DNA from: a bacterium
GTDB taxonomy: Bacteria > Eisenbacteria > RBG-16-71-46 > CAIMUX01
Length of the DNA stretch: 64,000 bases
NCBI GenBank assembly: GCA_030431975.1
Contig: JAUIHP010000010.1
Span: forward strand, 1-64,000
Reading direction: 5' to 3'
Shown: one piece after another, positions 1-64,000 of the stretch
Layout: each line of letters opens with the position of its first letter
How positions within the stretch are numbered: the first letter of the stretch is position 1
Translations under genes and position numbers: made by a program
Notes under the pieces: generated by a model
What the model saw: only the letters and a program-made list of their open reading frames with translations
Told to the model about the DNA's origin: nothing
The model's database searches: none

Positions 1-477
1 GGGGGGGGGGGGGGGGCAGTTGCCCGTACCGAGGGTTTCGAGTCCGGCGATTCGAGCTGCGACGATTTCGCCGTACGTCCGATATCGATCGGCATCCGAC
101 CCTGCCCGTGTGCCCATACTCAGAACGAGGGCACCGAGCAGCCCAGTGGAGGTGCCTACAGCAACGAGCTTCAGATCCTCCTGGTCCTCGTTCTCGGAGA
201 GCGATGAGAAGGAGATGACTGCCCCCAAGCAAGTAAGGATCGTGCCTTGAGCCAGCATCCGCCCACTCTTGACGGATTCGGCTTTCCAGCGATACGCCTT
301 CTCTAGAGTCCGAAGCTCTTCGAGGTCGTAGGTTGGGATGTAGTGGGAAGGCGGCATTGAAACGAGAGCCTCGGCTTCGTCTGCAGTGAGTCCGAGTCCC
401 TGAGGGCCGGGCCTCGTGTAGGCGCAGGCAGAGCTGCCGACGATGGCGCCGATCAGGAGGAACCGCAGAAAACACAT
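1..477 (-). CDS. Partial cassette-borne lipoprotein-like membrane protein (3' end off window)
   Basis: The minus-strand frame is open from an ATG at 477 to the window edge, giving at least 159 codons without a stop. The first 16 bases are a G run that is probably an end artefact. The protein starts MCFLRFLLIGAIVGSSAC, a short lipoprotein-like signal, followed by a soluble stretch and two hydrophobic segments (about residues 80-95 and 104-122) separated by an acidic SENEDQ turn. An in-frame ATG at 489 is possible, but GGAGAG at 490-495 is better spaced for 477. An attC site ends directly upstream (496-502), so this is the third cassette gene of the array. No family is recognised. Confidence 0.6.
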   Translation of the reverse strand, partial: MCFLRFLLIGAIVGSSACAYTRPGPQGLGLTADEAEALVSMPPSHYIPTYDLEELRTLEKAYRWKAESVKSGRMLAQGTILTCLGAVISFSSLSENEDQEDLKLVAVGTSTGLLGALVLSMGTRAGSDADRYRTYGEIVAARIAGLETLGTGNCPPPPP

Positions 478-495
478 GCTATGCACCATCTCTCC

Positions 496-606
496 GCCTA
501 ACGTCTCTGGGGTTCAGCTGCAGCCCGACCCCGCAGGGGGCTTGGCGCGTCGCTTTGAAGGGGCGGCGTGACAAGAGGGTCTGTCGGCTGCAATCTCTTG
601 TCAGAC
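496..606 (-). other. Integron attC recombination site (cassette of gene 615-1202)
   Basis: On the minus strand the site starts with a degenerate R'' box GTCTGAC (606-600; one change from RYYYAAC) and ends with R' GTTAGGC (502-496). Between them lie an L''/L' inverted repeat (GAGATTGCAGCCGAC against GGCTGCAGCTGAACCCC) with one unpaired G in the left arm, which corresponds to the extrahelical base of attC sites, and a central stem. The internal sequence CTCTTGTCACGCCGC and the end CAGAGACGTTAGGC are shared with the site at 1203-1310. It lies immediately downstream of the stop of the gene at 615, as expected for a cassette. Confidence 0.85.
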
Positions 607-614
607 GTCAAGCG

Positions 615-1202
615 CTACCTCCCGCCGTGAGCTGGATGACCTAGAGCCTTCCGAATGACCTCTTGGGCCTGCTTGCGTGTATCAGCGTAGACGATGAGCT
701 CCTCGTCACGGTAGAACTTCACTTCCTGGCAGGTGAAACACAGTTGTGCCGACCATTCAACTTCGTCATCCGCCCAACGAAGCAAGTAGTCTGGCCTAAA
801 TCCTCCGCACGCCTTCGGTGCTCCGAAGCGAATGAAGGCCGTACGGTCGAGAACGGTGGCCCTGACTGCGCTAAGGGCTGCCGGTTCCAATGACAGAGGC
901 TGAGGGAAGAACGGATGTTCCAGTATCTCGACCGTTGGGGTTGTCGCGATCTTGTGACGCAGCCATTCCCGACCGGCTGGGTGTCCGAGGCCCTGGAGAA
1001 TCTGCAAAGACTCTCTGGAGCCTTGGAAACTCGCCAGGACTTCATCGACTCTGTCGAACGATTCGCGTTCCCATTCGAAGCCGATCGAGTCAGGAAGCTC
1101 GACATACTTAGGTTGCTCAGGGCGATCACTTGGGCGAAGCAGGTACAGAGAGATGGCTGCTGCCGCAGCGAGAGACATGAGTAGAAAGTGTCTGCTCTGC
1201 AC
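615..1202 (-). CDS. Gene-cassette protein of unknown function, membrane-anchored
   Basis: A 195-residue protein starting at GTG 1202, right after the R' box of the neighbouring attC. An ATG at 1178 would drop the basic n-region. Residues 1-22 (MQSRHFLLMSLAAAAAISLYLL) form a signal peptide or N-terminal anchor; the rest is predicted soluble. A CFTCQEVKFYRDEELIVYAD segment near the C-terminus carries two cysteines, and a further Cys lies in KACGG, so a disulfide or metal site is possible. The gene is flanked on both sides by attC sites (496-606 and 1203-1310), so it is a single-gene integron cassette. No family is recognised and no function is assigned. Confidence 0.75.
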   Translation of the reverse strand: MQSRHFLLMSLAAAAAISLYLLRPSDRPEQPKYVELPDSIGFEWERESFDRVDEVLASFQGSRESLQILQGLGHPAGREWLRHKIATTPTVEILEHPFFPQPLSLEPAALSAVRATVLDRTAFIRFGAPKACGGFRPDYLLRWADDEVEWSAQLCFTCQEVKFYRDEELIVYADTRKQAQEVIRKALGHPAHGGR

Positions 1203-1310
1203 GCCTAACGTCTCTGGCGATCAGCTGCAACCCGACTCGAAGTGCTTGGCGCGACGCTTGGAACAAGCGGCGTGACAAGAGGGACTGTCAGCTGCATCGC
1301 CGTGTTAGGT
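1203..1310 (-). other. Integron attC recombination site (cassette of gene 1318-2052)
   Basis: On the minus strand R'' is ACCTAAC (1310-1304) and R' is GTTAGGC (1209-1203), both perfect matches to RYYYAAC and GTTRRRY. The arms GGCGATGCAGCTG and CAGCTGATCGCC pair fully except for one extra G in the left arm, the signature of attC folding. The site is 108 bp, within the attC size range, and strongly resembles the one at 496-606. It begins 8 bp after the stop codon of the gene at 1318. Confidence 0.9.
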
Positions 1311-1317
1311 CGCAGGT

Positions 1318-2052
1318 TCATCTGCGACGGTCCTTGGAACTCGGACGTGTCCCGAGGCGAGCCTTAAGGTCCCCCCATGATTTGAGGACCGTTGGCGTCG
1401 GCTCACACGGGATCACTTCAGCTCCGATGTGGAGCGCCTGGGTCGCGCCCCACGCGACTGAAAGGTTCTGCCAACCAGTCGGATATCCAAGCCCCGGCGC
1501 GAAGTTTGATTTGGAGCGACCGCCACCGGTGCCATCTAGGTCGGCTCCGATGAACCAGCCGGCAAGGGCATCAGGCCAGTCGCCCCAGTACCCCACCCAC
1601 CAGGCGCTTGGAGTGCATCGGCCGAGACTTACCGGCACGGAATGTCGACTAAAATCCGGATACTGAAAAATCGCACCAGGATCAACCGAGGGCTCCATCG
1701 CAAGGACCGCTCCAGGAACACCGTCGCTGTCTTCCCAGACATAGACATCCATTGTCTGATCCTGCTGGCTGATTTGACCGAAATCGAAGAACACCGAGCA
1801 GATCTGAACCACGGTCGAGTAACCCTCCGCAAAAGCGCCGTAGTAGGGAGCCTGGACGCCCCCGTACTGCCAAGCATATGCGGCTTCGATGCGGCCATCG
1901 GAGTTGAAGAGGACTTCACCACAGGGTTCGCCGTCGAAGGCGGGTTCATCAGCCTCAACCTTCGAGCCGACCGCGACTTGAGCAGTCACCGGAACCGGCA
2001 ACGCGAAGAGCATCACGAGAAGAATCCGTACGTTGCGCGTCCAGACGCTCAT
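1318..2052 (-). CDS. Secreted cassette-borne protein with SWG-x-L-K C-terminal motif
   Basis: A 244-residue exported protein. ATG 2052 was chosen over an upstream TTG because it has GAGGAACGAGAA upstream and begins a clean signal peptide (MSVWTRNVRILLVMLFALP...AQ). The mature part is rich in aromatic residues and Gly/Asp, resembling a beta-sandwich, with four or five Cys. Near the C-terminus PTPTVLKSWGDLKARLG precedes a basic tail; the same SWG-x-(I/L)-K-A pattern ends the protein at 63442. attC 1203-1310 follows its stop, making it the first cassette of the array, nearest to tRNA-Leu. The function is unknown; the tail may be a sorting or anchoring signal. Confidence 0.75.
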   Translation of the reverse strand: MSVWTRNVRILLVMLFALPVPVTAQVAVGSKVEADEPAFDGEPCGEVLFNSDGRIEAAYAWQYGGVQAPYYGAFAEGYSTVVQICSVFFDFGQISQQDQTMDVYVWEDSDGVPGAVLAMEPSVDPGAIFQYPDFSRHSVPVSLGRCTPSAWWVGYWGDWPDALAGWFIGADLDGTGGGRSKSNFAPGLGYPTGWQNLSVAWGATQALHIGAEVIPCEPTPTVLKSWGDLKARLGTRPSSKDRRR

Positions 2053-2079
2053 GTTTCTCGTTCCTCGCGTGCCCTGTCG

Positions 2080-2098
2080 ACCCAACGCGGCGTTGAGC
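2080..2098 (-). other. Possible collapsed attC or attI core at array boundary
   Basis: On the minus strand GCTCAAC (2098-2092, fits RYYYAAC) and GTTGGGT (2086-2080, fits GTTRRRY) are only 5 bp apart, just upstream of the first cassette gene. This is where an attI site or the preceding cassette's attC should end. The L boxes and loop are missing, so it may be a deletion remnant or chance. Confidence 0.3.
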
Positions 2099-2194
2099 CG
2101 AAGGAGCCCGGCTCGCTCGAAATGGGTCGATCAAAAAAGTGCAGCGTCATGCGCACGCGACCACCCTGCTCGTGTCTCTAGTTGAAAATCAATG

Positions 2195-2278
<84 letters not shown>

Positions 2279-2470
2279 TCTCGCTGAAGAGTGGCCTCCA
2301 CCGCCCGCCCGCGCAATCCATCAGTTGCCGGACCCGCACCACGTCGCGGACTCGGCTCGTCGCGTTGGCGGCTCGGCACCGAACCGCCTCGACCGGGCCG
2401 CCTCTTTCGCTGGACCACCGGCCTAACCCTGCCCTAAACTTTTCTGGCCCGCTACATACCTGACTGTTGA

Positions 2471-3316
2471 GTGATCGGCCATCGTCGGTACGGCCGGTCG
2501 GGAGAGGTCTCAGCCCTCAGGACGTTTGGCGTGAACAGAGACGTTCGTGCCGAGCCGGTCGTGCTCTCGAAGCGGCGGCGGCTCGTCTACTGGTGCGTCG
2601 TCCTCAGCATTCCGTTCGTTGTCGTCGGAGTGCTGGAACTCGGCGCTCGCCGGCTCGCTCGCTCCGGCGACGCGGGACATACGAACTTGCGCCTCGTCGG
2701 ATCCGCCAACTTCTTCCAAGAGTTCGAAGAGAATGGCCGCACATTTTGCCGTGTGGCCCACGACGAACTCTACGGCGGCGCGCAGCCTGCCTTCGCAAGA
2801 GAGAAGGGCCCAGGCACCGTCCGCGTCTTCTGCTTCGGTGGATCGGCGGCCGCTGGTTGGCCTCATCCCCCGGAAGAGACGTTCACGGCTTACCTGCAAT
2901 CGGCCCTGGCCGACGCGCTTCCCCATCGCGACGTCGAGGTTCTGAACTTCGCGGCGCACGCCTACGCGTCGTACCGAGTGCAACTGATCGCGGAACAGGC
3001 CCTGGCTTTCCAACCGGACTTGGTCGTGCTCTACATGGGCAACAATGAGTTTCTGGAGAAACGCCACTACGCAGCCACCGGCCTGCCGTTGTCTCGACTT
3101 CAAAGAATGGCGGAACGCCTCGCTTCGTTCCGCCTGGCGCGCGGTTGGTGGCTCGACCGGACGCGACCGGTGCAGACTTTGTCCGCGAGCGTCGCGAGCA
3201 CGGGTACCACGAAAGATGGACGAAGATTCGGCGGCTCGCTCTCGACCTGCGTGCGCATCCGGACCAGTACGACGCAGTCGTCCGGCACTTTGAGGAGACG
3301 GCCAATGCCATCGTGA
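2471..3316 (+). CDS. SGNH-hydrolase-like membrane protein, N-terminal half (frameshifted)
   Basis: The N-terminal half of a membrane-anchored SGNH/GDSL-like protein. A transmembrane helix (about residues 40-62, VYWCVVLSIPFVVVGVLELG) is followed by the block-I serine motif FGGSAAAG and the block-III motif YMGNNEFLE. Homologous sequence stops around 3130-3200; the last 50 or so codons of this frame look like out-of-frame readthrough. The remainder of the fold, including the DxxH block, continues in another frame from 3145. The start is uncertain: GTG 2471, or GTG 2531 preceded by AGGA. The change is consistent with the loss of one base. Whether it is a real mutation or an assembly error cannot be decided here. 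Confidence 0.7.
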   Translation: MIGHRRYGRSGEVSALRTFGVNRDVRAEPVVLSKRRRLVYWCVVLSIPFVVVGVLELGARRLARSGDAGHTNLRLVGSANFFQEFEENGRTFCRVAHDELYGGAQPAFAREKGPGTVRVFCFGGSAAAGWPHPPEETFTAYLQSALADALPHRDVEVLNFAAHAYASYRVQLIAEQALAFQPDLVVLYMGNNEFLEKRHYAATGLPLSRLQRMAERLASFRLARGWWLDRTRPVQTLSASVASTGTTKDGRRFGGSLSTCVRIRTSTTQSSGTLRRRPMPS

Positions 3317-4212
3317 CGGCGGCCGCGGAAGTGGACGTGCCCGTCTACGTGCTGACGGTTCCGGTCAACTTGCGAGACTGGCATCCGAACGTGAGCCTCT
3401 CGCCGGAAGAGGCCCTGTCCGAAAGCGAGCGGAGCGCCTGGTACGACCACTACACCGCAGCACGGCGGGCGGCGCATGAAGAGCGGCACGTCGATGCGGC
3501 CCGTCATTTCGAAGCCGCCGTCGAACTTCATCCGAACCATGCGGAGTCGTTCTTCCTGCTGGGCCGCGCACAGGAACGGCTGGGCAACAGGCATGGCGCA
3601 CTCCAGTCGTTTTCGTTGGCCAAGGATTTGGACCTGAATCCTTTCCGGGCAACGTGGCGGATCAACGAAGCGCTTCGCCGCGTCGGTCGCGGACATCCTT
3701 CGGCCACCTTGGTCGACACCGAGAAGGCGTTCCTCGCTGAATCGTCGCCGCAGGCACCCGGCTTCGATCTCTTCCTCGACTATGTGCACCCCAGCCGGGT
3801 CGGCAACCTGCTCATCGCGGAGTCCATTTTCCAAACGATGGCTGTTGAAGAACGTTTCGGTCTCTCCCCTACCGACCGGTTCCAACCTGAACTCGACCCG
3901 ACGTACGATGAGCTCACGGACGCCCGGCTGCAGAAGACCCTCTTCTGGCTGTTCGCGATGATGCATCAATACGACAGCATCGTTGAACGGGCGCGACACC
4001 TGGAAGACCTGGCAGGAACCGAGGTGCCGTACTTCCGCCGGATTCTGGAGATTTTCGAGCCGCAGCGTGAACTCGTGTTGCGTAGGGCGCAGGGATTGGC
4101 AGTGGATCCCACGGTTGCCGAGGAGATCGAAGCGCGACTTCAGGCCTACTACATCGAGGAGTATGACCTGGAACCGAGCGCGTTCCGATCGACCGCGGCC
4201 GTCAATCGGTGA
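3145..4212 (+). CDS. SGNH-hydrolase/TPR protein, C-terminal half (frameshifted)
   Basis: Continuation of the gene begun at 2471, shifted by one base. It carries the rest of the SGNH domain (YDAVVRHFEET...VPVYVLTVPVN), a TPR-like insert (DAARHFEAAVELHPNHAESFFLLGRAQERLGNRHGALQSF), the block-V motif DYVHPSRVG with the catalytic Asp and His, and a helical C-terminus. The Ser of the triad is therefore in one frame and the Asp/His in the other. The 5' boundary at TTG 3145 is only the first start codon of the frame; there is no ribosome binding site, so it is probably not a separate gene. It ends 7 bp before the convergent gene at 4220. In related proteins the architecture is a membrane-anchored periplasmic esterase/TPR of unknown substrate. 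Confidence 0.7.
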   Translation: MVARPDATGADFVRERREHGYHERWTKIRRLALDLRAHPDQYDAVVRHFEETANAIVTAAAEVDVPVYVLTVPVNLRDWHPNVSLSPEEALSESERSAWYDHYTAARRAAHEERHVDAARHFEAAVELHPNHAESFFLLGRAQERLGNRHGALQSFSLAKDLDLNPFRATWRINEALRRVGRGHPSATLVDTEKAFLAESSPQAPGFDLFLDYVHPSRVGNLLIAESIFQTMAVEERFGLSPTDRFQPELDPTYDELTDARLQKTLFWLFAMMHQYDSIVERARHLEDLAGTEVPYFRRILEIFEPQRELVLRRAQGLAVDPTVAEEIEARLQAYYIEEYDLEPSAFRSTAAVNR

Positions 4213-4219
4213 GGTCTCG

Positions 4220-5116
4220 TCAGGAAATGGCGCTCTGAACCTGCTGCAGCGTCGGCGCCTCACCCCACCACGCACTCTCCACGATCCCGTCCTTCATCAG
4301 AACGAAGACCGGAAGCCGCCGGTAGTACTGCCGAAGCACCGCCGACGGCGTATGCCCAATCGGGAACGTCGGTACATGCTGCACGCGAAAGGCCCGCGCC
4401 TCCCTCTTCGTCCCACCCAGGACGGCGGCGACATGTAGCTCCGGAGCGCCTCCTGCGATCTCGTCGAGCGCAGTGACGGAAGCATCACACGGTCCGCACT
4501 CCGTTCCATAGATCGCGAGCAGAACCTGCCCTTCGCTAACGGGCTTGCGCAGACCATCGATCGCAATGTTGGAGAGGTCGCTTCCGGCATGAACCGGAGT
4601 GACCAACGCATCGACGGGAAGTCTCGGCCCGATCCATGTCGATGCGAGTAGCACCGGAAGAAGCGCCGCGAAGATCAGCCACCGAATCTTGGCCGGCGGA
4701 TAGAGCTTCGCCCATCGAAGAGCGATGACGGCCATGACGACAAAGAGCGCGTCCTCGAGAATGACGGCCAACGGCCCGCGCGAAGATGCGCGTCCGAAAC
4801 AGCCACACTCCGAGATGTTGCCCTGTGACCAGGCCCAGGCTGTCGCCGGAATGAAGACGGCGAGCATGATGAGAAAACCGGTCGAAGTCAGGCGAGGCAA
4901 AAGCAACAGCATCGCTGCGGCGCCCAGGACCAACTCACTGATGACGAGTAGATGGGCCAGGAACGGAGACCACGACGCGGGTGTGATTCCGTAGCTCGTG
5001 ATGGTCTGTGCGAAGAGAGCCGGGTCGGCGGCTTTGATCGCGGCGGCGAAGATGAAGATGGCGCCCAAGCCGATAAGGCAGAGGGCGCCGAGAATCTCTT
5101 TGAAGCGGCTGCTCAT
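4220..5116 (-). CDS. MauE/DoxX-like membrane protein fused to thioredoxin-like domain
   Basis: A 298-residue protein. The N-terminal 160 residues contain four or five hydrophobic helices and an ECGCFG motif (C104, C106) typical of MauE/DoxX-type membrane proteins. The C-terminal third is a thioredoxin-like domain with CGPC at 207-210. Such fusions move reducing equivalents across the inner membrane to periplasmic disulfides. It lies 11 bp downstream of another thioredoxin-like gene (5128), so the two probably form an operon for extracytoplasmic thiol redox, for example maturation of the multihaem cytochromes seen elsewhere in the window. The role is inferred from the domains only. Confidence 0.85.
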   Translation of the reverse strand: MSSRFKEILGALCLIGLGAIFIFAAAIKAADPALFAQTITSYGITPASWSPFLAHLLVISELVLGAAAMLLLLPRLTSTGFLIMLAVFIPATAWAWSQGNISECGCFGRASSRGPLAVILEDALFVVMAVIALRWAKLYPPAKIRWLIFAALLPVLLASTWIGPRLPVDALVTPVHAGSDLSNIAIDGLRKPVSEGQVLLAIYGTECGPCDASVTALDEIAGGAPELHVAAVLGGTKREARAFRVQHVPTFPIGHTPSAVLRQYYRRLPVFVLMKDGIVESAWWGEAPTLQQVQSAIS

Positions 5117-5127
5117 GTCGAGAGAGT

Positions 5128-6015
5128 CTACTTGCCTTTCAGCATGTGTGCGAGATCGGCTTCGACGGAAACGATCGGCTCTTCTTCGAAGCGTCCCAGT
5201 TCTTTCCCGCCCTGCAGGACCACGAAGGTCGGCGTCAACGAGACGTCGTGCTTACCGAGCAGGTCGGCCGGCTCACTCTGGTCTTCACTGACCCCGACGT
5301 ACTCGATCGTGAACTTGTCCGACCCGGAGGCCTCGACTGCCTTCATAAGGTGCGGAAGGTAGTGCTTGCAGTAGGAACACCAGGTTCCAAAGAAAACTTT
5401 GATTGTCGTCGGGTTCTTGACCGCTTTCAGGACAGCAACCGACTCCGCGTCCGGCTTGTACTTGCCGGCCGCATGAACGTAGTCCGGCTTGTGCTTGGCA
5501 AGCACGTCGGCAGCGATGGTTCCGACCAGCGGAGGCTCCGGCTGCACCACGTAGTGGCCGGCGTCCGCGTCGAAACTCAGGATCCCGTCATCGTTGAAGA
5601 ACATTCCCAGGTCGGCGGCGTCGCCCGTCGACGGGATCGGCATGTCGGACTCGGTCCAGGCGATGGATTCAGCCGGTAGCTGGGCGACGGTCTGCGCCTT
5701 CAGTGCGAGAACGAACGCGGGGACCTCCCCGCTGGGAACGACAAGTTGATGCTGATAGTCGGGAGAGTCAAAGACGCGAGCCAGGCCGTCGACTTCGTCA
5801 TTGAGAACGAGCTGGAGGCCCGCCACCTCTTCCCAGCTTTCCCCATCCTCGGCCAAGACCGCGGTGGACGAAAGTGCCGTCGCGGCGAAAGCGACGCCGA
5901 CGACAGCGCCGAAAAGGCCCGGAAGGCTGTGGAGGCCGTGGTGGCCGTGAAGGCCGCTGGACGTCCCTTTGGAACCCACACGAGAAAGTCGAGCCATTTC
6001 GTTGCGATTCAGCAT
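5128..6015 (-). CDS. Exported thioredoxin-fold protein (CSYC)
   Basis: A 295-residue protein with an N-terminal hydrophobic segment (residues 34-53, LFGAVVGVAFAATALSST) preceded by a His/Gly-rich stretch, consistent with a long signal peptide or anchor. The middle region (60-190) is not recognised. The C-terminal domain has the thioredoxin pattern VFFGTWCSYCKHYLPHL with C213 and C216, and a cis-Pro region SLTPTFVV. The CSYC dipeptide differs from thioredoxin CGPC and is closer to oxidant or TlpA-like proteins. It is the first gene of a two-gene operon with 4220-5116. A periplasmic disulfide oxidoreductase role is likely; the substrate is unknown. Confidence 0.8.
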   Translation of the reverse strand: MLNRNEMARLSRVGSKGTSSGLHGHHGLHSLPGLFGAVVGVAFAATALSSTAVLAEDGESWEEVAGLQLVLNDEVDGLARVFDSPDYQHQLVVPSGEVPAFVLALKAQTVAQLPAESIAWTESDMPIPSTGDAADLGMFFNDDGILSFDADAGHYVVQPEPPLVGTIAADVLAKHKPDYVHAAGKYKPDAESVAVLKAVKNPTTIKVFFGTWCSYCKHYLPHLMKAVEASGSDKFTIEYVGVSEDQSEPADLLGKHDVSLTPTFVVLQGGKELGRFEEEPIVSVEADLAHMLKGK

Positions 6016-6279
6016 CTTGAGCTGTCCTCCGACTGCAGCGTTGATCAGCGTGGAAGGGACCCGAATCGGGGGCAGATCCCGAGTCTGAGTCGACCGTCGA
6101 CCCGTTGCCCTCAGTACCAGCCGCCGAGTTTGACGGTTCCCAAACGGACATCATTCTAACGGTTTGGACGGCTACGGCCAGTGGTTAGACCCCGGAACGG
6201 GCCCCAAAGTCACCGGGCGACTGTCACCGGCGACCACGAGACCCAGACCGCGTGCTTCCCGGGACGGCGCGCTTCCAAC

Positions 6280-7305
6280 TCACGCCCGGGCTGGGCTCCC
6301 GACCAAAGCCGGCCGGCCCTCGGCCTGGGCCTCCCTATCGAAGTAGGGCTCTGCGAACGCCTCCAAGGTCGAGCCCGTGACCCCAGACTCCGTCAGGAAC
6401 TGAAAGAGCGCGTCCAGCTGCTCATACATCCGCTCCACCGACGCCCCGTCCGGGTTGTAGGGCGAGCCGCCGGGCATGAGCTCGGAGCTGTGGAACATGA
6501 GCATCAGATACGGCAGCCCGGCTTCCCGCGCCGCGTCGTAGAACGAGCGAAGGACACCCAATCCCCGTCCCGGCCACGGCCGGAAGGGACGCGCATGCCA
6601 CTGCAGCTTGACCAGGACCTTGCCGACCGGCGAGTAGCGGAGTTGGTCCCCGAGTCCGGTCATGCCTTGAAACGGTCCACCCAGATAGAAGACCGACATC
6701 GGCAGTTCCAACATGGGCCCGCTTCCGGGACGCTTCACGTCGTCCGGATGAATCCAGTAGGGCCGCCGTTCCGCACCGCGATAGTCGATCCCCCCATTCC
6801 CATCTTTGCGACCGAGGTAGGACTTCCAGGAGATGTGCGGCGTAACGGAGCAGTCAATGCGAATGCCCATGTCGGAGAGCCAACCGATGTGCTCCGGAGC
6901 GAAGCCCCAACGGCCGGCCCGGTAGCTGACCGGACGCTTTCCGAAGCCGGACTCCGCGAGACTCAGGATCCGCTCCATCTTGGCGCGAAACTCCGACTCC
7001 CCCAGTTCGTGCGGGTAGATCTTCTCGGACTGGTCGGGCATCTGGTCACCTGGAAACGGACGGCAGGCCCAGGGATGAAGATGGGCCCCGATCTCCGCGC
7101 GACCAGCAGCCACGGCGTCCCCCAGAACCTCGGCGTAGGCCGGATCGGCCAGGACGGGCTCGTCGGTCAGCCAGGTCGGCGGGAAGGCGTAGCGATCGCA
7201 GAGCTCCTGAAAACGCCCGATGAAAGCGACGTTGCGAGTCTCGATGACCTGGCGATCGGACCAGGCGTCGTCTTCTTCCGTGTCGATGGTGATGAGCAGT
7301 TTCAC
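6280..7305 (-). CDS. WalW-type polysaccharide deacetylase-like protein
   Basis: A 341-residue protein related to carbohydrate esterase family 4 (NodB fold), close to the WalW group of LPS-locus deacetylase-like proteins. GTG 7305 is taken as the start because GGAAGAAG precedes it and the fold begins at once (VKLLITIDTEEDDAW); a longer upstream frame lacks any protein-like pattern. The metal-binding Asp region is ITIDTEEDD and the His pair region is GAHLHPW. There is no signal peptide, so it is probably cytoplasmic. The likely role is N-deacetylation of a surface glycan or its lipid-linked precursor; the substrate is unknown. Confidence 0.85.
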   Translation of the reverse strand: MKLLITIDTEEDDAWSDRQVIETRNVAFIGRFQELCDRYAFPPTWLTDEPVLADPAYAEVLGDAVAAGRAEIGAHLHPWACRPFPGDQMPDQSEKIYPHELGESEFRAKMERILSLAESGFGKRPVSYRAGRWGFAPEHIGWLSDMGIRIDCSVTPHISWKSYLGRKDGNGGIDYRGAERRPYWIHPDDVKRPGSGPMLELPMSVFYLGGPFQGMTGLGDQLRYSPVGKVLVKLQWHARPFRPWPGRGLGVLRSFYDAAREAGLPYLMLMFHSSELMPGGSPYNPDGASVERMYEQLDALFQFLTESGVTGSTLEAFAEPYFDREAQAEGRPALVGSPARA

Positions 7306-7810
7306 TGAAGTCTTCTTCCGGCCGAGTTTCCGGTTCCGTGGCGGACACCAGGCTTCGCGATTCTCGCCCTGGACCCGGTAGATCCGTCCCTGTGTGTGAG
7401 TAAGAGTCGGCCCTCGCGGCCCGTTCCGCAAGTCACCGCGGCCGAGTACCGAGAGGATCCAGCCCAAGGCTTTGTTGTGAGCGAAGCCTCGAAACGGCCA
7501 TCTGTGGACGAACGCCCGCACGTCGCTGCCCCGTAACCACTTACGTCTCCCTCGGCCATTCTTCCTCCCAGGTCCGCGGCCGTTTTCCTCATCAGTGGAC
7601 GTACTTTGACGTATCTAAACCGTTGTCCCACAACGACCCCATGCTGTTGGCACGGGCCTTTCGACTACCAGACGGACAGAGATGGGGTCCGAGCCCGATT
7701 CGGGAATCCGACCCTCTGCGAAAAAGGGACCAGAAAGGCACGCAACTGCCGCGCCTCTCCCTCGATAAGGGAGCGACCGAAGGGGAAAACTTGAAACTGG
7801 AGGACCCGAA
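7306..7810. other. 505-bp divergent intergenic region with small palindromes
   Basis: No coding sequence is supported here. It holds a perfect 6-3-6 palindrome CGTTGT-CCC-ACAACG at 7621-7635, which could be an operator for either divergent gene, and a hairpin CTCCCT-CGATA-AGGGAG (7757-7773) in the presumed leader of the gene at 7811. No convincing sigma-70 promoter pair was found. Confidence 0.4.
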
Positions 7811-8152
7811 ATGTTGATCCAAGCCGCGAACTTCACACCCCAGACCGCCTCGATGCAGCTACCCGTTCCGTTCGAGAACCCGGCGCACCGGCTGCTTCGC
7901 AAACTGAGTTCAGGACAGGTGGCCAGCCTGACCCGGACCCTCGATCGAGTCGCCCGCGGCGAGACCCGCGAAGCGAATCTGACCTGGATCGACTTCAGCA
8001 TCTCCATCCGCTACGTCGGCGGACGGCTCATTCTGAGCCTCTTCTCCCACAATCAGGCAGGATCCGTCGTCGGCTATGTCGTGGAAGAAGTCATCGACGG
8101 CGAGAGCCAGGCCTTCCTCTTCGGAAATCGCCACTGGGCCGTCGCCGAGTAA
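7811..8152 (+). CDS. Small conserved-looking protein of unknown function
   Basis: A 113-residue protein with an excellent ribosome binding site (GGAGG at 7799-7803, 7 nt before ATG 7811) and a strong terminator 63 bp downstream, so it is a well-defined single-gene unit. There is no signal peptide and no membrane segment. The pattern is an amphipathic N-terminal half (FENPAHRLLRKLSSGQVASLTRTL) followed by a beta-rich C-terminal half (ISIRYVGGRLILSLFSHNQ), as in small alpha/beta proteins. No family is recognised. Confidence 0.75.
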   Translation: MLIQAANFTPQTASMQLPVPFENPAHRLLRKLSSGQVASLTRTLDRVARGETREANLTWIDFSISIRYVGGRLILSLFSHNQAGSVVGYVVEEVIDGESQAFLFGNRHWAVAE

Positions 8153-8214
8153 CAAGAAACCGACCTCCAGTTTCCCTTTCCATGAGTCTGCGGTTTCCCC
8201 CTTCCGCAGACAAA

Positions 8215-8248
8215 GGCGGCCCGGTCATGCCGGGCCGCCTTCTTTTTT
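8215..8248 (+). terminator. Rho-independent terminator
   Basis: A perfect GC-rich stem GGCGGCCCGG (8215-8224) pairs with CCGGGCCGCC (8230-8239) around a TCATG loop and is followed by TTCTTTTTT. A second hairpin GTCTGCGG/CCGCAGAC (8186-8193 and 8204-8211) precedes it. It ends transcription of the gene at 7811. Confidence 0.9.
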
Positions 8249-8263
8249 CGCCGTCTCCTTCGA

Positions 8264-9112
8264 CTAGCCCTTCTCGATCGGCGCAGCGATAAGGTTGCCG
8301 TACTCGGTCCAGCTGCCGTCGTAGTTGCGGACGTTGTCGTAGCCCAACAGGTACGTCAGCACGAACCACGTGTGGCTCGAGCGTTCACCGATGCGGCAGT
8401 AGGCAATGGTGGGCTTGCCGCGGTCGAGGTTCTGGCCTTTCGTGTAGATGGCCTCCAGTTCGTCCCTCGACTTGAAGGTTCCGTCCTCGGCGACGGCGGT
8501 GGCCCAGGGAACGTTGCGCGCGCCGGGAACATGGCCACCGCGCTGTGCGGTCTCACTCATGCCGGGCGGCGCGATGACCTTTCCGGTGAACTCGTCCGGG
8601 CTGCGGACATCGACCAGGTTGTGCGAGCCGTCCTTGGAAGCCGCGAGAACGTCGGGAAGAAGCGCGCGCAGGTCGTCCCGTCCGCCGGACACGGTGTAGT
8701 TGCTCGGCGAAACGCTGGGAGCATCGACCGTGAGGTCCTTGTCGTCTTCGTCCAGCCACTTCTGTCGGCCACCGTTCATGAGACGGACATCGTCGTGGCC
8801 GTAGATCTTGAAGATCCAGTAGGCAAAGGCGGCAAACCAGTTGTTGTTGTCGCCATAGAGAATGACCGTGTCGTCGTTCTGGACGCCGGACTCGCGCAAC
8901 AAAGACTGGAAGTCGTCCTTCGAAATGATGTCGCGTTTCACGGAGTCGTTGAGTTGCGTCTCCCAGTTGAAGCCGACCGCGCCGGGAACGTGTCCGGCGT
9001 CGTAGGCTTTGGTGTCGACATCGACTTCGATGAGTGCGATCCCCGGTTTTCCGAGGTTTTCTTTGACCCAGTCGGTCGTGACCAGGACTTCAGGATGGGC
9101 ATAGTCGGACAT
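8264..9112 (-). CDS. sseA: Thiosulfate/3-mercaptopyruvate sulfurtransferase (two rhodanese domains)
   Basis: A 282-residue tandem rhodanese. The N-terminal domain (about 5-125) is inactive and the C-terminal domain (about 140-275) carries the catalytic loop CRIGERS with Cys at position 239. That loop is typical of thiosulfate sulfurtransferases of the SseA/CysA2 group. ATG 9112 follows AAGGAGG; a longer frame upstream overlaps the preceding gene and is not protein-like. It is cytoplasmic. It transfers sulfane sulfur from thiosulfate or mercaptopyruvate to a thiol acceptor. It lies 13 bp downstream of a cysteine synthase gene, so the pair is an operon for sulfur assimilation or detoxification. 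Confidence 0.9.
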   Translation of the reverse strand: MSDYAHPEVLVTTDWVKENLGKPGIALIEVDVDTKAYDAGHVPGAVGFNWETQLNDSVKRDIISKDDFQSLLRESGVQNDDTVILYGDNNNWFAAFAYWIFKIYGHDDVRLMNGGRQKWLDEDDKDLTVDAPSVSPSNYTVSGGRDDLRALLPDVLAASKDGSHNLVDVRSPDEFTGKVIAPPGMSETAQRGGHVPGARNVPWATAVAEDGTFKSRDELEAIYTKGQNLDRGKPTIAYCRIGERSSHTWFVLTYLLGYDNVRNYDGSWTEYGNLIAAPIEKG

Positions 9113-9125
9113 GCGGCAGCCTCCT

Positions 9126-10103
9126 TTACGGCTCCAGTCCCTGGCCCAGCTCCGGCAGGTGCTTGACCAGGTTGCTCGTGTACTTGAACACATCGTCGCA
9201 GAAAATCATGACGCCGACTCCCGCGCCCTGACCCTCCCGTTGCAGGATCTGTCGGGCCCCTTCGAAGATAAGGCCCGATGAAGGACCGGCCCGAAGACCG
9301 TCCTTCTGAAGCAGCTCGACGGCCCGGACATAGGCGAGTTCGAAGTCGATCTCCAGGATCTCGTCGATGAGATCGGGATCGAACAACTTCGTCACCTCGA
9401 GCTGACTGACATTGCGCACACCGGGGACGTCGTGTCCCTCGGAAGGCTGAACCGCGATGACCCGGATGTCCGGGTTCTTCGACTTGAGGTACTTACTCGT
9501 ACCGGACACCGTGCCACACGTGCCGAGCGACGTGAAGAAGTGCGTGATCTTCCCCTCGGTCTGTCGCCAGATCTCGGGCCCCGTCGTGCGAACGTGCGCC
9601 TCCATGTTTTGCACGTTCTCGTACTGGTTCGGCATGACGTAGCGATCACGCTGGGCCTTGGCATGCGTCTTGGCAAGGTTGATGGATCCGTCGCCGAGAC
9701 CGGGAGCCGGACAGAGTTCATCGTTGACCACGTCCAACTCTGCCCCTGCCATTTTGAGAAGGATCTTCTTTTCCGCAGGTACCTTGTTCGGAACGACCGC
9801 CTTCATGTGGTGACCGCGAGCGCTGGCCAACGCGGCCATGCTGAATCCTGTGTTGCCCGAAGTGGGCTCGACGATCCCGCGACCGTTCCCAATCTCTCCG
9901 CGCGCCTCCAGATCCTGGACCATTTGCCATGCGGCGCGATCTTTGACGGAGCCCAGAGGATTGAGCCATTCCAGCTTTGCGTAGAGCCGGTATTCCGACT
10001 CATCGGGCAGGGAGTTTCGAACCCGCACCAAAGGAGTCGGGTTTTCCTCGCTGGGCATCATCTCGAAAATGTCGTCGTAGACACGGACGTCGTGTCGCGG
10101 CAT
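9126..10103 (-). CDS. Cysteine synthase family PLP enzyme (CysK/CysM/CBS-like)
   Basis: A 325-residue fold-type II PLP enzyme. The Schiff-base lysine is K54 in NPLGSVKDR; the substrate loop is EPTSGNTG; the phosphate-binding loop is SLGTCGTVSGT, where cysteine synthases usually have GTGGT/GTGGS. The C-terminal GPSSG motif is present. ATG 10103 follows AAGGAG. The family makes cysteine from O-acetylserine, or O-phosphoserine, and sulfide or thiosulfate. Co-transcription with a thiosulfate sulfurtransferase suggests thiosulfate-linked sulfur assimilation. Substrate class (CysK, CysM or cystathionine beta-synthase-like) cannot be decided from sequence alone. Confidence 0.9.
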   Translation of the reverse strand: MPRHDVRVYDDIFEMMPSEENPTPLVRVRNSLPDESEYRLYAKLEWLNPLGSVKDRAAWQMVQDLEARGEIGNGRGIVEPTSGNTGFSMAALASARGHHMKAVVPNKVPAEKKILLKMAGAELDVVNDELCPAPGLGDGSINLAKTHAKAQRDRYVMPNQYENVQNMEAHVRTTGPEIWRQTEGKITHFFTSLGTCGTVSGTSKYLKSKNPDIRVIAVQPSEGHDVPGVRNVSQLEVTKLFDPDLIDEILEIDFELAYVRAVELLQKDGLRAGPSSGLIFEGARQILQREGQGAGVGVMIFCDDVFKYTSNLVKHLPELGQGLEP

Positions 10104-10310
10104 GGCCGGCTCCTTGCGGCACACTCCACGTGTTGGAGCGTGCGGTCGATGTCATCGCCGGGGACAACCCCGGGCTCTTCACAGGTTCGTCCGTTCAGGC
10201 GTGGTCCCGTAGCCGTCTCGACGTCTGCGGTCCCGGTTCCGACGACTGTGCACTTTCGGACGCTGCCGGGAGAGTTAGGTTTCCAAATGTAGAGGGAAAT
10301 CCCCCACTTC

Positions 10311-10382
10311 CCGACGATTCCGAGAATCCCGAGGATTCCGAGGATCCCGAGGATCCGGAGGATCCGGAGGATTCCGAGGACG
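10311..10382. repeat. Tandem 9-bp repeat, eight units
   Basis: Eight consecutive 9-mers of consensus CCGAGGATC (CCGACGATT, CCGAGAATC, CCGAGGATT, CCGAGGATC twice, CGGAGGATC, CGGAGGATT, CCGAGGACG). It lies 40 bp upstream of the reductase gene, in the intergenic region between 10104 and 10421. No clear promoter is seen around it. It would be prone to slippage. Confidence 0.85.
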
Positions 10383-10421
10383 TGGTTGAAGTCAGGGTCG
10401 AGCCTACGGACAATCGGACTC

Positions 10422-11309
10422 ATGGAGACGAACATTCTTCAACTGTATCCGGCGACCGGAAACGAGCGTCCGCTACGTGGGCTCTACTCCGACGAGAACA
10501 TCCGAGATGCAGAGAACATTCGAAACGCAGAGAACGCCGAGAGCACAGGGAACGGTGACCCGTTCGTCTACACGAACTACGTAACGAGTCTGGACGGGAG
10601 AATCGCGATCCCCGGGCCGGACGGCGACTCCCAGGTGCCGAGTGCGATTGCGAACCCGCGGGACTGGCGGCTGTTTCAGGAACTGGCCGTACAGGCGGAT
10701 GTCCTGCTCTCCAGCGGTCGCTATCTTCGGGATCGAACCAAGGACGGCGCCCAGGAACTGGCCATCGAGAACAATCCCAATCTCAGTGACCTCGCCGACT
10801 GGCGCACCGAGCGCGGCCTGTCCCCCTACTCCGACTTTGCCGTGCTCAGTCAATCCCTCGACTTTCCGATCCCGACTTCCATGCTGAAGAAAGGACGCCG
10901 CGTTCTGGTCATCACGTCCGCCGATGCCGACGCAGCGCGAGTGCAGGAACTGGAAGATGCGGGGATCCAGGTATTCCGGTCAAACGGCTCCACGGGGAAA
11001 GATGTCATCGGGTTTCTGACGAATCTCGGCCACCGCTTCATCTACAACGCGACCGGGCCCAAGGTGAACCACATGTTGCTTCGGGACCAGCTGCTCGATC
11101 GGCTCTATCTCACGTTCGCTTCGCGAGTGCTGGGCGGGTCACCCTTTTCCACGATCGTGGAGGGCCCGACGCTGCAGCCCGCACCTGGGTTTCGGCTGCG
11201 AAGTCTCTATCTGGATCCTCACGCCCTGGATGGCGACGGGCAGCTCTTCGCCAGCTACGACATCCAGCGAAGGACGCAGGACGAGACGGCCAAGTCGGCG
11301 ACGATATGA
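10422..11309 (+). CDS. RibD C-terminal-domain (dihydrofolate-reductase-like) reductase
   Basis: A 295-residue protein of the RibD_C pyrimidine-reductase-like family. The pattern YTNYVTSLDGRIA near residue 47 is the diagnostic N-terminal strand/loop, and a Rossmann-like NADPH region follows (RVLVITS...GSTGKDVIGFLTNLG...GPKVNHMLLRDQLLDRLYLTF). No deaminase domain is fused, so it is either a stand-alone riboflavin-pathway-type reductase or a paralogue with another substrate. Residues 25-42 are three copies of an 18-bp DNA repeat giving ENIRDA-ENIRNA-ENAEST, inserted before the conserved core. ATG 10422 has no clear ribosome binding site, so the start is approximate. The 3' end overlaps the convergent gene at 11255 by 55 bp. 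Confidence 0.75.
   Translation: METNILQLYPATGNERPLRGLYSDENIRDAENIRNAENAESTGNGDPFVYTNYVTSLDGRIAIPGPDGDSQVPSAIANPRDWRLFQELAVQADVLLSSGRYLRDRTKDGAQELAIENNPNLSDLADWRTERGLSPYSDFAVLSQSLDFPIPTSMLKKGRRVLVITSADADAARVQELEDAGIQVFRSNGSTGKDVIGFLTNLGHRFIYNATGPKVNHMLLRDQLLDRLYLTFASRVLGGSPFSTIVEGPTLQPAPGFRLRSLYLDPHALDGDGQLFASYDIQRRTQDETAKSATI
10494..10547. repeat. Three 18-bp tandem repeats inside a coding region
   Basis: GAGAACATCCGAGATGCA, GAGAACATTCGAAACGCA and GAGAACGCCGAGAGCACA follow one another in frame and encode ENIRDA, ENIRNA and ENAEST near the reductase N-terminus. They lie about 110 bp from the 9-bp repeat at 10311. Confidence 0.8.
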
Positions 11310-11914
11310 AACGCCAGGGGCAGGCGGCCCCCTCCCGTCCGAGCATCCATCCAGCGCCACAATGTCATCACGCCCCACAGGCCGACGAACGTCGACACGA
11401 CGAAGGGGATGCGCAGAAAACCGTAAACGACCAGGACGTGATATCCGGCGAAACCGACTTCCAGCGCTCGTCGACGCCAGGCCGGTTCACCTTCAGCTTG
11501 TCGCAGGGGCCGGTAGTGCGCCTCCTCCAGGAACGGATGAACCAATCCGTAGTAGGCGGCGAAGAGAACGTGGTTTCCTCCCAGCCCCCGCTCCGCGAGC
11601 CAGGTCGGGATCAGGATCGACGGTTCGACGATGAAGTCCGAGAAGGCAACGAAGACGGCCGAAACACCCGCGAGAATTCCGACCAGGCCCAAGACTTGCG
11701 CCGTGGTTCCCCCGGAGAAGAGCGTGCCGGGCACACTTCCTTTGGAGGCGCGGTGGCTCATCCACAGAAGGACGACGATGAGGACGTGATAGCCGCCGAT
11801 GGCCAACCAGGCGTTTTCCAGCCACAGCCACCCGACCGCCACGGCCAGATACGGGGCCAGAACACGCCACCAGCCGTAGTTCGCGTCCCAGTTCGAGATG
11901 ACTGCTTTCGCCAA
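11255..11914 (-). CDS. CPBP-family intramembrane metalloprotease (CAAX/bacteriocin-processing type)
   Basis: A 219-residue multi-spanning protein with about six hydrophobic helices. The three CPBP motifs are visible in order: EEAHYR (EExxxR), FAGYH (FxxxH) and HIVAD (Hxxx[ND]). TTG 11914 is taken as the start because AGGAG lies 11 nt upstream; a longer frame runs antisense through the neighbouring methyltransferase and is not protein-like. The family cleaves prenylated or membrane substrates within the inner membrane. It is divergent from the methyltransferase at 11944, and only 29 bp separate the starts. No substrate can be inferred. Confidence 0.8.
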   Translation of the reverse strand: MAKAVISNWDANYGWWRVLAPYLAVAVGWLWLENAWLAIGGYHVLIVVLLWMSHRASKGSVPGTLFSGGTTAQVLGLVGILAGVSAVFVAFSDFIVEPSILIPTWLAERGLGGNHVLFAAYYGLVHPFLEEAHYRPLRQAEGEPAWRRRALEVGFAGYHVLVVYGFLRIPFVVSTFVGLWGVMTLWRWMDARTGGGRLPLAFHIVADLAVSSCVLRWMS

Positions 11915-11943
11915 GCGCCCGATAGCTCCTATTCTCTGGCCCC

Positions 11944-12867
11944 ATGAACGTACCTGCGGGCCGATGGAAGTATGTGGCGACTCGACTCGCCAAGGAAGCC
12001 CTGCTCCGAGTACCCGGAGCCGCCGGCTGGAACGCCTCGCGGCACGGCCACCGGACGGGCAACATGTTCGACCCCACCGAAGTGTATTCGCTCTTCGACG
12101 GGCACGTGAAGAGACTGCAATCGGTCCGGGAATCCGTTCAGGGATGGACCGGATTGGAGCTGGGGCCGGGCAACAGTCTGGCGCAGTCCGTCCTGTGGAG
12201 CCTGCTCGGCGCCGAAAAGATCTTCGCCGTCGACGTGCAGCGGTACGCGACGGCCGAGTCGTCTCCGGGCGTCTACCAGGCCATAGTCGCGGGCATCGAA
12301 GACGAGATTGGCAAGCGCGATTGGCCGGATCCACTGGGTTCGGCGGGACGGCAGGTGCGGGAGAGCGAGATCTTCGGCGGAGGGCTCGAGTTCCCGACCT
12401 TGGGTTCCAGAATCGAGTACCGCGTCACTGACGGCAGGACCCTTCCTCTCGAAGACCAGTCGGTCGACTTCACCTACTCGATCTCGGTGCTGGAGCATGT
12501 GCGGGACATTCCGGGTACCTACCTGGAAATGGCCCGCGTGATGAAGCCGGGGGGCGCGGGGAGCCACCTCATCGATCTTCGCGACCACCATCACCCGGAG
12601 CCTTTGGATTTCCTTCGTTACCCAACCGGACTGTGGGATCGCATGACGGGCTCCAGTGCAGGTTGGACGAATCGACTGCGCGCCAGTGATCACCTGCGTG
12701 CGATCAAAGAAGCCGGTCTCACCGTGGTGTCCTATGAGCCCGTGAAGACGGATCAGATTCCGCCTCGATCGGAATTGCATGAACAGTTTCGCAAGTTGAG
12801 TGATGACGATCTCGCGACGACCGGGATGATCCTCGTCCTGGGAAAAACGCCGGGCGGGCCTGCTTGA
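11944..12867 (+). CDS. SAM-dependent methyltransferase (class I)
   Basis: A 307-residue protein with the class I methyltransferase signature: motif I GLELGPGNSLAQ (about 69-80), motif II acidic end FAVDV, motif IV-like DFTYSISVLEHV and a post-motif EMARVMKPGG. A His-rich DLRDHHHPEPLDF stretch is unusual. ATG 11944 is the first start codon after the divergent gene. Its stop codon overlaps the next gene by 4 bp (TTGA), so it is co-transcribed with an O-antigen-ligase-like gene. This makes a glycan or lipid intermediate of the cell envelope a plausible substrate. Confidence 0.85.
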   Translation: MNVPAGRWKYVATRLAKEALLRVPGAAGWNASRHGHRTGNMFDPTEVYSLFDGHVKRLQSVRESVQGWTGLELGPGNSLAQSVLWSLLGAEKIFAVDVQRYATAESSPGVYQAIVAGIEDEIGKRDWPDPLGSAGRQVRESEIFGGGLEFPTLGSRIEYRVTDGRTLPLEDQSVDFTYSISVLEHVRDIPGTYLEMARVMKPGGAGSHLIDLRDHHHPEPLDFLRYPTGLWDRMTGSSAGWTNRLRASDHLRAIKEAGLTVVSYEPVKTDQIPPRSELHEQFRKLSDDDLATTGMILVLGKTPGGPA

Positions 12868-14159
12868 TTCGGCGGCTGCCCACGATCTTTCTGTGCTCCT
12901 TCGCGCTCTTCGCCCCGTGGTCGATCGCGCTGACCCAGATATCATTCGGACTGCTTGCCGCGTCCGGGCTCGCCCTTTGGCTCTCGGAACGGGGCGCAGG
13001 CAAGGGCCGACACGCCCCATCAGAACCGGCTCGATTTGGAACGTCGACGGAGACTCTGCCGTGGACGGAGACTCTTCCGTGGACGTTGCGGGCCATCGTT
13101 CTTTTCCTGGTCGTCCAAGCGCTTTCGATCGTCTTCTCCATCGACAGTGGGCATGCGCTGCAGTCGTTCCGCGGATCCTGGACCTATCTTTTCCCGTTCG
13201 TTCTCTACCCGCTGTTGCGGCAGGACGACCGGACCGCGCAGACGTTTCGGGTGCTGGTGATCAGTGGCGGACTGGCCGGCGCGTATGCGTTGTTTCAATC
13301 TCTCACCGGATTGAGCCCATTGGATGGAGAAGACCTGGAGGCCAGAGGTCGCTTCTTCATGGCGTCGGGCACGCTGGGTCATCACCTGACGTTTGCCGGA
13401 GTGCTTCTTCCGCTTTCGCTGGTCGCGATCGGTCAGGCGGTGGCGAGTCCGCGTCCTCTTTGGATCGGATGCGCGATCACTTCGGCCTTGGGACTTCTTC
13501 TTTCCTTCTCACGGCTCGGTTGGGTGGGCTTCGTTGCGGGTGCGTTCCTGTTTGCCGCCTCGCTGGGGAAGCGCTTCTTTTTCGCCGCTGTCGGCGGAGT
13601 CGCTGCGTTGGCTATTGCAGGAGTCGCCCTCTCGCCGGCGATCGCAGACCGGCTCGGCAGCATCGCCAACCTCACCGACCTGCCCCGCTTTCGTCTTTGG
13701 CAAAGTGCGATCGAGATTGCCAAGAACCACCCATGGATCGGCGGCGGACTCGGATCGTGGGGACCGCTCTTCGAAGTGCACAAGGTCGCCGGTGAGTACT
13801 ACTCGACGAGTCATCCACACAACGACCTGCTGAACGTCATCGTCGAGACGGGCTTCATCGGAGGCTTGGCCTGGATCGCGATCTGGGTCGCGTTCTTCTG
13901 GGACACGAGGGTCGATCGAAACGCTGTCAATGCACGTCGCCCAAACGCCAGCCTCCGCGCGGGATCGGAATCCGTTCCGGGATCGGGGTCCGACGCGGAT
14001 GCCGTTCGCGTGCTGGCGATTCGGGCAGCCGTCGCCGCGTTGCTCGTCGGCGGTCTTGCCCAATGCCTCGCTACGGACGAGGAAGTCGCACAACACTGGA
14101 TGCTGCTTGTATCGCTGGCTCTCTCATGGGCGATCGCGATGCGAAGCACCCGAACCTGA
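12864..14159 (+). CDS. O-antigen ligase/polymerase family membrane protein (WaaL-like)
   Basis: A 431-residue polytopic protein with about ten hydrophobic segments. It has the long periplasmic loop of the Wzy_C/WaaL family containing RLWQSAIEIAKNHPWIGGGLGSWG and the HPHNDLLN motif, whose His is part of the conserved ligase signature. It starts at TTG 12864, overlapping the methyltransferase stop codon. The family attaches or polymerises O-antigen or other surface glycans on the periplasmic side. An 18-bp in-frame duplication at about 13046-13083 gives TETLPW twice in a loop. Neighbouring GT9 and MsbA-like genes support an LPS role. Confidence 0.85.
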   Translation: MIRRLPTIFLCSFALFAPWSIALTQISFGLLAASGLALWLSERGAGKGRHAPSEPARFGTSTETLPWTETLPWTLRAIVLFLVVQALSIVFSIDSGHALQSFRGSWTYLFPFVLYPLLRQDDRTAQTFRVLVISGGLAGAYALFQSLTGLSPLDGEDLEARGRFFMASGTLGHHLTFAGVLLPLSLVAIGQAVASPRPLWIGCAITSALGLLLSFSRLGWVGFVAGAFLFAASLGKRFFFAAVGGVAALAIAGVALSPAIADRLGSIANLTDLPRFRLWQSAIEIAKNHPWIGGGLGSWGPLFEVHKVAGEYYSTSHPHNDLLNVIVETGFIGGLAWIAIWVAFFWDTRVDRNAVNARRPNASLRAGSESVPGSGSDADAVRVLAIRAAVAALLVGGLAQCLATDEEVAQHWMLLVSLALSWAIAMRSTRT

Positions 14160-14192
14160 CACACCGGCCCGGCACAAGAGAGCGTTCGGCCC

Positions 14193-15311
14193 TCAAACGA
14201 AGTGGGCGTTCGGCTCGCTGCCCTTGAGCTCGCGGTAGAGCTGCGCGCTTCGCTCCAGCACCTCGCGGGCGTCCAGTTCCCGGATCTCTCCATCGGCACT
14301 GAGCTTCTTGTAGGGCACCGACCGGGGAAACCACTCCCGGTACGAAGGGACGAGTTCAGAGTAGATGACCACGACCGGGCGTCCAACCGCGTCGGCGATG
14401 TGAACGATCGAAGTATCGGGGCTGACGACAAACCTCGCCTTCTCCAACAGCAGCGCCGTCTCGAGAATGGAAACGGGACCGAGCCCTGCGATAATGTTCG
14501 AATCTCCGCATCGATCTACGACGGCCGAAACTTCGCGCTCCCGGCCCGGCGCCCAAAGAATGACCACCGGAAGTCCGGTCTGCTCGTTCAGGCCTCGAGC
14601 GACCGAAGCGGCGAGGTCCGGGCCCAGGTCTCGACGTCCGTCGCCGGCAAACGGGTTGAGCGCGACGAAACCGCCGGCCGATCCGATGCGTTCGGCCAGG
14701 AAGGCATCGACCTTCTCACGAGGCACACCTTCCAAGGTCAGATAGGAAGACCGGTCCTCCCCCACACCACCCCAACCGAACGCTTCGAGGAACCGAAGCA
14801 CGAGATCGACCATGGGTGTGCGCAGGTCGCGGCGAATCCCCAAACTCATGTTGTAGAAAGCACGCGTCGAAGGATCAGCCGAACCCATGACCTTGATCGC
14901 GCCGGGAGCGGCCACATTGGCGATGAGCGCTCCGGTCAACGACGGATTCAGATTGAGATTGAGTACGACGTCATAACCTTCTCTGCGCGCGCGCCGAGCT
15001 TCTTTCCAGGTCGCCCATGCGTTCTTCTGCCTTCGAAAGACACGCGTGATGTTGGGGTCGCGCTCCAGAATCGACGTATTGTCAGGACCGCCGAAAACGC
15101 CGAGTTCGACGTCTGGCAACCGCTTCTTGAGGGAACGAAAGAGGGGCGTGGAAACGACCATGTCACCGAAGCGGTCCAGCCTCAGAATGAGGATCTTCCG
15201 CACCTTCGTCGGGTCGATGACGCCGTCGTGGGGACGATTTCCGAAGAGCCCGGCCAGCAGCGGCTTCCACCACCTCTTGAAGGCCAGCTCAACTTTCTTG
15301 AGAGACTTCAA
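14193..15311 (-). CDS. Glycosyltransferase family 9 (heptosyltransferase-like)
   Basis: A 372-residue GT-B protein of family 9, as in WaaC/WaaF ADP-heptose:LPS heptosyltransferases. The N-terminal pattern is KILILRLDRFGDMVVSTPLFRSLKKRLP, and the C-terminal donor-site pattern is FVVSPDTSIVHIADAVGRPVVVIY (D followed by STS and H). A basic N-terminus suggests peripheral membrane binding. It overlaps the end of the MsbA-like gene (15289) by 23 bp, so the two are co-transcribed. The sugar specificity (heptose or another) is not determined by the sequence. It acts in LPS core or related glycolipid assembly on the cytoplasmic face. Confidence 0.88.
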   Translation of the reverse strand: MKSLKKVELAFKRWWKPLLAGLFGNRPHDGVIDPTKVRKILILRLDRFGDMVVSTPLFRSLKKRLPDVELGVFGGPDNTSILERDPNITRVFRRQKNAWATWKEARRARREGYDVVLNLNLNPSLTGALIANVAAPGAIKVMGSADPSTRAFYNMSLGIRRDLRTPMVDLVLRFLEAFGWGGVGEDRSSYLTLEGVPREKVDAFLAERIGSAGGFVALNPFAGDGRRDLGPDLAASVARGLNEQTGLPVVILWAPGREREVSAVVDRCGDSNIIAGLGPVSILETALLLEKARFVVSPDTSIVHIADAVGRPVVVIYSELVPSYREWFPRSVPYKKLSADGEIRELDAREVLERSAQLYRELKGSEPNAHFV

Positions 15312-17175
15312 CCATGTCCTCGTGGTCGTACTGCAACCGGCTGAGTCGACTGTACATTCCCTGGCGGGTCAGAAGATCTTCGTGACGCCCCTCTTCGACG
15401 ATTCGGCCCTGATCGAGAACGACGATCCGGTCGGCGTCGCGAACCGTAGACAGTCGGTGCGCGATAACGATCGAGGTCCGGTCCTTCATCAGTCGGGAGA
15501 GCGCCTCCTGTACCAACGCTTCGGATGTCGTATCGAGCGCACTCGTGGCCTCGTCCAACACGAGGATCGGCGGGTTGTGAAGAAGGGCGCGCGCAATCTG
15601 CAAACGTTGTCGCTGGCCACCCGAGAGCCGCACACCGCGGTCGCCGATGACGGTGTCGTATCCGTCCGGCAGTTGCGTGATGAAGTCGTGGGCGTTGGCC
15701 GCACGTGCCGCCGCGATCAGGTCTTCATCCGACGGCGGAGCCATCCCATAGGCGACATTGGCTCGGACGGTGTCGTTGAAGAGGATGGTTTCCTGCGTCA
15801 CGACCCCAAGCAGGTCACGGTAGCTCTTGATCTCGAAGTCGCGAATGTCAGTGCCGTCCAAGGTCACTCGACCCGACGTCGGATCGTAGAAGCGAACCAA
15901 CAGGTCGGCCAACGTCGACTTCCCGCCACCGCTGGGACCCACCAGCGCGACGACCTCTCCGCACTTCACCTCCAGATCGATGTCGTGAAGGACGAACTCC
16001 TCGTCATACCGGAAGGAAACCTTCTCGAACCGAAGTCCCTGCTTCGGTGCGGACGGGGTCCCCTTCCCGGACGTGACCGTCGGCACTTCGTCGAGCACAT
16101 GGAACACCCGGTCCGCCGCAGCCACGCCCTCCTGGATACCGGCGTGGACCTTGCTCAGATTCTTGACCGGCGACATCACCGAATAGAGGGCAAACAGAAA
16201 GAGAAGAAACTCGTCTGCGCTGAGTCCGGTCCCGGAAAGAACCTCCGCACCGCCGACCCAAAGGACGACGACCAAACCCATGACCCCGAAGACCTCATTG
16301 ATCGGGCCGATCATCTTTCCCGAAAGCTCGAGTCGCCGCATGGCCCGAAAGTGTTGCTGCCCCTGATGGGCGAAGCGTTCGGACTCGGTCTCTTCGGCCG
16401 TGAACGCCTTGACGACGCGGATCCCGGAAATCACTTCCTGGAGCTTGGAACTGAGCTGGGCCATCCACTCCTGCGACCGTCCAGAGTATTTGCGGATACT
16501 GCGGCTGATTCCTCGAATGATGAAGAGCGTTCCGAAGCTCACGCCGAAAGCGACCAGAGTCAGCTTGACCGAGATGATGAAGATCATCGAAAGGAAGATG
16601 ATGGCGAGAAGCGGCTCCCGCAGCAGGCCGATGAAGCTGTTGGTGATGGCCCGATTGATGACTGTGACGTCATTGGTGACCCGGGACATGAGAGTGCCGG
16701 TGTTCGACCGGTCGAAGTAGTCGAGGGACAGATGGGTCAGGTGCGAGAACAACTCGTTCCGCAGGTTCCGCGTGACCCCGTTGATGATCGTCGCGAGGAA
16801 GAAGTTGCTGAGGAAGTAGACCAGATTCTTCAGGACGAAAATGACGAGGATGGTCAGACAAAGGACGAGAAGAGTTTCCTCCCTCGTATCCTGGATGATC
16901 ACGTCCTCGACGAAGGCGATCATCCGGTCCTTGAGCTGATCCTTCGATTGCAGAATCCCCTGGGCCAGTTCTGTCCCCGACTCCGACGCGCTTTCAGATT
17001 CTGCCGCGGGGGTCTCGACAACCTGGTCGGGATAGAAGATGACTTTGAAGAGCGGCGAAACGGTAAGGATGGAGAAGCTGGAAAACACCGCAAAAAGCAG
17101 CGTCAGGATCATGGAGAGGCCGAGTTCGACTCGAAACGGCTTCAGATAGCTCAGAATCCTGAGATAGGTCTTCAC
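15289..17175 (-). CDS. MsbA-like lipid/oligosaccharide flippase ABC exporter
   Basis: A 628-residue half-transporter with one transmembrane domain (about 1-335, six helices) and one ATPase domain. The latter has Walker A GPSGGGKST, Q-loop VVTQE, signature LSGGQRQRL, Walker B ILVLDEATSALD and an H-loop IAHRLS. A Ser/Glu-rich insertion of about 50 residues (ETPAAESESASESGTE) lies in the first extracytoplasmic loop and is not typical of MsbA. The family works as a homodimer and flips lipid A-core or similar lipids. The neighbouring GT9 gene, transcribed with it, supports this. Other lipid or peptide substrates remain possible. Confidence 0.88.
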   Translation of the reverse strand: MKTYLRILSYLKPFRVELGLSMILTLLFAVFSSFSILTVSPLFKVIFYPDQVVETPAAESESASESGTELAQGILQSKDQLKDRMIAFVEDVIIQDTREETLLVLCLTILVIFVLKNLVYFLSNFFLATIINGVTRNLRNELFSHLTHLSLDYFDRSNTGTLMSRVTNDVTVINRAITNSFIGLLREPLLAIIFLSMIFIISVKLTLVAFGVSFGTLFIIRGISRSIRKYSGRSQEWMAQLSSKLQEVISGIRVVKAFTAEETESERFAHQGQQHFRAMRRLELSGKMIGPINEVFGVMGLVVVLWVGGAEVLSGTGLSADEFLLFLFALYSVMSPVKNLSKVHAGIQEGVAAADRVFHVLDEVPTVTSGKGTPSAPKQGLRFEKVSFRYDEEFVLHDIDLEVKCGEVVALVGPSGGGKSTLADLLVRFYDPTSGRVTLDGTDIRDFEIKSYRDLLGVVTQETILFNDTVRANVAYGMAPPSDEDLIAAARAANAHDFITQLPDGYDTVIGDRGVRLSGGQRQRLQIARALLHNPPILVLDEATSALDTTSEALVQEALSRLMKDRTSIVIAHRLSTVRDADRIVVLDQGRIVEEGRHEDLLTRQGMYSRLSRLQYDHEDMVEVSQES

Positions 17176-17341
17176 GCACGGTTCTCCGGAGGCAAACGCT
17201 GAATGCTACCGACAGGATCGCAGATTGACAAGGTTCGGGCACCCTCCAGTCCGACGCCCGTGAGCCGGCCCGCCTTCGTGAGTCGGCCTGCCCCCGCGAG
17301 AAGGCCGCGGCACAAGCCGCGGCCCTCGCCGCATAGCCGGA

Positions 17342-18931
17342 TCAGTCGATCCAGACCAACCGTTGCGCCCCGGCCTCTTCACCCACGCGGTAGCGCACGA
17401 AGTAGATGCCGTTGGGCGCCCGGCGTCCGTTCATCTCACGGCCGTCCCAGACCTGCCGAACCGCCTCTCCTGCCGCAACACCGTCCCAACTTCTGAGAAG
17501 GCGTCCCTGCGCCGTGACGACGTCGAACCGGTACCGGCCCTGGACCGGCTGCGCGAACTCGAAGACGGCGCCGGTCGACGAGTTGGCGACCGTCGGCGTC
17601 ACGCGGAACGGCGAAGACACCGTAACGACCTCGGCAGACGTCGTCGACGGAGCCACATTCAGGTGGAACACCGCCTCACGAACCTCGGTTCCGGCGCCCG
17701 CGGAGACCGGAACATTGATGTCCGCCGTGAAGTAGAGGTCGACGGTCTCATCGGGGTTTCTGTCGCTCAGGGTCAAGCTGCTGATTCCCGTGAACGCGTC
17801 GATCGACGTGTCCTCATCGATCATCCCGTCTCCGTCCCAATCCACAGGATCTCCCTCCGCGAGAAGAAAATGATCCCGCAGGAAGAGAGCTTCCAGCGAA
17901 CCGTCGTCGCCAACGATGTCCCAGATGTAGGCGTAATCACCGTCCTCGTTGAGGTAGGCACCCTCGATCGCTCCCGTCAACGTTTGCCCGTCGACGACGT
18001 CTCCCTCACGGTGCACGATGGAACCGTTGATCGACAGAAACTCATCCGAGCTCGTCGGGCCGCTCGTGTCTCCGGTGATCATCCAGAGACCAGACTCCGT
18101 GATCCCGGCGAAGTCAAAGTTGGCCCAAGCCTCTCCGCTCTGCCCGCCGGCTTCAACTGGGACGGGCTCATCCTCGACGAGACCTCCGCCGGCAACCGTG
18201 GCCACGGAGCCGTTGATGACCAGAGCATTTGTCGTCCCCGCAGACATCGTCACCTCGACAATGTAGTTCGTGCCGAGCGCGGAGAAGCGGCCGTCAAACG
18301 AGATGTTGGTCACGACGCCGGGAGCCCCGGGAATCGCATCCCCGGAAAAGATAATCGGCGTGGCGTCCGTCCCCAAAAACAGTCCTCGGTCCTGTGTCGA
18401 CCCGCCCTGAGTATCCGTGACGCCACCGACCCAGTACGGCGTTCCGGTTCCAGTAATCCCCGGCCGGCTGCCGAAGGACCAGAAGCGGAGAGGATCGTTT
18501 TGGTAAACCTGCTCCTCGACGGCGAACGGATCGTCATCCAACCAAACGCCGTCAAGTCCGGTGACGAGCGTCAGCGTGTCCGTGGCCGAGGGGCTGTACG
18601 CAAGGGAACCGTCGTTGGACATTCCGAAGAAACTCTCGAAGGATGTTTGTTCGTAGCCGGCAACCGGTCCCTCCGTTCGAAGGACGGCGGGCGCGCTCCC
18701 GTCCGCCGTTCCCCAGACGAGACTGAGGCTGGCCGAGTTGGCCGAGACCGTCGCCGCATAGCCACCGTTGTGATTGACCGCAGTGTTGTTGAGTCCCGAG
18801 ATGACATCCCCCGTACCCGGCACGAGGTCTCCTTCCCGGAGCAAGGCCGACGGAACCTGCGCCTCCAGCACGGGCGCGGCAAGAACGAGACAGGATAGTG
18901 CGGCAGCGGGCGAGAACAGTCGTCGAAGCAT
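17342..18931 (-). CDS. Secreted protein with FlgD/Por-type C-terminal Ig domain
   Basis: A 529-residue exported protein. ATG 18931 follows GAGGAGGGATCC and starts a signal peptide (MLRRLFSPAAALSCLVLAAPVLEA). The body (25-430) is a beta-rich repeat region with recurring phrases such as EGDVV, FSGDAIPGAP and NGSIVHREGD, reminiscent of secreted beta-propeller-like proteins. The last 90 residues (YRFDVVTAQGRLLRSWDGVAAGE...RRAPNGIYFVRYRVG) are a FlgD-Ig-like domain used as a C-terminal sorting/anchoring module in FCB-group bacteria. An EF-hand-like DWDGDGMIDED lies near residue 410. The function of the body is unknown. Confidence 0.8.
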   Translation of the reverse strand: MLRRLFSPAAALSCLVLAAPVLEAQVPSALLREGDLVPGTGDVISGLNNTAVNHNGGYAATVSANSASLSLVWGTADGSAPAVLRTEGPVAGYEQTSFESFFGMSNDGSLAYSPSATDTLTLVTGLDGVWLDDDPFAVEEQVYQNDPLRFWSFGSRPGITGTGTPYWVGGVTDTQGGSTQDRGLFLGTDATPIIFSGDAIPGAPGVVTNISFDGRFSALGTNYIVEVTMSAGTTNALVINGSVATVAGGGLVEDEPVPVEAGGQSGEAWANFDFAGITESGLWMITGDTSGPTSSDEFLSINGSIVHREGDVVDGQTLTGAIEGAYLNEDGDYAYIWDIVGDDGSLEALFLRDHFLLAEGDPVDWDGDGMIDEDTSIDAFTGISSLTLSDRNPDETVDLYFTADINVPVSAGAGTEVREAVFHLNVAPSTTSAEVVTVSSPFRVTPTVANSSTGAVFEFAQPVQGRYRFDVVTAQGRLLRSWDGVAAGEAVRQVWDGREMNGRRAPNGIYFVRYRVGEEAGAQRLVWID

Positions 18932-19078
18932 GGATCCCTCCTCGAAGTTATGGGTAGGAAAAGGCCGGGAGAGCATATCCGCTCCCTGCCCGCCGGACAA
19001 ATTCCTCACCGACGCGGCAGTGGCGGCTACCATGGAGAGTGGTGAAACTCTGAACCGCTCCGTACCACAGCGAGAAAC

Positions 19079-22000
19079 ATGACCGACCCGACATCCATGT
19101 CCGACTCGAATCCTGCCGACTCTGCGAGCGTCGCCTCGGATCCAATGAGCTTCGCGGCGCCGCCCGTTCGAAGATGGTTCGATCGCGCGTTCCCGGGCGG
19201 TCCGACGCCGGCCCAACAAAAGGGTTGGCAGGAGGTGTCCGCGCAGCGGTCGACACTGCTGCTCGCCCCGACGGGATCGGGAAAGACTCTGGCCGCGTTC
19301 CTCTTTGCACTCAACGAGCTCATGTTCTCGCCGGAACCCGAAAAGAAGAAGCGCTGCCGGGTACTGTACATCTCACCGCTGAAAGCCCTGGGCGTCGATG
19401 TCGAACGGAACCTGCGCGCTCCGATCGCCGGCATTCGGGCCGAGGCCGCAAGAGAGGAAGAGGCGTACCGAGAGCTTCTGGTCGGAGTTCGAACCGGCGA
19501 CACTTCCCAGTCGGACCGAGCCAAGATGGTTCGCCGCCCGCCGGACATCCTCATCACGACGCCTGAGTCTCTTTATCTGCTGTTGACTTCGCAGGCGCGA
19601 GAGACGCTCGAGCACATCGAGACCGTCATCATCGACGAGATCCACTCCCTGGTCTCGACGAAGCGCGGAGTTCATCTCTTCCTGTCCCTGGAACGATTGG
19701 AGGCTGCCCGCACGGCATCGACCCCGTTGCAACGGATCGGTCTTTCCGCAACCCAGCGTCCCTTGGAAGAAGTGGCCCGACTTCTCGGCGGTGGAACGGT
19801 GGCCGCAGACGGTTCCTGGACACCACGCAAGGTTTCGATCGTGGACGCCGGACGAAAGCGGGACATCGACCTCAGAGTTCACGTCCCCGTCGAGGACATG
19901 AAAGAACTCGGACAACCTGTAGACGAGATTCAGACCGGAGCTGCGTCGAAAGCTCCTCCCGTCAAGAGCATCTGGCCCTCCATTCACTCCAGGCTGGTGG
20001 ATCTGATTCGTGAACATCGATCGACCATGATCTTTGTCAACAGCCGTCGCCTGGCAGAGCGACTGGCACAGGCTCTGAACGAGGAAGCGGAAGCCGAGAT
20101 TGCCTCGGCCCATCACGGCTCCCTATCCAAGGAGAAGCGCGCCCGTGTCGAGGACGCCCTCAAGCGCGGGCAACTTCCCGCCATCGTCGCCACGTCGTCC
20201 CTGGAACTGGGTATCGACATGGGCGCGGTCGACCTGGTCGTTCAGATCGAGTCTCCGCCATCCGTGGCCTCGGGAATCCAACGCATCGGCCGGGCCGGGC
20301 ATCACGTCGGCGCGGTGTCCAAGGGCGCGATCTTTCCGAAGCACCGGGGAGACCTTCTCGCCTGCGCGGCGGCCGTTCCCAACATGCTCGGCGGTAAAGT
20401 CGAAGCGACCTACTACCCGCGAAACCCGCTCGATGTGCTCGCACAACAGATCGTCGCCGAGGTCAGCTTCCAGCCGCGAAGCGTCGACGACCTCTTTCAA
20501 CTCTTCCGGGGAGCGGCTCCCTTCTCCGACCTACCGCTGACAGCCTTCGAAGGCGTTCTCGACATGTTGAGCGGACGTTACCCGTCCGAAGAGTTCGCGG
20601 GACTGAGAGCGCGCGTGACGTGGGACCGGGTCAATGGCAGAGTCGAGGCGCGGCACGGCGCCCGCCGGGTCGCCGCGGTCAACGGCGGCACGATTCCCGA
20701 CCGGGGACTCTACGGAGTTTTTCTTGTCGACGGCTCGGAAACGGGAAGCCGACGCGTCGGCGAACTCGATGAAGAAATGGTTTTCGAATCGCGTCCCGGC
20801 GAGGTCTTTCTGCTCGGAGCTTCCTCCTGGCGGATCGAGGACATCACGCGCGACCGGGTGTTGGTCTCGCCCGCACCGGGCGAGCCGGGGCGAATGCCGT
20901 TCTGGCGCGGCGACCGCATCGGCCGGCCTGTCGAGTTCGGACGCACCATCGGCACGATGACCCGCGAGCTGGCCCGTACCCGGTCGAGTGAAGCCGTAAC
21001 GAAGCTTCAAACCGAGCATCGTCTGGACGAGTTGGCCGCCACGAATCTCGATGCCTATGTCCGTGATCAACTCGATGCGACCGGCGCCGTCCCCAGCGAC
21101 GACACGATCATCTTCGAACGGTTTCGTGACGAGGTCGGCGATTGGCGGGTCTGCATCCTCTCGCCTTTCGGTTCCCGCGTTCACGCACCCTGGGCTACGG
21201 CGGTGCTCTGCCGCCTCTCCGACGAGATGGGGTTGGAAGTCGACATGATGTACATGGACGACGGTCTCGTCTTCCGACTTCCGGAAGCCGAAACTCCGCC
21301 CGATCCGGATCTCTTCTTTCCCCGGGCAGAAGATGTGGAAGCGCTGGTCGTGCGCAAACTGGCCTCGACCTCTCTCTTTGCCAGCCACTTCCGGGAGAGC
21401 GCCGGCCGTGCGCTTCTGCTGCCGAAACGGAGCCCGACCCAACGGACTCCACTTTGGGCACAACGCCGCAAGAGCGCCGACCTTCTCAAAGTCGCCGCGC
21501 AGTTCGATCGCTTCCCGATCGTGCTCGAGACGTACCGGGAATGCCTTCGCGACGTTTTTGACCTGCCCGCGCTACAGGAGCTTCTCGGGGACATCAACAC
21601 GCGTCGTATCGCGGTCGTGGTAGCCGAGACCAAAGCGCCCTCCCCGTTCGCGTCGAGCCTGCTCTACACGTACGTCGGCAACTTTCTCTACGACGGCGAC
21701 GCCCCACTCGCCGAGCGTCGTGCCCAGGTTCTTTCGATCGACCATGCCCAACTCCGCCAGTTGCTGGGCGAGGCAGAGATGCGCACCCTGCTCGATCCCG
21801 AGTCGATCTTCGAGGTCGAGCGACAGCTTCAGCTGCTGGGAGACGAACCCAGTGTCCGGCACGCCGACGGTCTTCACGACTTGCTTTTGTCCCTCGGTGA
21901 CCTCGACGCCGAGGAGATCAAGGCCAGAGCTTCCCAGGACGCTTCCGTTGACGAGTGGATCGAGCAGCTCGTTCGATCGCGCCGGATCGTGCCGGTCACC

Positions 22001-23635
22001 ATCGCCGGAACGCCTCGCTACATCGCTGCTGAAGAGATGGCCCGCTACCGCGACGCCCTTGGTGTCGTTCCGCCTCCCGGACTTCCGGAAGCGTTTCTCG
22101 AGCCGCCGAAGGATCCGGTTCGAGATCTGGTTTCCCGCTATGCCCGATCCCACGGTCCGTTTGCGGCACAGGACGCGGCCGCGCGTTTCGGGCTGGGCAT
22201 CGCGCCGGCCCTTCAAGCGTTGCAGCGGCTGGCCGAGGAAGACCGGGTTCTCGAGGGAGAGTTCCTTCCCAACGGCCGCGGCAGCGAGTGGTGCGACCGA
22301 AACGTGCTGCGACGGATCAAACAGAAGAGTTTGGCCAAGCTTCGGCAGGAGGTCGAGCCGGTCGAACCGCCGGTCCTCGCGCGGTTTCTTACCGAATGGC
22401 ACGGACTCGGTCGGGCAAGTCGGGGTCTCGATGCCGTCCTCGGGGTCATCGAGCAGTTGCAGGGCTACCCTGTTCCGGTCTCCGACTTGGAAACGGAAGT
22501 GCTGCCTTCACGAGTCGAGGATTACGAGCCGTCGATGCTGGACGAATTGTGTCAGGCCGGCGAAGTCCTTTGGCGCGGCGTCGAACCGATCGGTACCTAT
22601 GACAGCCGAATCGCCCTCTACCTGACCGATCACTTCCCCAACCTCGCGCCTCGGCCTGAGGAAGAGATCGACGAAGACCTGGAACCCCTGCTGGAAATCT
22701 TTCGGGCGCGAGGCGCGGTCTTCTTTCCCGACTTGGAAAGAGAGACCGGAGCGTTTGCCCGTGACCTTCGGGACAAGCTGTGGCGTTTGGTTTGGGCCGG
22801 TTGGATCACCAACGACTCGGCGGCTCCGCTGCGAAGCCTGAGCCACGACTCGCAGTCCAACACGGGGCCCCGCGGAATCCGGCTGCGCGGCGGACGACGC
22901 ACGTTTCGGTCGCGCCGCCTTACGTTGCCCGGAACCGAAGGGCGATGGTCGTTGCTGCGGCAGTCACCCAGCGCAGTTCAGATCCCGGAGGGCCCGACCG
23001 AGACGGAACGGCGGACCGCTGTCGCCCGGCAGCTCCTCGATCGGTACGGCGTCCTCGTTCGCGAAGCCCCGCAAGCCGAGGGCTGGATCGGCGGATTCTC
23101 CTACGTCTACCCGGTGCTGAAAGCGTTGGAGGAATCGGGGAAGATTCGCCGCGGGTACTTCGTGGCCGGACTCGGCGCCACACAGTTTGCCCTGCCCGGA
23201 GCGGAAGACCGACTGCGCGGGTTCCGAAACCGCGCCGATGAATCGGGTGTCGCTCTCGTCCTCGCCGCGACGGATCCCGCCAACCCGTACGGTTCGATTC
23301 TTCCGTGGCCCGAGAAGGAAGGGACCCGACCGGCGCGGGCAGCCGGAGCGCAGGTACTCCTTCATCAGGGTCGTTTGTTGGGCTACCTCGGCCGATCCGA
23401 GCGCGCACTCATCACGTTTCTGCCGGAAGACGAGCCGGAACGAACGCAGGATGCGCGGGTCCTCGCCAAGACTCTCTCTGAGATGCCGATCCGCAACGGT
23501 CGGCGCGCCCTTCACGTGACGAAAATCGACGGCGAGTCGCCCGGCCAATCCTTCCTCGCCCCATTCCTCGCCGAAAACGGTTTCAGCGCAACTTACAAAG
23601 GGCTGTTCAAGCGGAGGCAGGATGCCCGAGGGTGA
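19079..23635 (+). CDS. lhr: Lhr-type ATP-dependent helicase
   Basis: A 1518-residue protein, matching the length of full Lhr helicases. Walker A is APTGSGKT at 63-70; motif Ia ISPLKALGVD, motif II DEIH (usually DEVH), motif III GLSATQRP and motif VI QRIGRAGH follow. A winged-helix/beta-barrel core and a long C-terminal region complete it. Lhr proteins are 3'-5' translocases with preference for RNA:DNA hybrids and act in DNA repair. The stop overlaps the next gene, an endonuclease VIII homologue, by 14 bp. The same lhr-nei neighbourhood is known in actinobacteria, so a joint role in oxidative-damage repair is likely. Confidence 0.93.
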   Translation: MTDPTSMSDSNPADSASVASDPMSFAAPPVRRWFDRAFPGGPTPAQQKGWQEVSAQRSTLLLAPTGSGKTLAAFLFALNELMFSPEPEKKKRCRVLYISPLKALGVDVERNLRAPIAGIRAEAAREEEAYRELLVGVRTGDTSQSDRAKMVRRPPDILITTPESLYLLLTSQARETLEHIETVIIDEIHSLVSTKRGVHLFLSLERLEAARTASTPLQRIGLSATQRPLEEVARLLGGGTVAADGSWTPRKVSIVDAGRKRDIDLRVHVPVEDMKELGQPVDEIQTGAASKAPPVKSIWPSIHSRLVDLIREHRSTMIFVNSRRLAERLAQALNEEAEAEIASAHHGSLSKEKRARVEDALKRGQLPAIVATSSLELGIDMGAVDLVVQIESPPSVASGIQRIGRAGHHVGAVSKGAIFPKHRGDLLACAAAVPNMLGGKVEATYYPRNPLDVLAQQIVAEVSFQPRSVDDLFQLFRGAAPFSDLPLTAFEGVLDMLSGRYPSEEFAGLRARVTWDRVNGRVEARHGARRVAAVNGGTIPDRGLYGVFLVDGSETGSRRVGELDEEMVFESRPGEVFLLGASSWRIEDITRDRVLVSPAPGEPGRMPFWRGDRIGRPVEFGRTIGTMTRELARTRSSEAVTKLQTEHRLDELAATNLDAYVRDQLDATGAVPSDDTIIFERFRDEVGDWRVCILSPFGSRVHAPWATAVLCRLSDEMGLEVDMMYMDDGLVFRLPEAETPPDPDLFFPRAEDVEALVVRKLASTSLFASHFRESAGRALLLPKRSPTQRTPLWAQRRKSADLLKVAAQFDRFPIVLETYRECLRDVFDLPALQELLGDINTRRIAVVVAETKAPSPFASSLLYTYVGNFLYDGDAPLAERRAQVLSIDHAQLRQLLGEAEMRTLLDPESIFEVERQLQLLGDEPSVRHADGLHDLLLSLGDLDAEEIKARASQDASVDEWIEQLVRSRRIVPVTIAGTPRYIAAEEMARYRDALGVVPPPGLPEAFLEPPKDPVRDLVSRYARSHGPFAAQDAAARFGLGIAPALQALQRLAEEDRVLEGEFLPNGRGSEWCDRNVLRRIKQKSLAKLRQEVEPVEPPVLARFLTEWHGLGRASRGLDAVLGVIEQLQGYPVPVSDLETEVLPSRVEDYEPSMLDELCQAGEVLWRGVEPIGTYDSRIALYLTDHFPNLAPRPEEEIDEDLEPLLEIFRARGAVFFPDLERETGAFARDLRDKLWRLVWAGWITNDSAAPLRSLSHDSQSNTGPRGIRLRGGRRTFRSRRLTLPGTEGRWSLLRQSPSAVQIPEGPTETERRTAVARQLLDRYGVLVREAPQAEGWIGGFSYVYPVLKALEESGKIRRGYFVAGLGATQFALPGAEDRLRGFRNRADESGVALVLAATDPANPYGSILPWPEKEGTRPARAAGAQVLLHQGRLLGYLGRSERALITFLPEDEPERTQDARVLAKTLSEMPIRNGRRALHVTKIDGESPGQSFLAPFLAENGFSATYKGLFKRRQDARG

Positions 23636-24449
23636 CACCATTCACCGTGCAGCCCGGACTCTTCGACTCGCTTTGGTTGGAACGCCCGTTACCAGGTTCT
23701 GGGCTCATCGTCCGCACCTGCTCCAACCCACTCGGGAGGGACGAACCGTAGAGTCGGTCGCCGCCCACGGGAAGAATCTGCTCATCGGATTCAACGACGG
23801 CAGAACGCTGTACACCCACATGCTGATGACAGGGTCGTGGCATGTCTATCGACCGGACGAGCCCTGGCGAAAGAGCGAAGGCGGAACTCGTCTCGTCATC
23901 GAGAACGAGAACTACGTGGCCGTCTGCTTCCGCGCGCCGGTCGTAGAACTCCTAACCGTACCGGAGATGGAGCGACATCCGGTTCTGACCCAGCTCGGGC
24001 CGGACTTTCTGGCCGAGGAGTTCGATGAGGACGAAGCCGTTCGGCGGTATCGGGATGCCGGCGATGAAGAGGCGATCGGCGACCTTCTACTCGACCAGAC
24101 GCGAGCGGCCGGGATCGGAAACGTCTACAAGTCCGAAATGCTGTTTCTCATGGGAATCCATCCGTTCACGGCGCAATCACAGATTCCCGAGGAAAGGCTG
24201 CGGACACTGCTTCGACGAACCCGCGAGATGATGCGACGAAACCTCACCCTGCCGAAGAGAACGACGCGCTCCGGCCCGGGTTCGCTCCTGTGGGTCTACG
24301 AGCGTGGCGGACAACAGTGCTTCCGTTGTCGAACCCGCATCGATCGCGTCACACAGGGAGAGTACTCCCGCAGTACCTACTTCTGCGCCTCCTGCCAGCC
24401 CGCCAACGCGAGCAGCACCGCGACCCAACCAACCCGCTCCGGAATCTAA
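23622..24449 (+). CDS. nei: Endonuclease VIII-like DNA glycosylase (Fpg/Nei family)
   Basis: A 275-residue Fpg/Nei DNA glycosylase/AP lyase. The start MPEGDTIHR gives the catalytic Pro2 and Glu3 after removal of Met. The GDxLLDQTRAAGIGNVYKSEMLF segment is the helix-two-turn-helix motif. The C-terminal zinc finger has four cysteines (QQCFRCRTRIDR...YFCASCQP). The enzyme removes oxidised pyrimidines. It overlaps lhr by 14 bp and is translationally coupled with it. GDTIH at positions 4-8 favours the Nei rather than the Fpg (ELPEVE) branch. Confidence 0.93.
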   Translation: MPEGDTIHRAARTLRLALVGTPVTRFWAHRPHLLQPTREGRTVESVAAHGKNLLIGFNDGRTLYTHMLMTGSWHVYRPDEPWRKSEGGTRLVIENENYVAVCFRAPVVELLTVPEMERHPVLTQLGPDFLAEEFDEDEAVRRYRDAGDEEAIGDLLLDQTRAAGIGNVYKSEMLFLMGIHPFTAQSQIPEERLRTLLRRTREMMRRNLTLPKRTTRSGPGSLLWVYERGGQQCFRCRTRIDRVTQGEYSRSTYFCASCQPANASSTATQPTRSGI

Positions 24450-24455
24450 CCCCCG

Positions 24456-25250
24456 TCACTTCTCCCTTCGGTGCAGATGCACAGGTTCGTGCTGAGTCTT
24501 TCGATCGAGGAAGTTCTGGAAGAGGTCGACCGAGAACATGAGCACGAGAATGAAGATGACGATCCACTGCGGAATGTACGGGAACGTACTGTCGGCAATG
24601 TTCAAATGTCCGACATGACCGGCTTCCAGGATGAGGACGAAGCCGATGAGGAGAAGAACGAACAGGCCGAGAATTTCGAAGTCCGGGTTCTCGCGGATGT
24701 AGTTGGCGATGAAGTCGGCGAAGGCCAGCATCAGTCCGACCGAGATCAGGACCGAGCCGACCATGACCGCATACTGGTCCGTCATTCCCACCACGGTCAG
24801 GATCGAGTCGACGGAAAAGAGAACGTTGATCCCGACGATGATCGCAACCACGGAGCCGAAGCTTCCGCCCTGCTTGACCTCGTGCTCGACTCCCTTGGCC
24901 TTGATGCGCAGTTCCTTCACACCCTTCCAGATGAGAAAGAGTCCCCCAACAAACAGGATCACGGACTTGCCACTGAGCTCGCCTTGAAAGTGGATACCGA
25001 GGATGTGTCGGTCAAAGGTGGCAAAGACCTGAGTCGCGTAATTGAGGATCCAACTGACCAGCGCGAGGAGGACGAGTCGAAAGGTCATCGCGAGGATGAG
25101 CCCAACTCGGACCGCCTTGGCCTGCTCCTTGGCAGGAAGTTTCCCCGCCAGGATAGTTACGATGATGAGGTTGTCCGCCCCAAGAGCGATTTGGACCAAC
25201 GTCACCGAGAAGAGCGCAGCCCAAAATCCGGGTTCGAGTAGAAAGTCCAT
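24456..25250 (-). CDS. TerC-family integral membrane protein
   Basis: A 264-residue protein of the TerC/YkoY/YjbE type with about seven to nine hydrophobic helices. The acidic membrane motifs include ALGADNLI (about 22-29) and NVLFSVDSILTVVGM, whose aspartates are the conserved putative metal-binding residues. ATG 25250 follows GGAGGGACAGG; a longer frame upstream is not protein-like. Members export or insert Mn2+ and are linked to tellurite or oxidative-stress resistance. It ends 6 bp from the convergent nei gene. The position between nei and ligB may reflect an oxidative-stress neighbourhood, but that is inference. Confidence 0.88.
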   Translation of the reverse strand: MDFLLEPGFWAALFSVTLVQIALGADNLIIVTILAGKLPAKEQAKAVRVGLILAMTFRLVLLALVSWILNYATQVFATFDRHILGIHFQGELSGKSVILFVGGLFLIWKGVKELRIKAKGVEHEVKQGGSFGSVVAIIVGINVLFSVDSILTVVGMTDQYAVMVGSVLISVGLMLAFADFIANYIRENPDFEILGLFVLLLIGFVLILEAGHVGHLNIADSTFPYIPQWIVIFILVLMFSVDLFQNFLDRKTQHEPVHLHRREK

Positions 25251-25381
25251 CGAGAACCTGTCCCTCCGAGTCACATCCTGCGATTCGACGACCGCAGCCG
25301 CCACGAAAGCCGGCCGAAAAGGTAGCAACCCGAGGGCACGGGTTCAAACGTCGGTTACCGGATTCCGGGGCCTCGCTTGCC

Positions 25382-26899
25382 TTACTCCAATCCCTCGAAA
25401 ATGCGGCGAACCGTCTCGATCGTATCGGCCTCCTCCGCCGTCTTGTCGTCCCGGTACCGCTTCACTCGGGCGAAACGAAGAGACATCCCGCCCGGATAGC
25501 GTTCGCTGGACATCACGCTGTCGAAGGCGATCTCGGCCACGACGACCGGCTCGACATGAACGACGTACTTCGTCCGCCGGGTTTCCAGCTCCTGAAATCG
25601 CTCGGTCTGCCACCGCAACATTTCGTCCGTCAGACCCTTGAACGTCTTGCCAAGCATGACGAACTTTCCTGTCTTCTCGTCCCGCGCACCCAGGTGCAGG
25701 TTGGAAAGCCACCCTTTGCGGCGCCCACTTCCCCACTCCGCGGCCAGGATGACCAGATCGAGCGTGTGAACCGGCTTCACCTTGAGCCAGCGGGAGCCGC
25801 GCCGCCCCGCTTCGTAGGTCGTATCCAAACCCTTGACCATGATGCCCTCGTGCTTCTTGCCACGGGCATTCCGAAAGAACTCCGTCGCGGTCGCGGCGTC
25901 GGAAGTCGCGATCCGCGGGACCCGAAACTCCTCGGGAACCAGCTCGTCCAGAAACTGCAACCTCTCCGCCAAGGGAAGATCGATCAGGTCACGGCCATCG
26001 GCGTGAAGAACGTCGAAGAAGAACGGCACGACAGGTACTTCGTCCCGCTTGGTCTCGGCTCCGACCCGGCTCATCGTTTCCTGAAACGGAGCCGGAGCGC
26101 CGTCGGCTCCAAAGGAAAGGGCCTCGCCGTCCAGGACGATGCTCTCGACGTCAAGCCGGGAGACGGCTTCGGCGACCGCCCCGAGTCGTTGGGTCACGTC
26201 GTTGAGGTTCCGGGTGTAGATGGAGACATCTGCCCCACGTCGGTGCGCCTGCACCCGCACTCCGTCCAGCTTCCACTCAACGGATGCGTGTCCGGCGGTG
26301 CCGAGCGCACTCTCGATGTCGGAGGCCGACGAAGCCAGCATCGGCTGAACCGGACGCATCACTTCGAGCTGAACGGAACGAACCGCAGCCTCTCCGGATT
26401 GAAGCGCGAGTCCGGCAACCTCGGGGAGGCTACCCGAAAGCATCGCGGCGCGACGGAGAAGATCCGGATCAATTCCAGTGGCGGAGGCCAAACCATCGAC
26501 CAGGAGACCCTCGAGAGCTCCGTGCCGAACCTCTCCGGTCAACACTCGCCGGAGAAACTCCTGTTCCGCCTCGGTGGCCCGGGAGAATAGCGAGGTCAGG
26601 ACTTCGTTTCGTTTTGCCTGTACTCCCGGGCCTCCGGCTCCCAACAGCTGATCGAGTGCAGCGTCTACGTCTCGGACATCCAATGTCGACTCGGTGGCGG
26701 GAATCGCGTCTGCGGAGAAGACTCCGGCGTAGCCCACACCCAGTTTTCCCTGACGCGGCTGCCCGAGCAGGAAGCCGATGATGGCAGCCGTCTCTTCATC
26801 GCCACGGGAAAGAAGACCGCCAAGAATCTCGGCTTTCTTCTTTCGGCTTCGCGTCGCAGCCAGCTCGCCGGATGCGGTGACCAGTTCCTCGAGCTTCAC
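25382..26899 (-). CDS. ligB: ATP-dependent DNA ligase (LigB type)
   Basis: A 505-residue ATP-dependent DNA ligase, the same length and domain order as actinobacterial LigB and archaeal-type ligases. An N-terminal DNA-binding domain (1-180) is followed by the adenylation domain with motif I EWKLDGVR (Lys about 210), motif III/IIIa patterns (DGEALSF, FFFDVLHADG), motif IV HEGIMVKGL, motif V WLKVKP, and an OB-fold. GTG 26899 is preferred over TTG 26905 because GAGGG is then 6 nt upstream. It seals nicks in repair alongside the essential NAD-dependent LigA. An operator palindrome (26913-26933) lies just upstream but more probably serves the divergent GH16 gene. Confidence 0.9.
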   Translation of the reverse strand: MKLEELVTASGELAATRSRKKKAEILGGLLSRGDEETAAIIGFLLGQPRQGKLGVGYAGVFSADAIPATESTLDVRDVDAALDQLLGAGGPGVQAKRNEVLTSLFSRATEAEQEFLRRVLTGEVRHGALEGLLVDGLASATGIDPDLLRRAAMLSGSLPEVAGLALQSGEAAVRSVQLEVMRPVQPMLASSASDIESALGTAGHASVEWKLDGVRVQAHRRGADVSIYTRNLNDVTQRLGAVAEAVSRLDVESIVLDGEALSFGADGAPAPFQETMSRVGAETKRDEVPVVPFFFDVLHADGRDLIDLPLAERLQFLDELVPEEFRVPRIATSDAATATEFFRNARGKKHEGIMVKGLDTTYEAGRRGSRWLKVKPVHTLDLVILAAEWGSGRRKGWLSNLHLGARDEKTGKFVMLGKTFKGLTDEMLRWQTERFQELETRRTKYVVHVEPVVVAEIAFDSVMSSERYPGGMSLRFARVKRYRDDKTAEEADTIETVRRIFEGLE

Positions 26900-26912
26900 T
26901 TTCAACCCTCAC

Positions 26913-26939
26913 TTTGTTCGGCGATCGAACAAATATGAT
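26913..26939 (+). promoter_or_regulatory. Putative ROK-type operator and -10 box upstream of GH16 gene
   Basis: TTTGTTCGG (26913-26921), CGA, TCGAACAAA (26925-26933) is a 9-3-9 inverted repeat with one mismatch. It is directly followed by a -10-like TATGAT (26934-26939) for the plus strand. The same palindrome occurs at 32958 and 52026, all within the glucan locus. The -35 region is weak and would lie under the left arm. Confidence 0.7.
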
Positions 26940-27050
26940 ACCCTCGATCAGGTGGATTCGCGGATGACCACTCGACAGCAAGGTCCTGCGGGTGCGCGTC
27001 CAAGGTCGGGTCGTGCCGCCGCCCGGATCCGTGATCGCAAGCAACTCACA

Positions 27051-27064
27051 GGTAACACGTTACC
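27051..27064. promoter_or_regulatory. Second palindrome in GH16 leader (LacI-like operator)
   Basis: GGTAAC-AC-GTTACC is a perfect 6-2-6 palindrome between the promoter and the ribosome binding site (GGAG at 27071-27074) of the GH16 gene. The loop is too short for an RNA hairpin, so a protein-binding site is more likely. No LacI-type gene is present in the window. Confidence 0.4.
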
Positions 27065-27080
27065 GGCCCAGGAGAACGCA

Positions 27081-29117
27081 ATGTCTCAAGTCCGGATTTT
27101 CGCTTTCTTCGCGCTGCTCTTCGCCGCCGCCGGACCCACCTTTTCGCAGGACTACGAACTCGTCTGGAGCGATGAGTTCGACGGTTTCTTCCTGGACTCG
27201 AGCAAGTGGGAAGTACAGACCGGGAACGGCTGCCCCAATCTCTGCGGCTGGGGCAACAACGAGCTTCAATACTACCGGGCCCAAAACCTCGACGTCTCGG
27301 ACGGGATGCTGACGATCACCGCCCGGGAGGAGAGCTTCGGCGGCGCCGACTACACCTCCTCCCGAATCCGTACGTTGTTTCGCGGTGACTGGACGCATGG
27401 ACGCTTTGAAATGCGTGCGAAGCTTCCGATCGGACAGGGAATCTGGCCGGCCTTCTGGATGCTTCCCTCCGATTCGGAGTACGGAGTTTGGGCCGCCAGC
27501 GGCGAGATCGACATCATGGAGTACATCGGCCAGGATCCCGACCGCGTACTCGGCACGCTTCACTACGGCGGGACGTTTCCGGACAACACCTACTCCGGCG
27601 ACGACTTCATTCTCGACAGCGGAACCTTTCACGACGACTTCCATGAGTTCGCATTGGAGTGGGATGAGTGCTCCATCCGTTGGTACGTCGACGGCATTCA
27701 CTACCAAACCCAGACGAACTGGTTCTCATCGAACGCCTCCTACCCCGCTCCCTTCGATCAACGCTTTCACCTGCTCCTCAATCTCGCCGTGGGAGGCAAT
27801 CTTCCCGGACCGCCCGACGAGACGACGCAGTTTCCGCAGGAATACGTCGTAGATTACGTTCGTGTCTACCAGCGCGCCCCGAATCTCGAAGAGTGCCGCG
27901 TCGAGTACGACGGAATGGAACACGGCAATCCCTTCGGTCGCGGCAGCTACTTCATCTTTGGGGGCGTCGGTGGCGGAAGCATCAACGCCACCTCGAACGT
28001 GCCGCCGGTCGAAGGTTGTGACAACGCTCTCGACGTCGGTTTCGGCTCCGGAGGAAACCCCGGATTCTACGGCGGGTTCGGAAGAACGAATCGGCGCGAA
28101 CTCACCGACATGACGCACTTCACGATGTGGATCAATCCCGCCGCAGGTCAGGAATACACGCTCGAAATCAACCTGCAGGACGACGACGACGGAGACGATT
28201 CCATTCCGCAGACTCCGGACGGCGGCGACGACGAGTTCCAGTACAACTTCCGGGTGGGCCCGATCGGACCCGACGCCATTGCGGGGGGCGGATGGCAGCG
28301 CGTCTCGATTCCCCTGGCCGACTTCTTCGACGACAGCTCCTTTCACTTCGGAGGCAACGGCATCCTCGACCCGACGCCGACTTCCGAAGGTGGCAACGGG
28401 CGGCTCATCAACGTCGTCTTTGCCATCACGACGGACAACGGTGACGACGTCAACTTCGTCACGGACCGATGGGCGTTCACGCGCCGAACCAGTTCGGTCG
28501 GCGGGCGTGTCTGGGAGGACGCCGACGGAGACGGCACGCTGGACGGCAACGAAATCGGGCTCTCCGGAGTCGAAGTAGAACTCTACGACGAGTTCCTCGG
28601 CACCCTGGCTGCGACGGAAACAACCGCCTCGGACGGAAGCTACTCATTCGACGAACTGATCGGCGGAGTCTTCGAAGTCCGCGTCAATCCGGCCACTCTG
28701 CCCGGCATGCACGATGCCACCTACGACCCGGACGGGCTCGGCACTCCGGACATGTTCGAGGCGGAACTGGATTGCAACTCAGTGTTGGCGGATGAAAACT
28801 TCGGGTACCAACCGACCGCTTCCGACGCACCGGCCGGCCAGCCCTCACTGCGATTGGGGAACGCTCCGAACCCCTTCGCGGAACAGACGGAGATCCGGTT
28901 CGAGCTTGCCGAGCGCGATGACGTGAAGATCCGCATCTACGACGTCACGGGTCGCTGCCTGATTACGCTGGCCGAAGGTGAACGCGTGCCCGGCCCCCAC
29001 TCCGTCACCTGGAACGGAAATGACGCCGAGGGACGACGGCTTCCCGGAGGACTCTATTTCTACTCGTTGGAATCTTCGGCCGGGACGACCGTTCGCAGCC
29101 TGGAGGTGGTTCGGTAG
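27081..29117 (+). CDS. Secreted GH16 endo-beta-1,3-glucanase with SdrD_B and Por-like sorting domains
   Basis: A 678-residue secreted laminarinase-like enzyme. ATG 27081 follows CAGGAG and begins a signal peptide (MSQVRIFAFFALLFAAAGPTFS). The GH16 domain (about 24-275) has the catalytic motif GEIDIMEYIG with E142, D144 and E147. An extra M between D and E is typical of laminarinases. Residues 276-475 form an aspartate-rich beta-sandwich, possibly a glucan-binding module. One SdrD_B-like Ca-binding domain (DADGDGTLDGNE) follows at about 476-575, then a FlgD/Por-type C-terminal domain (NAPNPFAEQTEIRF...GGLYFYSL). It should cleave beta-1,3-glucan outside the cell or at its surface. Operator palindromes at 26913 and 27051 suggest substrate-controlled expression. 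Confidence 0.92.
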   Translation: MSQVRIFAFFALLFAAAGPTFSQDYELVWSDEFDGFFLDSSKWEVQTGNGCPNLCGWGNNELQYYRAQNLDVSDGMLTITAREESFGGADYTSSRIRTLFRGDWTHGRFEMRAKLPIGQGIWPAFWMLPSDSEYGVWAASGEIDIMEYIGQDPDRVLGTLHYGGTFPDNTYSGDDFILDSGTFHDDFHEFALEWDECSIRWYVDGIHYQTQTNWFSSNASYPAPFDQRFHLLLNLAVGGNLPGPPDETTQFPQEYVVDYVRVYQRAPNLEECRVEYDGMEHGNPFGRGSYFIFGGVGGGSINATSNVPPVEGCDNALDVGFGSGGNPGFYGGFGRTNRRELTDMTHFTMWINPAAGQEYTLEINLQDDDDGDDSIPQTPDGGDDEFQYNFRVGPIGPDAIAGGGWQRVSIPLADFFDDSSFHFGGNGILDPTPTSEGGNGRLINVVFAITTDNGDDVNFVTDRWAFTRRTSSVGGRVWEDADGDGTLDGNEIGLSGVEVELYDEFLGTLAATETTASDGSYSFDELIGGVFEVRVNPATLPGMHDATYDPDGLGTPDMFEAELDCNSVLADENFGYQPTASDAPAGQPSLRLGNAPNPFAEQTEIRFELAERDDVKIRIYDVTGRCLITLAEGERVPGPHSVTWNGNDAEGRRLPGGLYFYSLESSAGTTVRSLEVVR

Positions 29118-29181
29118 GTGGTTCGGTAGGGACCCTCGCGGGCTGATTTCCGCGCCGGAACTCCATCATGAAGAGTCCGTG

Positions 29182-32100
29182 TTACGGCAACAGGCTTTCG
29201 GGGCGAACACCGACCACGATCCGACGAAGCCGCCCGTTGCGATTAAAGATCGAACGGCTGTCTTCTGCGGTTAGCCGCACCGGAGGTCGTTCCTCTTCAC
29301 GAAGCTGGTAGACGACGGGAACCTGTGCAAAGGTAAAGGCAAGTTCACCCGGGCTCAGCTCGATCCGTTCCATCGTTCCGTCGACATGAATGTGCTCGAA
29401 GGTTCGCTCTTCCGTCAGAAACTCCGAACGTCGCAGAAGCTGTGGATGGAATCCGAGTCGTCCATCCTCGATCTCCACGCCAAGTTCACCCAGGCGGGTC
29501 AGAACCTCTTCTTTGACCTGACCCGTCATTCCCGGCTGCTGCGCTCCGCGTCCGGAGGGCGTGTGCGAGTACGGATCGGTCGGAATGGCGCCGTAGTCCT
29601 GCACTCTCTTCTCGAATCCCAAGCCGGAACGGATCCGGTAGTACGCGTCCACGAGCCCAGCGCCCACCTCCTGGTCGGTTCCGGGAGAAGAGAGTGCCGC
29701 GAAGGTGATCTCCTGAACGGCAAGAAGCAGCTTCGCCACCATGTGCCAATAGATGGAACCCAAACCTTCGTAGGCATACATCGCACCCGAGCGTCCCGTA
29801 AACGAGTGATGCCGGAAGACGGACTCGAAGAGGTCCAAAACCTGGGAGCGATCCGCATCCAACATCGACGTCCACCGCTCATCCTCGCCAAGCTCGGCCA
29901 GGATTCGCGCCACGTCGTCCGCACTCCCGACATCCCCGTGAAACCGGAAGTCGCCGCCGGCGTCGCGCGCCATCAGACGGCGGTCCCCCGCTTCGTCCAT
30001 CGCCGCGAGAAGTGGAATCGCCAACGCCTGTTCTCTCGGGACTCGACCGCGCTCGAAGAAACTCGGAAGCGTTCGTTCCGGATAGAGCATGAAGCTTCGC
30101 TGGTCGTCCCGGTAGAGCGGGCTCTGCCAGAGTCGTTCGATGAGCCCCAAGGATTCGGACGGGGAAAGCAGTCCCGAGGAGAGAACGGCGACCTGCCCTT
30201 CGAGCATTTCGTAGAGCCGCTCGATTCGGGCGCCCGCGCCGCCTGCGATGTGGAGCAGGTTGTACGCGTGGAAGAATCCGTCTTCCCGCCGGTTGGTGCC
30301 GATACTGTGATCGACGAAGGCTTCGGCCAGATCAACGAAGCGGATCAAAGCCTCGATGCGACACGAAGACTTGGTGCTCAGTCCGTGCGTGTAGACCTTT
30401 TTCCGGTAGTTCGAGAAGGCGCGGCCAAGCCCGGTCAGAATCTCCAACCGCTGCGTCTCGGTCAGCTCACCTGCTCCAAGCTGGGAGCGGCGAGGCTCCA
30501 GCACAGCGCGGACCTCTTCCATCCAGTCCAGGACCTCGATGTGGATCGCGTAGCTCTCGACCACGGAGACCGTCGCCAACTCTTGCCGTAGGAAGGAGAG
30601 GAATCGCCGCAGGTAGCAAAGCGTGACGACGGAAAGTCCGTTCCCGGCCAGGGCGTTGTTCGCGTCGTTCCACTCCGGGCGCTGCGTGTTCATCCAGATG
30701 CCGCCGTCGACGACGAGATTGGATATCTTGGATAGAACGGGAATCAGGAGTTTCTCGAGTAGTCCGGCGTGAACGACGTTTCCGTCCGCGTCATGCACGA
30801 GTTTCCCATCGGCTCCTTTCTCCGCCTCGCGTGACGCCACGAGTTCCGCATGAGTCTCGTCGTAGTCGATCGTTTGATGCGGGTCGGCGAGCAGAGATTC
30901 GAACGGACGAATCCGGTACGGAACGTCGGCGAAGCTGAAGACCTCCTGTCCCAGCATCGAGCCGAGGTAGCCGGGTTGAAACCGGGACATCGCCTCCAGA
31001 AGCTTCAGGAGATAGATGATCTGGTGGTCGCCCCAATAGCCGATGTAGCTCCACGGATCCCGCGGATCCACTTTCTCCCAATCCACTCCCTCGCTGGTCA
31101 GGCGATACGGATTGAAGCCGTCCACCGTCGAGGCGTTGACGAACTTCGCGACGAGATGCGGGATGTACTCGGGAAAACTGAAGCTCAAGGCCTCCCAGTT
31201 CTGAAAAACGTCACGCCAGTTTCCCTGGTAACGAAGCACCCTCTGCCCCTGGGCATCCTTCAGTCGGATGGAGAATCGATTCCACGGCCGGCTCGGATCC
31301 CCATGTCGACGGCCGAAGAAGATCGGCAGGTATTCCAAGACCAGCCGTTGCAGGTCGACCGAGCCCACTTCCTCTGCTGCCTTGCGAAGCGCGCTCGCTT
31401 CGACAAGTTGGGACGCGCCGGACGCCGAAGGCGAGTCTTCCGCCTGAGCCGCGCCTTCGTTCTCGTCGACGAGGGCGAGTGCGGCACGCAACGACTCCAG
31501 GTCGGCACGCGGGATCGTCGAGTTTCTGAGTTCGACGAACGAGCGAAACCGGTTCCACTCGATGCGACCCTGGTCGGCAAAAACACCCCCTCGCATCGTG
31601 TTGTAAAGAACGTTGGCGAAGTGATGGAACGAGGTGGAGGCGCTGGCCGTCAGTTGGTTTCCGTCCGCAGTTGCGACAAGCCGACGGAGCCCGTCCGTCG
31701 CTTCCCTTTCGGCTACGCACAAGTCGTCCGCAAGACGACTGCCGGATTCTCGCAACCGGGCCGACAGATGCGAGACCTCGGCCTGGCTTTTCCCGGCGTC
31801 GGTAACGACGTGCCACGCCGCCTGGCCCTTGTCCGAGCCCGCTGACCCCAGTTCCAGGAGTCCCGAAAGGAAGTAGTTCCCGGGCCGTCCCGTCAGAACG
31901 GACTCAGACTCGACTTCACCGAAACGCCGGAAACGAATCAGGCTCTCTTCGGAAACCGATACCGTTCGCCCGGGCAATCCCTGGGACCAGACGATGTTCG
32001 CTCGCAGAACCTCCGATGCTTCCGCACGATCAACGATCCGCGAGGTCAACGAGAACGCCGCCAGACCACTGGCTTCGTCGATATCGGTCCGCTTGTAGGC

Positions 32101-32733
32101 ATCGACCAGACTGCTCGACTGCTGATACAACGCGAGCGGTGCTCCGAACGGTTGCACGTTCCGAAGTCCGTCCAGAACGGAGAGCCGACGTTCCTTCCGA
32201 ATCTTGTTCGCAATGGTCACACGGCGGACCCAGCCGAATTCTTTCGTCGCCGTCCAGCGGTAGGAGAAAGTCAGTCCGAGTTCGCGGTTCGTTTCTTCAA
32301 AGATCAGACGGTTGCCGACCACGTTGCGTCGCAAGCGTCGTTCGATCGTAGGGACGAGCCGCGTGCTCGCAGACAGCGGCTCCCAGAGGCGATCCCCACC
32401 GGACTCCAGAAGTCGAACGATCGTGACCGGCCCCGTGTGGAGATGGGATCTCTCGAGCTTGTCGACCGTCTCGTAGGGAAAGATCGCGCCGTCGGGATCG
32501 ACGCGACCCGCAGTGAGCCCACCGCGTGAGGTCACGAACATCCAGTTGTCAGAATCGCTGGCCAGCGCGATGAGAAACGTGGGAAGGCGATCGACGTCGC
32601 GGATCTCGTACCAGACTTCACCTTCGAACTCGACGAAGGAGCCCATGTCCGCGTCCACGGCCGGGGGAGTCTGACCCGGCTCCGAAGTCGAGGGGTCGTG
32701 CATCCCGATGCTGCGCTTGATCGCTTCATCCAT
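29182..32733 (-). CDS. GH94-clan beta-glucan phosphorylase (GH149/GH161-like)
   Basis: A 1183-residue cytoplasmic protein without signal peptide. Size and patterns match the large inverting phosphorylases related to GH94, namely GH149 and GH161 beta-1,3-oligoglucan phosphorylases. The catalytic acid lies in PEWNDANNALAG, Asp690, corresponding to the WND motif of cellobiose phosphorylases. A long N-terminal beta-sandwich and a linker precede the (alpha/alpha)6 barrel. The reaction would be beta-1,3-glucan plus phosphate to glucose-1-phosphate and a shorter chain. Neighbouring laminarinases, GH1 and importer support a beta-1,3 substrate. A divergent promoter (TTGTTC-17-TAGAAT) overlapping the operator at 32958 may drive it. 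The family assignment between GH94, GH149 and GH161 is inference. Confidence 0.8.
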   Translation of the reverse strand: MDEAIKRSIGMHDPSTSEPGQTPPAVDADMGSFVEFEGEVWYEIRDVDRLPTFLIALASDSDNWMFVTSRGGLTAGRVDPDGAIFPYETVDKLERSHLHTGPVTIVRLLESGGDRLWEPLSASTRLVPTIERRLRRNVVGNRLIFEETNRELGLTFSYRWTATKEFGWVRRVTIANKIRKERRLSVLDGLRNVQPFGAPLALYQQSSSLVDAYKRTDIDEASGLAAFSLTSRIVDRAEASEVLRANIVWSQGLPGRTVSVSEESLIRFRRFGEVESESVLTGRPGNYFLSGLLELGSAGSDKGQAAWHVVTDAGKSQAEVSHLSARLRESGSRLADDLCVAEREATDGLRRLVATADGNQLTASASTSFHHFANVLYNTMRGGVFADQGRIEWNRFRSFVELRNSTIPRADLESLRAALALVDENEGAAQAEDSPSASGASQLVEASALRKAAEEVGSVDLQRLVLEYLPIFFGRRHGDPSRPWNRFSIRLKDAQGQRVLRYQGNWRDVFQNWEALSFSFPEYIPHLVAKFVNASTVDGFNPYRLTSEGVDWEKVDPRDPWSYIGYWGDHQIIYLLKLLEAMSRFQPGYLGSMLGQEVFSFADVPYRIRPFESLLADPHQTIDYDETHAELVASREAEKGADGKLVHDADGNVVHAGLLEKLLIPVLSKISNLVVDGGIWMNTQRPEWNDANNALAGNGLSVVTLCYLRRFLSFLRQELATVSVVESYAIHIEVLDWMEEVRAVLEPRRSQLGAGELTETQRLEILTGLGRAFSNYRKKVYTHGLSTKSSCRIEALIRFVDLAEAFVDHSIGTNRREDGFFHAYNLLHIAGGAGARIERLYEMLEGQVAVLSSGLLSPSESLGLIERLWQSPLYRDDQRSFMLYPERTLPSFFERGRVPREQALAIPLLAAMDEAGDRRLMARDAGGDFRFHGDVGSADDVARILAELGEDERWTSMLDADRSQVLDLFESVFRHHSFTGRSGAMYAYEGLGSIYWHMVAKLLLAVQEITFAALSSPGTDQEVGAGLVDAYYRIRSGLGFEKRVQDYGAIPTDPYSHTPSGRGAQQPGMTGQVKEEVLTRLGELGVEIEDGRLGFHPQLLRRSEFLTEERTFEHIHVDGTMERIELSPGELAFTFAQVPVVYQLREEERPPVRLTAEDSRSIFNRNGRLRRIVVGVRPESLLP

Positions 32734-32933
32734 CGTGAAGTGTGCGCTCCCCTATTCCCGCAACCGGATCGCGGGGCGGTGACAAAAGGACCGCACCCCC
32801 AACGGAGCACGGCCCCGAAGAAGAACCGGGCGATCTGACGGAGAGGGGTCGACTCGCCGAAGCGAACCGATACGCCAGAAGGCCCGGTAGACTCTCGAAC
32901 CGGTGATGTCGTTTCGGAGAAGAAAGCTCTCCG

Positions 32934-32978
32934 TTGACAACTATAGAAATTCTACACTATGTTCGGCTACCGAACAAA
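32934..32978 (+). promoter_or_regulatory. Sigma-70 promoter with overlapping ROK-type operator (divergent)
   Basis: TTGACA at 32934-32939 is a perfect -35 box. The operator TATGTTCGG-CTA-CCGAACAAA (32958-32978) overlaps the -10 position (TATGTT, spacing 18). On the minus strand TTGTTC (inside the operator) and TAGAAT are 17 bp apart, so the same operator could also control the phosphorylase gene at 32733. A bound repressor would block both. Confidence 0.75.
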
Positions 32979-33006
32979 GTCCTTTACCAGGAAGGACGGA
33001 GGTCAG

Positions 33007-34008
33007 ATGGAGACCGCACAAAGCCAACTGACGCAACCCGTTCTGGAGTTGCGCAAAGTCGGTAAGGCCTTCCAGTCGGGCCGCCTCTTCGCGCCTCGGA
33101 AAGTCGTCGTAGCCGCGGAGGACGTCTCCTTCGGGGTCCGTCCCGGAGAGTGCGTCGCCCTCGTCGGCGAGTCCGGAAGCGGCAAGAGCACCCTGGCGCG
33201 GATGATCCTGCGTCTGGAAGAACCCGACCGGGGACAGATCCTCCTTCACGGCGAGGATGTTCTCGAGACCGAACGTCGGGGCGCCTCCCTCTCCTACCGC
33301 TCGAGAGTTCAAATGGTGTTTCAGGATCCCTTCGGATCGCTCAATCCCATGCACAAGGTCGCCTATGTCCTCGAGCGTCCACTCCTTCGTCATGGACGAA
33401 TCGATTCGCAGTCCCTTCGATCACACAGCTTGAAGCTGCTCGACACCGTGGGGCTGCGCCCCGCCCAAGACTTCATCGATCGTCGGCCCTACGAACTTTC
33501 CGGCGGACAACGCCAACGCGTCGCCATCGCTCGGGCGCTGGCGGTCGAACCGGAGATCCTGGTTGCCGACGAACCGACCTCGATGTTGGACGTTTCGATC
33601 CGAATGGGCGTGCTGCAACTCCTCGCCGACCTCAAGAAGACTCGGAAGCTGGCCCTCCTCCTGATCACGCACGATCTGGCATCCGCGCGTTTTCTCGCCG
33701 ATCGGGTGCTCGTTCTGTTTCGAGGACGTGTCGTCGAGGCGGGAGCGAGTGACGACGTCATCCTGGATCCGAAGCATCCCTACACGCAGGCCCTTCTTTC
33801 TGCCATTGCAGATCCGGACGGAGGACGCCGACTCCAGTCCACGGTTCAAGGAAGTCCCGAGACCGAAGTCACCACAGCGAATACGGGCTGCCCTTTCGCC
33901 GGACGGTGTGCGGACGTTCACGAAGTCTGTTACCGGGAAGATCCGCGAGCGCGGCGCGCCGGGGCCCAGGAAGTCCGATGCCATCTCTACCCCGAGGCGG
34001 GCGCATGA
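33007..34008 (+). CDS. Opp/Dpp-type ABC importer ATPase (DppF/OppF-like)
   Basis: A 333-residue ATPase: Walker [11 protein letters not shown]-loop [11 protein letters not shown], signature [15 protein letters not shown], Walker [14 protein letters not shown]-loop THD. The C-terminal oligopeptide-importer extension has the CPFAGRC...C cysteine pattern that can hold an Fe-S cluster. ATG 33007 follows GGAGG; an ATG at 32959 lies inside the operator and is rejected. It is the first gene of an operon with GH1 and the GH-barrel gene. Its natural partners (permeases, the second ATPase and the binding protein) are in the operon at 43785-48369, so the transporter is assembled from two transcription units. 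The substrate is probably beta-1,3-gluco-oligosaccharides. Confidence 0.9.
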
Positions 34009-35405
34009 ACGGCCGCGAGACCTTTCCTGCCGACTTCGTCTGGGGCGCCGCAACTTCCGCATACCAGATCGAAGGCGCAACCGAAGAGGACGGGCGCGGC
34101 GAATCCATTTGGGACCGGTTCGCGTCCACGCCGAAGAAGATCGCCGACCGTAGCGACGGCAGGATCGCCTGCGACCACTACCACCTGTGGCCAAAGGACA
34201 TTCAGCTCCTCGAATGGCTCGGTGTCGGTGCGTACCGTTTCTCCATCGCCTGGCCGCGGGTCCTTCCCCAAGGTCGCGGCACGATCAACGAAAAGGGACT
34301 CGCCTTCTACGACGCATTGGTCGACGGTCTGCTCGAAGCCGGCATCGAGCCTTTCCCCACGCTGTATCACTGGGACCTACCGCAGGCGTTGGAAGACGAA
34401 GGCGGTTGGGGAAATCGCGAGACCACGGAAGCATTCGCCGAATACGCGGAAGTCGTGACGCGTCGGCTCGGTGACCGCGTTCGTCATTGGGTTACGCACA
34501 ACGAGCCCTGGTGCATCGCCACTCTCGGGCACGAACACGGGCATCACGCGCCGGGACACAAGAACGTCGGCCTGGCTCTCAAGGTCGCGCATCACCTCCT
34601 GCTGTCCCACGGGATGGCCCTCGAACCCATTCGTCGGAACGTCAGGGACGCGCAGGTAGGGATCGTGCACATCCTTTCTCCCGCGGAACCGGCCAGCGAG
34701 AATGACACAGACAGAAACGCCGCGCGCCAGTTCGACGGGTTGTTCAACCGCTGGTTTCTAGATCCCCTCTTCAGAGGCCGATATCCAAAGGACGCCATCC
34801 AGGACCGCAAGGAATGGGGACACCTCGATTCGATCGAGCTTCCCTTCGTCCACGGCGGCGACCTCGAACTCATCTCTCAACCGCTCGACTTTCTGGGCGT
34901 GAACTACTACAGCCGGACCGTCGTCAAGGCGGGACGGGACGGTCGTCCCGAAGGTGTCCGCGTCGTCCCCAAGGAAGAACTCACCGACATGGGTTGGGAA
35001 GTCTACCCCGACGGACTACGCACCGGTCTGAAACGCATTCACACCGATTACTCCCCTCCCCGGATCTTCGTCACCGAGAACGGCGCCGCCTACTCCGCAG
35101 GTCCGGACGCCGACGGACGCGTACACGACCCACGCCGCGTCGAGTACTTCCGCGGACACCTGGCCGCGATCCTTCAGGCCAAGAATGAAGGCGTCCCAGT
35201 GGACGGATACTTTGCCTGGTCGCTTCTCGACAACTTCGAGTGGGCGATGGGATACGAAAAGAGATTCGGGCTCTTCTGGGTCGACTACGCGAACCAGAAG
35301 CGCCTTCCCAAAGATAGTGCGCACGACTTCAAGCGCATCGTCCAAAGCGGGCGGCCCCATCCGCCTGCTGAAGAGAGTCACTCCGCACAGGAGGAAACAA
35401 CGTGA
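34005..35405 (+). CDS. GH1 beta-glucosidase
   Basis: A 466-residue family 1 glycoside hydrolase with all diagnostic motifs: N-terminal FVWGAATSAYQIEG, acid/base Glu167 in THNEPW, nucleophile Glu358 in VTENG, and substrate Trp in FAWSLLDNFEW. It has no signal peptide and so acts in the cytoplasm on imported oligosaccharides. ATG 34005 overlaps the ATPase stop (ATGA), and its own stop overlaps the next start (GTGA). This tight coupling with an importer ATPase indicates hydrolysis of laminari-oligosaccharides to glucose. It complements the phosphorylase that gives glucose-1-phosphate. Confidence 0.95.
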   Translation: MNGRETFPADFVWGAATSAYQIEGATEEDGRGESIWDRFASTPKKIADRSDGRIACDHYHLWPKDIQLLEWLGVGAYRFSIAWPRVLPQGRGTINEKGLAFYDALVDGLLEAGIEPFPTLYHWDLPQALEDEGGWGNRETTEAFAEYAEVVTRRLGDRVRHWVTHNEPWCIATLGHEHGHHAPGHKNVGLALKVAHHLLLSHGMALEPIRRNVRDAQVGIVHILSPAEPASENDTDRNAARQFDGLFNRWFLDPLFRGRYPKDAIQDRKEWGHLDSIELPFVHGGDLELISQPLDFLGVNYYSRTVVKAGRDGRPEGVRVVPKEELTDMGWEVYPDGLRTGLKRIHTDYSPPRIFVTENGAAYSAGPDADGRVHDPRRVEYFRGHLAAILQAKNEGVPVDGYFAWSLLDNFEWAMGYEKRFGLFWVDYANQKRLPKDSAHDFKRIVQSGRPHPPAEESHSAQEETT

Positions 35406-38400
35406 CCTGGTTCCGAAACACGCTCGCCCTGACCCTGATCGTCGCCGCACTCTGGCCGCAGAACTCATTCGGACAGCATTCCGACTCTGCGGTCAACGAG
35501 GTCAGGGTCGTGTCCGATGCGACCGGCCAGCGTCTGCAGGTCGACGGCCGCGACTTCATGGTCTTCGGAATGAACTGGGGCTACGTTCCCATCGGAACGA
35601 ACTACAGCTACGATTTTTGGGGCCAACCCGAGGACATGATTCGGGACGCGCTCGCCACGGAGATGGGCCTACTCCAGGGAATGGGCGTCAATGCCATCCG
35701 ACAGTACGTCGGCATCCCCCCGAAGTGGATTACCTACATCTACGAGAACTACGGGATCTACACCATCCTCAACCACACCGTGGCGCGCTACGGCTACACC
35801 CTGGACGGAGTCTGGAGTCCATCCGTCGACTACTCCGATCCGCGATTGCGGGAAGCCGTCACCGAAGAGGTCATGGGCTACGTGCGGGACTTCAAGGACA
35901 CGCCGGGCCTGTTGATGTGGCTGCTCGGAAACGAAAACAACTACGGCCTCAGCTGGTCTTCATTCGAGATCGAAGCACTGCCGGAAGGGGAACGCAACGC
36001 CGCCCGCGCCCGTCACCTCTACTCCCTCTTCGGTGAGATCACCAGTCGTATCCAGGATGCAGACTCGAACCATCCCGTGGCCATCGCCAACGGTGACCTT
36101 CAGTACATCGACGTCATCGTCGAGGAGTGCGGCCACATGGACATCATGGGGTCAAACGTCTACCGCGGAATCTCGGCCCGCGACTTCTACCAGGTCGTCA
36201 AGGACAAGCTGGGCGTTCCCACCTTCTTCACCGAGTTCGGCGCCGACGCCTTCAACGCGCGCACGATGAAAGAAGACCAACTCACCCAGGCCAGATACCT
36301 GCTCGGTCAATGGGAGGAAATCTACGAGCAGTCCGCCGGCAAAGGACGCGTCGGAAACGCCATCGGCGGGATCGTCTTTCAGTGGAGCGACGGATGGTGG
36401 AAGTTTGGACAGGAGGACCGGCTCGACATCCACGACACGAACGCCTCCTGGCCCAACGCCGGCTACCCGGAAGACTTCGTCGAAGGCCAGAACAACATGA
36501 ACGAAGAGTGGTGGGGCATCGCCGCCAAGGGCCTCCCCGACCAGCGCGGCATCTACGACGTGTACCCGCGCGCGGCCTACTACGTGTTGCGGGACGCCTG
36601 GTCCCTGGACCCGTACGCCCCGGGTACCGATCTGCAGGCGATTCGCTCCCACTTCGGCCGGATCCATCCGATGTCGAGCGTCCTGACCGCGCGCGCGGAC
36701 AAGGCTGCTCTCGGCGGGACCGCAGCGGACAAGTTTCGCGTCAAAGGCCTGAGGCTGCAGTTTGAGACGATCAACACCGGTGGCGATCGAATCACGACTC
36801 CCGAAGACGCCCCCGACACCCCAACGGAATACCCGGCCTTTCAGGGTTTCGACCATCTCCAGTCCTTCTACGCGGACTTTGAGGCCAAGCCGTCCGACAA
36901 CGTTATCGGAAACCTGTCCCTCAGCATCCTAGGTAACGTTCCCACCAACCCGATCGACGAGATTTTCTACGAGAACCGTGGACGACCGACGTCCGTTTCC
37001 GTCGATGGAAGCGACATCGCTCTGGAAGGGCTGGAACGCGTTCGCGTCTACGGCGCCAGCGTCGACTGGGAAGATCCCAACTTCAAACTCAACGCGTTCT
37101 ACCGGGTCGGTCACTACCACTGGGCGGATGAGGGCGACTTCTTCGGTCTCTACCGCGAGGCTTACTACGGTGAGAACATCGACATCTACAACGGAATCGC
37201 TCCTGTCGGAGTCGAGTTGGCGGGAAGGCGCGCTTTCGACGGGTTCACCGTCGCCTTTGGACCAGAGCTTTGGTGGGGAGCCAATCCCGCACTTCTCTTC
37301 AAGTACAACCGCCGGGTCGGACCCTTCGACACGACATTCATCTTCCACGAGGACATCGCCAAGCAGTCGCGGATCAGCAGCACCTTTGCTGTTCCCGTCC
37401 CGGAAACGCGGAAAGCGTCGCTTCAGGTCAAAGGGGCACGCGGATCGATCGGCTACGAGGTCGGCGGCCTCTGGTCAGGAGACACGCGCGTTGGTGAGCA
37501 GTTCTATCTCGTCGAAGAGGTCGGTGACTCCTACAACGTCTACGTCGACAACATCAAGAACGAGGATACCCTCGGCGGGAAGATCAAGCTGACGTGGCAG
37601 AAGGGCCGCTGGAACTGGTATGGACAGGCCGCCTACATGGGGCTGGTCGCGGAAGCCGGACCGACGGCGGTGACCACGTTTACCGGTTGGCATCTGAAGG
37701 ACTCCGGATCCGGGAACCAGAAGAACGTGATCACCGGACTGGCCGCGACGTTCGGAAGCTTTCAGATCAGCCCGAACTTCCTGTGGCAGAAACCAATCGT
37801 TGGACCGATTCCCAACGACGTGCCGGCGCCCGGCCGACCACGCAACGTTCTCGACGATCCGTTTACGGTTCGCGCCAACCGGGAAACGGTGGGTACCGAA
37901 CTCCTCATCACGTACGACCCCACCCCCGCGACCTGGATGTGGCAATGGGACAACGACACGCGCGAGGACGCGTCCTTCGCGGCCAGCCTGGGATTCGTTC
38001 ATCGTCACCACCCGACGACTCAGGACGCCGGCATCGGAATCCTTGAGGACGGCGAAACGCCGTTCGCTTTCCCGGGCGCACCCCCGGCCAGGGACCTGTA
38101 TGAAATCCACAGTCGCATGGTCTCTTCGGCGGGCCGGGACATGAGGCTGGTCGCCCACCTCTACGTGGGAACCGGTGAAGCCAATGGAAGTGACCCCCGT
38201 AAGATCACCCGTTTCGGTGGAGACGCGCGACTTGCCTGGAAGAACTGGGCCTTCGAGAGCTTCGCCAAGTTCGACGATTGGGGTCCGTACGATTATCATC
38301 GCGACTTCAATTACACCTTCCCGATCCAGCTGATGGGCGATGTCTCCTACAACCTGGGGCTCCCCAAGTGGTACGGGCTGCCGCAGACGAGATTCGGTGT

Positions 38401-38548
38401 ACGGGGCCTCTACCGAACCCTGGACCAATACAATCCTCGGTACTGTCCGATCGAGGTGCTCTCCACAGACGGACTCATCTGTGACCCGCTGGCGCCCGGC
38501 GATGACGGCAACGAGTGGGAAATCCGCACTTACGTAGAGCTGTTTTGA
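35402..38548 (+). CDS. Glycoside hydrolase (GH2/GH5-like TIM barrel) fused to outer-membrane beta-barrel
   Basis: A 1048-residue exported protein. GTG 35402 overlaps the GH1 stop and is preceded by GAGGAAA. A signal peptide (residues 1-24) is followed by a TIM barrel (about 30-395) resembling the catalytic domain of GH2 and related clan-A enzymes, with probable acid/base Glu178 in LLGNENNYG and nucleophile Glu278 in FFTEFGAD. Residues about 430-1048 are a succession of amphipathic strands ending in EIRTYVELF, with the C-terminal Phe of outer-membrane beta-barrels. The enzyme would thus be embedded in or tethered to the outer membrane, acting on glucan fragments next to a pore. Exact GH family and substrate are not established. 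The fusion is unusual. Confidence 0.8.
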   Translation: MTWFRNTLALTLIVAALWPQNSFGQHSDSAVNEVRVVSDATGQRLQVDGRDFMVFGMNWGYVPIGTNYSYDFWGQPEDMIRDALATEMGLLQGMGVNAIRQYVGIPPKWITYIYENYGIYTILNHTVARYGYTLDGVWSPSVDYSDPRLREAVTEEVMGYVRDFKDTPGLLMWLLGNENNYGLSWSSFEIEALPEGERNAARARHLYSLFGEITSRIQDADSNHPVAIANGDLQYIDVIVEECGHMDIMGSNVYRGISARDFYQVVKDKLGVPTFFTEFGADAFNARTMKEDQLTQARYLLGQWEEIYEQSAGKGRVGNAIGGIVFQWSDGWWKFGQEDRLDIHDTNASWPNAGYPEDFVEGQNNMNEEWWGIAAKGLPDQRGIYDVYPRAAYYVLRDAWSLDPYAPGTDLQAIRSHFGRIHPMSSVLTARADKAALGGTAADKFRVKGLRLQFETINTGGDRITTPEDAPDTPTEYPAFQGFDHLQSFYADFEAKPSDNVIGNLSLSILGNVPTNPIDEIFYENRGRPTSVSVDGSDIALEGLERVRVYGASVDWEDPNFKLNAFYRVGHYHWADEGDFFGLYREAYYGENIDIYNGIAPVGVELAGRRAFDGFTVAFGPELWWGANPALLFKYNRRVGPFDTTFIFHEDIAKQSRISSTFAVPVPETRKASLQVKGARGSIGYEVGGLWSGDTRVGEQFYLVEEVGDSYNVYVDNIKNEDTLGGKIKLTWQKGRWNWYGQAAYMGLVAEAGPTAVTTFTGWHLKDSGSGNQKNVITGLAATFGSFQISPNFLWQKPIVGPIPNDVPAPGRPRNVLDDPFTVRANRETVGTELLITYDPTPATWMWQWDNDTREDASFAASLGFVHRHHPTTQDAGIGILEDGETPFAFPGAPPARDLYEIHSRMVSSAGRDMRLVAHLYVGTGEANGSDPRKITRFGGDARLAWKNWAFESFAKFDDWGPYDYHRDFNYTFPIQLMGDVSYNLGLPKWYGLPQTRFGVRGLYRTLDQYNPRYCPIEVLSTDGLICDPLAPGDDGNEWEIRTYVELF

Positions 38549-38549
38549 T

Positions 38550-38688
38550 TTCGCCTCGCCGCGTTCGCGGACTCGGCGGCGGAGCGGCGCGCAGAGCGCG
38601 CCGTTCGGTGCCTAGGCCTTTTGGCTTGCCTGATTCGCCTCGCCGCATTCGCGGACTCGGCGGCGGAGCGGCCGGCTCGGTGCCTAGG
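38550..38688. repeat. Imperfect tandem duplication downstream of GH-barrel gene
   Basis: A 39-bp element starting TTCGCCTCGCCGCGTTCGCG occurs at 38550-38588 and, with one mismatch, at 38634-38672. Each copy is followed by TCGGTGCCTAGG (38605-38616 and 38677-38688). Internal inverted repeats (CCGCGTTCGCGG, GGCGCGC) could fold. The region 38549-38989 has no gene that can be supported. Confidence 0.75.
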
Positions 38689-38912
38689 TCGTGGTGCCTG
38701 GGTCGCGGTGCGAAAAGGTGTTTGGGTCGGTGCCAATGGCGTGGTTGGGTGTGCTAAGCTTCTGCCGACGGCCGTGCCTGGGGGTGCGAGTGATTCTTCG
38801 CTTGGCGGGGTTCGTTGACGCGATAGGTGTGCCGAGCGGGGCACTTTGAGGCCAGTTGAGCCGTAGAGGCGGTCGCTGACTTCAGGCGCAACCGCAGGCT
38901 GCCGAACAGTTA

Positions 38913-38938
38913 CGTTCCGGGGGGAATGTCCCGGAACG
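38913..38938. promoter_or_regulatory. 9-bp inverted repeat upstream of cytochrome gene
   Basis: CGTTCCGGG (38913-38921) and CCCGGAACG (38930-38938) are perfect inverted copies 8 bp apart, 50 bp before the start of the pentahaem cytochrome gene. No T run follows, so it is more likely an operator or leader hairpin than a terminator. Confidence 0.4.
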
Positions 38939-38989
38939 GCTTACGTGTCTTTCGAATCGTCTAACCATCAGCCGGGAGTCGCACCCTAG

Positions 38990-41878
38990 TTGTCTGAAAC
39001 TACTACTTCCCAGCCGCCGCGGCGCCGTCGGCGCTTCAAGCGCGCCGTTGGTCCCAAACTCCGCATTCTTCTCTGGTTCGTTTTCGGCTCGTTCGCGGTC
39101 CTGGCCGCCAACTCCGCCTATCTGGCCAGCATTTCGTTTCTGGAGTGGTTTCGGGGCGAGGCCTACCAGAACTACTTCTTCCAGTACATGTTCCTGGGTC
39201 ATCTGGTGCTGGGGCTTCTGGTCATCGTTCCCTTCATCATTTTTGCAGCGATCCACCTGCGAAACACCTACAACCGGCCGAACCGAAAACCCGTTCGTAT
39301 CGGACTGGTTCTCCTCGCGGTTTCGATTCTTCTCCTCCTATCCGGGATCGCGCTGACGCGGCTCGACTTCTTCGAGATCAAGGACCAGGGCGTACGCAAC
39401 GTCTCGTACTGGATCCATGTCATCTCCCCGATCGCCGTCGTCTGGCTCTACATCCTGCATCGACTGGCGGGACCGAAGATCAGTTGGAAGGTCGGAGCCA
39501 CCTGGGGCACGATAGCGGGCGCCGCCGTGCTGGCGATCGTCCTCCTTCACATCCAGGACCCCAGAAGCTGGAACCAAGTCGGCCCCGAAGAAGGCACCGC
39601 CTACTTCCAGCCTTCACTCTCCCGAACCGCAAGCGGGAACTTTATCCCGGCAGAGTCTCTTCAGATGGACAAGTACTGTCTCGACTGCCACGCCGACGCC
39701 CACGAATCCTGGGCGCAAAGCGCACATCGATTCAGCTCTTTCAACAATCCGGCCTACCGGTTCAGCGTGCGGGAAACCCGTCAGGTCGCATTCGACCGGG
39801 CCGGCGACGTGAAGGCATCTCGGTGGTGTGCGGGGTGCCACGACCCGGTGCCATTCTTTAGCGGAGCCTTCGACGACCCCGACTTCGATGATGTCAACCA
39901 CCCGACCGCCCTGGCAGGAATCACCTGCAGCTCTTGCCATGCCATTACGCATATCAACAGTGTGAAGGGCAACGGAGACTACACGATCGAGGAACCGCTC
40001 CATTATCCGTTTGCCTACAGCGACAATCCGCTGCTCAAGTTTGTCAACCACCAGTTGGTCAAGGCCAATCCAAGTTTCCACAAACGCACCTTCCTAAAAC
40101 CGCTCCACGAGTCACCGGAGTTCTGTGGCTCCTGCCATAAGGTGCATCTCCCGCGAGAAGTCACCCAGTACAAAGAATGGCTTCGTGGACAGAACCATTA
40201 CGACAGCTATCACCTCAGCGGGGTCTCGGGACACGGCGTCCGCAGCTTCTACTATCCGGAGAAGGCGGAACACAATTGCAACGGCTGTCATATGCCTTTG
40301 GTGCCATCGGATGACTTCGCAGCCAAGGACTTTGCGGGTGACGGCAGCCGAACCGTTCACGACCACTTCTTTGCGTCCGCAAACACAGGGATCAACTACT
40401 TCAATGAACGACTCGATCTGGTCGAGCGCCATCAGGAGTTCAACGAAGGCGTGACCCGTGTCGACATTTTTGGTCTCCGCGAGGGAGACTCTATCGAGGG
40501 CCAACTCCACGCGCCCCTCCGCCCCATCGAACCCGAGCTGGTGCCAGGAAAGTCCTACGTCCTTGAGGTCGTGATCCGGACGCTGAAGATGGGACACCAC
40601 CTCACTCAAGGCACGGTCGACTCCAATCAGCTCTGGCTGGACCTGAAGATGACGTCTGGCGGCAAGGTCATCGGCCGAAGCGGCGGTATGGCGAAGGATG
40701 GAGAGGTCGATCCGTGGTCGCACTTCGTGAACGTTTACATGCTGAATCGGGACGGTGAGCGCATCGACCGCCGGAATGCCCAGGACATCTATGTTCCGCT
40801 CTACAACAACCAGATCCCACCGGGCGCCGGCCAGGTCGTTCAGTACGCTTTCGAGGTCCCGCGGGATGCGGGCGACTCTATCGAGATCGAGGCGCGACTT
40901 CGTTACCGCAAGTTCGACGCAACCTACATGCAGCACGTCTTCGGCGAGGACTTCGTCAATGACCTCCCCATCCTTGAGATGGCCGAAGACCGTGTCGTCC
41001 TCCCGGTCGGTGACGCCATTCAACGCCCGACCGACAACGGATCGGCCACAGCGAACAGTGGTGTCGTCGTCGAGTCTCCCTACCCTCTTTGGCAACGGTG
41101 GAACGACTACGGAATCGGTCTCTTCATGAAGGGATCCATGGGGAGCGAGAAGGGCCAGCTCAGGCAGGCAGAACACGCCTTCCAGGAGGTCGAGGCTCTC
41201 GACCGGCCCGACGGTCCCGTCAACCTGGCCCGCGTCTACATCAAGGAAGGCCGGCTGGAAGAGGCGCTCGATGCGCTGGAACGTTCCGTCGCTTTCGATC
41301 CTCCCGCCCGCCGCTGGACGGTGGCCTGGCTCAGCTCACAGGTCGACAAGCAGAACGGAAACCTCGACAGGGCCATCACCCAGCTTCGAGGGCTGGTCTA
41401 CGATCGGTATCCCGAGCTCATCGAGCGCGGTTTCGATTTCTCGCAGGACTATGTCCTCCGGAACGAGTTGGGGCAAACATACGTCGAACGTTCCAAGGGA
41501 GAACGTGGGACCGCGAATCGGGAACGAAAAGAGCAGTTTCTGAAGTTGGCTGAGTCTGAGTTCCAGGCAAGTTTGGAGGTCGATCCGGAGAATCTGGTCG
41601 CCCACTACAACTTGGGCATCATCTACTCACAACTCGGCGAGGAAGGCAAGGCAGACACCCACCGCCAACTTCACGCCAAGTACAAGCCCGACGAGAACGC
41701 GCGGGACCGGGCCATCACTATCCAGAGGCGGAACAACCCGGCCGCCGATCACGCCGCTCAGGCCACCGTCATTTATCCCCTGCAAAGGGCAGGGGCCTTC
41801 GAGCTGTCCTACATCGAGGATGCTACGGATCCTGAGAACCAGAGCGACCGCGGCGAGCTGCAGAGGGAGTCACGATGA
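38990..41878 (+). CDS. Membrane-anchored pentahaem cytochrome c with TPR domain
   Basis: A 962-residue protein. The N-terminus has four hydrophobic helices (about 24-175). The central domain carries five CXXCH haem-binding motifs (CLDCH, CAGCH, CSSCH, CGSCH, CNGCH) with extra His residues for axial ligation, similar to cytochrome c554-type proteins. The C-terminal 250 residues contain TPR-like helices (ARVYIKEGRLEEALDALERSV, LVAHYNLGIIYSQLGEEGKA). The start TTG 38990 directly follows a stop codon in frame; no better start exists. It would face the periplasm. The stop overlaps the next gene by ATGA. A respiratory or oxidative function with the ASPIC/UnbV partner is possible; no substrate is known. 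Confidence 0.85.
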   Translation: MSETTTSQPPRRRRRFKRAVGPKLRILLWFVFGSFAVLAANSAYLASISFLEWFRGEAYQNYFFQYMFLGHLVLGLLVIVPFIIFAAIHLRNTYNRPNRKPVRIGLVLLAVSILLLLSGIALTRLDFFEIKDQGVRNVSYWIHVISPIAVVWLYILHRLAGPKISWKVGATWGTIAGAAVLAIVLLHIQDPRSWNQVGPEEGTAYFQPSLSRTASGNFIPAESLQMDKYCLDCHADAHESWAQSAHRFSSFNNPAYRFSVRETRQVAFDRAGDVKASRWCAGCHDPVPFFSGAFDDPDFDDVNHPTALAGITCSSCHAITHINSVKGNGDYTIEEPLHYPFAYSDNPLLKFVNHQLVKANPSFHKRTFLKPLHESPEFCGSCHKVHLPREVTQYKEWLRGQNHYDSYHLSGVSGHGVRSFYYPEKAEHNCNGCHMPLVPSDDFAAKDFAGDGSRTVHDHFFASANTGINYFNERLDLVERHQEFNEGVTRVDIFGLREGDSIEGQLHAPLRPIEPELVPGKSYVLEVVIRTLKMGHHLTQGTVDSNQLWLDLKMTSGGKVIGRSGGMAKDGEVDPWSHFVNVYMLNRDGERIDRRNAQDIYVPLYNNQIPPGAGQVVQYAFEVPRDAGDSIEIEARLRYRKFDATYMQHVFGEDFVNDLPILEMAEDRVVLPVGDAIQRPTDNGSATANSGVVVESPYPLWQRWNDYGIGLFMKGSMGSEKGQLRQAEHAFQEVEALDRPDGPVNLARVYIKEGRLEEALDALERSVAFDPPARRWTVAWLSSQVDKQNGNLDRAITQLRGLVYDRYPELIERGFDFSQDYVLRNELGQTYVERSKGERGTANRERKEQFLKLAESEFQASLEVDPENLVAHYNLGIIYSQLGEEGKADTHRQLHAKYKPDENARDRAITIQRRNNPAADHAAQATVIYPLQRAGAFELSYIEDATDPENQSDRGELQRESR

Positions 41879-43764
41879 ACGACAAGCGAACCGGCGGACC
41901 GGAGGATCCCACGGGTCCGTCATACGAGCCCGACGATCTCGACGACGATGGGCGCGAACAATACGGTGAGGACGTTCTGGAGAAGGCCATCCGCTTCTCC
42001 ATCGCCGCCGTGCTCCTGATCGCTGCCGTCGTCGCAGCCGTTTTCTGGCTGCGGCGCCCGCAGGAAGAGACGATCGTCGAAAAGGTCACGCCGCTGGAAG
42101 CGCCCGCTCCGCAGGCTCGTCCTGAAGCGGCGGTACCGTCGGTCTCGTTCACCGACATCACGAATGAAGCCGGCATCGACTTCGTCCATAACAACGGAGC
42201 CACCGGCGAAAAACTCCTCCCGGAAACCATGGGAGGCGGCGTCGCCTTTTTCGACTACGACTTGGACGGCGATGCAGACCTTCTCTTCGTCAACTCCAAC
42301 TGGTGGCCCGAGGACATCCGGGCGGGAAAGTCGCCGACGACTTCGAGACTCTACCGAAACGACGGCGGACGCTTTACCGATGTCACGAGAGGGTGCGGAC
42401 TGGACATCCCCCTCTACGGAATGGGAGCTGCGGTCGGCGACTATGACGGCGACGGTCTCCCTGATGTCTTTCTGACGACGGTCGGACAGAACCGACTCTT
42501 CCGAAACCTCGGCGAGGGACGGTTCCGTGATGTAACCGCGTCCGTCAAGGTCGGCGGCGATCCAAAGGGCTGGAGCAGCGGCGCCACCTGGCTGGATGCC
42601 GACCAGGACGGCGATCTCGATCTTTTCGTCTGCAACTACATCCGCTGGAGCCGGGAGCTCGACGTCGAGGTCGGTTATTCCCTGACGGGAATCGGACGTG
42701 CCTACGGCCCTCCGATGAACTTCGAAGGGACCTTCCCGGAGCTCTACCTCAACAACGGAGACGGAACGTTCAACAACGTCTCCGAAGAATCCGGAGTTCA
42801 GGTCCGGAACATCTCGACAAACGCTCCTGCCTCGAAGTCCCTCGCGGTTTGCCCGGTCGACTTCGACAAGGACGGACGGATCGACCTCGTCGTGGCCAAT
42901 GACACCGTCCCGAACCTTCTGCTGCGCAACCTCGGCGGCGGCAAGTTCGAGGAAGTCGGAGCCGAGATGGGAATCGCCTTCGACAGTTACGGAAACGCGC
43001 GCGGCGCCATGGGGATCGACTCCGGCTTCATTCTCGATCAGTCCTCCGTCGCCGTGGCCATCGGAAACTTCGCCAACGAAATGAGTGCTCTCTACGTGAC
43101 CGACGAGGTCTCGGGGATGTTTCTCGACGAAGCCATCGCCCACGGCATTGGACCGGCCACGCGCCAGTCCCTAACCTTCGGGCTGTTCTTCTTCGACTAT
43201 GATCTGGATGGCTGGCTCGACCTTTTGCAGGTCAATGGACACCTCGAGGACGAGATCCAGGCAGTCCAGCCCAGCCAACACTACGAACAACCTGCGCAGC
43301 TCTTCTGGAACGCCGGAGCCTCCGGCGGCGGCTACAAGGCCGTAACACCGGCCGAGTCGGGAGAGGACATCTTCCGCCCCTTGGTCGGACGAGGTTCTGC
43401 CTATGCCGACATCGACTCGGACGGCGACCTCGATGTCGTCTTCACACAGGTCGGGGGGCCACCCCGCCTGCTGCGAAACGAACAGAACACGAAGCACCAC
43501 TGGCTGCAGGTCCGCTGCTCCGACCCGGGAAGCCGGAATCCGCACGGAATCGGCGCCGAGGTTCGGCTCTACTCCGGAAACGAGATGCAGCATCGCCGCG
43601 TTCTCAGGACGCGGAGCTACCTCTCACAGTCCGAGGCGGTGGCGGCTTTCGGCTTGGGCTCCACTAGCGCGGTCGATTCCCTGGTTGTGAACTGGCCGGA
43701 CGGCCGTAAGCAGGTGATCGCCAAGCCAGCCGTCGATCGGATTCACACGATCGAATCCGAGTAG
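41875..43764 (+). CDS. CRTAC1-type protein: FG-GAP/VCBS repeats with ASPIC/UnbV domain
   Basis: A 629-residue protein anchored by one helix (about 41-60). It has several FG-GAP/VCBS-type calcium-binding repeats (FFDYDLDGDADLLF, VGDYDGDGLPDVFL, DADQDGDLDLFV, DFDKDGRIDLVV, DIDSDGDLDVVF), which form a beta-propeller, and a C-terminal ASPIC/UnbV domain (HHWLQVRC...GIGAEVRLYSG...VNWPDGRKQ). Such proteins are common in environmental Gram-negative bacteria next to multihaem or TPR proteins, and their biochemical function is unknown. ATG 41875 overlaps the preceding stop, so the two proteins are probably made in equal amounts and may form a periplasmic complex. It ends 20 bp from the convergent importer operon. 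Confidence 0.9.
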   Translation: MNDKRTGGPEDPTGPSYEPDDLDDDGREQYGEDVLEKAIRFSIAAVLLIAAVVAAVFWLRRPQEETIVEKVTPLEAPAPQARPEAAVPSVSFTDITNEAGIDFVHNNGATGEKLLPETMGGGVAFFDYDLDGDADLLFVNSNWWPEDIRAGKSPTTSRLYRNDGGRFTDVTRGCGLDIPLYGMGAAVGDYDGDGLPDVFLTTVGQNRLFRNLGEGRFRDVTASVKVGGDPKGWSSGATWLDADQDGDLDLFVCNYIRWSRELDVEVGYSLTGIGRAYGPPMNFEGTFPELYLNNGDGTFNNVSEESGVQVRNISTNAPASKSLAVCPVDFDKDGRIDLVVANDTVPNLLLRNLGGGKFEEVGAEMGIAFDSYGNARGAMGIDSGFILDQSSVAVAIGNFANEMSALYVTDEVSGMFLDEAIAHGIGPATRQSLTFGLFFFDYDLDGWLDLLQVNGHLEDEIQAVQPSQHYEQPAQLFWNAGASGGGYKAVTPAESGEDIFRPLVGRGSAYADIDSDGDLDVVFTQVGGPPRLLRNEQNTKHHWLQVRCSDPGSRNPHGIGAEVRLYSGNEMQHRRVLRTRSYLSQSEAVAAFGLGSTSAVDSLVVNWPDGRKQVIAKPAVDRIHTIESE

Positions 43765-43784
43765 CACTGTTGTCGGCTGTTGTC

Positions 43785-44741
43785 TCAGGCGAGATGGCAG
43801 CGGACGACTCGTCCTGAGGCCAATGTCGTGTCGTCCGGAGCTTCGGTTCGGCACCTCTCCTCTACCAGCGGACAGCGCGGATGAAAACGACATCCCTTCG
43901 GCGGATCCGCCAAGCTCGGCGGTGATCCGGGGATACTCGTCGGCTCCGGTCCCCCTGCCTTCAAAGATGGAAAGGCCCGAAGGAGTCCCGCCGTGTACGG
44001 GTGCTTGGGGTCCGCGCCAATCTCCGCCGTAGGGCCGATCTCCGCGAGACGGGCCGCATAGAAGATCCCGACCCGATCCGAGATCTCGAGCATGCGGGCC
44101 AGATCGTGCGTGATGAAAAGGACCGAGAAGCCCAGGCGCTCCTGCAGGCGTCGGATCTCTGAAAGAATCTCGAACTCGACGATGACATCCAACGCCGTCG
44201 TCGGTTCATCGAGAATGAGAACGTCCGGTTCCAGTGCCAAAGCCAACGCGATCCCGACCCGTTGGCGCATCCCGCCCGAAAGCTGGTGGGCGTAGGCGCG
44301 AACGTTGTCCCGGTCGATTCCGACCATGTCCAGTAGGTCACCGGCGCGCTTCCATGCCGCAGCCCCCCGGGCAAAATCGTGAGCTTCCAAAGTGTCGACG
44401 ATCTGTTCCCCGACCGAGATGACGGGATTCAGCGCATCCATCGCGCTCTGGTAGACCATGGAGATGTGTTTCCAGCGAAGCTGCTTGAGTTCGGACTCCC
44501 CCATGGCCAGTACGTCTCGACCCTGAAACTCGACCTGACCGCGGGAGATGACCGCCGGCGGCGGTAGAATACGCATCAGCGCCTTGGCCAGGGTCGACTT
44601 GCCACTCCCGGACTCACCGGCCAACCCCAACGTCTCCCCGGGATACAGGTCCACGGAGACACGGTCGACTCCACGAACCGGACCGTCCTCCGTGATGTAG
44701 TCGACGCAGAGGTCGCGAACGGAAAGCATCGGAGTCTTCAT
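43785..44741 (-). CDS. Opp/Dpp-type ABC importer ATPase (DppD/OppD-like)
   Basis: A 318-residue ATPase with Walker [11 protein letters not shown]-loop VYQSAMDALNPV, signature LSGGMRQRVGIALALA, Walker B VLILDEPTTALD, H-loop THD, and the C-terminal cluster CRFHPRCPLVEERC. LSGGMRQR and the length place it in the OppD/DppD branch, the partner of the OppF/DppF-like protein at 33007. ATG 44741 overlaps the permease stop (ATGA). It is the last gene of the minus-strand glucan operon that starts at 51902. It energises uptake of oligosaccharides or peptides; gene context favours beta-glucan oligosaccharides. Confidence 0.92.
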   Translation of the reverse strand: MKTPMLSVRDLCVDYITEDGPVRGVDRVSVDLYPGETLGLAGESGSGKSTLAKALMRILPPPAVISRGQVEFQGRDVLAMGESELKQLRWKHISMVYQSAMDALNPVISVGEQIVDTLEAHDFARGAAAWKRAGDLLDMVGIDRDNVRAYAHQLSGGMRQRVGIALALALEPDVLILDEPTTALDVIVEFEILSEIRRLQERLGFSVLFITHDLARMLEISDRVGIFYAARLAEIGPTAEIGADPKHPYTAGLLRAFPSLKAGGPEPTSIPGSPPSLADPPKGCRFHPRCPLVEERCRTEAPDDTTLASGRVVRCHLA

Positions 44742-45667
44742 GAGCGCACCACCGGCGTGGCGCGCGTCGGCTCTTCACCCTTCGACAGCAGATGCTGACG
44801 CCACACCCGTTCCATTCCAAGTCGTGGGTTGCTGAGCTCATCGAATCCCGAGTTGAGCATGGTCAGGGCAAACCCAACCAACGCGACCGCGATTCCGGTC
44901 GGGACAAACGTCCACCACGCGCCTGTCAGAAGCGCCGAGTCGTTTTCCGCCCAGTAGAGATTGGTGCCCCACGTAAAGGCCGAGACGTCGCCGAGGCCCA
45001 GATACTCCAGGCCGACCTGCGCTCCAATGGCGTAGACCGTGCTGCCGATGATCTGCGCCAAAAGAAGCGACGTCATGGTTGGCAGTAGTTCGCGCGTGAT
45101 GATACGGAAGTGCGACTCCCCCACCACCGTGGCCGCAGCCACGAAGTCCTGCTCCCGAAGGGCGAGCGTTTGCGCGCGAACGACGCGAGCATTCCAGGCC
45201 CATCCGGTAACGATGAGCACGAGAGCCAAGGTCCACGGGCCAGACGGAAGATAGGCCGCAATCACAATCGCCAACGGAAGTCCCGGAATGACAAGGAAGA
45301 CATTGAAGAGAAGCGATAAAAAGCCGTCGACCCGGCCTCCGAAGTAGCCGGCGGTGATTCCGATCAAAGCCCCGATCAGAACCACGCTGATTCCAACTCC
45401 GAACCCGATGAGCAGGGAAACGCGCGTCCCGACGACGAGCTGCGCCAACACATCCTGCCCCTGACCGGTCGTGCCCAACCAGTGTTCCGCGGACGGAGGT
45501 TGCAGAGGAACCGACACCAAGGCGTCCGGGTCGGTGACCAAGAGCGGACCGACCGTCGCCAACAAGACAAAGAAGAGCAGGATGACAGCGCCGGCCCGCG
45601 CTTTCCCGTCACGTAGAACGGCCCCGGCCCAGGCGCGGAGGCCTTGCGCTTCGCTTACTCCGCTCAT
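44738..45667 (-). CDS. ABC importer permease (DppC/OppC-like)
   Basis: A 309-residue inner-membrane permease with six hydrophobic segments and the EAA loop (REQDFVAAATVVGESHFRIITRELLP). The N-terminal pattern (LLATVGPLLVTDPDALV...HWLGTTGQGQDVLAQLVVGTRVSL) is that of OppC/DppC proteins. ATG 45667 overlaps the preceding permease stop by ATGA, and the stop overlaps the ATPase start. It pairs with the DppB-like permease to form the translocation channel. Confidence 0.92.
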   Translation of the reverse strand: MSGVSEAQGLRAWAGAVLRDGKARAGAVILLFFVLLATVGPLLVTDPDALVSVPLQPPSAEHWLGTTGQGQDVLAQLVVGTRVSLLIGFGVGISVVLIGALIGITAGYFGGRVDGFLSLLFNVFLVIPGLPLAIVIAAYLPSGPWTLALVLIVTGWAWNARVVRAQTLALREQDFVAAATVVGESHFRIITRELLPTMTSLLLAQIIGSTVYAIGAQVGLEYLGLGDVSAFTWGTNLYWAENDSALLTGAWWTFVPTGIAVALVGFALTMLNSGFDELSNPRLGMERVWRQHLLSKGEEPTRATPVVRS

Positions 45668-46644
45668 CGCGCCCCCCTCGTTCGCGGATCCAGCCAAAGA
45701 TAGAGCAGGTCGACGAACCAGTTCGCCGTCAGCACGGAAAACGTGATGATGAGAAAAATCCCCTGCATCAGCGCGTAGTCCTGACTCTTGACCGCCTGCA
45801 CCAGCAGGTAGCCCTGACCCGGATAGGCGAAAACGATCTCTGTAAGCAATGAGCCACCGAGAACGAATCCCAGAGCCATTCCGAAACCGGTCACGCTGGG
45901 GAGAAGCGCGTTGCGGGCCGCGTAGCGGGTCAGAACCTTTCGAGTCGGTAGTCCCTTGGCCTCCGCCAATCCGACGAAGTCCGAACCCATGACCGTGATC
46001 ATGGTGTTGCGCATGGTCAGCAGCCATCCCCCCCAGGTAGCCAGGACGAGAGTGGCCACGGGAAGGGCGGAATGCCGAATGACGTCGGTGATGAAGAGCC
46101 AACTGAACCCAGGCTCCAGATCATCGCCGTAAGCGTGACCCAACGGAAACCAGCCAAGGACGAACCCCAACAGGTAGAGCGCGAACATCGCCAACCAAAA
46201 GTAGGGAAAGGACCCGATGAGGATGAGGGTGGACGGAAGAACGGAGTCAACCCAACTGCGGCGCCACCACGCGGTGATCGCACCGAGCGCGGTCCCCAGG
46301 ACAAAACTCACGACCACGGCACTACCCGCCAGGAACAAGGTCCAGGGAAGCCCTTTGGCGATGACCTCGGTTACCGGCGTCGGGAAGTAGGCGATGGAGA
46401 TGCCGAAGTTTCCCTGAAAGACCTCACGGATGTAGGTGAAGTACTGCACGAGCAGTGGCGCATCGTTCAAACCGAACGCATCCCGCAACGCATCCATCGC
46501 CTCGGGCGCGAGACGCCCTTGCAGTCGTGCGAAGAGACGGGTCGAAGGATCTCCGGGAAGAAGTCGTGGCAGGAAGAAGTTCAACGTCATCGCCGCCCAC
46601 GCGGCCAGGAGGTAGAACCCGAGTCGGCGTAGAAGGTATCTCAA
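45664..46644 (-). CDS. ABC importer permease (DppB/OppB-like)
   Basis: A 326-residue permease. It begins with the typical MRYLLRRLGFYLL and an NFFLPRLLPGDP motif after the first helix, as in OppB/DppB proteins, and has an EAA loop (DFVGLAEAKGLPTRKVLTRYAARNALLP) and the FAYPGQGYLL end motif. The start is TTG 46644, which immediately follows the stop codon of the binding protein, so it probably depends on translational coupling. Homologous Opp-type systems carry peptides or, in Thermotoga-like loci, beta-gluco-oligosaccharides. Confidence 0.92.
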   Translation of the reverse strand: MRYLLRRLGFYLLAAWAAMTLNFFLPRLLPGDPSTRLFARLQGRLAPEAMDALRDAFGLNDAPLLVQYFTYIREVFQGNFGISIAYFPTPVTEVIAKGLPWTLFLAGSAVVVSFVLGTALGAITAWWRRSWVDSVLPSTLILIGSFPYFWLAMFALYLLGFVLGWFPLGHAYGDDLEPGFSWLFITDVIRHSALPVATLVLATWGGWLLTMRNTMITVMGSDFVGLAEAKGLPTRKVLTRYAARNALLPSVTGFGMALGFVLGGSLLTEIVFAYPGQGYLLVQAVKSQDYALMQGIFLIITFSVLTANWFVDLLYLWLDPRTRGAR

Positions 46645-48369
46645 TCAATCCCCCGATCTGGGAACCAGTGAGGTGAGGACGAGAAGGATCTCTCCCCGAT
46701 CGAACTTGTTCGGAGACGGATCGGCATACGGATTCTCGGCCGTGGGAAAGCCCTCGAAACGGCCGGTGTTGAACTCCGCCCAGGACGGGTTCGGGTAGAG
46801 CGGAATGGCCGGCGCGGTTTCGGAAAACACCCGTTGCAGGTCGCGCGCGAGTTCACGCTTCCTCTCCGGGTCGGCTTCACGTTCGAACGCGGCCAGGCTG
46901 CGGTCTGCCGCCTCCGCGCCAAACCGGTGCCAGTTTCCCCGGGCCAACTCACCGGCCGGCTGCACCGTCTCGTTCGACATCAGCCAGCGATAAAAGGAGT
47001 ACGGAGTCGGCCCCTCGAAGGACCAGCCCAGGGAAAGATCGAAGTCCCCCTTCTGCACGCGCTCGAACCAGGCGCCGAACTCGTAGGTCTTGACCGAAGC
47101 TTCCACACCGATCTCGGTCATCCCCCGAGCGATGACCTGCCCGGCGCGAACCCAGTCCGACCAGCCGGAGACCGTGATGATCTGATAGTCCAGTCGGGAG
47201 CCGTCCGTCTTCCGGCGGAATCCATCCTCACCCCGGACCAGCCCGACTTCATCGAGCAGGCGATTCGCCTCGGCCAGATCGAACTTCACCCATGAATCAT
47301 CTGCAACTTCCGGATCCCGCCAAGACGCGTAGGCATCGCTCAAGGCCGTCGCATCCGAAGGACGCGAGTACCGGAACGCCGCAACGTCGACCAGCAGCTC
47401 CCGATCGATCCCCATACTGAAGGCCTTGCGCACGCGCACGTCATCAAACGGCGCACGCTGCGTGTTGGCGTAGAGAAAGACGGTACTCCCAGTCAAAGGA
47501 AACCAGTAGTCATGCGACTCCGGATCGCGACCGACGAAGACCCGGTCGACTGCGGGAATGAAGTTGCCCGCCCAGTCGACCTCACCAAAGACGAGGGCCG
47601 TATTGGCCCGGTCGTTCGATGTGTAGGCAGGAAAGCGCAAGGCGTCGATGTAGGGTTTTCCTGGTTGCCAGTAGTTGGGATTGCGCCCGAGTTCCCAAAC
47701 CTGATCGCGGAAGTAACGGACTTCCGTAAAAGGACCGGTTCCCACGGGGTTCTCGTTCGGAAACATGACCGGGTCTTCGACCTCTTCCCAGATGTGCCTG
47801 GGAATGATCTGCTGCGCGACGACCTCGTCGAAACCTGGCACGTAGACCCGCTGAAAATGGAAATCGACCGTCACCGAATCCACGACGGAGACATCGTCGA
47901 GAAAGGCCCAGAGTCCGCGCCGGTCCAGGCTGGCGTGATCCCGCAGAAGATGAAAGGTGAAAGCGACGTCTTCCGAACTGAAGGGCACACCGTCCGACCA
48001 GAACACACCGGACCGCGTGGTCAGACGAACGCGTCGGTTGTCGTCCTTCCACTCGTGATGGACGGCCAACCAAGGCACCTGCTCGGCCTGGATGCTGTTG
48101 AAGACATACAGTGGTTCATAGATCCCGGCGAGAGTCGGCCAACGCGCCGCTGCGGCCGCGCTGACCGGATTGAACGACCGAACCCAGGACGCCGTTTGTT
48201 CCGTCGAGACGACGAGTACGCCCGGCGGCACTTCCGCACCCTCTCGAACACATCCCGTCACGCTGAGAACGAAAACCACGCCGGCAAGCAGCGCGCTACG
48301 CACGAACCACCGAGTCGTCCGGCCGCTCGTGCTCCGATGCCATCTATGAAACGTCGGTCCGCAATTCAT
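46645..48369 (-). CDS. ABC transporter substrate-binding lipoprotein (SBP family 5)
   Basis: A 574-residue extracytoplasmic solute-binding protein of family 5 (OppA/DppA). The lipobox is VLSVTGC after a 40-residue basic signal peptide. ATG 48369 overlaps the GH16 stop by ATGA. Characteristic patterns include WSDGVPFSSEDVAFTFHLL, NPVGTGPF and FDDVRVRKAFSMGIDRE. Aromatic residues are frequent (WYFR clusters), as expected for sugar stacking. Position inside an operon of GH16, glucan-binding lipoprotein and ROK regulator indicates laminari-oligosaccharide binding rather than peptides, as known for the laminaribiose system of Thermotoga. Ligand not proven. Confidence 0.9.
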   Translation of the reverse strand: MNCGPTFHRWHRSTSGRTTRWFVRSALLAGVVFVLSVTGCVREGAEVPPGVLVVSTEQTASWVRSFNPVSAAAAARWPTLAGIYEPLYVFNSIQAEQVPWLAVHHEWKDDNRRVRLTTRSGVFWSDGVPFSSEDVAFTFHLLRDHASLDRRGLWAFLDDVSVVDSVTVDFHFQRVYVPGFDEVVAQQIIPRHIWEEVEDPVMFPNENPVGTGPFTEVRYFRDQVWELGRNPNYWQPGKPYIDALRFPAYTSNDRANTALVFGEVDWAGNFIPAVDRVFVGRDPESHDYWFPLTGSTVFLYANTQRAPFDDVRVRKAFSMGIDRELLVDVAAFRYSRPSDATALSDAYASWRDPEVADDSWVKFDLAEANRLLDEVGLVRGEDGFRRKTDGSRLDYQIITVSGWSDWVRAGQVIARGMTEIGVEASVKTYEFGAWFERVQKGDFDLSLGWSFEGPTPYSFYRWLMSNETVQPAGELARGNWHRFGAEAADRSLAAFEREADPERKRELARDLQRVFSETAPAIPLYPNPSWAEFNTGRFEGFPTAENPYADPSPNKFDRGEILLVLTSLVPRSGD

Positions 48370-49232
48370 TCCCGACCTTTGTAGACGCGGACATAGTCGA
48401 TGAGCATGGTTTGAGGAAACGGCGTGCTCGCGTCCGGATTGCCGACGTAGTTTCCACCGACGGCGACGTTCAGGATGATGAAGAAGGGATGGTCGAACAC
48501 CCACCGGCCTCCCGGAGGAAGACTGGCAATCGACATCGTCTGGTAGCGAATGCCGTCGACCAGCCAGGTGATCTGTTCCCGTTCCCATTCGACGGCGAAG
48601 ACGTGAAAGTCGTCGGCGAACGACGTGCCCAGGTCATAGCTGCCCGTGATCGCTCCGCCTCCGGAGTAGCCCGGACCGTGAACGCTTCCGTGAACGAAGC
48701 GCGGGTCCTGGCCCCGGTACTCGAGGATGTCGATCTCTCCGCACTCCGGCCAGCCGACCCGACCGAAGTCCGAGCCGAGAAGCCAGAAGGCCGGCCAGAT
48801 TCCCTGGCCGATCGGAAGTCGGATGCGCGCTTCGAAACGTCCGTATGCCTGCTCGAACCGGTCCGCGGTAGTGATGCGTCCCGAAGTGTAGTTCCGGCCG
48901 TTGTAGGCCTCTTCCCTTGCCGTGATCCGAAGATGACCGTCGCCGTCAAGAGAGACGTTGCGAATCTCGTCCGTGTCGTACTCGAGTTGCGCGTTGCCCC
49001 AGTCGGTTCCGATGTCGAACTGCCAATTGGAGGTGCTGGGACGAGAGTCGGCAGGTCCGTCGAAGTCGTCCTCCCAAACCAACTGCCAGGAGTCCTCCTC
49101 GTCTTCGCTGCAACCCGAACCGGAGAGGGGCAGGGCGCAAAGGATGAAGAAGAGGCAGGGCTTGAGAAAACGGACAGCGCTCCGGGAGGGCGGTCCATCG
49201 GGGACGAAGAGTGCAGGCGCGAAGAACTTCAT
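48366..49232 (-). CDS. GH16 endo-beta-1,3-glucanase lipoprotein
   Basis: A 288-residue single-domain GH16 enzyme attached by a lipobox (LPLSGSGC). Catalytic residues are in GEIDILEYRG: Glu166, Asp168 and Glu171. Conserved GH16 surroundings include LPIGQGIWPAFWLLGSD and FFIILNVAVGGN. ATG 49232 is chosen; a TTG at 49259 overlapping the ROK gene is the alternative and no ribosome binding site is clear. As a lipoprotein it is likely held at the outer membrane, cutting glucan close to the cell. It complements the freely sorted GH16 at 27081. Its stop overlaps the binding-protein start. Confidence 0.92.
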   Translation of the reverse strand: MKFFAPALFVPDGPPSRSAVRFLKPCLFFILCALPLSGSGCSEDEEDSWQLVWEDDFDGPADSRPSTSNWQFDIGTDWGNAQLEYDTDEIRNVSLDGDGHLRITAREEAYNGRNYTSGRITTADRFEQAYGRFEARIRLPIGQGIWPAFWLLGSDFGRVGWPECGEIDILEYRGQDPRFVHGSVHGPGYSGGGAITGSYDLGTSFADDFHVFAVEWEREQITWLVDGIRYQTMSIASLPPGGRWVFDHPFFIILNVAVGGNYVGNPDASTPFPQTMLIDYVRVYKGRE

Positions 49233-49248
49233 TCCGCGAGTGTGCCCG

Positions 49249-50505
49249 TCATCCTGCAACCGTCGCCGCAGCCGGCGGAAACAGACGCGAGTCGGTCAGG
49301 GCTTCCTTGAGAACAAGCGTCGCGGCTCCGATCGCGACAGCTTGCGGGCCAAGTTCGCTCGTCCGCAGATCGACGGCCGCGACAGAGCTGACCAGGGTTC
49401 GATCACGGACCGCCGAACGCAAGGGCTGCAGTAGTTCCTCCCCCAGTCGAGCCAGGCCACCGCCGATGACCACCATGGCCGGATTGAGAAGATTGAGCAT
49501 CCCGGCGAGGGCAACTCCCAGGTGTTCCGCCGCTTCCTGAGTCAACTGCAACGCCAGCGGATCCGACCTCAATGCCGCGTCCTCGATCGCCTCCATGCTC
49601 AACGTGTCGGCGGAAAGAGCGGAAGCCATGCCGCTTTCGAGTAGGGTTCGCGCTCTCTCGACGAGTGCAGGCGTTCCGACCACGGTCGCCAGACAACCGC
49701 GATTCCCGCAGACACAGGGCAGGCCGTCCGGTACGACGACAAGATGCCCGATCTCGCCGGCCACTCCCGAAGCTCCCGAGTAGATCTCCCCGCCGACGAC
49801 GTGTCCAGAACCGACACCGGTGGCCACTTTGACGTAGGCGAAGTCATCGACTCCGCGACCGGCGCCCCACCACCGTTCGGCCAAGGCTCCGAGGTTGGCG
49901 TCGTTGTCGACAAGAAGGCGAGTTCCGTAGTGCTCCCGAAGCGAGGCGAACCCGCGTTCGTCGCTCCAGGCCGGAAGAACGACTTCCGAAAAACGTTCCG
50001 GGTCGGCGGGATCGACCGGAGCCGGCAGAGCGACCCCGATCCCGACCAGGCCTTCCACACCACCGTCCCATTCCTCGAGACAGCGGTCGGCCAAACGAAT
50101 CATCAGCTTCTGTGTGCCGACCGGATCCGTCCGGACCGGAAAGGCCTCTTCATGCTCGACCAGGACCTGACCACGTAGGTCTGTCAGGACGACCGCGACA
50201 TGCGCCGCCCCCATTTCGATCCCGAGAATGGCGAAAGCCTGATCCTGGAATTCCAAAACGATGGGACGGCGACCACCTCGGGAAGGACCGCGACCAATCT
50301 CCGCAACCAAACCGGTCGGCAGCAACGTCGCGACAATCTCACTGACGGTCGAACGAGCCAGCTCGGTCCGCCGCGCAATCTCCGCACGTGAGATGCGTTC
50401 CTCTCCCCAAATCAGACGAAGGACGGAATCCGCCAGCGGACGTGAAGCTTCCGACCGCACTTTCCGGCCCGACCTCTTTCCGTTTGTGTTCGAGGACTTT
50501 CCCAT
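49249..50505 (-). CDS. ROK-family transcriptional regulator
   Basis: A 418-residue ROK repressor/activator with an N-terminal winged helix-turn-helix (about 25-75, RAEIARRTELARSTVSEIVATLLPTGLV) and a sugar-kinase-like effector domain. DNDANLGALAE and the zinc motif GEIGH...CVCGNRGCL are conserved. It sits inside the glucan operon, 20 bp after the lipoprotein gene. XylR/NagC-type regulators bind palindromes, and the XylR half-site TTTGTT/AACAAA, as I recall it, resembles the three 21-bp palindromes here (26913, 32958, 52026). The simplest model is autorepression and repression of the whole locus, relieved by glucose, laminaribiose or a phosphorylated product. That link is inference. Confidence 0.9.
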   Translation of the reverse strand: MGKSSNTNGKRSGRKVRSEASRPLADSVLRLIWGEERISRAEIARRTELARSTVSEIVATLLPTGLVAEIGRGPSRGGRRPIVLEFQDQAFAILGIEMGAAHVAVVLTDLRGQVLVEHEEAFPVRTDPVGTQKLMIRLADRCLEEWDGGVEGLVGIGVALPAPVDPADPERFSEVVLPAWSDERGFASLREHYGTRLLVDNDANLGALAERWWGAGRGVDDFAYVKVATGVGSGHVVGGEIYSGASGVAGEIGHLVVVPDGLPCVCGNRGCLATVVGTPALVERARTLLESGMASALSADTLSMEAIEDAALRSDPLALQLTQEAAEHLGVALAGMLNLLNPAMVVIGGGLARLGEELLQPLRSAVRDRTLVSSVAAVDLRTSELGPQAVAIGAATLVLKEALTDSRLFPPAAATVAG

Positions 50506-50525
50506 GCTTGCGATGACCTGGTTCC

Positions 50526-51902
50526 TTATCGGTGAAAGAGAACGTTGTCGATGAAGAGGATGTCGACGTCATCCGTGGAAATGATGAGCTGGGCCAGGTG
50601 CTCACGGCTCGTCAGATCGGCAAAGCTCTCCAGAGGGATGTCGAAACGGATCCATTGTCCCGCGGCAATGGCTGGATCTGAAGTATCCGAGTAGCTGATC
50701 TCGTGCTCACTGTCCGCAGCTCCGCCGAACACTCCGTCCTCCCCGAAGTCTACGAGTTTGATTCCAAACGTACTTCCGGATGAGACCCACAGGTCCATGG
50801 CGAAGTGAGTCATTTCCGACGCGTTGATCGGTGCACTCGTGAATTCAATCCCAGTGAACTCAAGGCCGGAGTACGCCTTCACGTCGTTGCCGTCGACTTG
50901 GACGTCTTCCACAACTCCGGTTCCCCATTCCGTGGTCCAACGGTCGACACCGACGTTCGTGTATGCATTGCTGAATACGGAGACGACATCACCCGCCGCG
51001 AAACTTGGGGCCGGAGCGGGTTCAGTAGGCGCACCGATCGAGTTGATCATGATCTCACCCGTCGCGTCGATGTCTCCGAGCTTCGCGGTGATCGTCGCCT
51101 TCCCCTGGCCCACGATCTCGACACCGGACTCCCCGACCACCGCGACGTCCTCGTCGGACGAGAAGAAGGTGAAGTAACCCGGAAGATGGCTGATGAACTG
51201 GTCCGTCCCGTTCACGGAGAAGATAGTCCGGGTACCCGAAAAAGAGACCTCCGAACCCACAAAGCCGCGAACCGTCTGTGGAACCAGAGACGGTCGAGGA
51301 TCGGAGATCCCGGTTACATACTCGAAGCGAATCTCATCGAGATCCAGGTCGTACGGAATGCCCTCCGCTTCGGCCAGGTAGATGAGCCCCTGCTCCTCGG
51401 TCAGTTTCTCCGGAAGCGGAATGGGAACCACATACTTTTGCCAGGACTCGCCGATGCGGACATTCGGCCACTCCGCGGAGTACTTGGAGTTTCCCGTGTT
51501 GTCGTTGGCCAATCCCACGACATTGAGAGTCGCCTCCTCTGATGCCCGGGCATAGAAGGTGAGCGCGTTGTAGCCAGAAAGATCCCGAACGCCGGACGAG
51601 ACAAATGCTCCCCCTGCCCATCCACCGTTCGGATTCGACTCTTCCGGAATCGAGAACCTCAGGAAGGACGTGCCGGCGTAGGCGTCGCCGCTCACGATGG
51701 AAAGCGCGGATGTGTTGCTTCCCAGAAACGCCTGAAAGTCGACCCCGTCCCCGAAGGTGTCGCCGAAGACGAGGGGATCGTCGTTCAGAGGAGCCAGTTC
51801 GAGATCGGCGAAGTCCCGATCGCTGCAGCCCGCAAAACACGCAACCGAGACGGCGATGAGTCCGGGTAGGAAATGGCGGAGCGTGATTCCTCGATTCGAC
51901 AT
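50526..51902 (-). CDS. Beta-glucan-binding lipoprotein with BIG2-like domain
   Basis: A 458-residue lipoprotein (lipobox VACFAGC). Residues about 35-200 form a carbohydrate-binding-module-like beta-sandwich. Residues about 205-285 resemble a bacterial Ig-like (BIG2) domain (SDEDVAVVGESGVEIVGQGKATI). The last 150 residues (DVVSVFSNAYTNVGVDRW...DILFIDNVLF) match a module I know from Bacteroidota laminarinases and beta-glucan-binding proteins. No catalytic motif is seen. ATG 51902 follows AGGAGAATCAGGACG. As first gene of the operon, directly behind the operator promoter, it should be made in largest amount, acting as a surface glucan-capture protein in place of SusD/SusE, which are absent. Confidence 0.85.
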   Translation of the reverse strand: MSNRGITLRHFLPGLIAVSVACFAGCSDRDFADLELAPLNDDPLVFGDTFGDGVDFQAFLGSNTSALSIVSGDAYAGTSFLRFSIPEESNPNGGWAGGAFVSSGVRDLSGYNALTFYARASEEATLNVVGLANDNTGNSKYSAEWPNVRIGESWQKYVVPIPLPEKLTEEQGLIYLAEAEGIPYDLDLDEIRFEYVTGISDPRPSLVPQTVRGFVGSEVSFSGTRTIFSVNGTDQFISHLPGYFTFFSSDEDVAVVGESGVEIVGQGKATITAKLGDIDATGEIMINSIGAPTEPAPAPSFAAGDVVSVFSNAYTNVGVDRWTTEWGTGVVEDVQVDGNDVKAYSGLEFTGIEFTSAPINASEMTHFAMDLWVSSGSTFGIKLVDFGEDGVFGGAADSEHEISYSDTSDPAIAAGQWIRFDIPLESFADLTSREHLAQLIISTDDVDILFIDNVLFHR

Positions 51903-52025
51903 CGTCCTGATTCTCCTCATGCGGATATCGATAGCGATGACTCTGGACCGTAGGCTTCGCAGGCCGCCCCAGGGGCGATCCTAACCGAGCCGCACTTGCG
52001 GCACGAGAGCACAGCCCGGAACCGC

Positions 52026-52074
52026 TTTGTTCGGCCACCAAACAAAGTATCCCCGGCTGGGAAGGAAGTGTCAA
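52026..52074 (-). promoter_or_regulatory. Sigma-70 promoter with ROK-type operator for the glucan operon
   Basis: On the minus strand TTGACA (52074-52069) and GATACT (52051-52046) are separated by 17 bp. The operator (plus-strand reading TTTGTTCGG-CCA-CCAAACAAA, 52026-52046) begins at the last base of the -10 box and covers the start site. TTGACA overlaps the fbp stop codon. This is a textbook repressor arrangement. Confidence 0.8.
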
Positions 52075-53021
52075 GACGGAGCCGAACCGCTGGGGAGAAA
52101 TGAGGTTACGAGGTCGACCTCGGCCTTTGAACCCAGGATCACGGAGCTTCTCTGATGGAGTTCCGATGGAGCTGTCTCCAGGATCCGGTCTCCCCGGCCG
52201 TTCACGGCCCGCCCTCCGGCCCGCTCCGTGACCCAGGCCATCGGATTGGCCTCGTACATGAGTCTGAGCTTCCCATCGGGATGGTCCGCCGTCGCCGGAT
52301 AGAGGAACACACCGCCCTTGAGCAGCGTGCGGTGGACGTCAGCAACCATGGAACCGATGTACCGGGCGGCATATCCGGCGCCGTGGGCATGCCGCAGGTA
52401 GGCCTGAACGCTCGCATCGAAAGAATCGACATAGGCCTCGTTGATCGAGTACACGCGACGCTCCGTGGGCATGCGCAAACCAGACTCGACCAGACAGAAC
52501 TCGTCCGAATCGGGATCGAGGACGTACATGTAAACCTGGGTAGCTCCCGCCAGAACGAGCAGCGTCGACGAGCCGTACAGAATGTAGCCCGCGGCGATCT
52601 GACGCTCCCCCGGTTGAAGCGCCGATGTCGCCCCCTCCGGGTCGTTGCGGAGCACACTGAAGATCGTCCCCACTCCGACAGCGACATCGATGTTCGACGA
52701 ACCGTCGAGGGGGTCGGCCAGCACGGTCAAGACGCCGCCTTCGTCTCGGCTGCGAATGACCACCGCATCCGGTTGCTCTTCGGAAACGTAGACGCCGACG
52801 GACTCGGACGTTTGCATTTCGTCCAGAAGGATCTCGTCCGAAAGAACGTCGAGTTTTTGTTGGACCTCTCCCTGTACGTTGACTTCGGTCAAGGCACCGA
52901 TGACATCGCTGAGGCGGGCCCGACGAATCTGGCGACCAATTCGGACGCCGGCCTCCCCGATCGACTGGATGACGTCCGTCAAGTCCGGCTCGGCCTTCGC
53001 CAGGTGTTTGGAAAGTTCCAT
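52071..53021 (-). CDS. fbp: Fructose-1,6-bisphosphatase, class I
   Basis: A 316-residue class I FBPase. The metal/substrate motif DPLDGSSNID spans about 103-112. The substrate-binding regions KLRLMYEANPMAW and GGRA(V) near the C-terminus are conserved. It is cytoplasmic and converts fructose-1,6-bisphosphate to fructose-6-phosphate in gluconeogenesis. It lies directly upstream of the glucan operon promoter, whose -35 box overlaps its stop codon, and 12 bp downstream of the kinase-TPR gene. Its stop overlaps the promoter, so readthrough into the glucan operon is possible. No allosteric features can be judged. Confidence 0.95.
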   Translation of the reverse strand: MELSKHLAKAEPDLTDVIQSIGEAGVRIGRQIRRARLSDVIGALTEVNVQGEVQQKLDVLSDEILLDEMQTSESVGVYVSEEQPDAVVIRSRDEGGVLTVLADPLDGSSNIDVAVGVGTIFSVLRNDPEGATSALQPGERQIAAGYILYGSSTLLVLAGATQVYMYVLDPDSDEFCLVESGLRMPTERRVYSINEAYVDSFDASVQAYLRHAHGAGYAARYIGSMVADVHRTLLKGGVFLYPATADHPDGKLRLMYEANPMAWVTERAGGRAVNGRGDRILETAPSELHQRSSVILGSKAEVDLVTSFLPSGSAPS

Positions 53022-53033
53022 GCTTCGCTACTC

Positions 53034-55637
53034 CTACGAGTCTTCGTCCACAAGTTCTCGTCCGTAGATCGAGCGGGCGCGCTCTTCAACCTCGAGCCGG
53101 CGAGGGTCATCTTCAGCCAGCTGCGCACGCACCTTGTCGAGGGACCCCGCAAGAAGCCGACGAGCCTCTTCCGGCCGCCCCTCTTCCGCCAGCAAGGACC
53201 CTTCGATCGAGTCGAGAATACCGAAACGCCAATGATCCGGCGGCCAGTGCTTTCCCGCGACGAGTCTACACTCCTCCAACGCGCGCCAGGCGTCCACTCT
53301 CCGTTTGCACGAATGAAGCGTCGCCGTGTAGTTGAGAAGAGCGATCGCAACCCAGGCGTGATCCGGCCCCATGCCGTCCTTGTAAATCTTGATGGCCCTC
53401 TCCGACAGGGGAATCGCGTCGTCACATCGTCCCGTCTTTCGCAGGAGCACGGAAAGGTTGTGCGAGCTGGTCGCGACCTCGAAGTGATCCGGTCCGAAGG
53501 AGAGTTCCTGAATGCGGAGCGACTCCCGGTAGAGCCTCTCGGCTTCTTCCAGCCGCTCCTGCGACTCGACCGTCGAAGCCAGCGACGCGAGGAGAATACC
53601 GATGCGCGGATGATCCTCACCGAAGATCACCCGGTCGATCTCGAGCGCGCGACGATAGAAGGCCTCTGCCTTTACATAGTCGCCACTCCAGCCATGGTGA
53701 AACGCCCAGGTTTGGAGCGCACTCGAGAGCACGTACTCGTCACCGGCTTCCTCTGCTTTCTCGAGGCCTGTTGCAATGAGACGGCGCGCTTCATCGAGCT
53801 GCTCCCGGGTCGTCAGCTCGTGACCCAGATTGAGATACGCCTCAATCAGACGGTCATCGAGTGGTCCGACGGCGCCCTCGTAGATTCTCAAACTTTCACG
53901 GCGGTAACGCTCCGACTGATCGTAGTCCCCGGCCAGGTAGAGAGCTCGCCCCAACTCTGCTGCCACCCCTGCGTCCAGAAGGCGAACGTCGCGGTCCCTA
54001 GGCCGCTCGGGCAGAGGCTTGGCCGCCGAAACCAGAACCGCCTTGGCCTCGTCGATCTGCCCCCTCTGCAAAAGGGCCAGCCCAAGATGGTAGCGCGCCT
54101 CCCGCAACTCGTTGGTCGAACTGCCGCCGTCCTCCCGCGCCGCCACACTGGCGCGAAAGTGCGACTCCGCTTCGTCAAAAAGCCCGAGGCCCATATAGGC
54201 GTTGCCGATGGTGATTCCCAAAGCCGACGCCACCGGAGTCCCGGAATCCAACTCCGCTCTCATCCTTTCACTGGTCGAGTCGAGCACTTCACGTAGAAGG
54301 GAAATGTCACGACCCCGCGCGGTCTCCGGGCGGATCGAGCCCAGGGCGTTTTCGAGGAACTCGGCGATCTGCTCTGCGACCTCACGTTGACGCACCGTTT
54401 CTTCCTTGGCCGACTCGGCCCGCAGGTACAGGCGCGTGCTGACGACTGCGGCACCCGCCATCGCAAGAAAGACGGCCGCAGCCGCGACGACGACGACGGC
54501 GTTCCGTCGCACGAACTTCGAAGCGCGGTAGCGCAACGTGTCCGGACGAGCCACGACGGGTAGTCCAGACAAGTGGCGGCCGATGTCGTCGGCAAACTCG
54601 GCTGCGGAAAGATAGCGCCGATCGGGTTCCTTTCGCACCGCATGGAGGACGATGTTGTCGAGGTCACCGGAAAGCCCGCTCGCGTTCGTTGCAACCGCGC
54701 TTGGTTTGGGCGGGATCTCGTCGAGGATGGCGCGACGAAGTTCCGTGTCCGTGGACTCCTTGGGATACGGATGCTGTCCGGCCAGAAGTTCGTAGAGAAT
54801 GACACCCAGCGCGTAGACATCGGATGCCGTAGTGATTCGTCCGCGATCCATTTGTTCCGGACTCGCGTAGCGAGGAGTCAGCAACTGATGTCCGGTCAGC
54901 GTTTGATCGCCGGCAGCGTCGTCGTCCAGCACTTTGGCGATGCCAAAGTCGAGCAGCTTAACCTCGCCCTCCTCGGTGACCAGGATGTTGCCTGGCTTGA
55001 GGTCTCTGTGGACGACGAGATTCCGGTGAGCGTAATGGACGGCGCGACACACCGTGGCAAAGAGCTCCAGCCGATCGCGCAGGCTAAGCTTCCGATCGTT
55101 GCAGTAGCTGTCGAGGGCCACTCCCTCGACATACTCCATGACCAGGAAAGGCGTGCCGTCCCCACAGGCTCCGCCGTCCAGAAGCCGCGCAATACTCGGA
55201 TGGTCCAGCGATGCGAGAACGTTTCGCTCGTGCGTGAAGCGTTCGATGAAATCAGGACGCCGAAGATCCGCTCGCAACAGTTTGACGGCGACCCTTTTTT
55301 CGAACGCATCGTCGGCTCGGCGCCCACGATAGACATCCCCCATCCCCCCGCCCCCAATCCGCTCTTCGAGTCGGTAGGAGCCGACGGTCGCACCGACCAT
55401 TGCCGTCGGGTCTTCCGCGAGCTGGGGCGGTCTTCGCCCGGGGAGTTCGGCGGGATCCAGAAACTGATCTGTGGCGGCCTCGTCGGCCCGGAGCAACGAG
55501 TCCACTTCTGCGCGAAGCAAGGCATCGCTTCCACAGGCGACCCTCAGGAAGGCTGCACGGTCTTCGGGCTGCAATGCCAGGGCCTCGTAGAAGATCTCGG
55601 CGGCCGAGCGTGAACCAGGATCACTTCCGGGTGGCAT
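53034..55637 (-). CDS. Ser/Thr protein kinase with transmembrane segment and TPR repeats
   Basis: An 867-residue PknB-type kinase. The kinase domain (about 85-350) has the Gly-rich loop IGGGGMGDVYRG, VAIK-type AVKLL, catalytic loop VHRDLKPGN and DFGIAKVL. A transmembrane helix (about 388-408) is followed by 450 residues of TPR motifs with regularly spaced patterns (AYMGLGLFDEAESHFRASV, AYLNLGHELTTREQLDEARRL). The topology is cytoplasmic kinase and extracytoplasmic TPR sensor. The ECF sigma factor gene 55670 lies immediately upstream; such STK-TPR/ECF pairs are known from Planctomycetes and Acidobacteria. Signal and target are unknown. Confidence 0.92.
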   Translation of the reverse strand: MPPGSDPGSRSAAEIFYEALALQPEDRAAFLRVACGSDALLRAEVDSLLRADEAATDQFLDPAELPGRRPPQLAEDPTAMVGATVGSYRLEERIGGGGMGDVYRGRRADDAFEKRVAVKLLRADLRRPDFIERFTHERNVLASLDHPSIARLLDGGACGDGTPFLVMEYVEGVALDSYCNDRKLSLRDRLELFATVCRAVHYAHRNLVVHRDLKPGNILVTEEGEVKLLDFGIAKVLDDDAAGDQTLTGHQLLTPRYASPEQMDRGRITTASDVYALGVILYELLAGQHPYPKESTDTELRRAILDEIPPKPSAVATNASGLSGDLDNIVLHAVRKEPDRRYLSAAEFADDIGRHLSGLPVVARPDTLRYRASKFVRRNAVVVVAAAAVFLAMAGAAVVSTRLYLRAESAKEETVRQREVAEQIAEFLENALGSIRPETARGRDISLLREVLDSTSERMRAELDSGTPVASALGITIGNAYMGLGLFDEAESHFRASVAAREDGGSSTNELREARYHLGLALLQRGQIDEAKAVLVSAAKPLPERPRDRDVRLLDAGVAAELGRALYLAGDYDQSERYRRESLRIYEGAVGPLDDRLIEAYLNLGHELTTREQLDEARRLIATGLEKAEEAGDEYVLSSALQTWAFHHGWSGDYVKAEAFYRRALEIDRVIFGEDHPRIGILLASLASTVESQERLEEAERLYRESLRIQELSFGPDHFEVATSSHNLSVLLRKTGRCDDAIPLSERAIKIYKDGMGPDHAWVAIALLNYTATLHSCKRRVDAWRALEECRLVAGKHWPPDHWRFGILDSIEGSLLAEEGRPEEARRLLAGSLDKVRAQLAEDDPRRLEVEERARSIYGRELVDEDS

Positions 55638-55669
55638 CAGGTCTCACCCACAATCACTCTCGGCGCGCT

Positions 55670-56233
55670 TCACGAACCCGACACCTCTCTGTACAACCAC
55701 GCCCTTCCGTATCGCCAGTAACGATCCACGGTCCTTGCGTGAACCTGGAGGACCGCTGCGACCTCTTCGATCGTCAGTCCGGCGAAAAAGCGCATCTCGA
55801 CCACCTGAGCCGCCTTCTCATCCGTCTCGGCCAGTTTATCCAGCGCGTTGTGAACCGCGATGATATCGGTGAGCGGCTTCTCTTCTCCGTGGAGAACATC
55901 GTCGAGGGTGACCTTCTGGAAGTCACCCCCCCGCTTTTGACAACCGCGTTGGCGAGCGTGATCGACCAGAACCCGCCGAATGGCCCGCGCCGCCACGGAG
56001 AAGAAGTGGGCGCGGTCCTGCCACTCGACCTGATCGATACCAATGAGACGGAGGTAGGCCTCGTGAACCAAGGCCGTTGCCTGGAGGGTGTGGCCGGACC
56101 TCTCGTTCCGCAGAGAGTCCTGAGCCAGGCGCCGTAGCTCGTCGTAGACGAGTGGAAACAGGCGGTCGACGGCACTACCATCGCCCTCAGCGACCTCTGC
56201 GAGCACCTTCGTCACATCCTCTCGGCTCGGCAT
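55670..56233 (-). CDS. ECF-type RNA polymerase sigma factor (TIGR02999-like)
   Basis: A 187-residue sigma-70 family protein. Region 2 is recognisable in DELRRLAQDSLRNERSGHTLQATALVHEAYLRLIG, and region 4 in EMRFFAGLTIEEVAAVLQVHARTVDRYWRYGRAWL. The HTLQATALVHEAYLRL signature is that of the TIGR02999 group, which lies next to Ser/Thr kinases. ATG 56233 follows GGAGGATCGA. There is no anti-sigma gene nearby; the downstream kinase (start 55637) is the presumed partner that controls its activity by phosphorylation. Confidence 0.92.
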   Translation of the reverse strand: MPSREDVTKVLAEVAEGDGSAVDRLFPLVYDELRRLAQDSLRNERSGHTLQATALVHEAYLRLIGIDQVEWQDRAHFFSVAARAIRRVLVDHARQRGCQKRGGDFQKVTLDDVLHGEEKPLTDIIAVHNALDKLAETDEKAAQVVEMRFFAGLTIEEVAAVLQVHARTVDRYWRYGRAWLYREVSGS

Positions 56234-56617
56234 TCGATCCTCCGCTCGGTTGGCCGGCCACCGACACGACGTTGTTGGGGCCGATGAAACCGCCTTCACC
56301 CCAAGGCTGGCGGTTCATTGTAGCTGGCTTCCAAATCACGAGTTAACTGTCTTGTTTTCTCGATGGTCGAAGGACTGGAGTTCTCGCCAAAGTTCCGTAA
56401 GAATCTCCGACGTCAACAGTCGTTATTTTCTTCATCCGATTGATTTCCATCAAGGAACAGTTGACCGCATGAGCCGATACTCATGCGGTCGCCGTTTCTG
56501 TTCTTGCCGAATCATCCGATGCACCGGTGAAGAGTCAGACACGTGTTCGAAGGATTCACACGCTCGAAGATTCTCGCGATTCGGCTTGGACTCCGAATTC
56601 GCATAGGAGGTCTCCTG
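56234..56617. other. Divergent intergenic region with strong hairpin
   Basis: A 384-bp gap, locally richer in A+T than the surroundings (56340-56460). It holds a perfect hairpin with 11-bp arms GACCGCATGAG (56463-56473) and CTCATGCGGTC (56480-56490), followed by a pyrimidine-rich stretch. It could terminate a short transcript or act as an attenuator before the cytochrome gene. No gene is supported. Confidence 0.5.
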
Positions 56618-58078
56618 ATGAGGTCCCTACGTTCTCTTTCACTTCCGTTGACGATGATCGGACTCCTGTTGGCTGCAGGCTGCACCGATGAGGAAACCGT
56701 ATTTGTCGACAAGCCGCTCTTCGAGGACCCGCCGGAGGCATCTGCCGGCTTCATGGGATACGACGAAGAAGGACAGAAGCTGACCGTCTGCGGAAACTGC
56801 CACGTCGGCCAGCAGTCCGGTTGGGATGAGACGGCTCACGCCGACGCCTGGGACGGACTGCAGGCCAGCGGTCACTCTCAGGAGTTCTGCGAAGGCTGTC
56901 ACACGACCGGCCCGGCCGGAAACCTGGCCAAGGGCGACGTTGGACACAACGGAACCCAGAGCAGTCGCTACCACGACGTTCAGTGTGAAAGCTGCCATGG
57001 CGCCGGCTTGGCCCACGTCACAAATCCGGACGCCTCACAACCCCTCGCCTCGATCAAGGCACACCCCGACCTCAACACCGGCTGCGGTGAGTGCCACCAG
57101 GGCGCCCATCACGACATGGTCAATGAATGGGTCCAGTCCGGCCACGCAGAGCCGACTTCCCGAGTCGTCGACCGTGCCGTCGCCGATCCGGGACACTACG
57201 GCGCCTGCATGGACTGTCACTCCGGACAGGGCGCTCTTGCCGCCTGGGGCGTGAACGCCGAGTACGTCGAGAAGGACGCCGGTTTCGCCGACCACGACGG
57301 AATCACCTGTGCGGTCTGTCACGACCCGCATGAGAACACCTTCGCCGGCCAGCTCCGCTTCCCGATTGACGTTCCATCCGAAGACCAGAACCTCTGTGTG
57401 AAGTGTCATCACAAGCGCGCCCAGCCGGAACTCGAGGCCGATGTCGTTCGTGGACCGCACTCGCCGGAAGGACCGCTCCTCTTCGGGGACGCGGGCTGGT
57501 TCCCTCCGGGCTTCGAGCCTCCGACGGGTACGGAAGACATTCGGGGTACGCACGGCGGCGATGCCAACCCGGCGCTGTGTGCGACCTGCCACGTTCACCA
57601 GTACGACGTCAACGATCAGGAAACCGGGGAGTTCATCGTCTCGGTGACCGGCCACACTTTCGAGGCCATCCCCTGCGTCGACTCGAACGGGCTCCCCACC
57701 GGCGAGGACGACTGTGACCTGGCCGACCGCAACTTCGGCGGCTGCACGGGCTCCGGCTGTCACGGCGATGAAGTGGCGGCGCGTAACGCCATGATCACGG
57801 CGGACGCCGATATCGCCGATCTCATTGCTCAGGTGGAAGGACTCTTGAGCCAGGTTCCCGATGGAGAGCTCGACAACGCGGACGGCGTCTTCACCGTCGC
57901 CGACGGTGCGGACTTCAACGTCCAGCTGGCGGAGCACCCGGGAACGTCGGTTCACAACCCGTTCCTGGCCAAGGCTCTCCTCCGCGCGTCCCGCGATGCG
58001 CTGATTGACACCTATGACCTTCCGGGACTTCGTGCCGACGGCCAGACCAGCTCGGATCGGAATCAGCTCGACGACTAG
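56618..58078 (+). CDS. Multihaem c-type cytochrome lipoprotein (8 CXXCH + 1 CX4CH)
   Basis: A 486-residue lipoprotein (lipobox LLLAAGC). ATG 56618 follows AGGAGG. It carries eight CXXCH motifs (CGNCH, CEGCH, CESCH, CGECH, CMDCH, CAVCH, CVKCH, CATCH) and one CTGSGCH, a CX4CH motif known from a few multihaem enzymes and needing a dedicated lyase activity. Spacing is that of cytochrome c3/c554-type proteins. The last 110 residues (AEHPGTSVHNPFLAKALLRASRDALI) resemble the end of periplasmic multihaem proteins. It would be an electron carrier or reductase on the periplasmic face or outer membrane. Partner and electron acceptor are unknown. The thioredoxin pair at 4220-6015 could support its maturation. 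Confidence 0.88.
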   Translation: MRSLRSLSLPLTMIGLLLAAGCTDEETVFVDKPLFEDPPEASAGFMGYDEEGQKLTVCGNCHVGQQSGWDETAHADAWDGLQASGHSQEFCEGCHTTGPAGNLAKGDVGHNGTQSSRYHDVQCESCHGAGLAHVTNPDASQPLASIKAHPDLNTGCGECHQGAHHDMVNEWVQSGHAEPTSRVVDRAVADPGHYGACMDCHSGQGALAAWGVNAEYVEKDAGFADHDGITCAVCHDPHENTFAGQLRFPIDVPSEDQNLCVKCHHKRAQPELEADVVRGPHSPEGPLLFGDAGWFPPGFEPPTGTEDIRGTHGGDANPALCATCHVHQYDVNDQETGEFIVSVTGHTFEAIPCVDSNGLPTGEDDCDLADRNFGGCTGSGCHGDEVAARNAMITADADIADLIAQVEGLLSQVPDGELDNADGVFTVADGADFNVQLAEHPGTSVHNPFLAKALLRASRDALIDTYDLPGLRADGQTSSDRNQLDD

Positions 58079-58104
58079 CGCTTCCGCAAGTCGCACCCGA
58101 ATGG

Positions 58105-58146
58105 AAACGGCGACATCTCCTCACGGGGATGTCGCCGTTTTCTTGT
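58105..58146 (+). terminator. Rho-independent terminator of cytochrome gene
   Basis: A stem of 13 bp (AAACGGCGACATC, 58105-58117, pairing with GATGTCGCCGTTT, 58128-58140) with a T-rich tail TTTTCTTGTT, 27 bp after the stop. Confidence 0.9.
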
Positions 58147-58179
58147 TCTCACCTGCTCACCGCAGAGACTTCGCCGAAA

Positions 58180-58839
58180 TTAGGCTCCGGTCTTCAGTGA
58201 CGAGAGGAACGAGTCGAACTCGTCCATGTTCTCGACGACCGTGTCTCGGGGTCCGGTCAGCTTGAAGAACCAGTTCGCGTCCGGTCCTTCGACAATCGCC
58301 GCCCGCAGCATGTAGCCGTCGAACGCTTCTTTGCTGACCATCGTATTCGTGTACGTTCCTTCGACCTCGACCATCAGCGTCTTCATTCCACCGTATTCGG
58401 CTTCATTGGTGACGAGCTGATCGTGGGCGGAACTTCCATCGGCTTTCTTGAACTGGCTGGCCCAGCGCACGGCATTGGACATCGGGTCTCCGCCCTGGCC
58501 GGGTCCGAAGTAGAAAACGACGAGCTCGGCATCGCCACCCTCCCCCGGGACCTTGAACTGCGCGCGGCGCATCGAGGAGGTAGGCGTCTCCTCCGTCCAG
58601 GAAGACGGGGCCTCCCACGCCAATCCCTGCGCGCCTTTTCCTGAACCCGGTGGGGGTGGCGGAACCTGCGGGGCTCCGGTTCGGCTGTTCGACTGGCCGG
58701 ACGCAACCTCACTGCCGCCGCTATCGGACTTCGCTCCCTGTTCCGTACCTCCGGAACAACCCGTCCAGACGAGGGCCAGTCCCAGGAATAGGCCTGGAGC
58801 GAGGGAACGCGGGCTCCAGGATCGGCGGGATTCGCTCAT
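58180..58839 (-). CDS. Small lipoprotein of unknown function
   Basis: A 219-residue lipoprotein with lipobox LVWTGC and a low-complexity Ser/Gly/Pro linker (residues 28-70, PPPPPGSG) before a compact domain (80-219) with a WEAPSSW...RRAQFKVPGEGGDAELVVFYFG pattern that is a common envelope-protein theme in this group of bacteria. ATG 58839 is preceded by AAGGAGG 11 nt upstream. No enzymatic motif is seen. It is a single-gene unit, oriented towards the cytochrome terminator. Confidence 0.75.
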   Translation of the reverse strand: MSESRRSWSPRSLAPGLFLGLALVWTGCSGGTEQGAKSDSGGSEVASGQSNSRTGAPQVPPPPPGSGKGAQGLAWEAPSSWTEETPTSSMRRAQFKVPGEGGDAELVVFYFGPGQGGDPMSNAVRWASQFKKADGSSAHDQLVTNEAEYGGMKTLMVEVEGTYTNTMVSKEAFDGYMLRAAIVEGPDANWFFKLTGPRDTVVENMDEFDSFLSSLKTGA

Positions 58840-59266
58840 GATGGTGTGACCTCCTTGCATCGCGAATGAATCGTGACTCCACAGGTTAGTGGATGATCTC
58901 GGGTTTGAGAACGGGGTCTTTACCTCCTCGCGCTTCGCTCACCGCGGAGCAACTTCACTCTCCCAGCCCCGATTTCGAGTGGGGCAAAACCCGTTCTTAC
59001 GGGCTCGATCGCTCCAATCGCGGGTCGTCCAGACGGCCTGCCTCGGCGCGCCTCCTCGGGTTGCGGGAAACAGCGCATCCCTTCTCGCTGGATCGCAAAG
59101 AGTAGCGGCCGTCCGAATCAACTTCGCCATTTAACGACGAGACGCCGAGTCATTTGCCCAGAAAGGACTTAGCGGTGGAAGGTTCTGTTTACAGGTCCCT
59201 ACACTTTTCACAGGGCCTGTGCGGCCCGGTTTCGGCACCGAGTGAATCGCATCAAGGAGCACCACC
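58840..59266. other. Divergent intergenic region, 427 bp
   Basis: No gene is supported here. An imperfect hairpin (CAGGTCCCT / AGGGCCTG, about 59191-59217) lies shortly before the next start, and AGGAG is placed for GTG 59267. No clear promoter elements were recognised. Confidence 0.4.
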
Positions 59267-62200
59267 GTGATCTCGTCACTCCAATCACGCATCGCGTTCG
59301 CTTTCGCGCTCGTCCTCCTCATCGGGTGCGGCAGCGATCAAACCCCCAGTTCGACTCCGGCCACCGACGCTACGGCCGACGAGTTCGTGCGCGAGAGTCT
59401 GGATCTCGATTCTTTGCGGCCGGACGTCCCCGTGGACGCACTCGCTGGAAGCGATGGCAGCGGCCCCATCTCCCTGAGCGCGCGCTCGGTCGATGGAACT
59501 CCCCTCTCGATCGTCGTTGCCGACGGTCCCCAGGGAGAACGAGGGCTTCGCGCCGTCGAGTCCGGCGCCGCTTCGGGAGGCTCGCACGCCGGAAACTACG
59601 CTGCGGGAGCCCATGAGATCCTTCTCGATTTCACACCCGTGCACGAAGATGGCGTGACCATTCTCCAGATCGTCATCCGCAGTGAGTCCGACTCCAAGGT
59701 GGAGCTTTTGGGCGCCGGGGGGGCGGAGATCGGCAGCGTCATCGTGCCGGCCAACTCCCCTTTCCTAAGCATCGACTCGTACGGGGACGTCCGCACGATC
59801 CGCGCAACTTTGGGTTCTGGAGCGACCCTCGGAGAAGTCGCCTTCGTTCCCAAGCCGAACCGTGGGCGTCGCGGGCGTGTCGTTGGCGATCGCGTCTTTC
59901 TGGATCTGAACGGCAACGGGACTCCGGACACCGATGAACCGGGCTTGACCGGAGTTCGCGTCAACTTCCTGAACGCCGGACGGGACGGACAACTCGGAAC
60001 GAGCGACGACGTTACAGGCTACGCCGTCACGACCGACACCGGCCTCTACCGTCTGCGTGCCCTCCCTCCCGGAGTGAACACGATCAGCGTCGATCCGTTG
60101 ACCGGACCGGACGCAACGCAGCTGGGCGGCAACGCAAGCTACCAGGTCGAGCTGGAAGCCGGCGGCTCGTTCCTCGACGCAGACTTCCACTTTGCCCAAA
60201 TCCGTGAGCCGGGCTCTATCGGCGGCATCGTGTTTCACGATCTCAATGACAACGGAGTTCAGGACGGCGGTGAGTCCGGCATCGGTAACATTCTACTCTC
60301 GCTTCAAGGCGTCGGCCCCGATGCGGTTCTTGGAACCGAAGACGACATCGTCGCCACGACAACCACGAACGGCCGAGGCCAGTACCTTTTCAAGAACCTC
60401 GACGAGGGTTTCTTCATCGTCACGGTCGATTCTTCCGGCCGCCCGAACGGAACCGTCCTCGGCAGCGAGGAGAAGTACAAGCGCACCCTCGAGCAGGGCG
60501 AAGACCACGACGGCGCCAACTTCTGGTTCGTCGGCGAGAGAGAGACGATCTCGATCGGTGACGAAGTCTTCTACGATCGGAACGACAGCGGAAGCCGCGA
60601 ACCCAGTGAGCCCGGCATCGAGGGCGTCACTCTCAACCTGGTCTGCGTCGGCCCTGACGGCCAGCTCGGCACGGATGACGACTACACCGACACCACCGTG
60701 TCCGACGCCGACGGCTACTACCTCTTCCAGGACATCCCGGCGGGCTTCTGCATCGTCAGCGTCGATGCATCGACCGCGCCGCCCGGAAGGAAACTCGGAT
60801 GCGACGACAAGTTCAAGGTCGTGCTGCAACCCGGTGAGGAGTATCTCTACGCCGACTTCTGCTTTATCGACGCGCCCCCGGCCGGCATCGGAGATCTCGT
60901 CTACATCGATCTCAACGGCAATGGTCTGCACGACGAAGGCGAGCCCGGAGTTTCCGGGGTCGAGGTCGAGTTGACGGGACCGGGAGAGGACGGCGTCCTC
61001 GGCACACCCGACGACACCGTCTCCTTCGCAGAAACCGGCGAGGACGGGACCTACCTCTTCGGTAGCCTGCTTGCGGGCGACTACAACGTCCGGCTCGTTG
61101 TCGAGTCGACACCGCTGGATACCACTCCGGGCGACTGTCCGACCGAGCAGGAAGTAACCGTCGTCGCGGGACTGATCTACCTGGACGCCGACTTCTGCCT
61201 GACCATGATCGATTCCGAGCCCGGCGCTGTGGACGGACGGGTGTTCATCGATGGGAACGGCGACGGGATACAGGGACCGGGTGAACCCGGCATCTCGAAC
61301 GTCACGATTCGGCTCGTACACGCGGGACCGGACGGAGTCTTCGGGACCGAGGATGACACGTCCGACACGACGTCGACCAGCGGAAGCGGCTTCTACTCCT
61401 TCGACGAAGTCGAGCCGGGGGACGTCCGGGTCGAAGTCGACACGAGCACCGTTCCGGAAGAACTTCAGCAGGGTGTCTGCCCGGTCACTCGCGAACTGGA
61501 AGTGACCGAAGGGTCCACCTCGAGGGCTGACTTCTGCTTCGTCGAACCGGAGCCTGAGTACGGCCGTGTCATCGGCACGGTCTTCATCGACGAGAATGAC
61601 AACGGAAGCCAGGATTCAGGCGAAGCTGGAATCCCCGGCGTGACCGTCCGCCTCATCCACCCGGGTCCGGACGGTGTGGTCGGCAGTCTCGACGACTTCG
61701 TGCTTCCTACCGTCACCGACGAGAACGGGGACTACTCCTTCGAAGAGGTTCTGCCGGGCGGCGCAGTGGTCACCGTCGACCCGTCGACGATTCCCGAAGA
61801 GTTGGAAGAAGGCGTGTGTGCGCTGACCGTGCCCGTCGTCGTGGTCGCGAACGAAACGGCCGAGGCGGACTTCTGTTTCGTCGCTCCGCCCGAGCCGGCC
61901 GCCATTCGCGGCACGGTCTTCCTCGACTTCAATCGAAACGGAATCCAGGAGCCGGAGGAACGGGGGATCGGCGGCGCATCCATTCGCATCACAGGAGCCG
62001 GCCCCGACGGGATCCTGGGTACCGCCGACGACGAAGTGAAGATCAGAGTCGTCAGCGCGGACGGCAAGTACGAGGTGACCCAACTCTTCCCCGGTGACTA
62101 CCGCGTCGATGTCCTGCTCGATACGGTTCCCGAAGACTTCATCGTCGGAGTCTGCCCGACGGAGGAGCAGGTATCACTCGCAGCGGGAGAGACGGCCATC

Positions 62201-63238
62201 GTCGACTTCTGTTTCGTCGACAAGCCGCAGCCGGGAATCGTTCGCAGCCTGGTCTTCTGTGACACGAACCAGAACGGCGTCCGCGAAGAGAACGAGCCGG
62301 GTATCGAAGGCATTCGCATCCTTCTGATCTGTGGGGGTGACGACGGCGCCTTCGACACCGAGGACGACGTCTTCGGTGAAGCGTTCAGCGGACCGGACGG
62401 CACCTTGATGTTCCCGGAGACACCGGCAGGTCCCTGTCGACTCGTCCTTGATCCGCTTACCATCCCCGAAGATAAAGAGCCCGGCCTCTGCCCCATGGAG
62501 TTCGAGTCAGATCTCACCGCCGGTGGAGATCTCATGATCGGCCCGTTCTGCCTGGTCCCGAAGATCATCGATCCTTCGGAGGTTCACGGGATGGTCTTCT
62601 GTGACGACAACGAGAACCAGGTGCAGGACGGACGCGAAACCCGCATGGCAGGTATCGACATCCTCTTGACCTCGCCTGGAGATGACGGCATCTACGGCAC
62701 CTTTGACGATGTCGTCTATCTGCAGACCACCGACTGGAACGGTGAGTATCTGTTCACCAATCTTCCCGCCGACGAGTACATCGTCGCAGTGGACGAGTCG
62801 ACCGTACCCCCGAGCAAGTCGCGCGCCCTCTGCTCGGTCTTCCGGGAGTTCATCCTCCTGGACAATGACGTCTACGAAGCGGACTTTTGTTTTGCCAGCT
62901 GTGGCGCGTGTCGAAACTACGTGTCGCAGCTGACCCTTCGGTACGACGGCGCCATCCCGGCCATGATCCGGGTCCGACAGAAGAACAACCAGACGGTCTT
63001 CTATGAAACGGTAGAGCCCGGCCAGGAGTTCACGTTTCACGGCACGTACCGGGGCAGCTTCGGAACCGAGGTCAAGATCAGTATCGACGAGGGTCCGTAT
63101 GCGATCTTCGACACTTCGTGTGACGTGGAGGTCGGACCCGGTTTGGTCGCTGGTGACTTCGTCGTCCTGGCTGGACACAGCAAACTCGGAGGCCCGCTCT
63201 GCCGGATCGCCCCGACGCCACCTCCGACTTTGCCGTAA
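59267..63238 (+). CDS. Large lipoprotein with nine SdrD_B-like Ca-binding repeats
   Basis: A 1323-residue lipoprotein (lipobox LLIGC; start GTG with AGGAG upstream). After a 190-residue N-terminal domain there are nine repeats of about 110 residues, each with the Ca-binding strand VFxDxNxNGxxDxxEPGI and a GPDGxLGTxDD loop, as in SdrD B domains. Repeats 1 and 2 end in ADFHF and ANFWF; repeats 3-9 contain Cys at this place (ADFCF), generally with a second Cys (GVCP), suggesting an internal disulfide. The C-terminal 110 residues (CRNYVSQLTLRYDGAIP...) form a separate domain. It is probably a long, rigid surface stalk or adhesin. There is no enzymatic motif. It is monocistronic. Confidence 0.85.
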   Translation: MISSLQSRIAFAFALVLLIGCGSDQTPSSTPATDATADEFVRESLDLDSLRPDVPVDALAGSDGSGPISLSARSVDGTPLSIVVADGPQGERGLRAVESGAASGGSHAGNYAAGAHEILLDFTPVHEDGVTILQIVIRSESDSKVELLGAGGAEIGSVIVPANSPFLSIDSYGDVRTIRATLGSGATLGEVAFVPKPNRGRRGRVVGDRVFLDLNGNGTPDTDEPGLTGVRVNFLNAGRDGQLGTSDDVTGYAVTTDTGLYRLRALPPGVNTISVDPLTGPDATQLGGNASYQVELEAGGSFLDADFHFAQIREPGSIGGIVFHDLNDNGVQDGGESGIGNILLSLQGVGPDAVLGTEDDIVATTTTNGRGQYLFKNLDEGFFIVTVDSSGRPNGTVLGSEEKYKRTLEQGEDHDGANFWFVGERETISIGDEVFYDRNDSGSREPSEPGIEGVTLNLVCVGPDGQLGTDDDYTDTTVSDADGYYLFQDIPAGFCIVSVDASTAPPGRKLGCDDKFKVVLQPGEEYLYADFCFIDAPPAGIGDLVYIDLNGNGLHDEGEPGVSGVEVELTGPGEDGVLGTPDDTVSFAETGEDGTYLFGSLLAGDYNVRLVVESTPLDTTPGDCPTEQEVTVVAGLIYLDADFCLTMIDSEPGAVDGRVFIDGNGDGIQGPGEPGISNVTIRLVHAGPDGVFGTEDDTSDTTSTSGSGFYSFDEVEPGDVRVEVDTSTVPEELQQGVCPVTRELEVTEGSTSRADFCFVEPEPEYGRVIGTVFIDENDNGSQDSGEAGIPGVTVRLIHPGPDGVVGSLDDFVLPTVTDENGDYSFEEVLPGGAVVTVDPSTIPEELEEGVCALTVPVVVVANETAEADFCFVAPPEPAAIRGTVFLDFNRNGIQEPEERGIGGASIRITGAGPDGILGTADDEVKIRVVSADGKYEVTQLFPGDYRVDVLLDTVPEDFIVGVCPTEEQVSLAAGETAIVDFCFVDKPQPGIVRSLVFCDTNQNGVREENEPGIEGIRILLICGGDDGAFDTEDDVFGEAFSGPDGTLMFPETPAGPCRLVLDPLTIPEDKEPGLCPMEFESDLTAGGDLMIGPFCLVPKIIDPSEVHGMVFCDDNENQVQDGRETRMAGIDILLTSPGDDGIYGTFDDVVYLQTTDWNGEYLFTNLPADEYIVAVDESTVPPSKSRALCSVFREFILLDNDVYEADFCFASCGACRNYVSQLTLRYDGAIPAMIRVRQKNNQTVFYETVEPGQEFTFHGTYRGSFGTEVKISIDEGPYAIFDTSCDVEVGPGLVAGDFVVLAGHSKLGGPLCRIAPTPPPTLP

Positions 63239-63333
63239 CCGGCTCCTCCAGTCTGCTTCGGTGTCACCGATGATCGAGGAGGACAGAGCGCGGGCGGACA
63301 GACGCGGAAGACATTCCCGAATCGCATCAAAAG

Positions 63334-63367
63334 GAAAGGCCCCCGGATGAAATCCGGAGGCCTTTTC
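63334..63367. terminator. Bidirectional terminator between convergent genes
   Basis: Near-perfect hairpin AAAGGCCCCCGGAT / ATCCGGAGGCCTTTT (63335-63366) with A and T runs at both ends, between the end of the SdrD_B gene and the convergent gene at 63442. It serves both directions. Confidence 0.85.
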
Positions 63368-63441
63368 GGTGCGCTTTTTCTATGACCGCTTCCGGCAGAA
63401 AGGAAGCTGAGAGCAGAGAGTCGCTAGCGGTCGTTCGAAGA

Positions 63442-64000
63442 CTAGCGGTGGACGGCCTTGATCTGTCCCCAAGAACTGTCGATCGTGGGAACGGCCACTT
63501 CCTGGTTCCCGAAGAGGAACTTGTTGATGTCGTCCTGAGCGACATCGATCGTGACGCAACAGCAGTCTTCACAGTTCGTGCACTCGTAACCGTCCTGCAG
63601 CGTTTCGCAGAGCTGGTACGTGCCGGGATCGATACCGAAGAAGCAGGCAAGTCCGTTCTCGTCGGTGAGTTCGCACATCTGGCCGCTCGGACCGTCGTAG
63701 CACATCTCCCAACCTTCGAGCAGCGGCTCGCCGCCGTCGAAGATTCCGTTGCCGTTCTCGTCATAGAACTTGACGGCACAGAGACCGGTTACTCCGCCGG
63801 CGACCAGGAACTGGCCTTCGGCGCTGGTCGTCGCGCCAGAGTCGTCAACGTAGTTGACCTGGTAGAGGTAGACACCGTCCATCACCCCTGCAGGGACGAT
63901 CCACTCGAGCGTGTACTCGGTTGCCTCCGGGAAATTCAGGTCGACGATCAACGTCCCCATCGGATCGAAGACGCGGACATTGAGATTGGACGGCGTGGTG
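63442..64000 (-). CDS. C-terminal part of a secreted protein with SdrD-like domain and SWG-x-I-K tail
   Basis: The 3' part of a gene whose 5' end lies beyond the window; the frame is open to 64000, so the Met at 63960 is internal. The visible residues include a FlgD-like beta segment (NLNVRVFDPMGTLIVDLNF...DGVYLYQVNY), an SdrD_B-like domain (AVKFYDENGNGIFDGGEPLLEGW), a Cys-rich patch (CTNCEDCCC), and the C-terminus VPTIDSSWGQIKAVHR. The SWG-x-I-K-A tail matches the tail of the cassette protein at 1318. It is a probable secreted or surface protein; its role is unknown. Confidence 0.8.
   Translation of the reverse strand, partial: TTPSNLNVRVFDPMGTLIVDLNFPEATEYTLEWIVPAGVMDGVYLYQVNYVDDSGATTSAEGQFLVAGGVTGLCAVKFYDENGNGIFDGGEPLLEGWEMCYDGPSGQMCELTDENGLACFFGIDPGTYQLCETLQDGYECTNCEDCCCVTIDVAQDDINKFLFGNQEVAVPTIDSSWGQIKAVHR

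Follow-up and report, generated by a model that had tools for sequence, protein, structure and literature searches.

An integrase-less integron cassette array beside tRNA-Leu, probably derived from a chromosomal integron

Two attC Sites Follow Small Genes at the Start of a Contig

Do the small genes at the left end of this DNA belong to an integron, and, if so, where is its integrase gene? We analyzed the first 64 kb (the window) of contig C49 (199,627 bp), which belongs to a draft genome of 6.19 Mb in 59 contigs that is 97% complete (G000). The locus comprises the following features:

17–489, minus strand: cassette 3 gene, truncated by the contig end; lipoprotein-like N-terminus, no Pfam match
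496–606, minus strand: attC site 1, R'' GTCTGAC at 606–600 and R' GTTAGGC at 502–496; the recombining (bottom) strand is the plus strand of the window; one family with site 2
502–1208, minus strand: cassette 2, 707 bp, limited by the R' boxes of both attC sites
615–1202, minus strand: cassette 2 gene, 195 aa, hydrophobic N-terminal stretch, no Pfam match
1203–1310, minus strand: attC site 2, R'' ACCTAAC at 1310–1304 and R' GTTAGGC at 1209–1203; bottom strand folds at −33.6 kcal/mol
1209–2085, minus strand: cassette 1, running from TTGGGT (5' end) up to the R' box G of attC site 2
1318–2052, minus strand: cassette 1 gene, 244 aa, signal-peptide-like N-terminus, no Pfam match
2080–2097, minus strand: array 5' boundary, GCTCAAC-gcc(g)c-GTTGGGT, an attI- or attG-like insertion point, read from the sequence and deduced from the match to the R'' box of cassette 1
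2139–2156, minus strand: terminator-like hairpin with a T run between tRNA-Leu and cassette 1 (one found against 2.2 expected by chance, weak by itself)
2194–2278, minus strand: tRNA-Leu (TAA), upstream of the array and co-oriented

An earlier note on this DNA had described two attC sites with correct R'/R'' boxes, pairing L boxes, and an extra unpaired base, each behind the stop codon of a small gene on the same strand. Both sites were confirmed on the sequence at 496–606 and 1203–1310, and their conserved blocks are 87–91% alike. Site 2 is a textbook attC, in which both boxes fit the consensus (R'' RYYYAAC, R' GTTRRRY) and the bottom (plus) strand folds at −33.6 kcal/mol compared to −23.6 for the top strand (z −6.3 against dinucleotide shuffles, none of which folded equally well). 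Site 1 has a perfect R' box, but its R'' box GTCTGAC deviates from RYYYAAC, so that the description of correct boxes is only partly true there; its fold is also weaker (−23.2 for the bottom and −16.6 kcal/mol for the top strand, z about −1.5 to −2.3). The remaining structural claims stood: in both sites, the inner arms are paired and L'' is one base longer than L', giving the imperfect palindrome of an attC with the better-folding bottom strand. The latter was the more stable strand in 15 of 15 sites tested by single-stranded DNA folding, an expected attC trait. Likewise, the genes at 1318–2052 and 615–1202 end 7 and 8 bases before the sites, respectively, i.e., the sites lie just past the stop codons in gene orientation, as in cassettes. 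An Rfam search reported the tRNA alone and no attC match, and scanning named genomes and viral contigs with the exact attC stem as a DNA pattern yielded 0 matches.

Cassette 5' Ends Match Their Own R'' Boxes

In an excised cassette circle, the first bases of the cassette (TTRRRY) join the G of attC and thereby rebuild an R' box that pairs with the cassette's own R''. The variable bases at the 5' end of a cassette should therefore agree with its own R'', even though the two lie hundreds of bases apart. The 5' box of cassette 1 (GTTGGGT, 2086–2080) matches its own R'' ACCTAAC in six of seven positions over a distance of 877 bp, and the 5' box of cassette 2 (GTTAGGC) matches GTCTGAC in five of seven. 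The variable bases of 5' box and own R'' read GGT/GGT in cassette 1 of the window, GAA/GAA and GAT/GAT at the gpmA locus described below, GCT/GCT on contig C33, and GGC/GGC on contig C18. For 12 cassettes from G000 and the sister genus (G002), 30 variable positions matched compared to a mean of 19.2 in shuffled pairings (p about 5e-5); for 29 cassettes including those of other genomes, the counts were 75 and 39.8. This matching places the 5' end of the array at GTTGGGT (2086–2080). We infer that IntI was once active in this strain. Each unit would have been a mobile circle, with IntI recognizing the folded bottom strand of attC, cutting R' between G and TT, and joining the circle to attI, to another attC, or to a loosely specific genomic GTT (attG).

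The other end of the array is not contained in the contig. C49 begins at the first base of the window, so that the array runs leftward past the contig and not merely past the window; the poly-G stretch at 1–16 is probably a sequencing or assembly artefact.

The attC Family Recurs in the Genome and Accompanies intI Elsewhere

When site 1 was compared to its own genome by BLAST, 12 further places matched strongly or partially; they lie on contigs C18, C33 (at two loci), C47, and C49. At least 10 further sites of the same kind are spread over four other array pieces or orphan loci, and the clear sites align at a mean column identity of 82%. Co-oriented gene rows lie between the sites at the left end of C33 (L029), at 184.6–185.4 kb of C33 (L030), and at the right end of C18 (L031). 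A covariance model (R1) was built from 11 G000 sites. As these include the window sites, its scores on the latter are circular and were not used as proof; in the remaining 62 kb of the window it found nothing above 10 bits. In G002, a genome of the same family, R1 identified two sites (74 and 72 bits) directly downstream of an intI gene, whose product scores 455–458 bits with TIGR02249 (cut-off 265). R1 also matches rows of sites that accompany IntI in two MAGs, one of Candidatus Krumholzibacteriota (L144) and one of Rokuibacteriota (L109), and in the genomes G003, G009, and G025. The covariance-model check that the earlier note had proposed thus came out in favor of attC, since the model matches arrays next to true intI genes in other genomes.

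The same note had named ordinary dispersed repeats, unconnected to gene ends, as a finding that would overturn its reading. Palindromic repeats of the REP or MITE type, or terminators, might indeed resemble attC, and two orphan stems lacking R boxes lend this some weight. The first (C47:164796–164907, minus strand; L032:6797–6908) is by eye about 93% like the stem of a cassette and is located directly 3' of a Ku gene and 5' of a ligD-like gene; it may be what is left of a lost cassette, or else a relative of attC that resembles a terminator. The second (C10:340947–341040, plus strand; L093:6948–7041) is more diverged and directly follows a molybdopterin-oxidoreductase-like gene. However, nearly all sites lie at gene ends in co-oriented arrays, and the stem pattern is almost confined to such arrays: a genome-wide scan returned the known places, the extra stem on C10, and one chance match, with no orphan stems beyond those on C47 and C10. 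Together with the linkage of the same attC family to IntI in other genomes, the highly significant matching of cassette ends refutes the repeat explanation in the main, and we regard it as extremely improbable.

Several minor observations concern the other arrays. A mini-attC of 41 bases on C18 (L031:11212–11252, minus strand) has an intact R' box and no variable terminal structure, which was apparently lost by deletion between two CAGCTG arms. The C33 array is broken up by an IS21-like istA/istB pair (L029:3800–6048).

The intI Gene Is Absent from the gpmA Locus

The earlier note had reported no integrase gene within 60 kb to the right of the array, and the entire 199.6-kb contig contains no tyrosine recombinase. 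Three PF00589 genes are present in G000 (contigs C41, C35, and C18). A TIGR02249 search of this 97% complete assembly revealed no IntI above the cut-off of 265; the best matches were Xer-like (70 bits), and with the G002 IntI as query, Xer-like proteins were again the only matches (best 50 bits). A complete integron with intI and attI is thus not seen in G000. Among relatives from the same order, IntI exceeded the cut-off in nine of the ten searched (G001–G009).

The integron of G002 is complete: gpmA is followed by intI and then by cassettes, and intI points in the same direction as the latter. In G000, the gpmA orthologue (70% identical) lies on C33, a 269-kb contig, far from its ends. Cassettes begin about 20 bp past its stop codon, leaving no room for intI, so that intI was probably deleted there. 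A homogeneous attC family (82% identity) and an anchor common to relatives (gpmA adjacency in two genera), both seen here, are the marks of a sedentary chromosomal integron. The genes upstream of gpmA differ between G002 and G000, and gpmA is therefore the only gene that carries the synteny; roughly estimated, coincidence would produce this shared neighbor with a probability on the order of 0.2%. In the simplest history, an ancestral integron stood behind gpmA and its intI was deleted in the lineage of the window.

On these grounds, the window very probably contains the 5' end of an integron cassette array, i.e., a cluster of attC sites lacking an integrase (CALIN) derived from a chromosomal integron whose intI was lost. 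The host would once have had an integron behind gpmA, as the sister genus still does, and after the loss of intI at that place the cassettes would persist at several loci as CALINs, presumably immobile at present. The earlier note had left open whether the array is a CALIN or the end of an array continuing to the left. Both apply: the array extends beyond the contig, and the assembly yielded no intI.

Alternatively, the integron might be complete and working, with intI in an assembly gap and the window being a broken-off piece of the array. Because breaks in the draft fall within or next to arrays (at the left ends of C49 and C33 and the right end of C18), intI could lie in such a gap. The array pieces at the left end of C33 and the right end of C18 run into contig ends with IS-like sequence, leaving their 5' ends unseen; in related drafts, intI is often near contig ends, and draft assemblies are known to yield too many CALINs (PMC9024848). 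However, the locus orthologous to the intI site of the sister genus was assembled without gaps and lacks intI, as does the assembled 5' end of the window array itself. Furthermore, R'' is degraded in 9 of 11 sites in G000 compared to 0 of 17 in intI-linked or sister arrays. We therefore consider a hidden intI unlikely, albeit a possibility of real weight. As to the breaks themselves, the contig ends C33-left and C18-right bear IS-like GTGTCACCYATGTCCC sequence, which likely caused them. Joining C49 to C33 or C18 by overlap of contig ends was attempted and rejected; the ends have attC repeats alone in common, and no such join can be claimed.

R'' Boxes Are Mostly Non-Canonical

R' retains GTT in 10 of the 11 G000 sites, while R'' ends in AAC in 2, the other endings being GAC, CAC, AAA, and AAT. 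In sister or intI-linked arrays, both boxes are canonical in 17 of 17 sites. Fisher's test gave p-values of 8e-6 for R'' between the two groups and 0.002 for R'' versus R' inside G000, values that overstate independence because the sites share ancestry. Decay after the loss of intI predicts erosion of both boxes, and it leaves the asymmetry between R'' and R' unexplained. The ending GAC recurs in five sites, so R'' may be an inherited variant instead of a product of decay, and such a variant may have been tolerated by the old IntI.

The predominance of non-canonical R'' beside intact R', and the two R-box-less stems behind the Ku and oxidoreductase genes, could also be read as stems existing apart from cassettes. 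A genome-specific hairpin, terminator-like or mobile, would then become an attC when core boxes arise beside it. We judge this improbable; if true, it would answer the question of how cassettes acquire near-identical attC sites.

The tRNA-Leu Neighbor Appears Incidental

The array lies beside tRNA-Leu, as the earlier note had stated, but nothing that we found gives the tRNA a role, and this neighbor looks incidental. Under the CALIN reading, cassettes would have been laid down successively, starting at a GTT some 108 bp 3' of tRNA-Leu, and an attG-type insertion at a chance GTT would fit this locus. An alternative is a genomic island that an island integrase inserted at the tRNA-Leu 3' end, with the cassettes as cargo. 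This would agree with the location of the array, which lies 108 bp beyond (downstream of) that end, and with the different neighbor in G002, where a Na+/H+ antiporter gene and no array is found on that side of tRNA-Leu. Yet the contig encodes no island integrase, no duplicate of the tRNA 3' end was found in the array pieces fetched and examined, the array starts at a cassette core box and not at the tRNA, and no attC match was obtained near tRNA-Leu in other genomes of the order. An island origin is accordingly very improbable. The G000 counterpart of the antiporter gene is located on contig C15, and the empty site could therefore not be rebuilt.

Comparison with Known Systems

Like the CALINs defined with IntegronFinder (Cury et al., PMC9024848), the array combines two or more attC sites with cassette genes on a single strand, and no intI is nearby. 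It differs in that G000 carries several CALINs without any intI found, belongs to a poorly sampled lineage, and has mostly degraded R'' boxes with R' kept. In Xanthomonas, chromosomal integrons have intI anchored at ilvD, often lost, with CALINs at other loci (PMC12444791). G000 resembles this in its presumed ancestral intI behind a housekeeping gene, the apparent loss of that intI, and its CALINs at several other loci; in contrast, its anchor is gpmA, its host is not a proteobacterium, and one extra CALIN lies by tRNA-Leu. As far as the account in PMC12901181 goes, attG insertion at a genomic GTT (Loot et al. 2024, cited therein) may be comparable in that our array starts at a GTT in ordinary chromosome by a tRNA.

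The intI gene of so-called inverted integrons is co-oriented with the cassettes. G002 shows this arrangement, with intI on the same strand as its cassettes, whereas G000 is without intI and another relative, G005, has the classical divergent arrangement.

Integrase-less cassette arrays are already known, and the present one is a sound new example that adds a little-studied lineage to those with chromosomal integrons. As a hint at the phylum only, the 16S rRNA gene of G000 had its best match, among 20 genomes compared, in a Candidatus Krumholzibacteriota MAG (83% identity), and we found no paper combining this phylum with integrons. The two genera form a clean pair, with intI kept at gpmA in one and apparently lost in the other, which could be used to time the decay of attC core boxes after intI loss and to ask where cassettes obtain their attC.

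Cassettes Encode Unstudied, Apparently Exported Proteins

The expectation that the cassettes encode unknown exported proteins was borne out in part: none of the three proteins has a Pfam match, and their N-termini resemble, by eye, a signal peptide, a membrane anchor, and a lipoprotein signal, respectively. The cassettes bear unstudied, apparently exported protein families. For the family of the cassette 1 protein, G000 contains about 28 matches, which are often domains within large proteins, and G005 contains 12. One G005 copy sits between an attC-like site and an intI gene and therefore looks like an integron cassette. Members of this uncharacterized exported family (window 1321–2052, minus strand; L207:1566–2261; L206:2377–3069) have in common a recurring C-terminal tail resembling SWGxIKxxYR, which may be a sorting signal.

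Other G000 arrays encode HigA-like, PIN-domain, and TonB C-terminal proteins as well as many of unknown family, the former being content of a type known from chromosomal integrons. A search of the cassettes for defence genes gave weak matches only. Cassette 3 of the G002 integron (L082:5645–5974), which has no NCBIfam match, appears by eye to encode a pair of an antitoxin and a ParE/RelE-type toxin.
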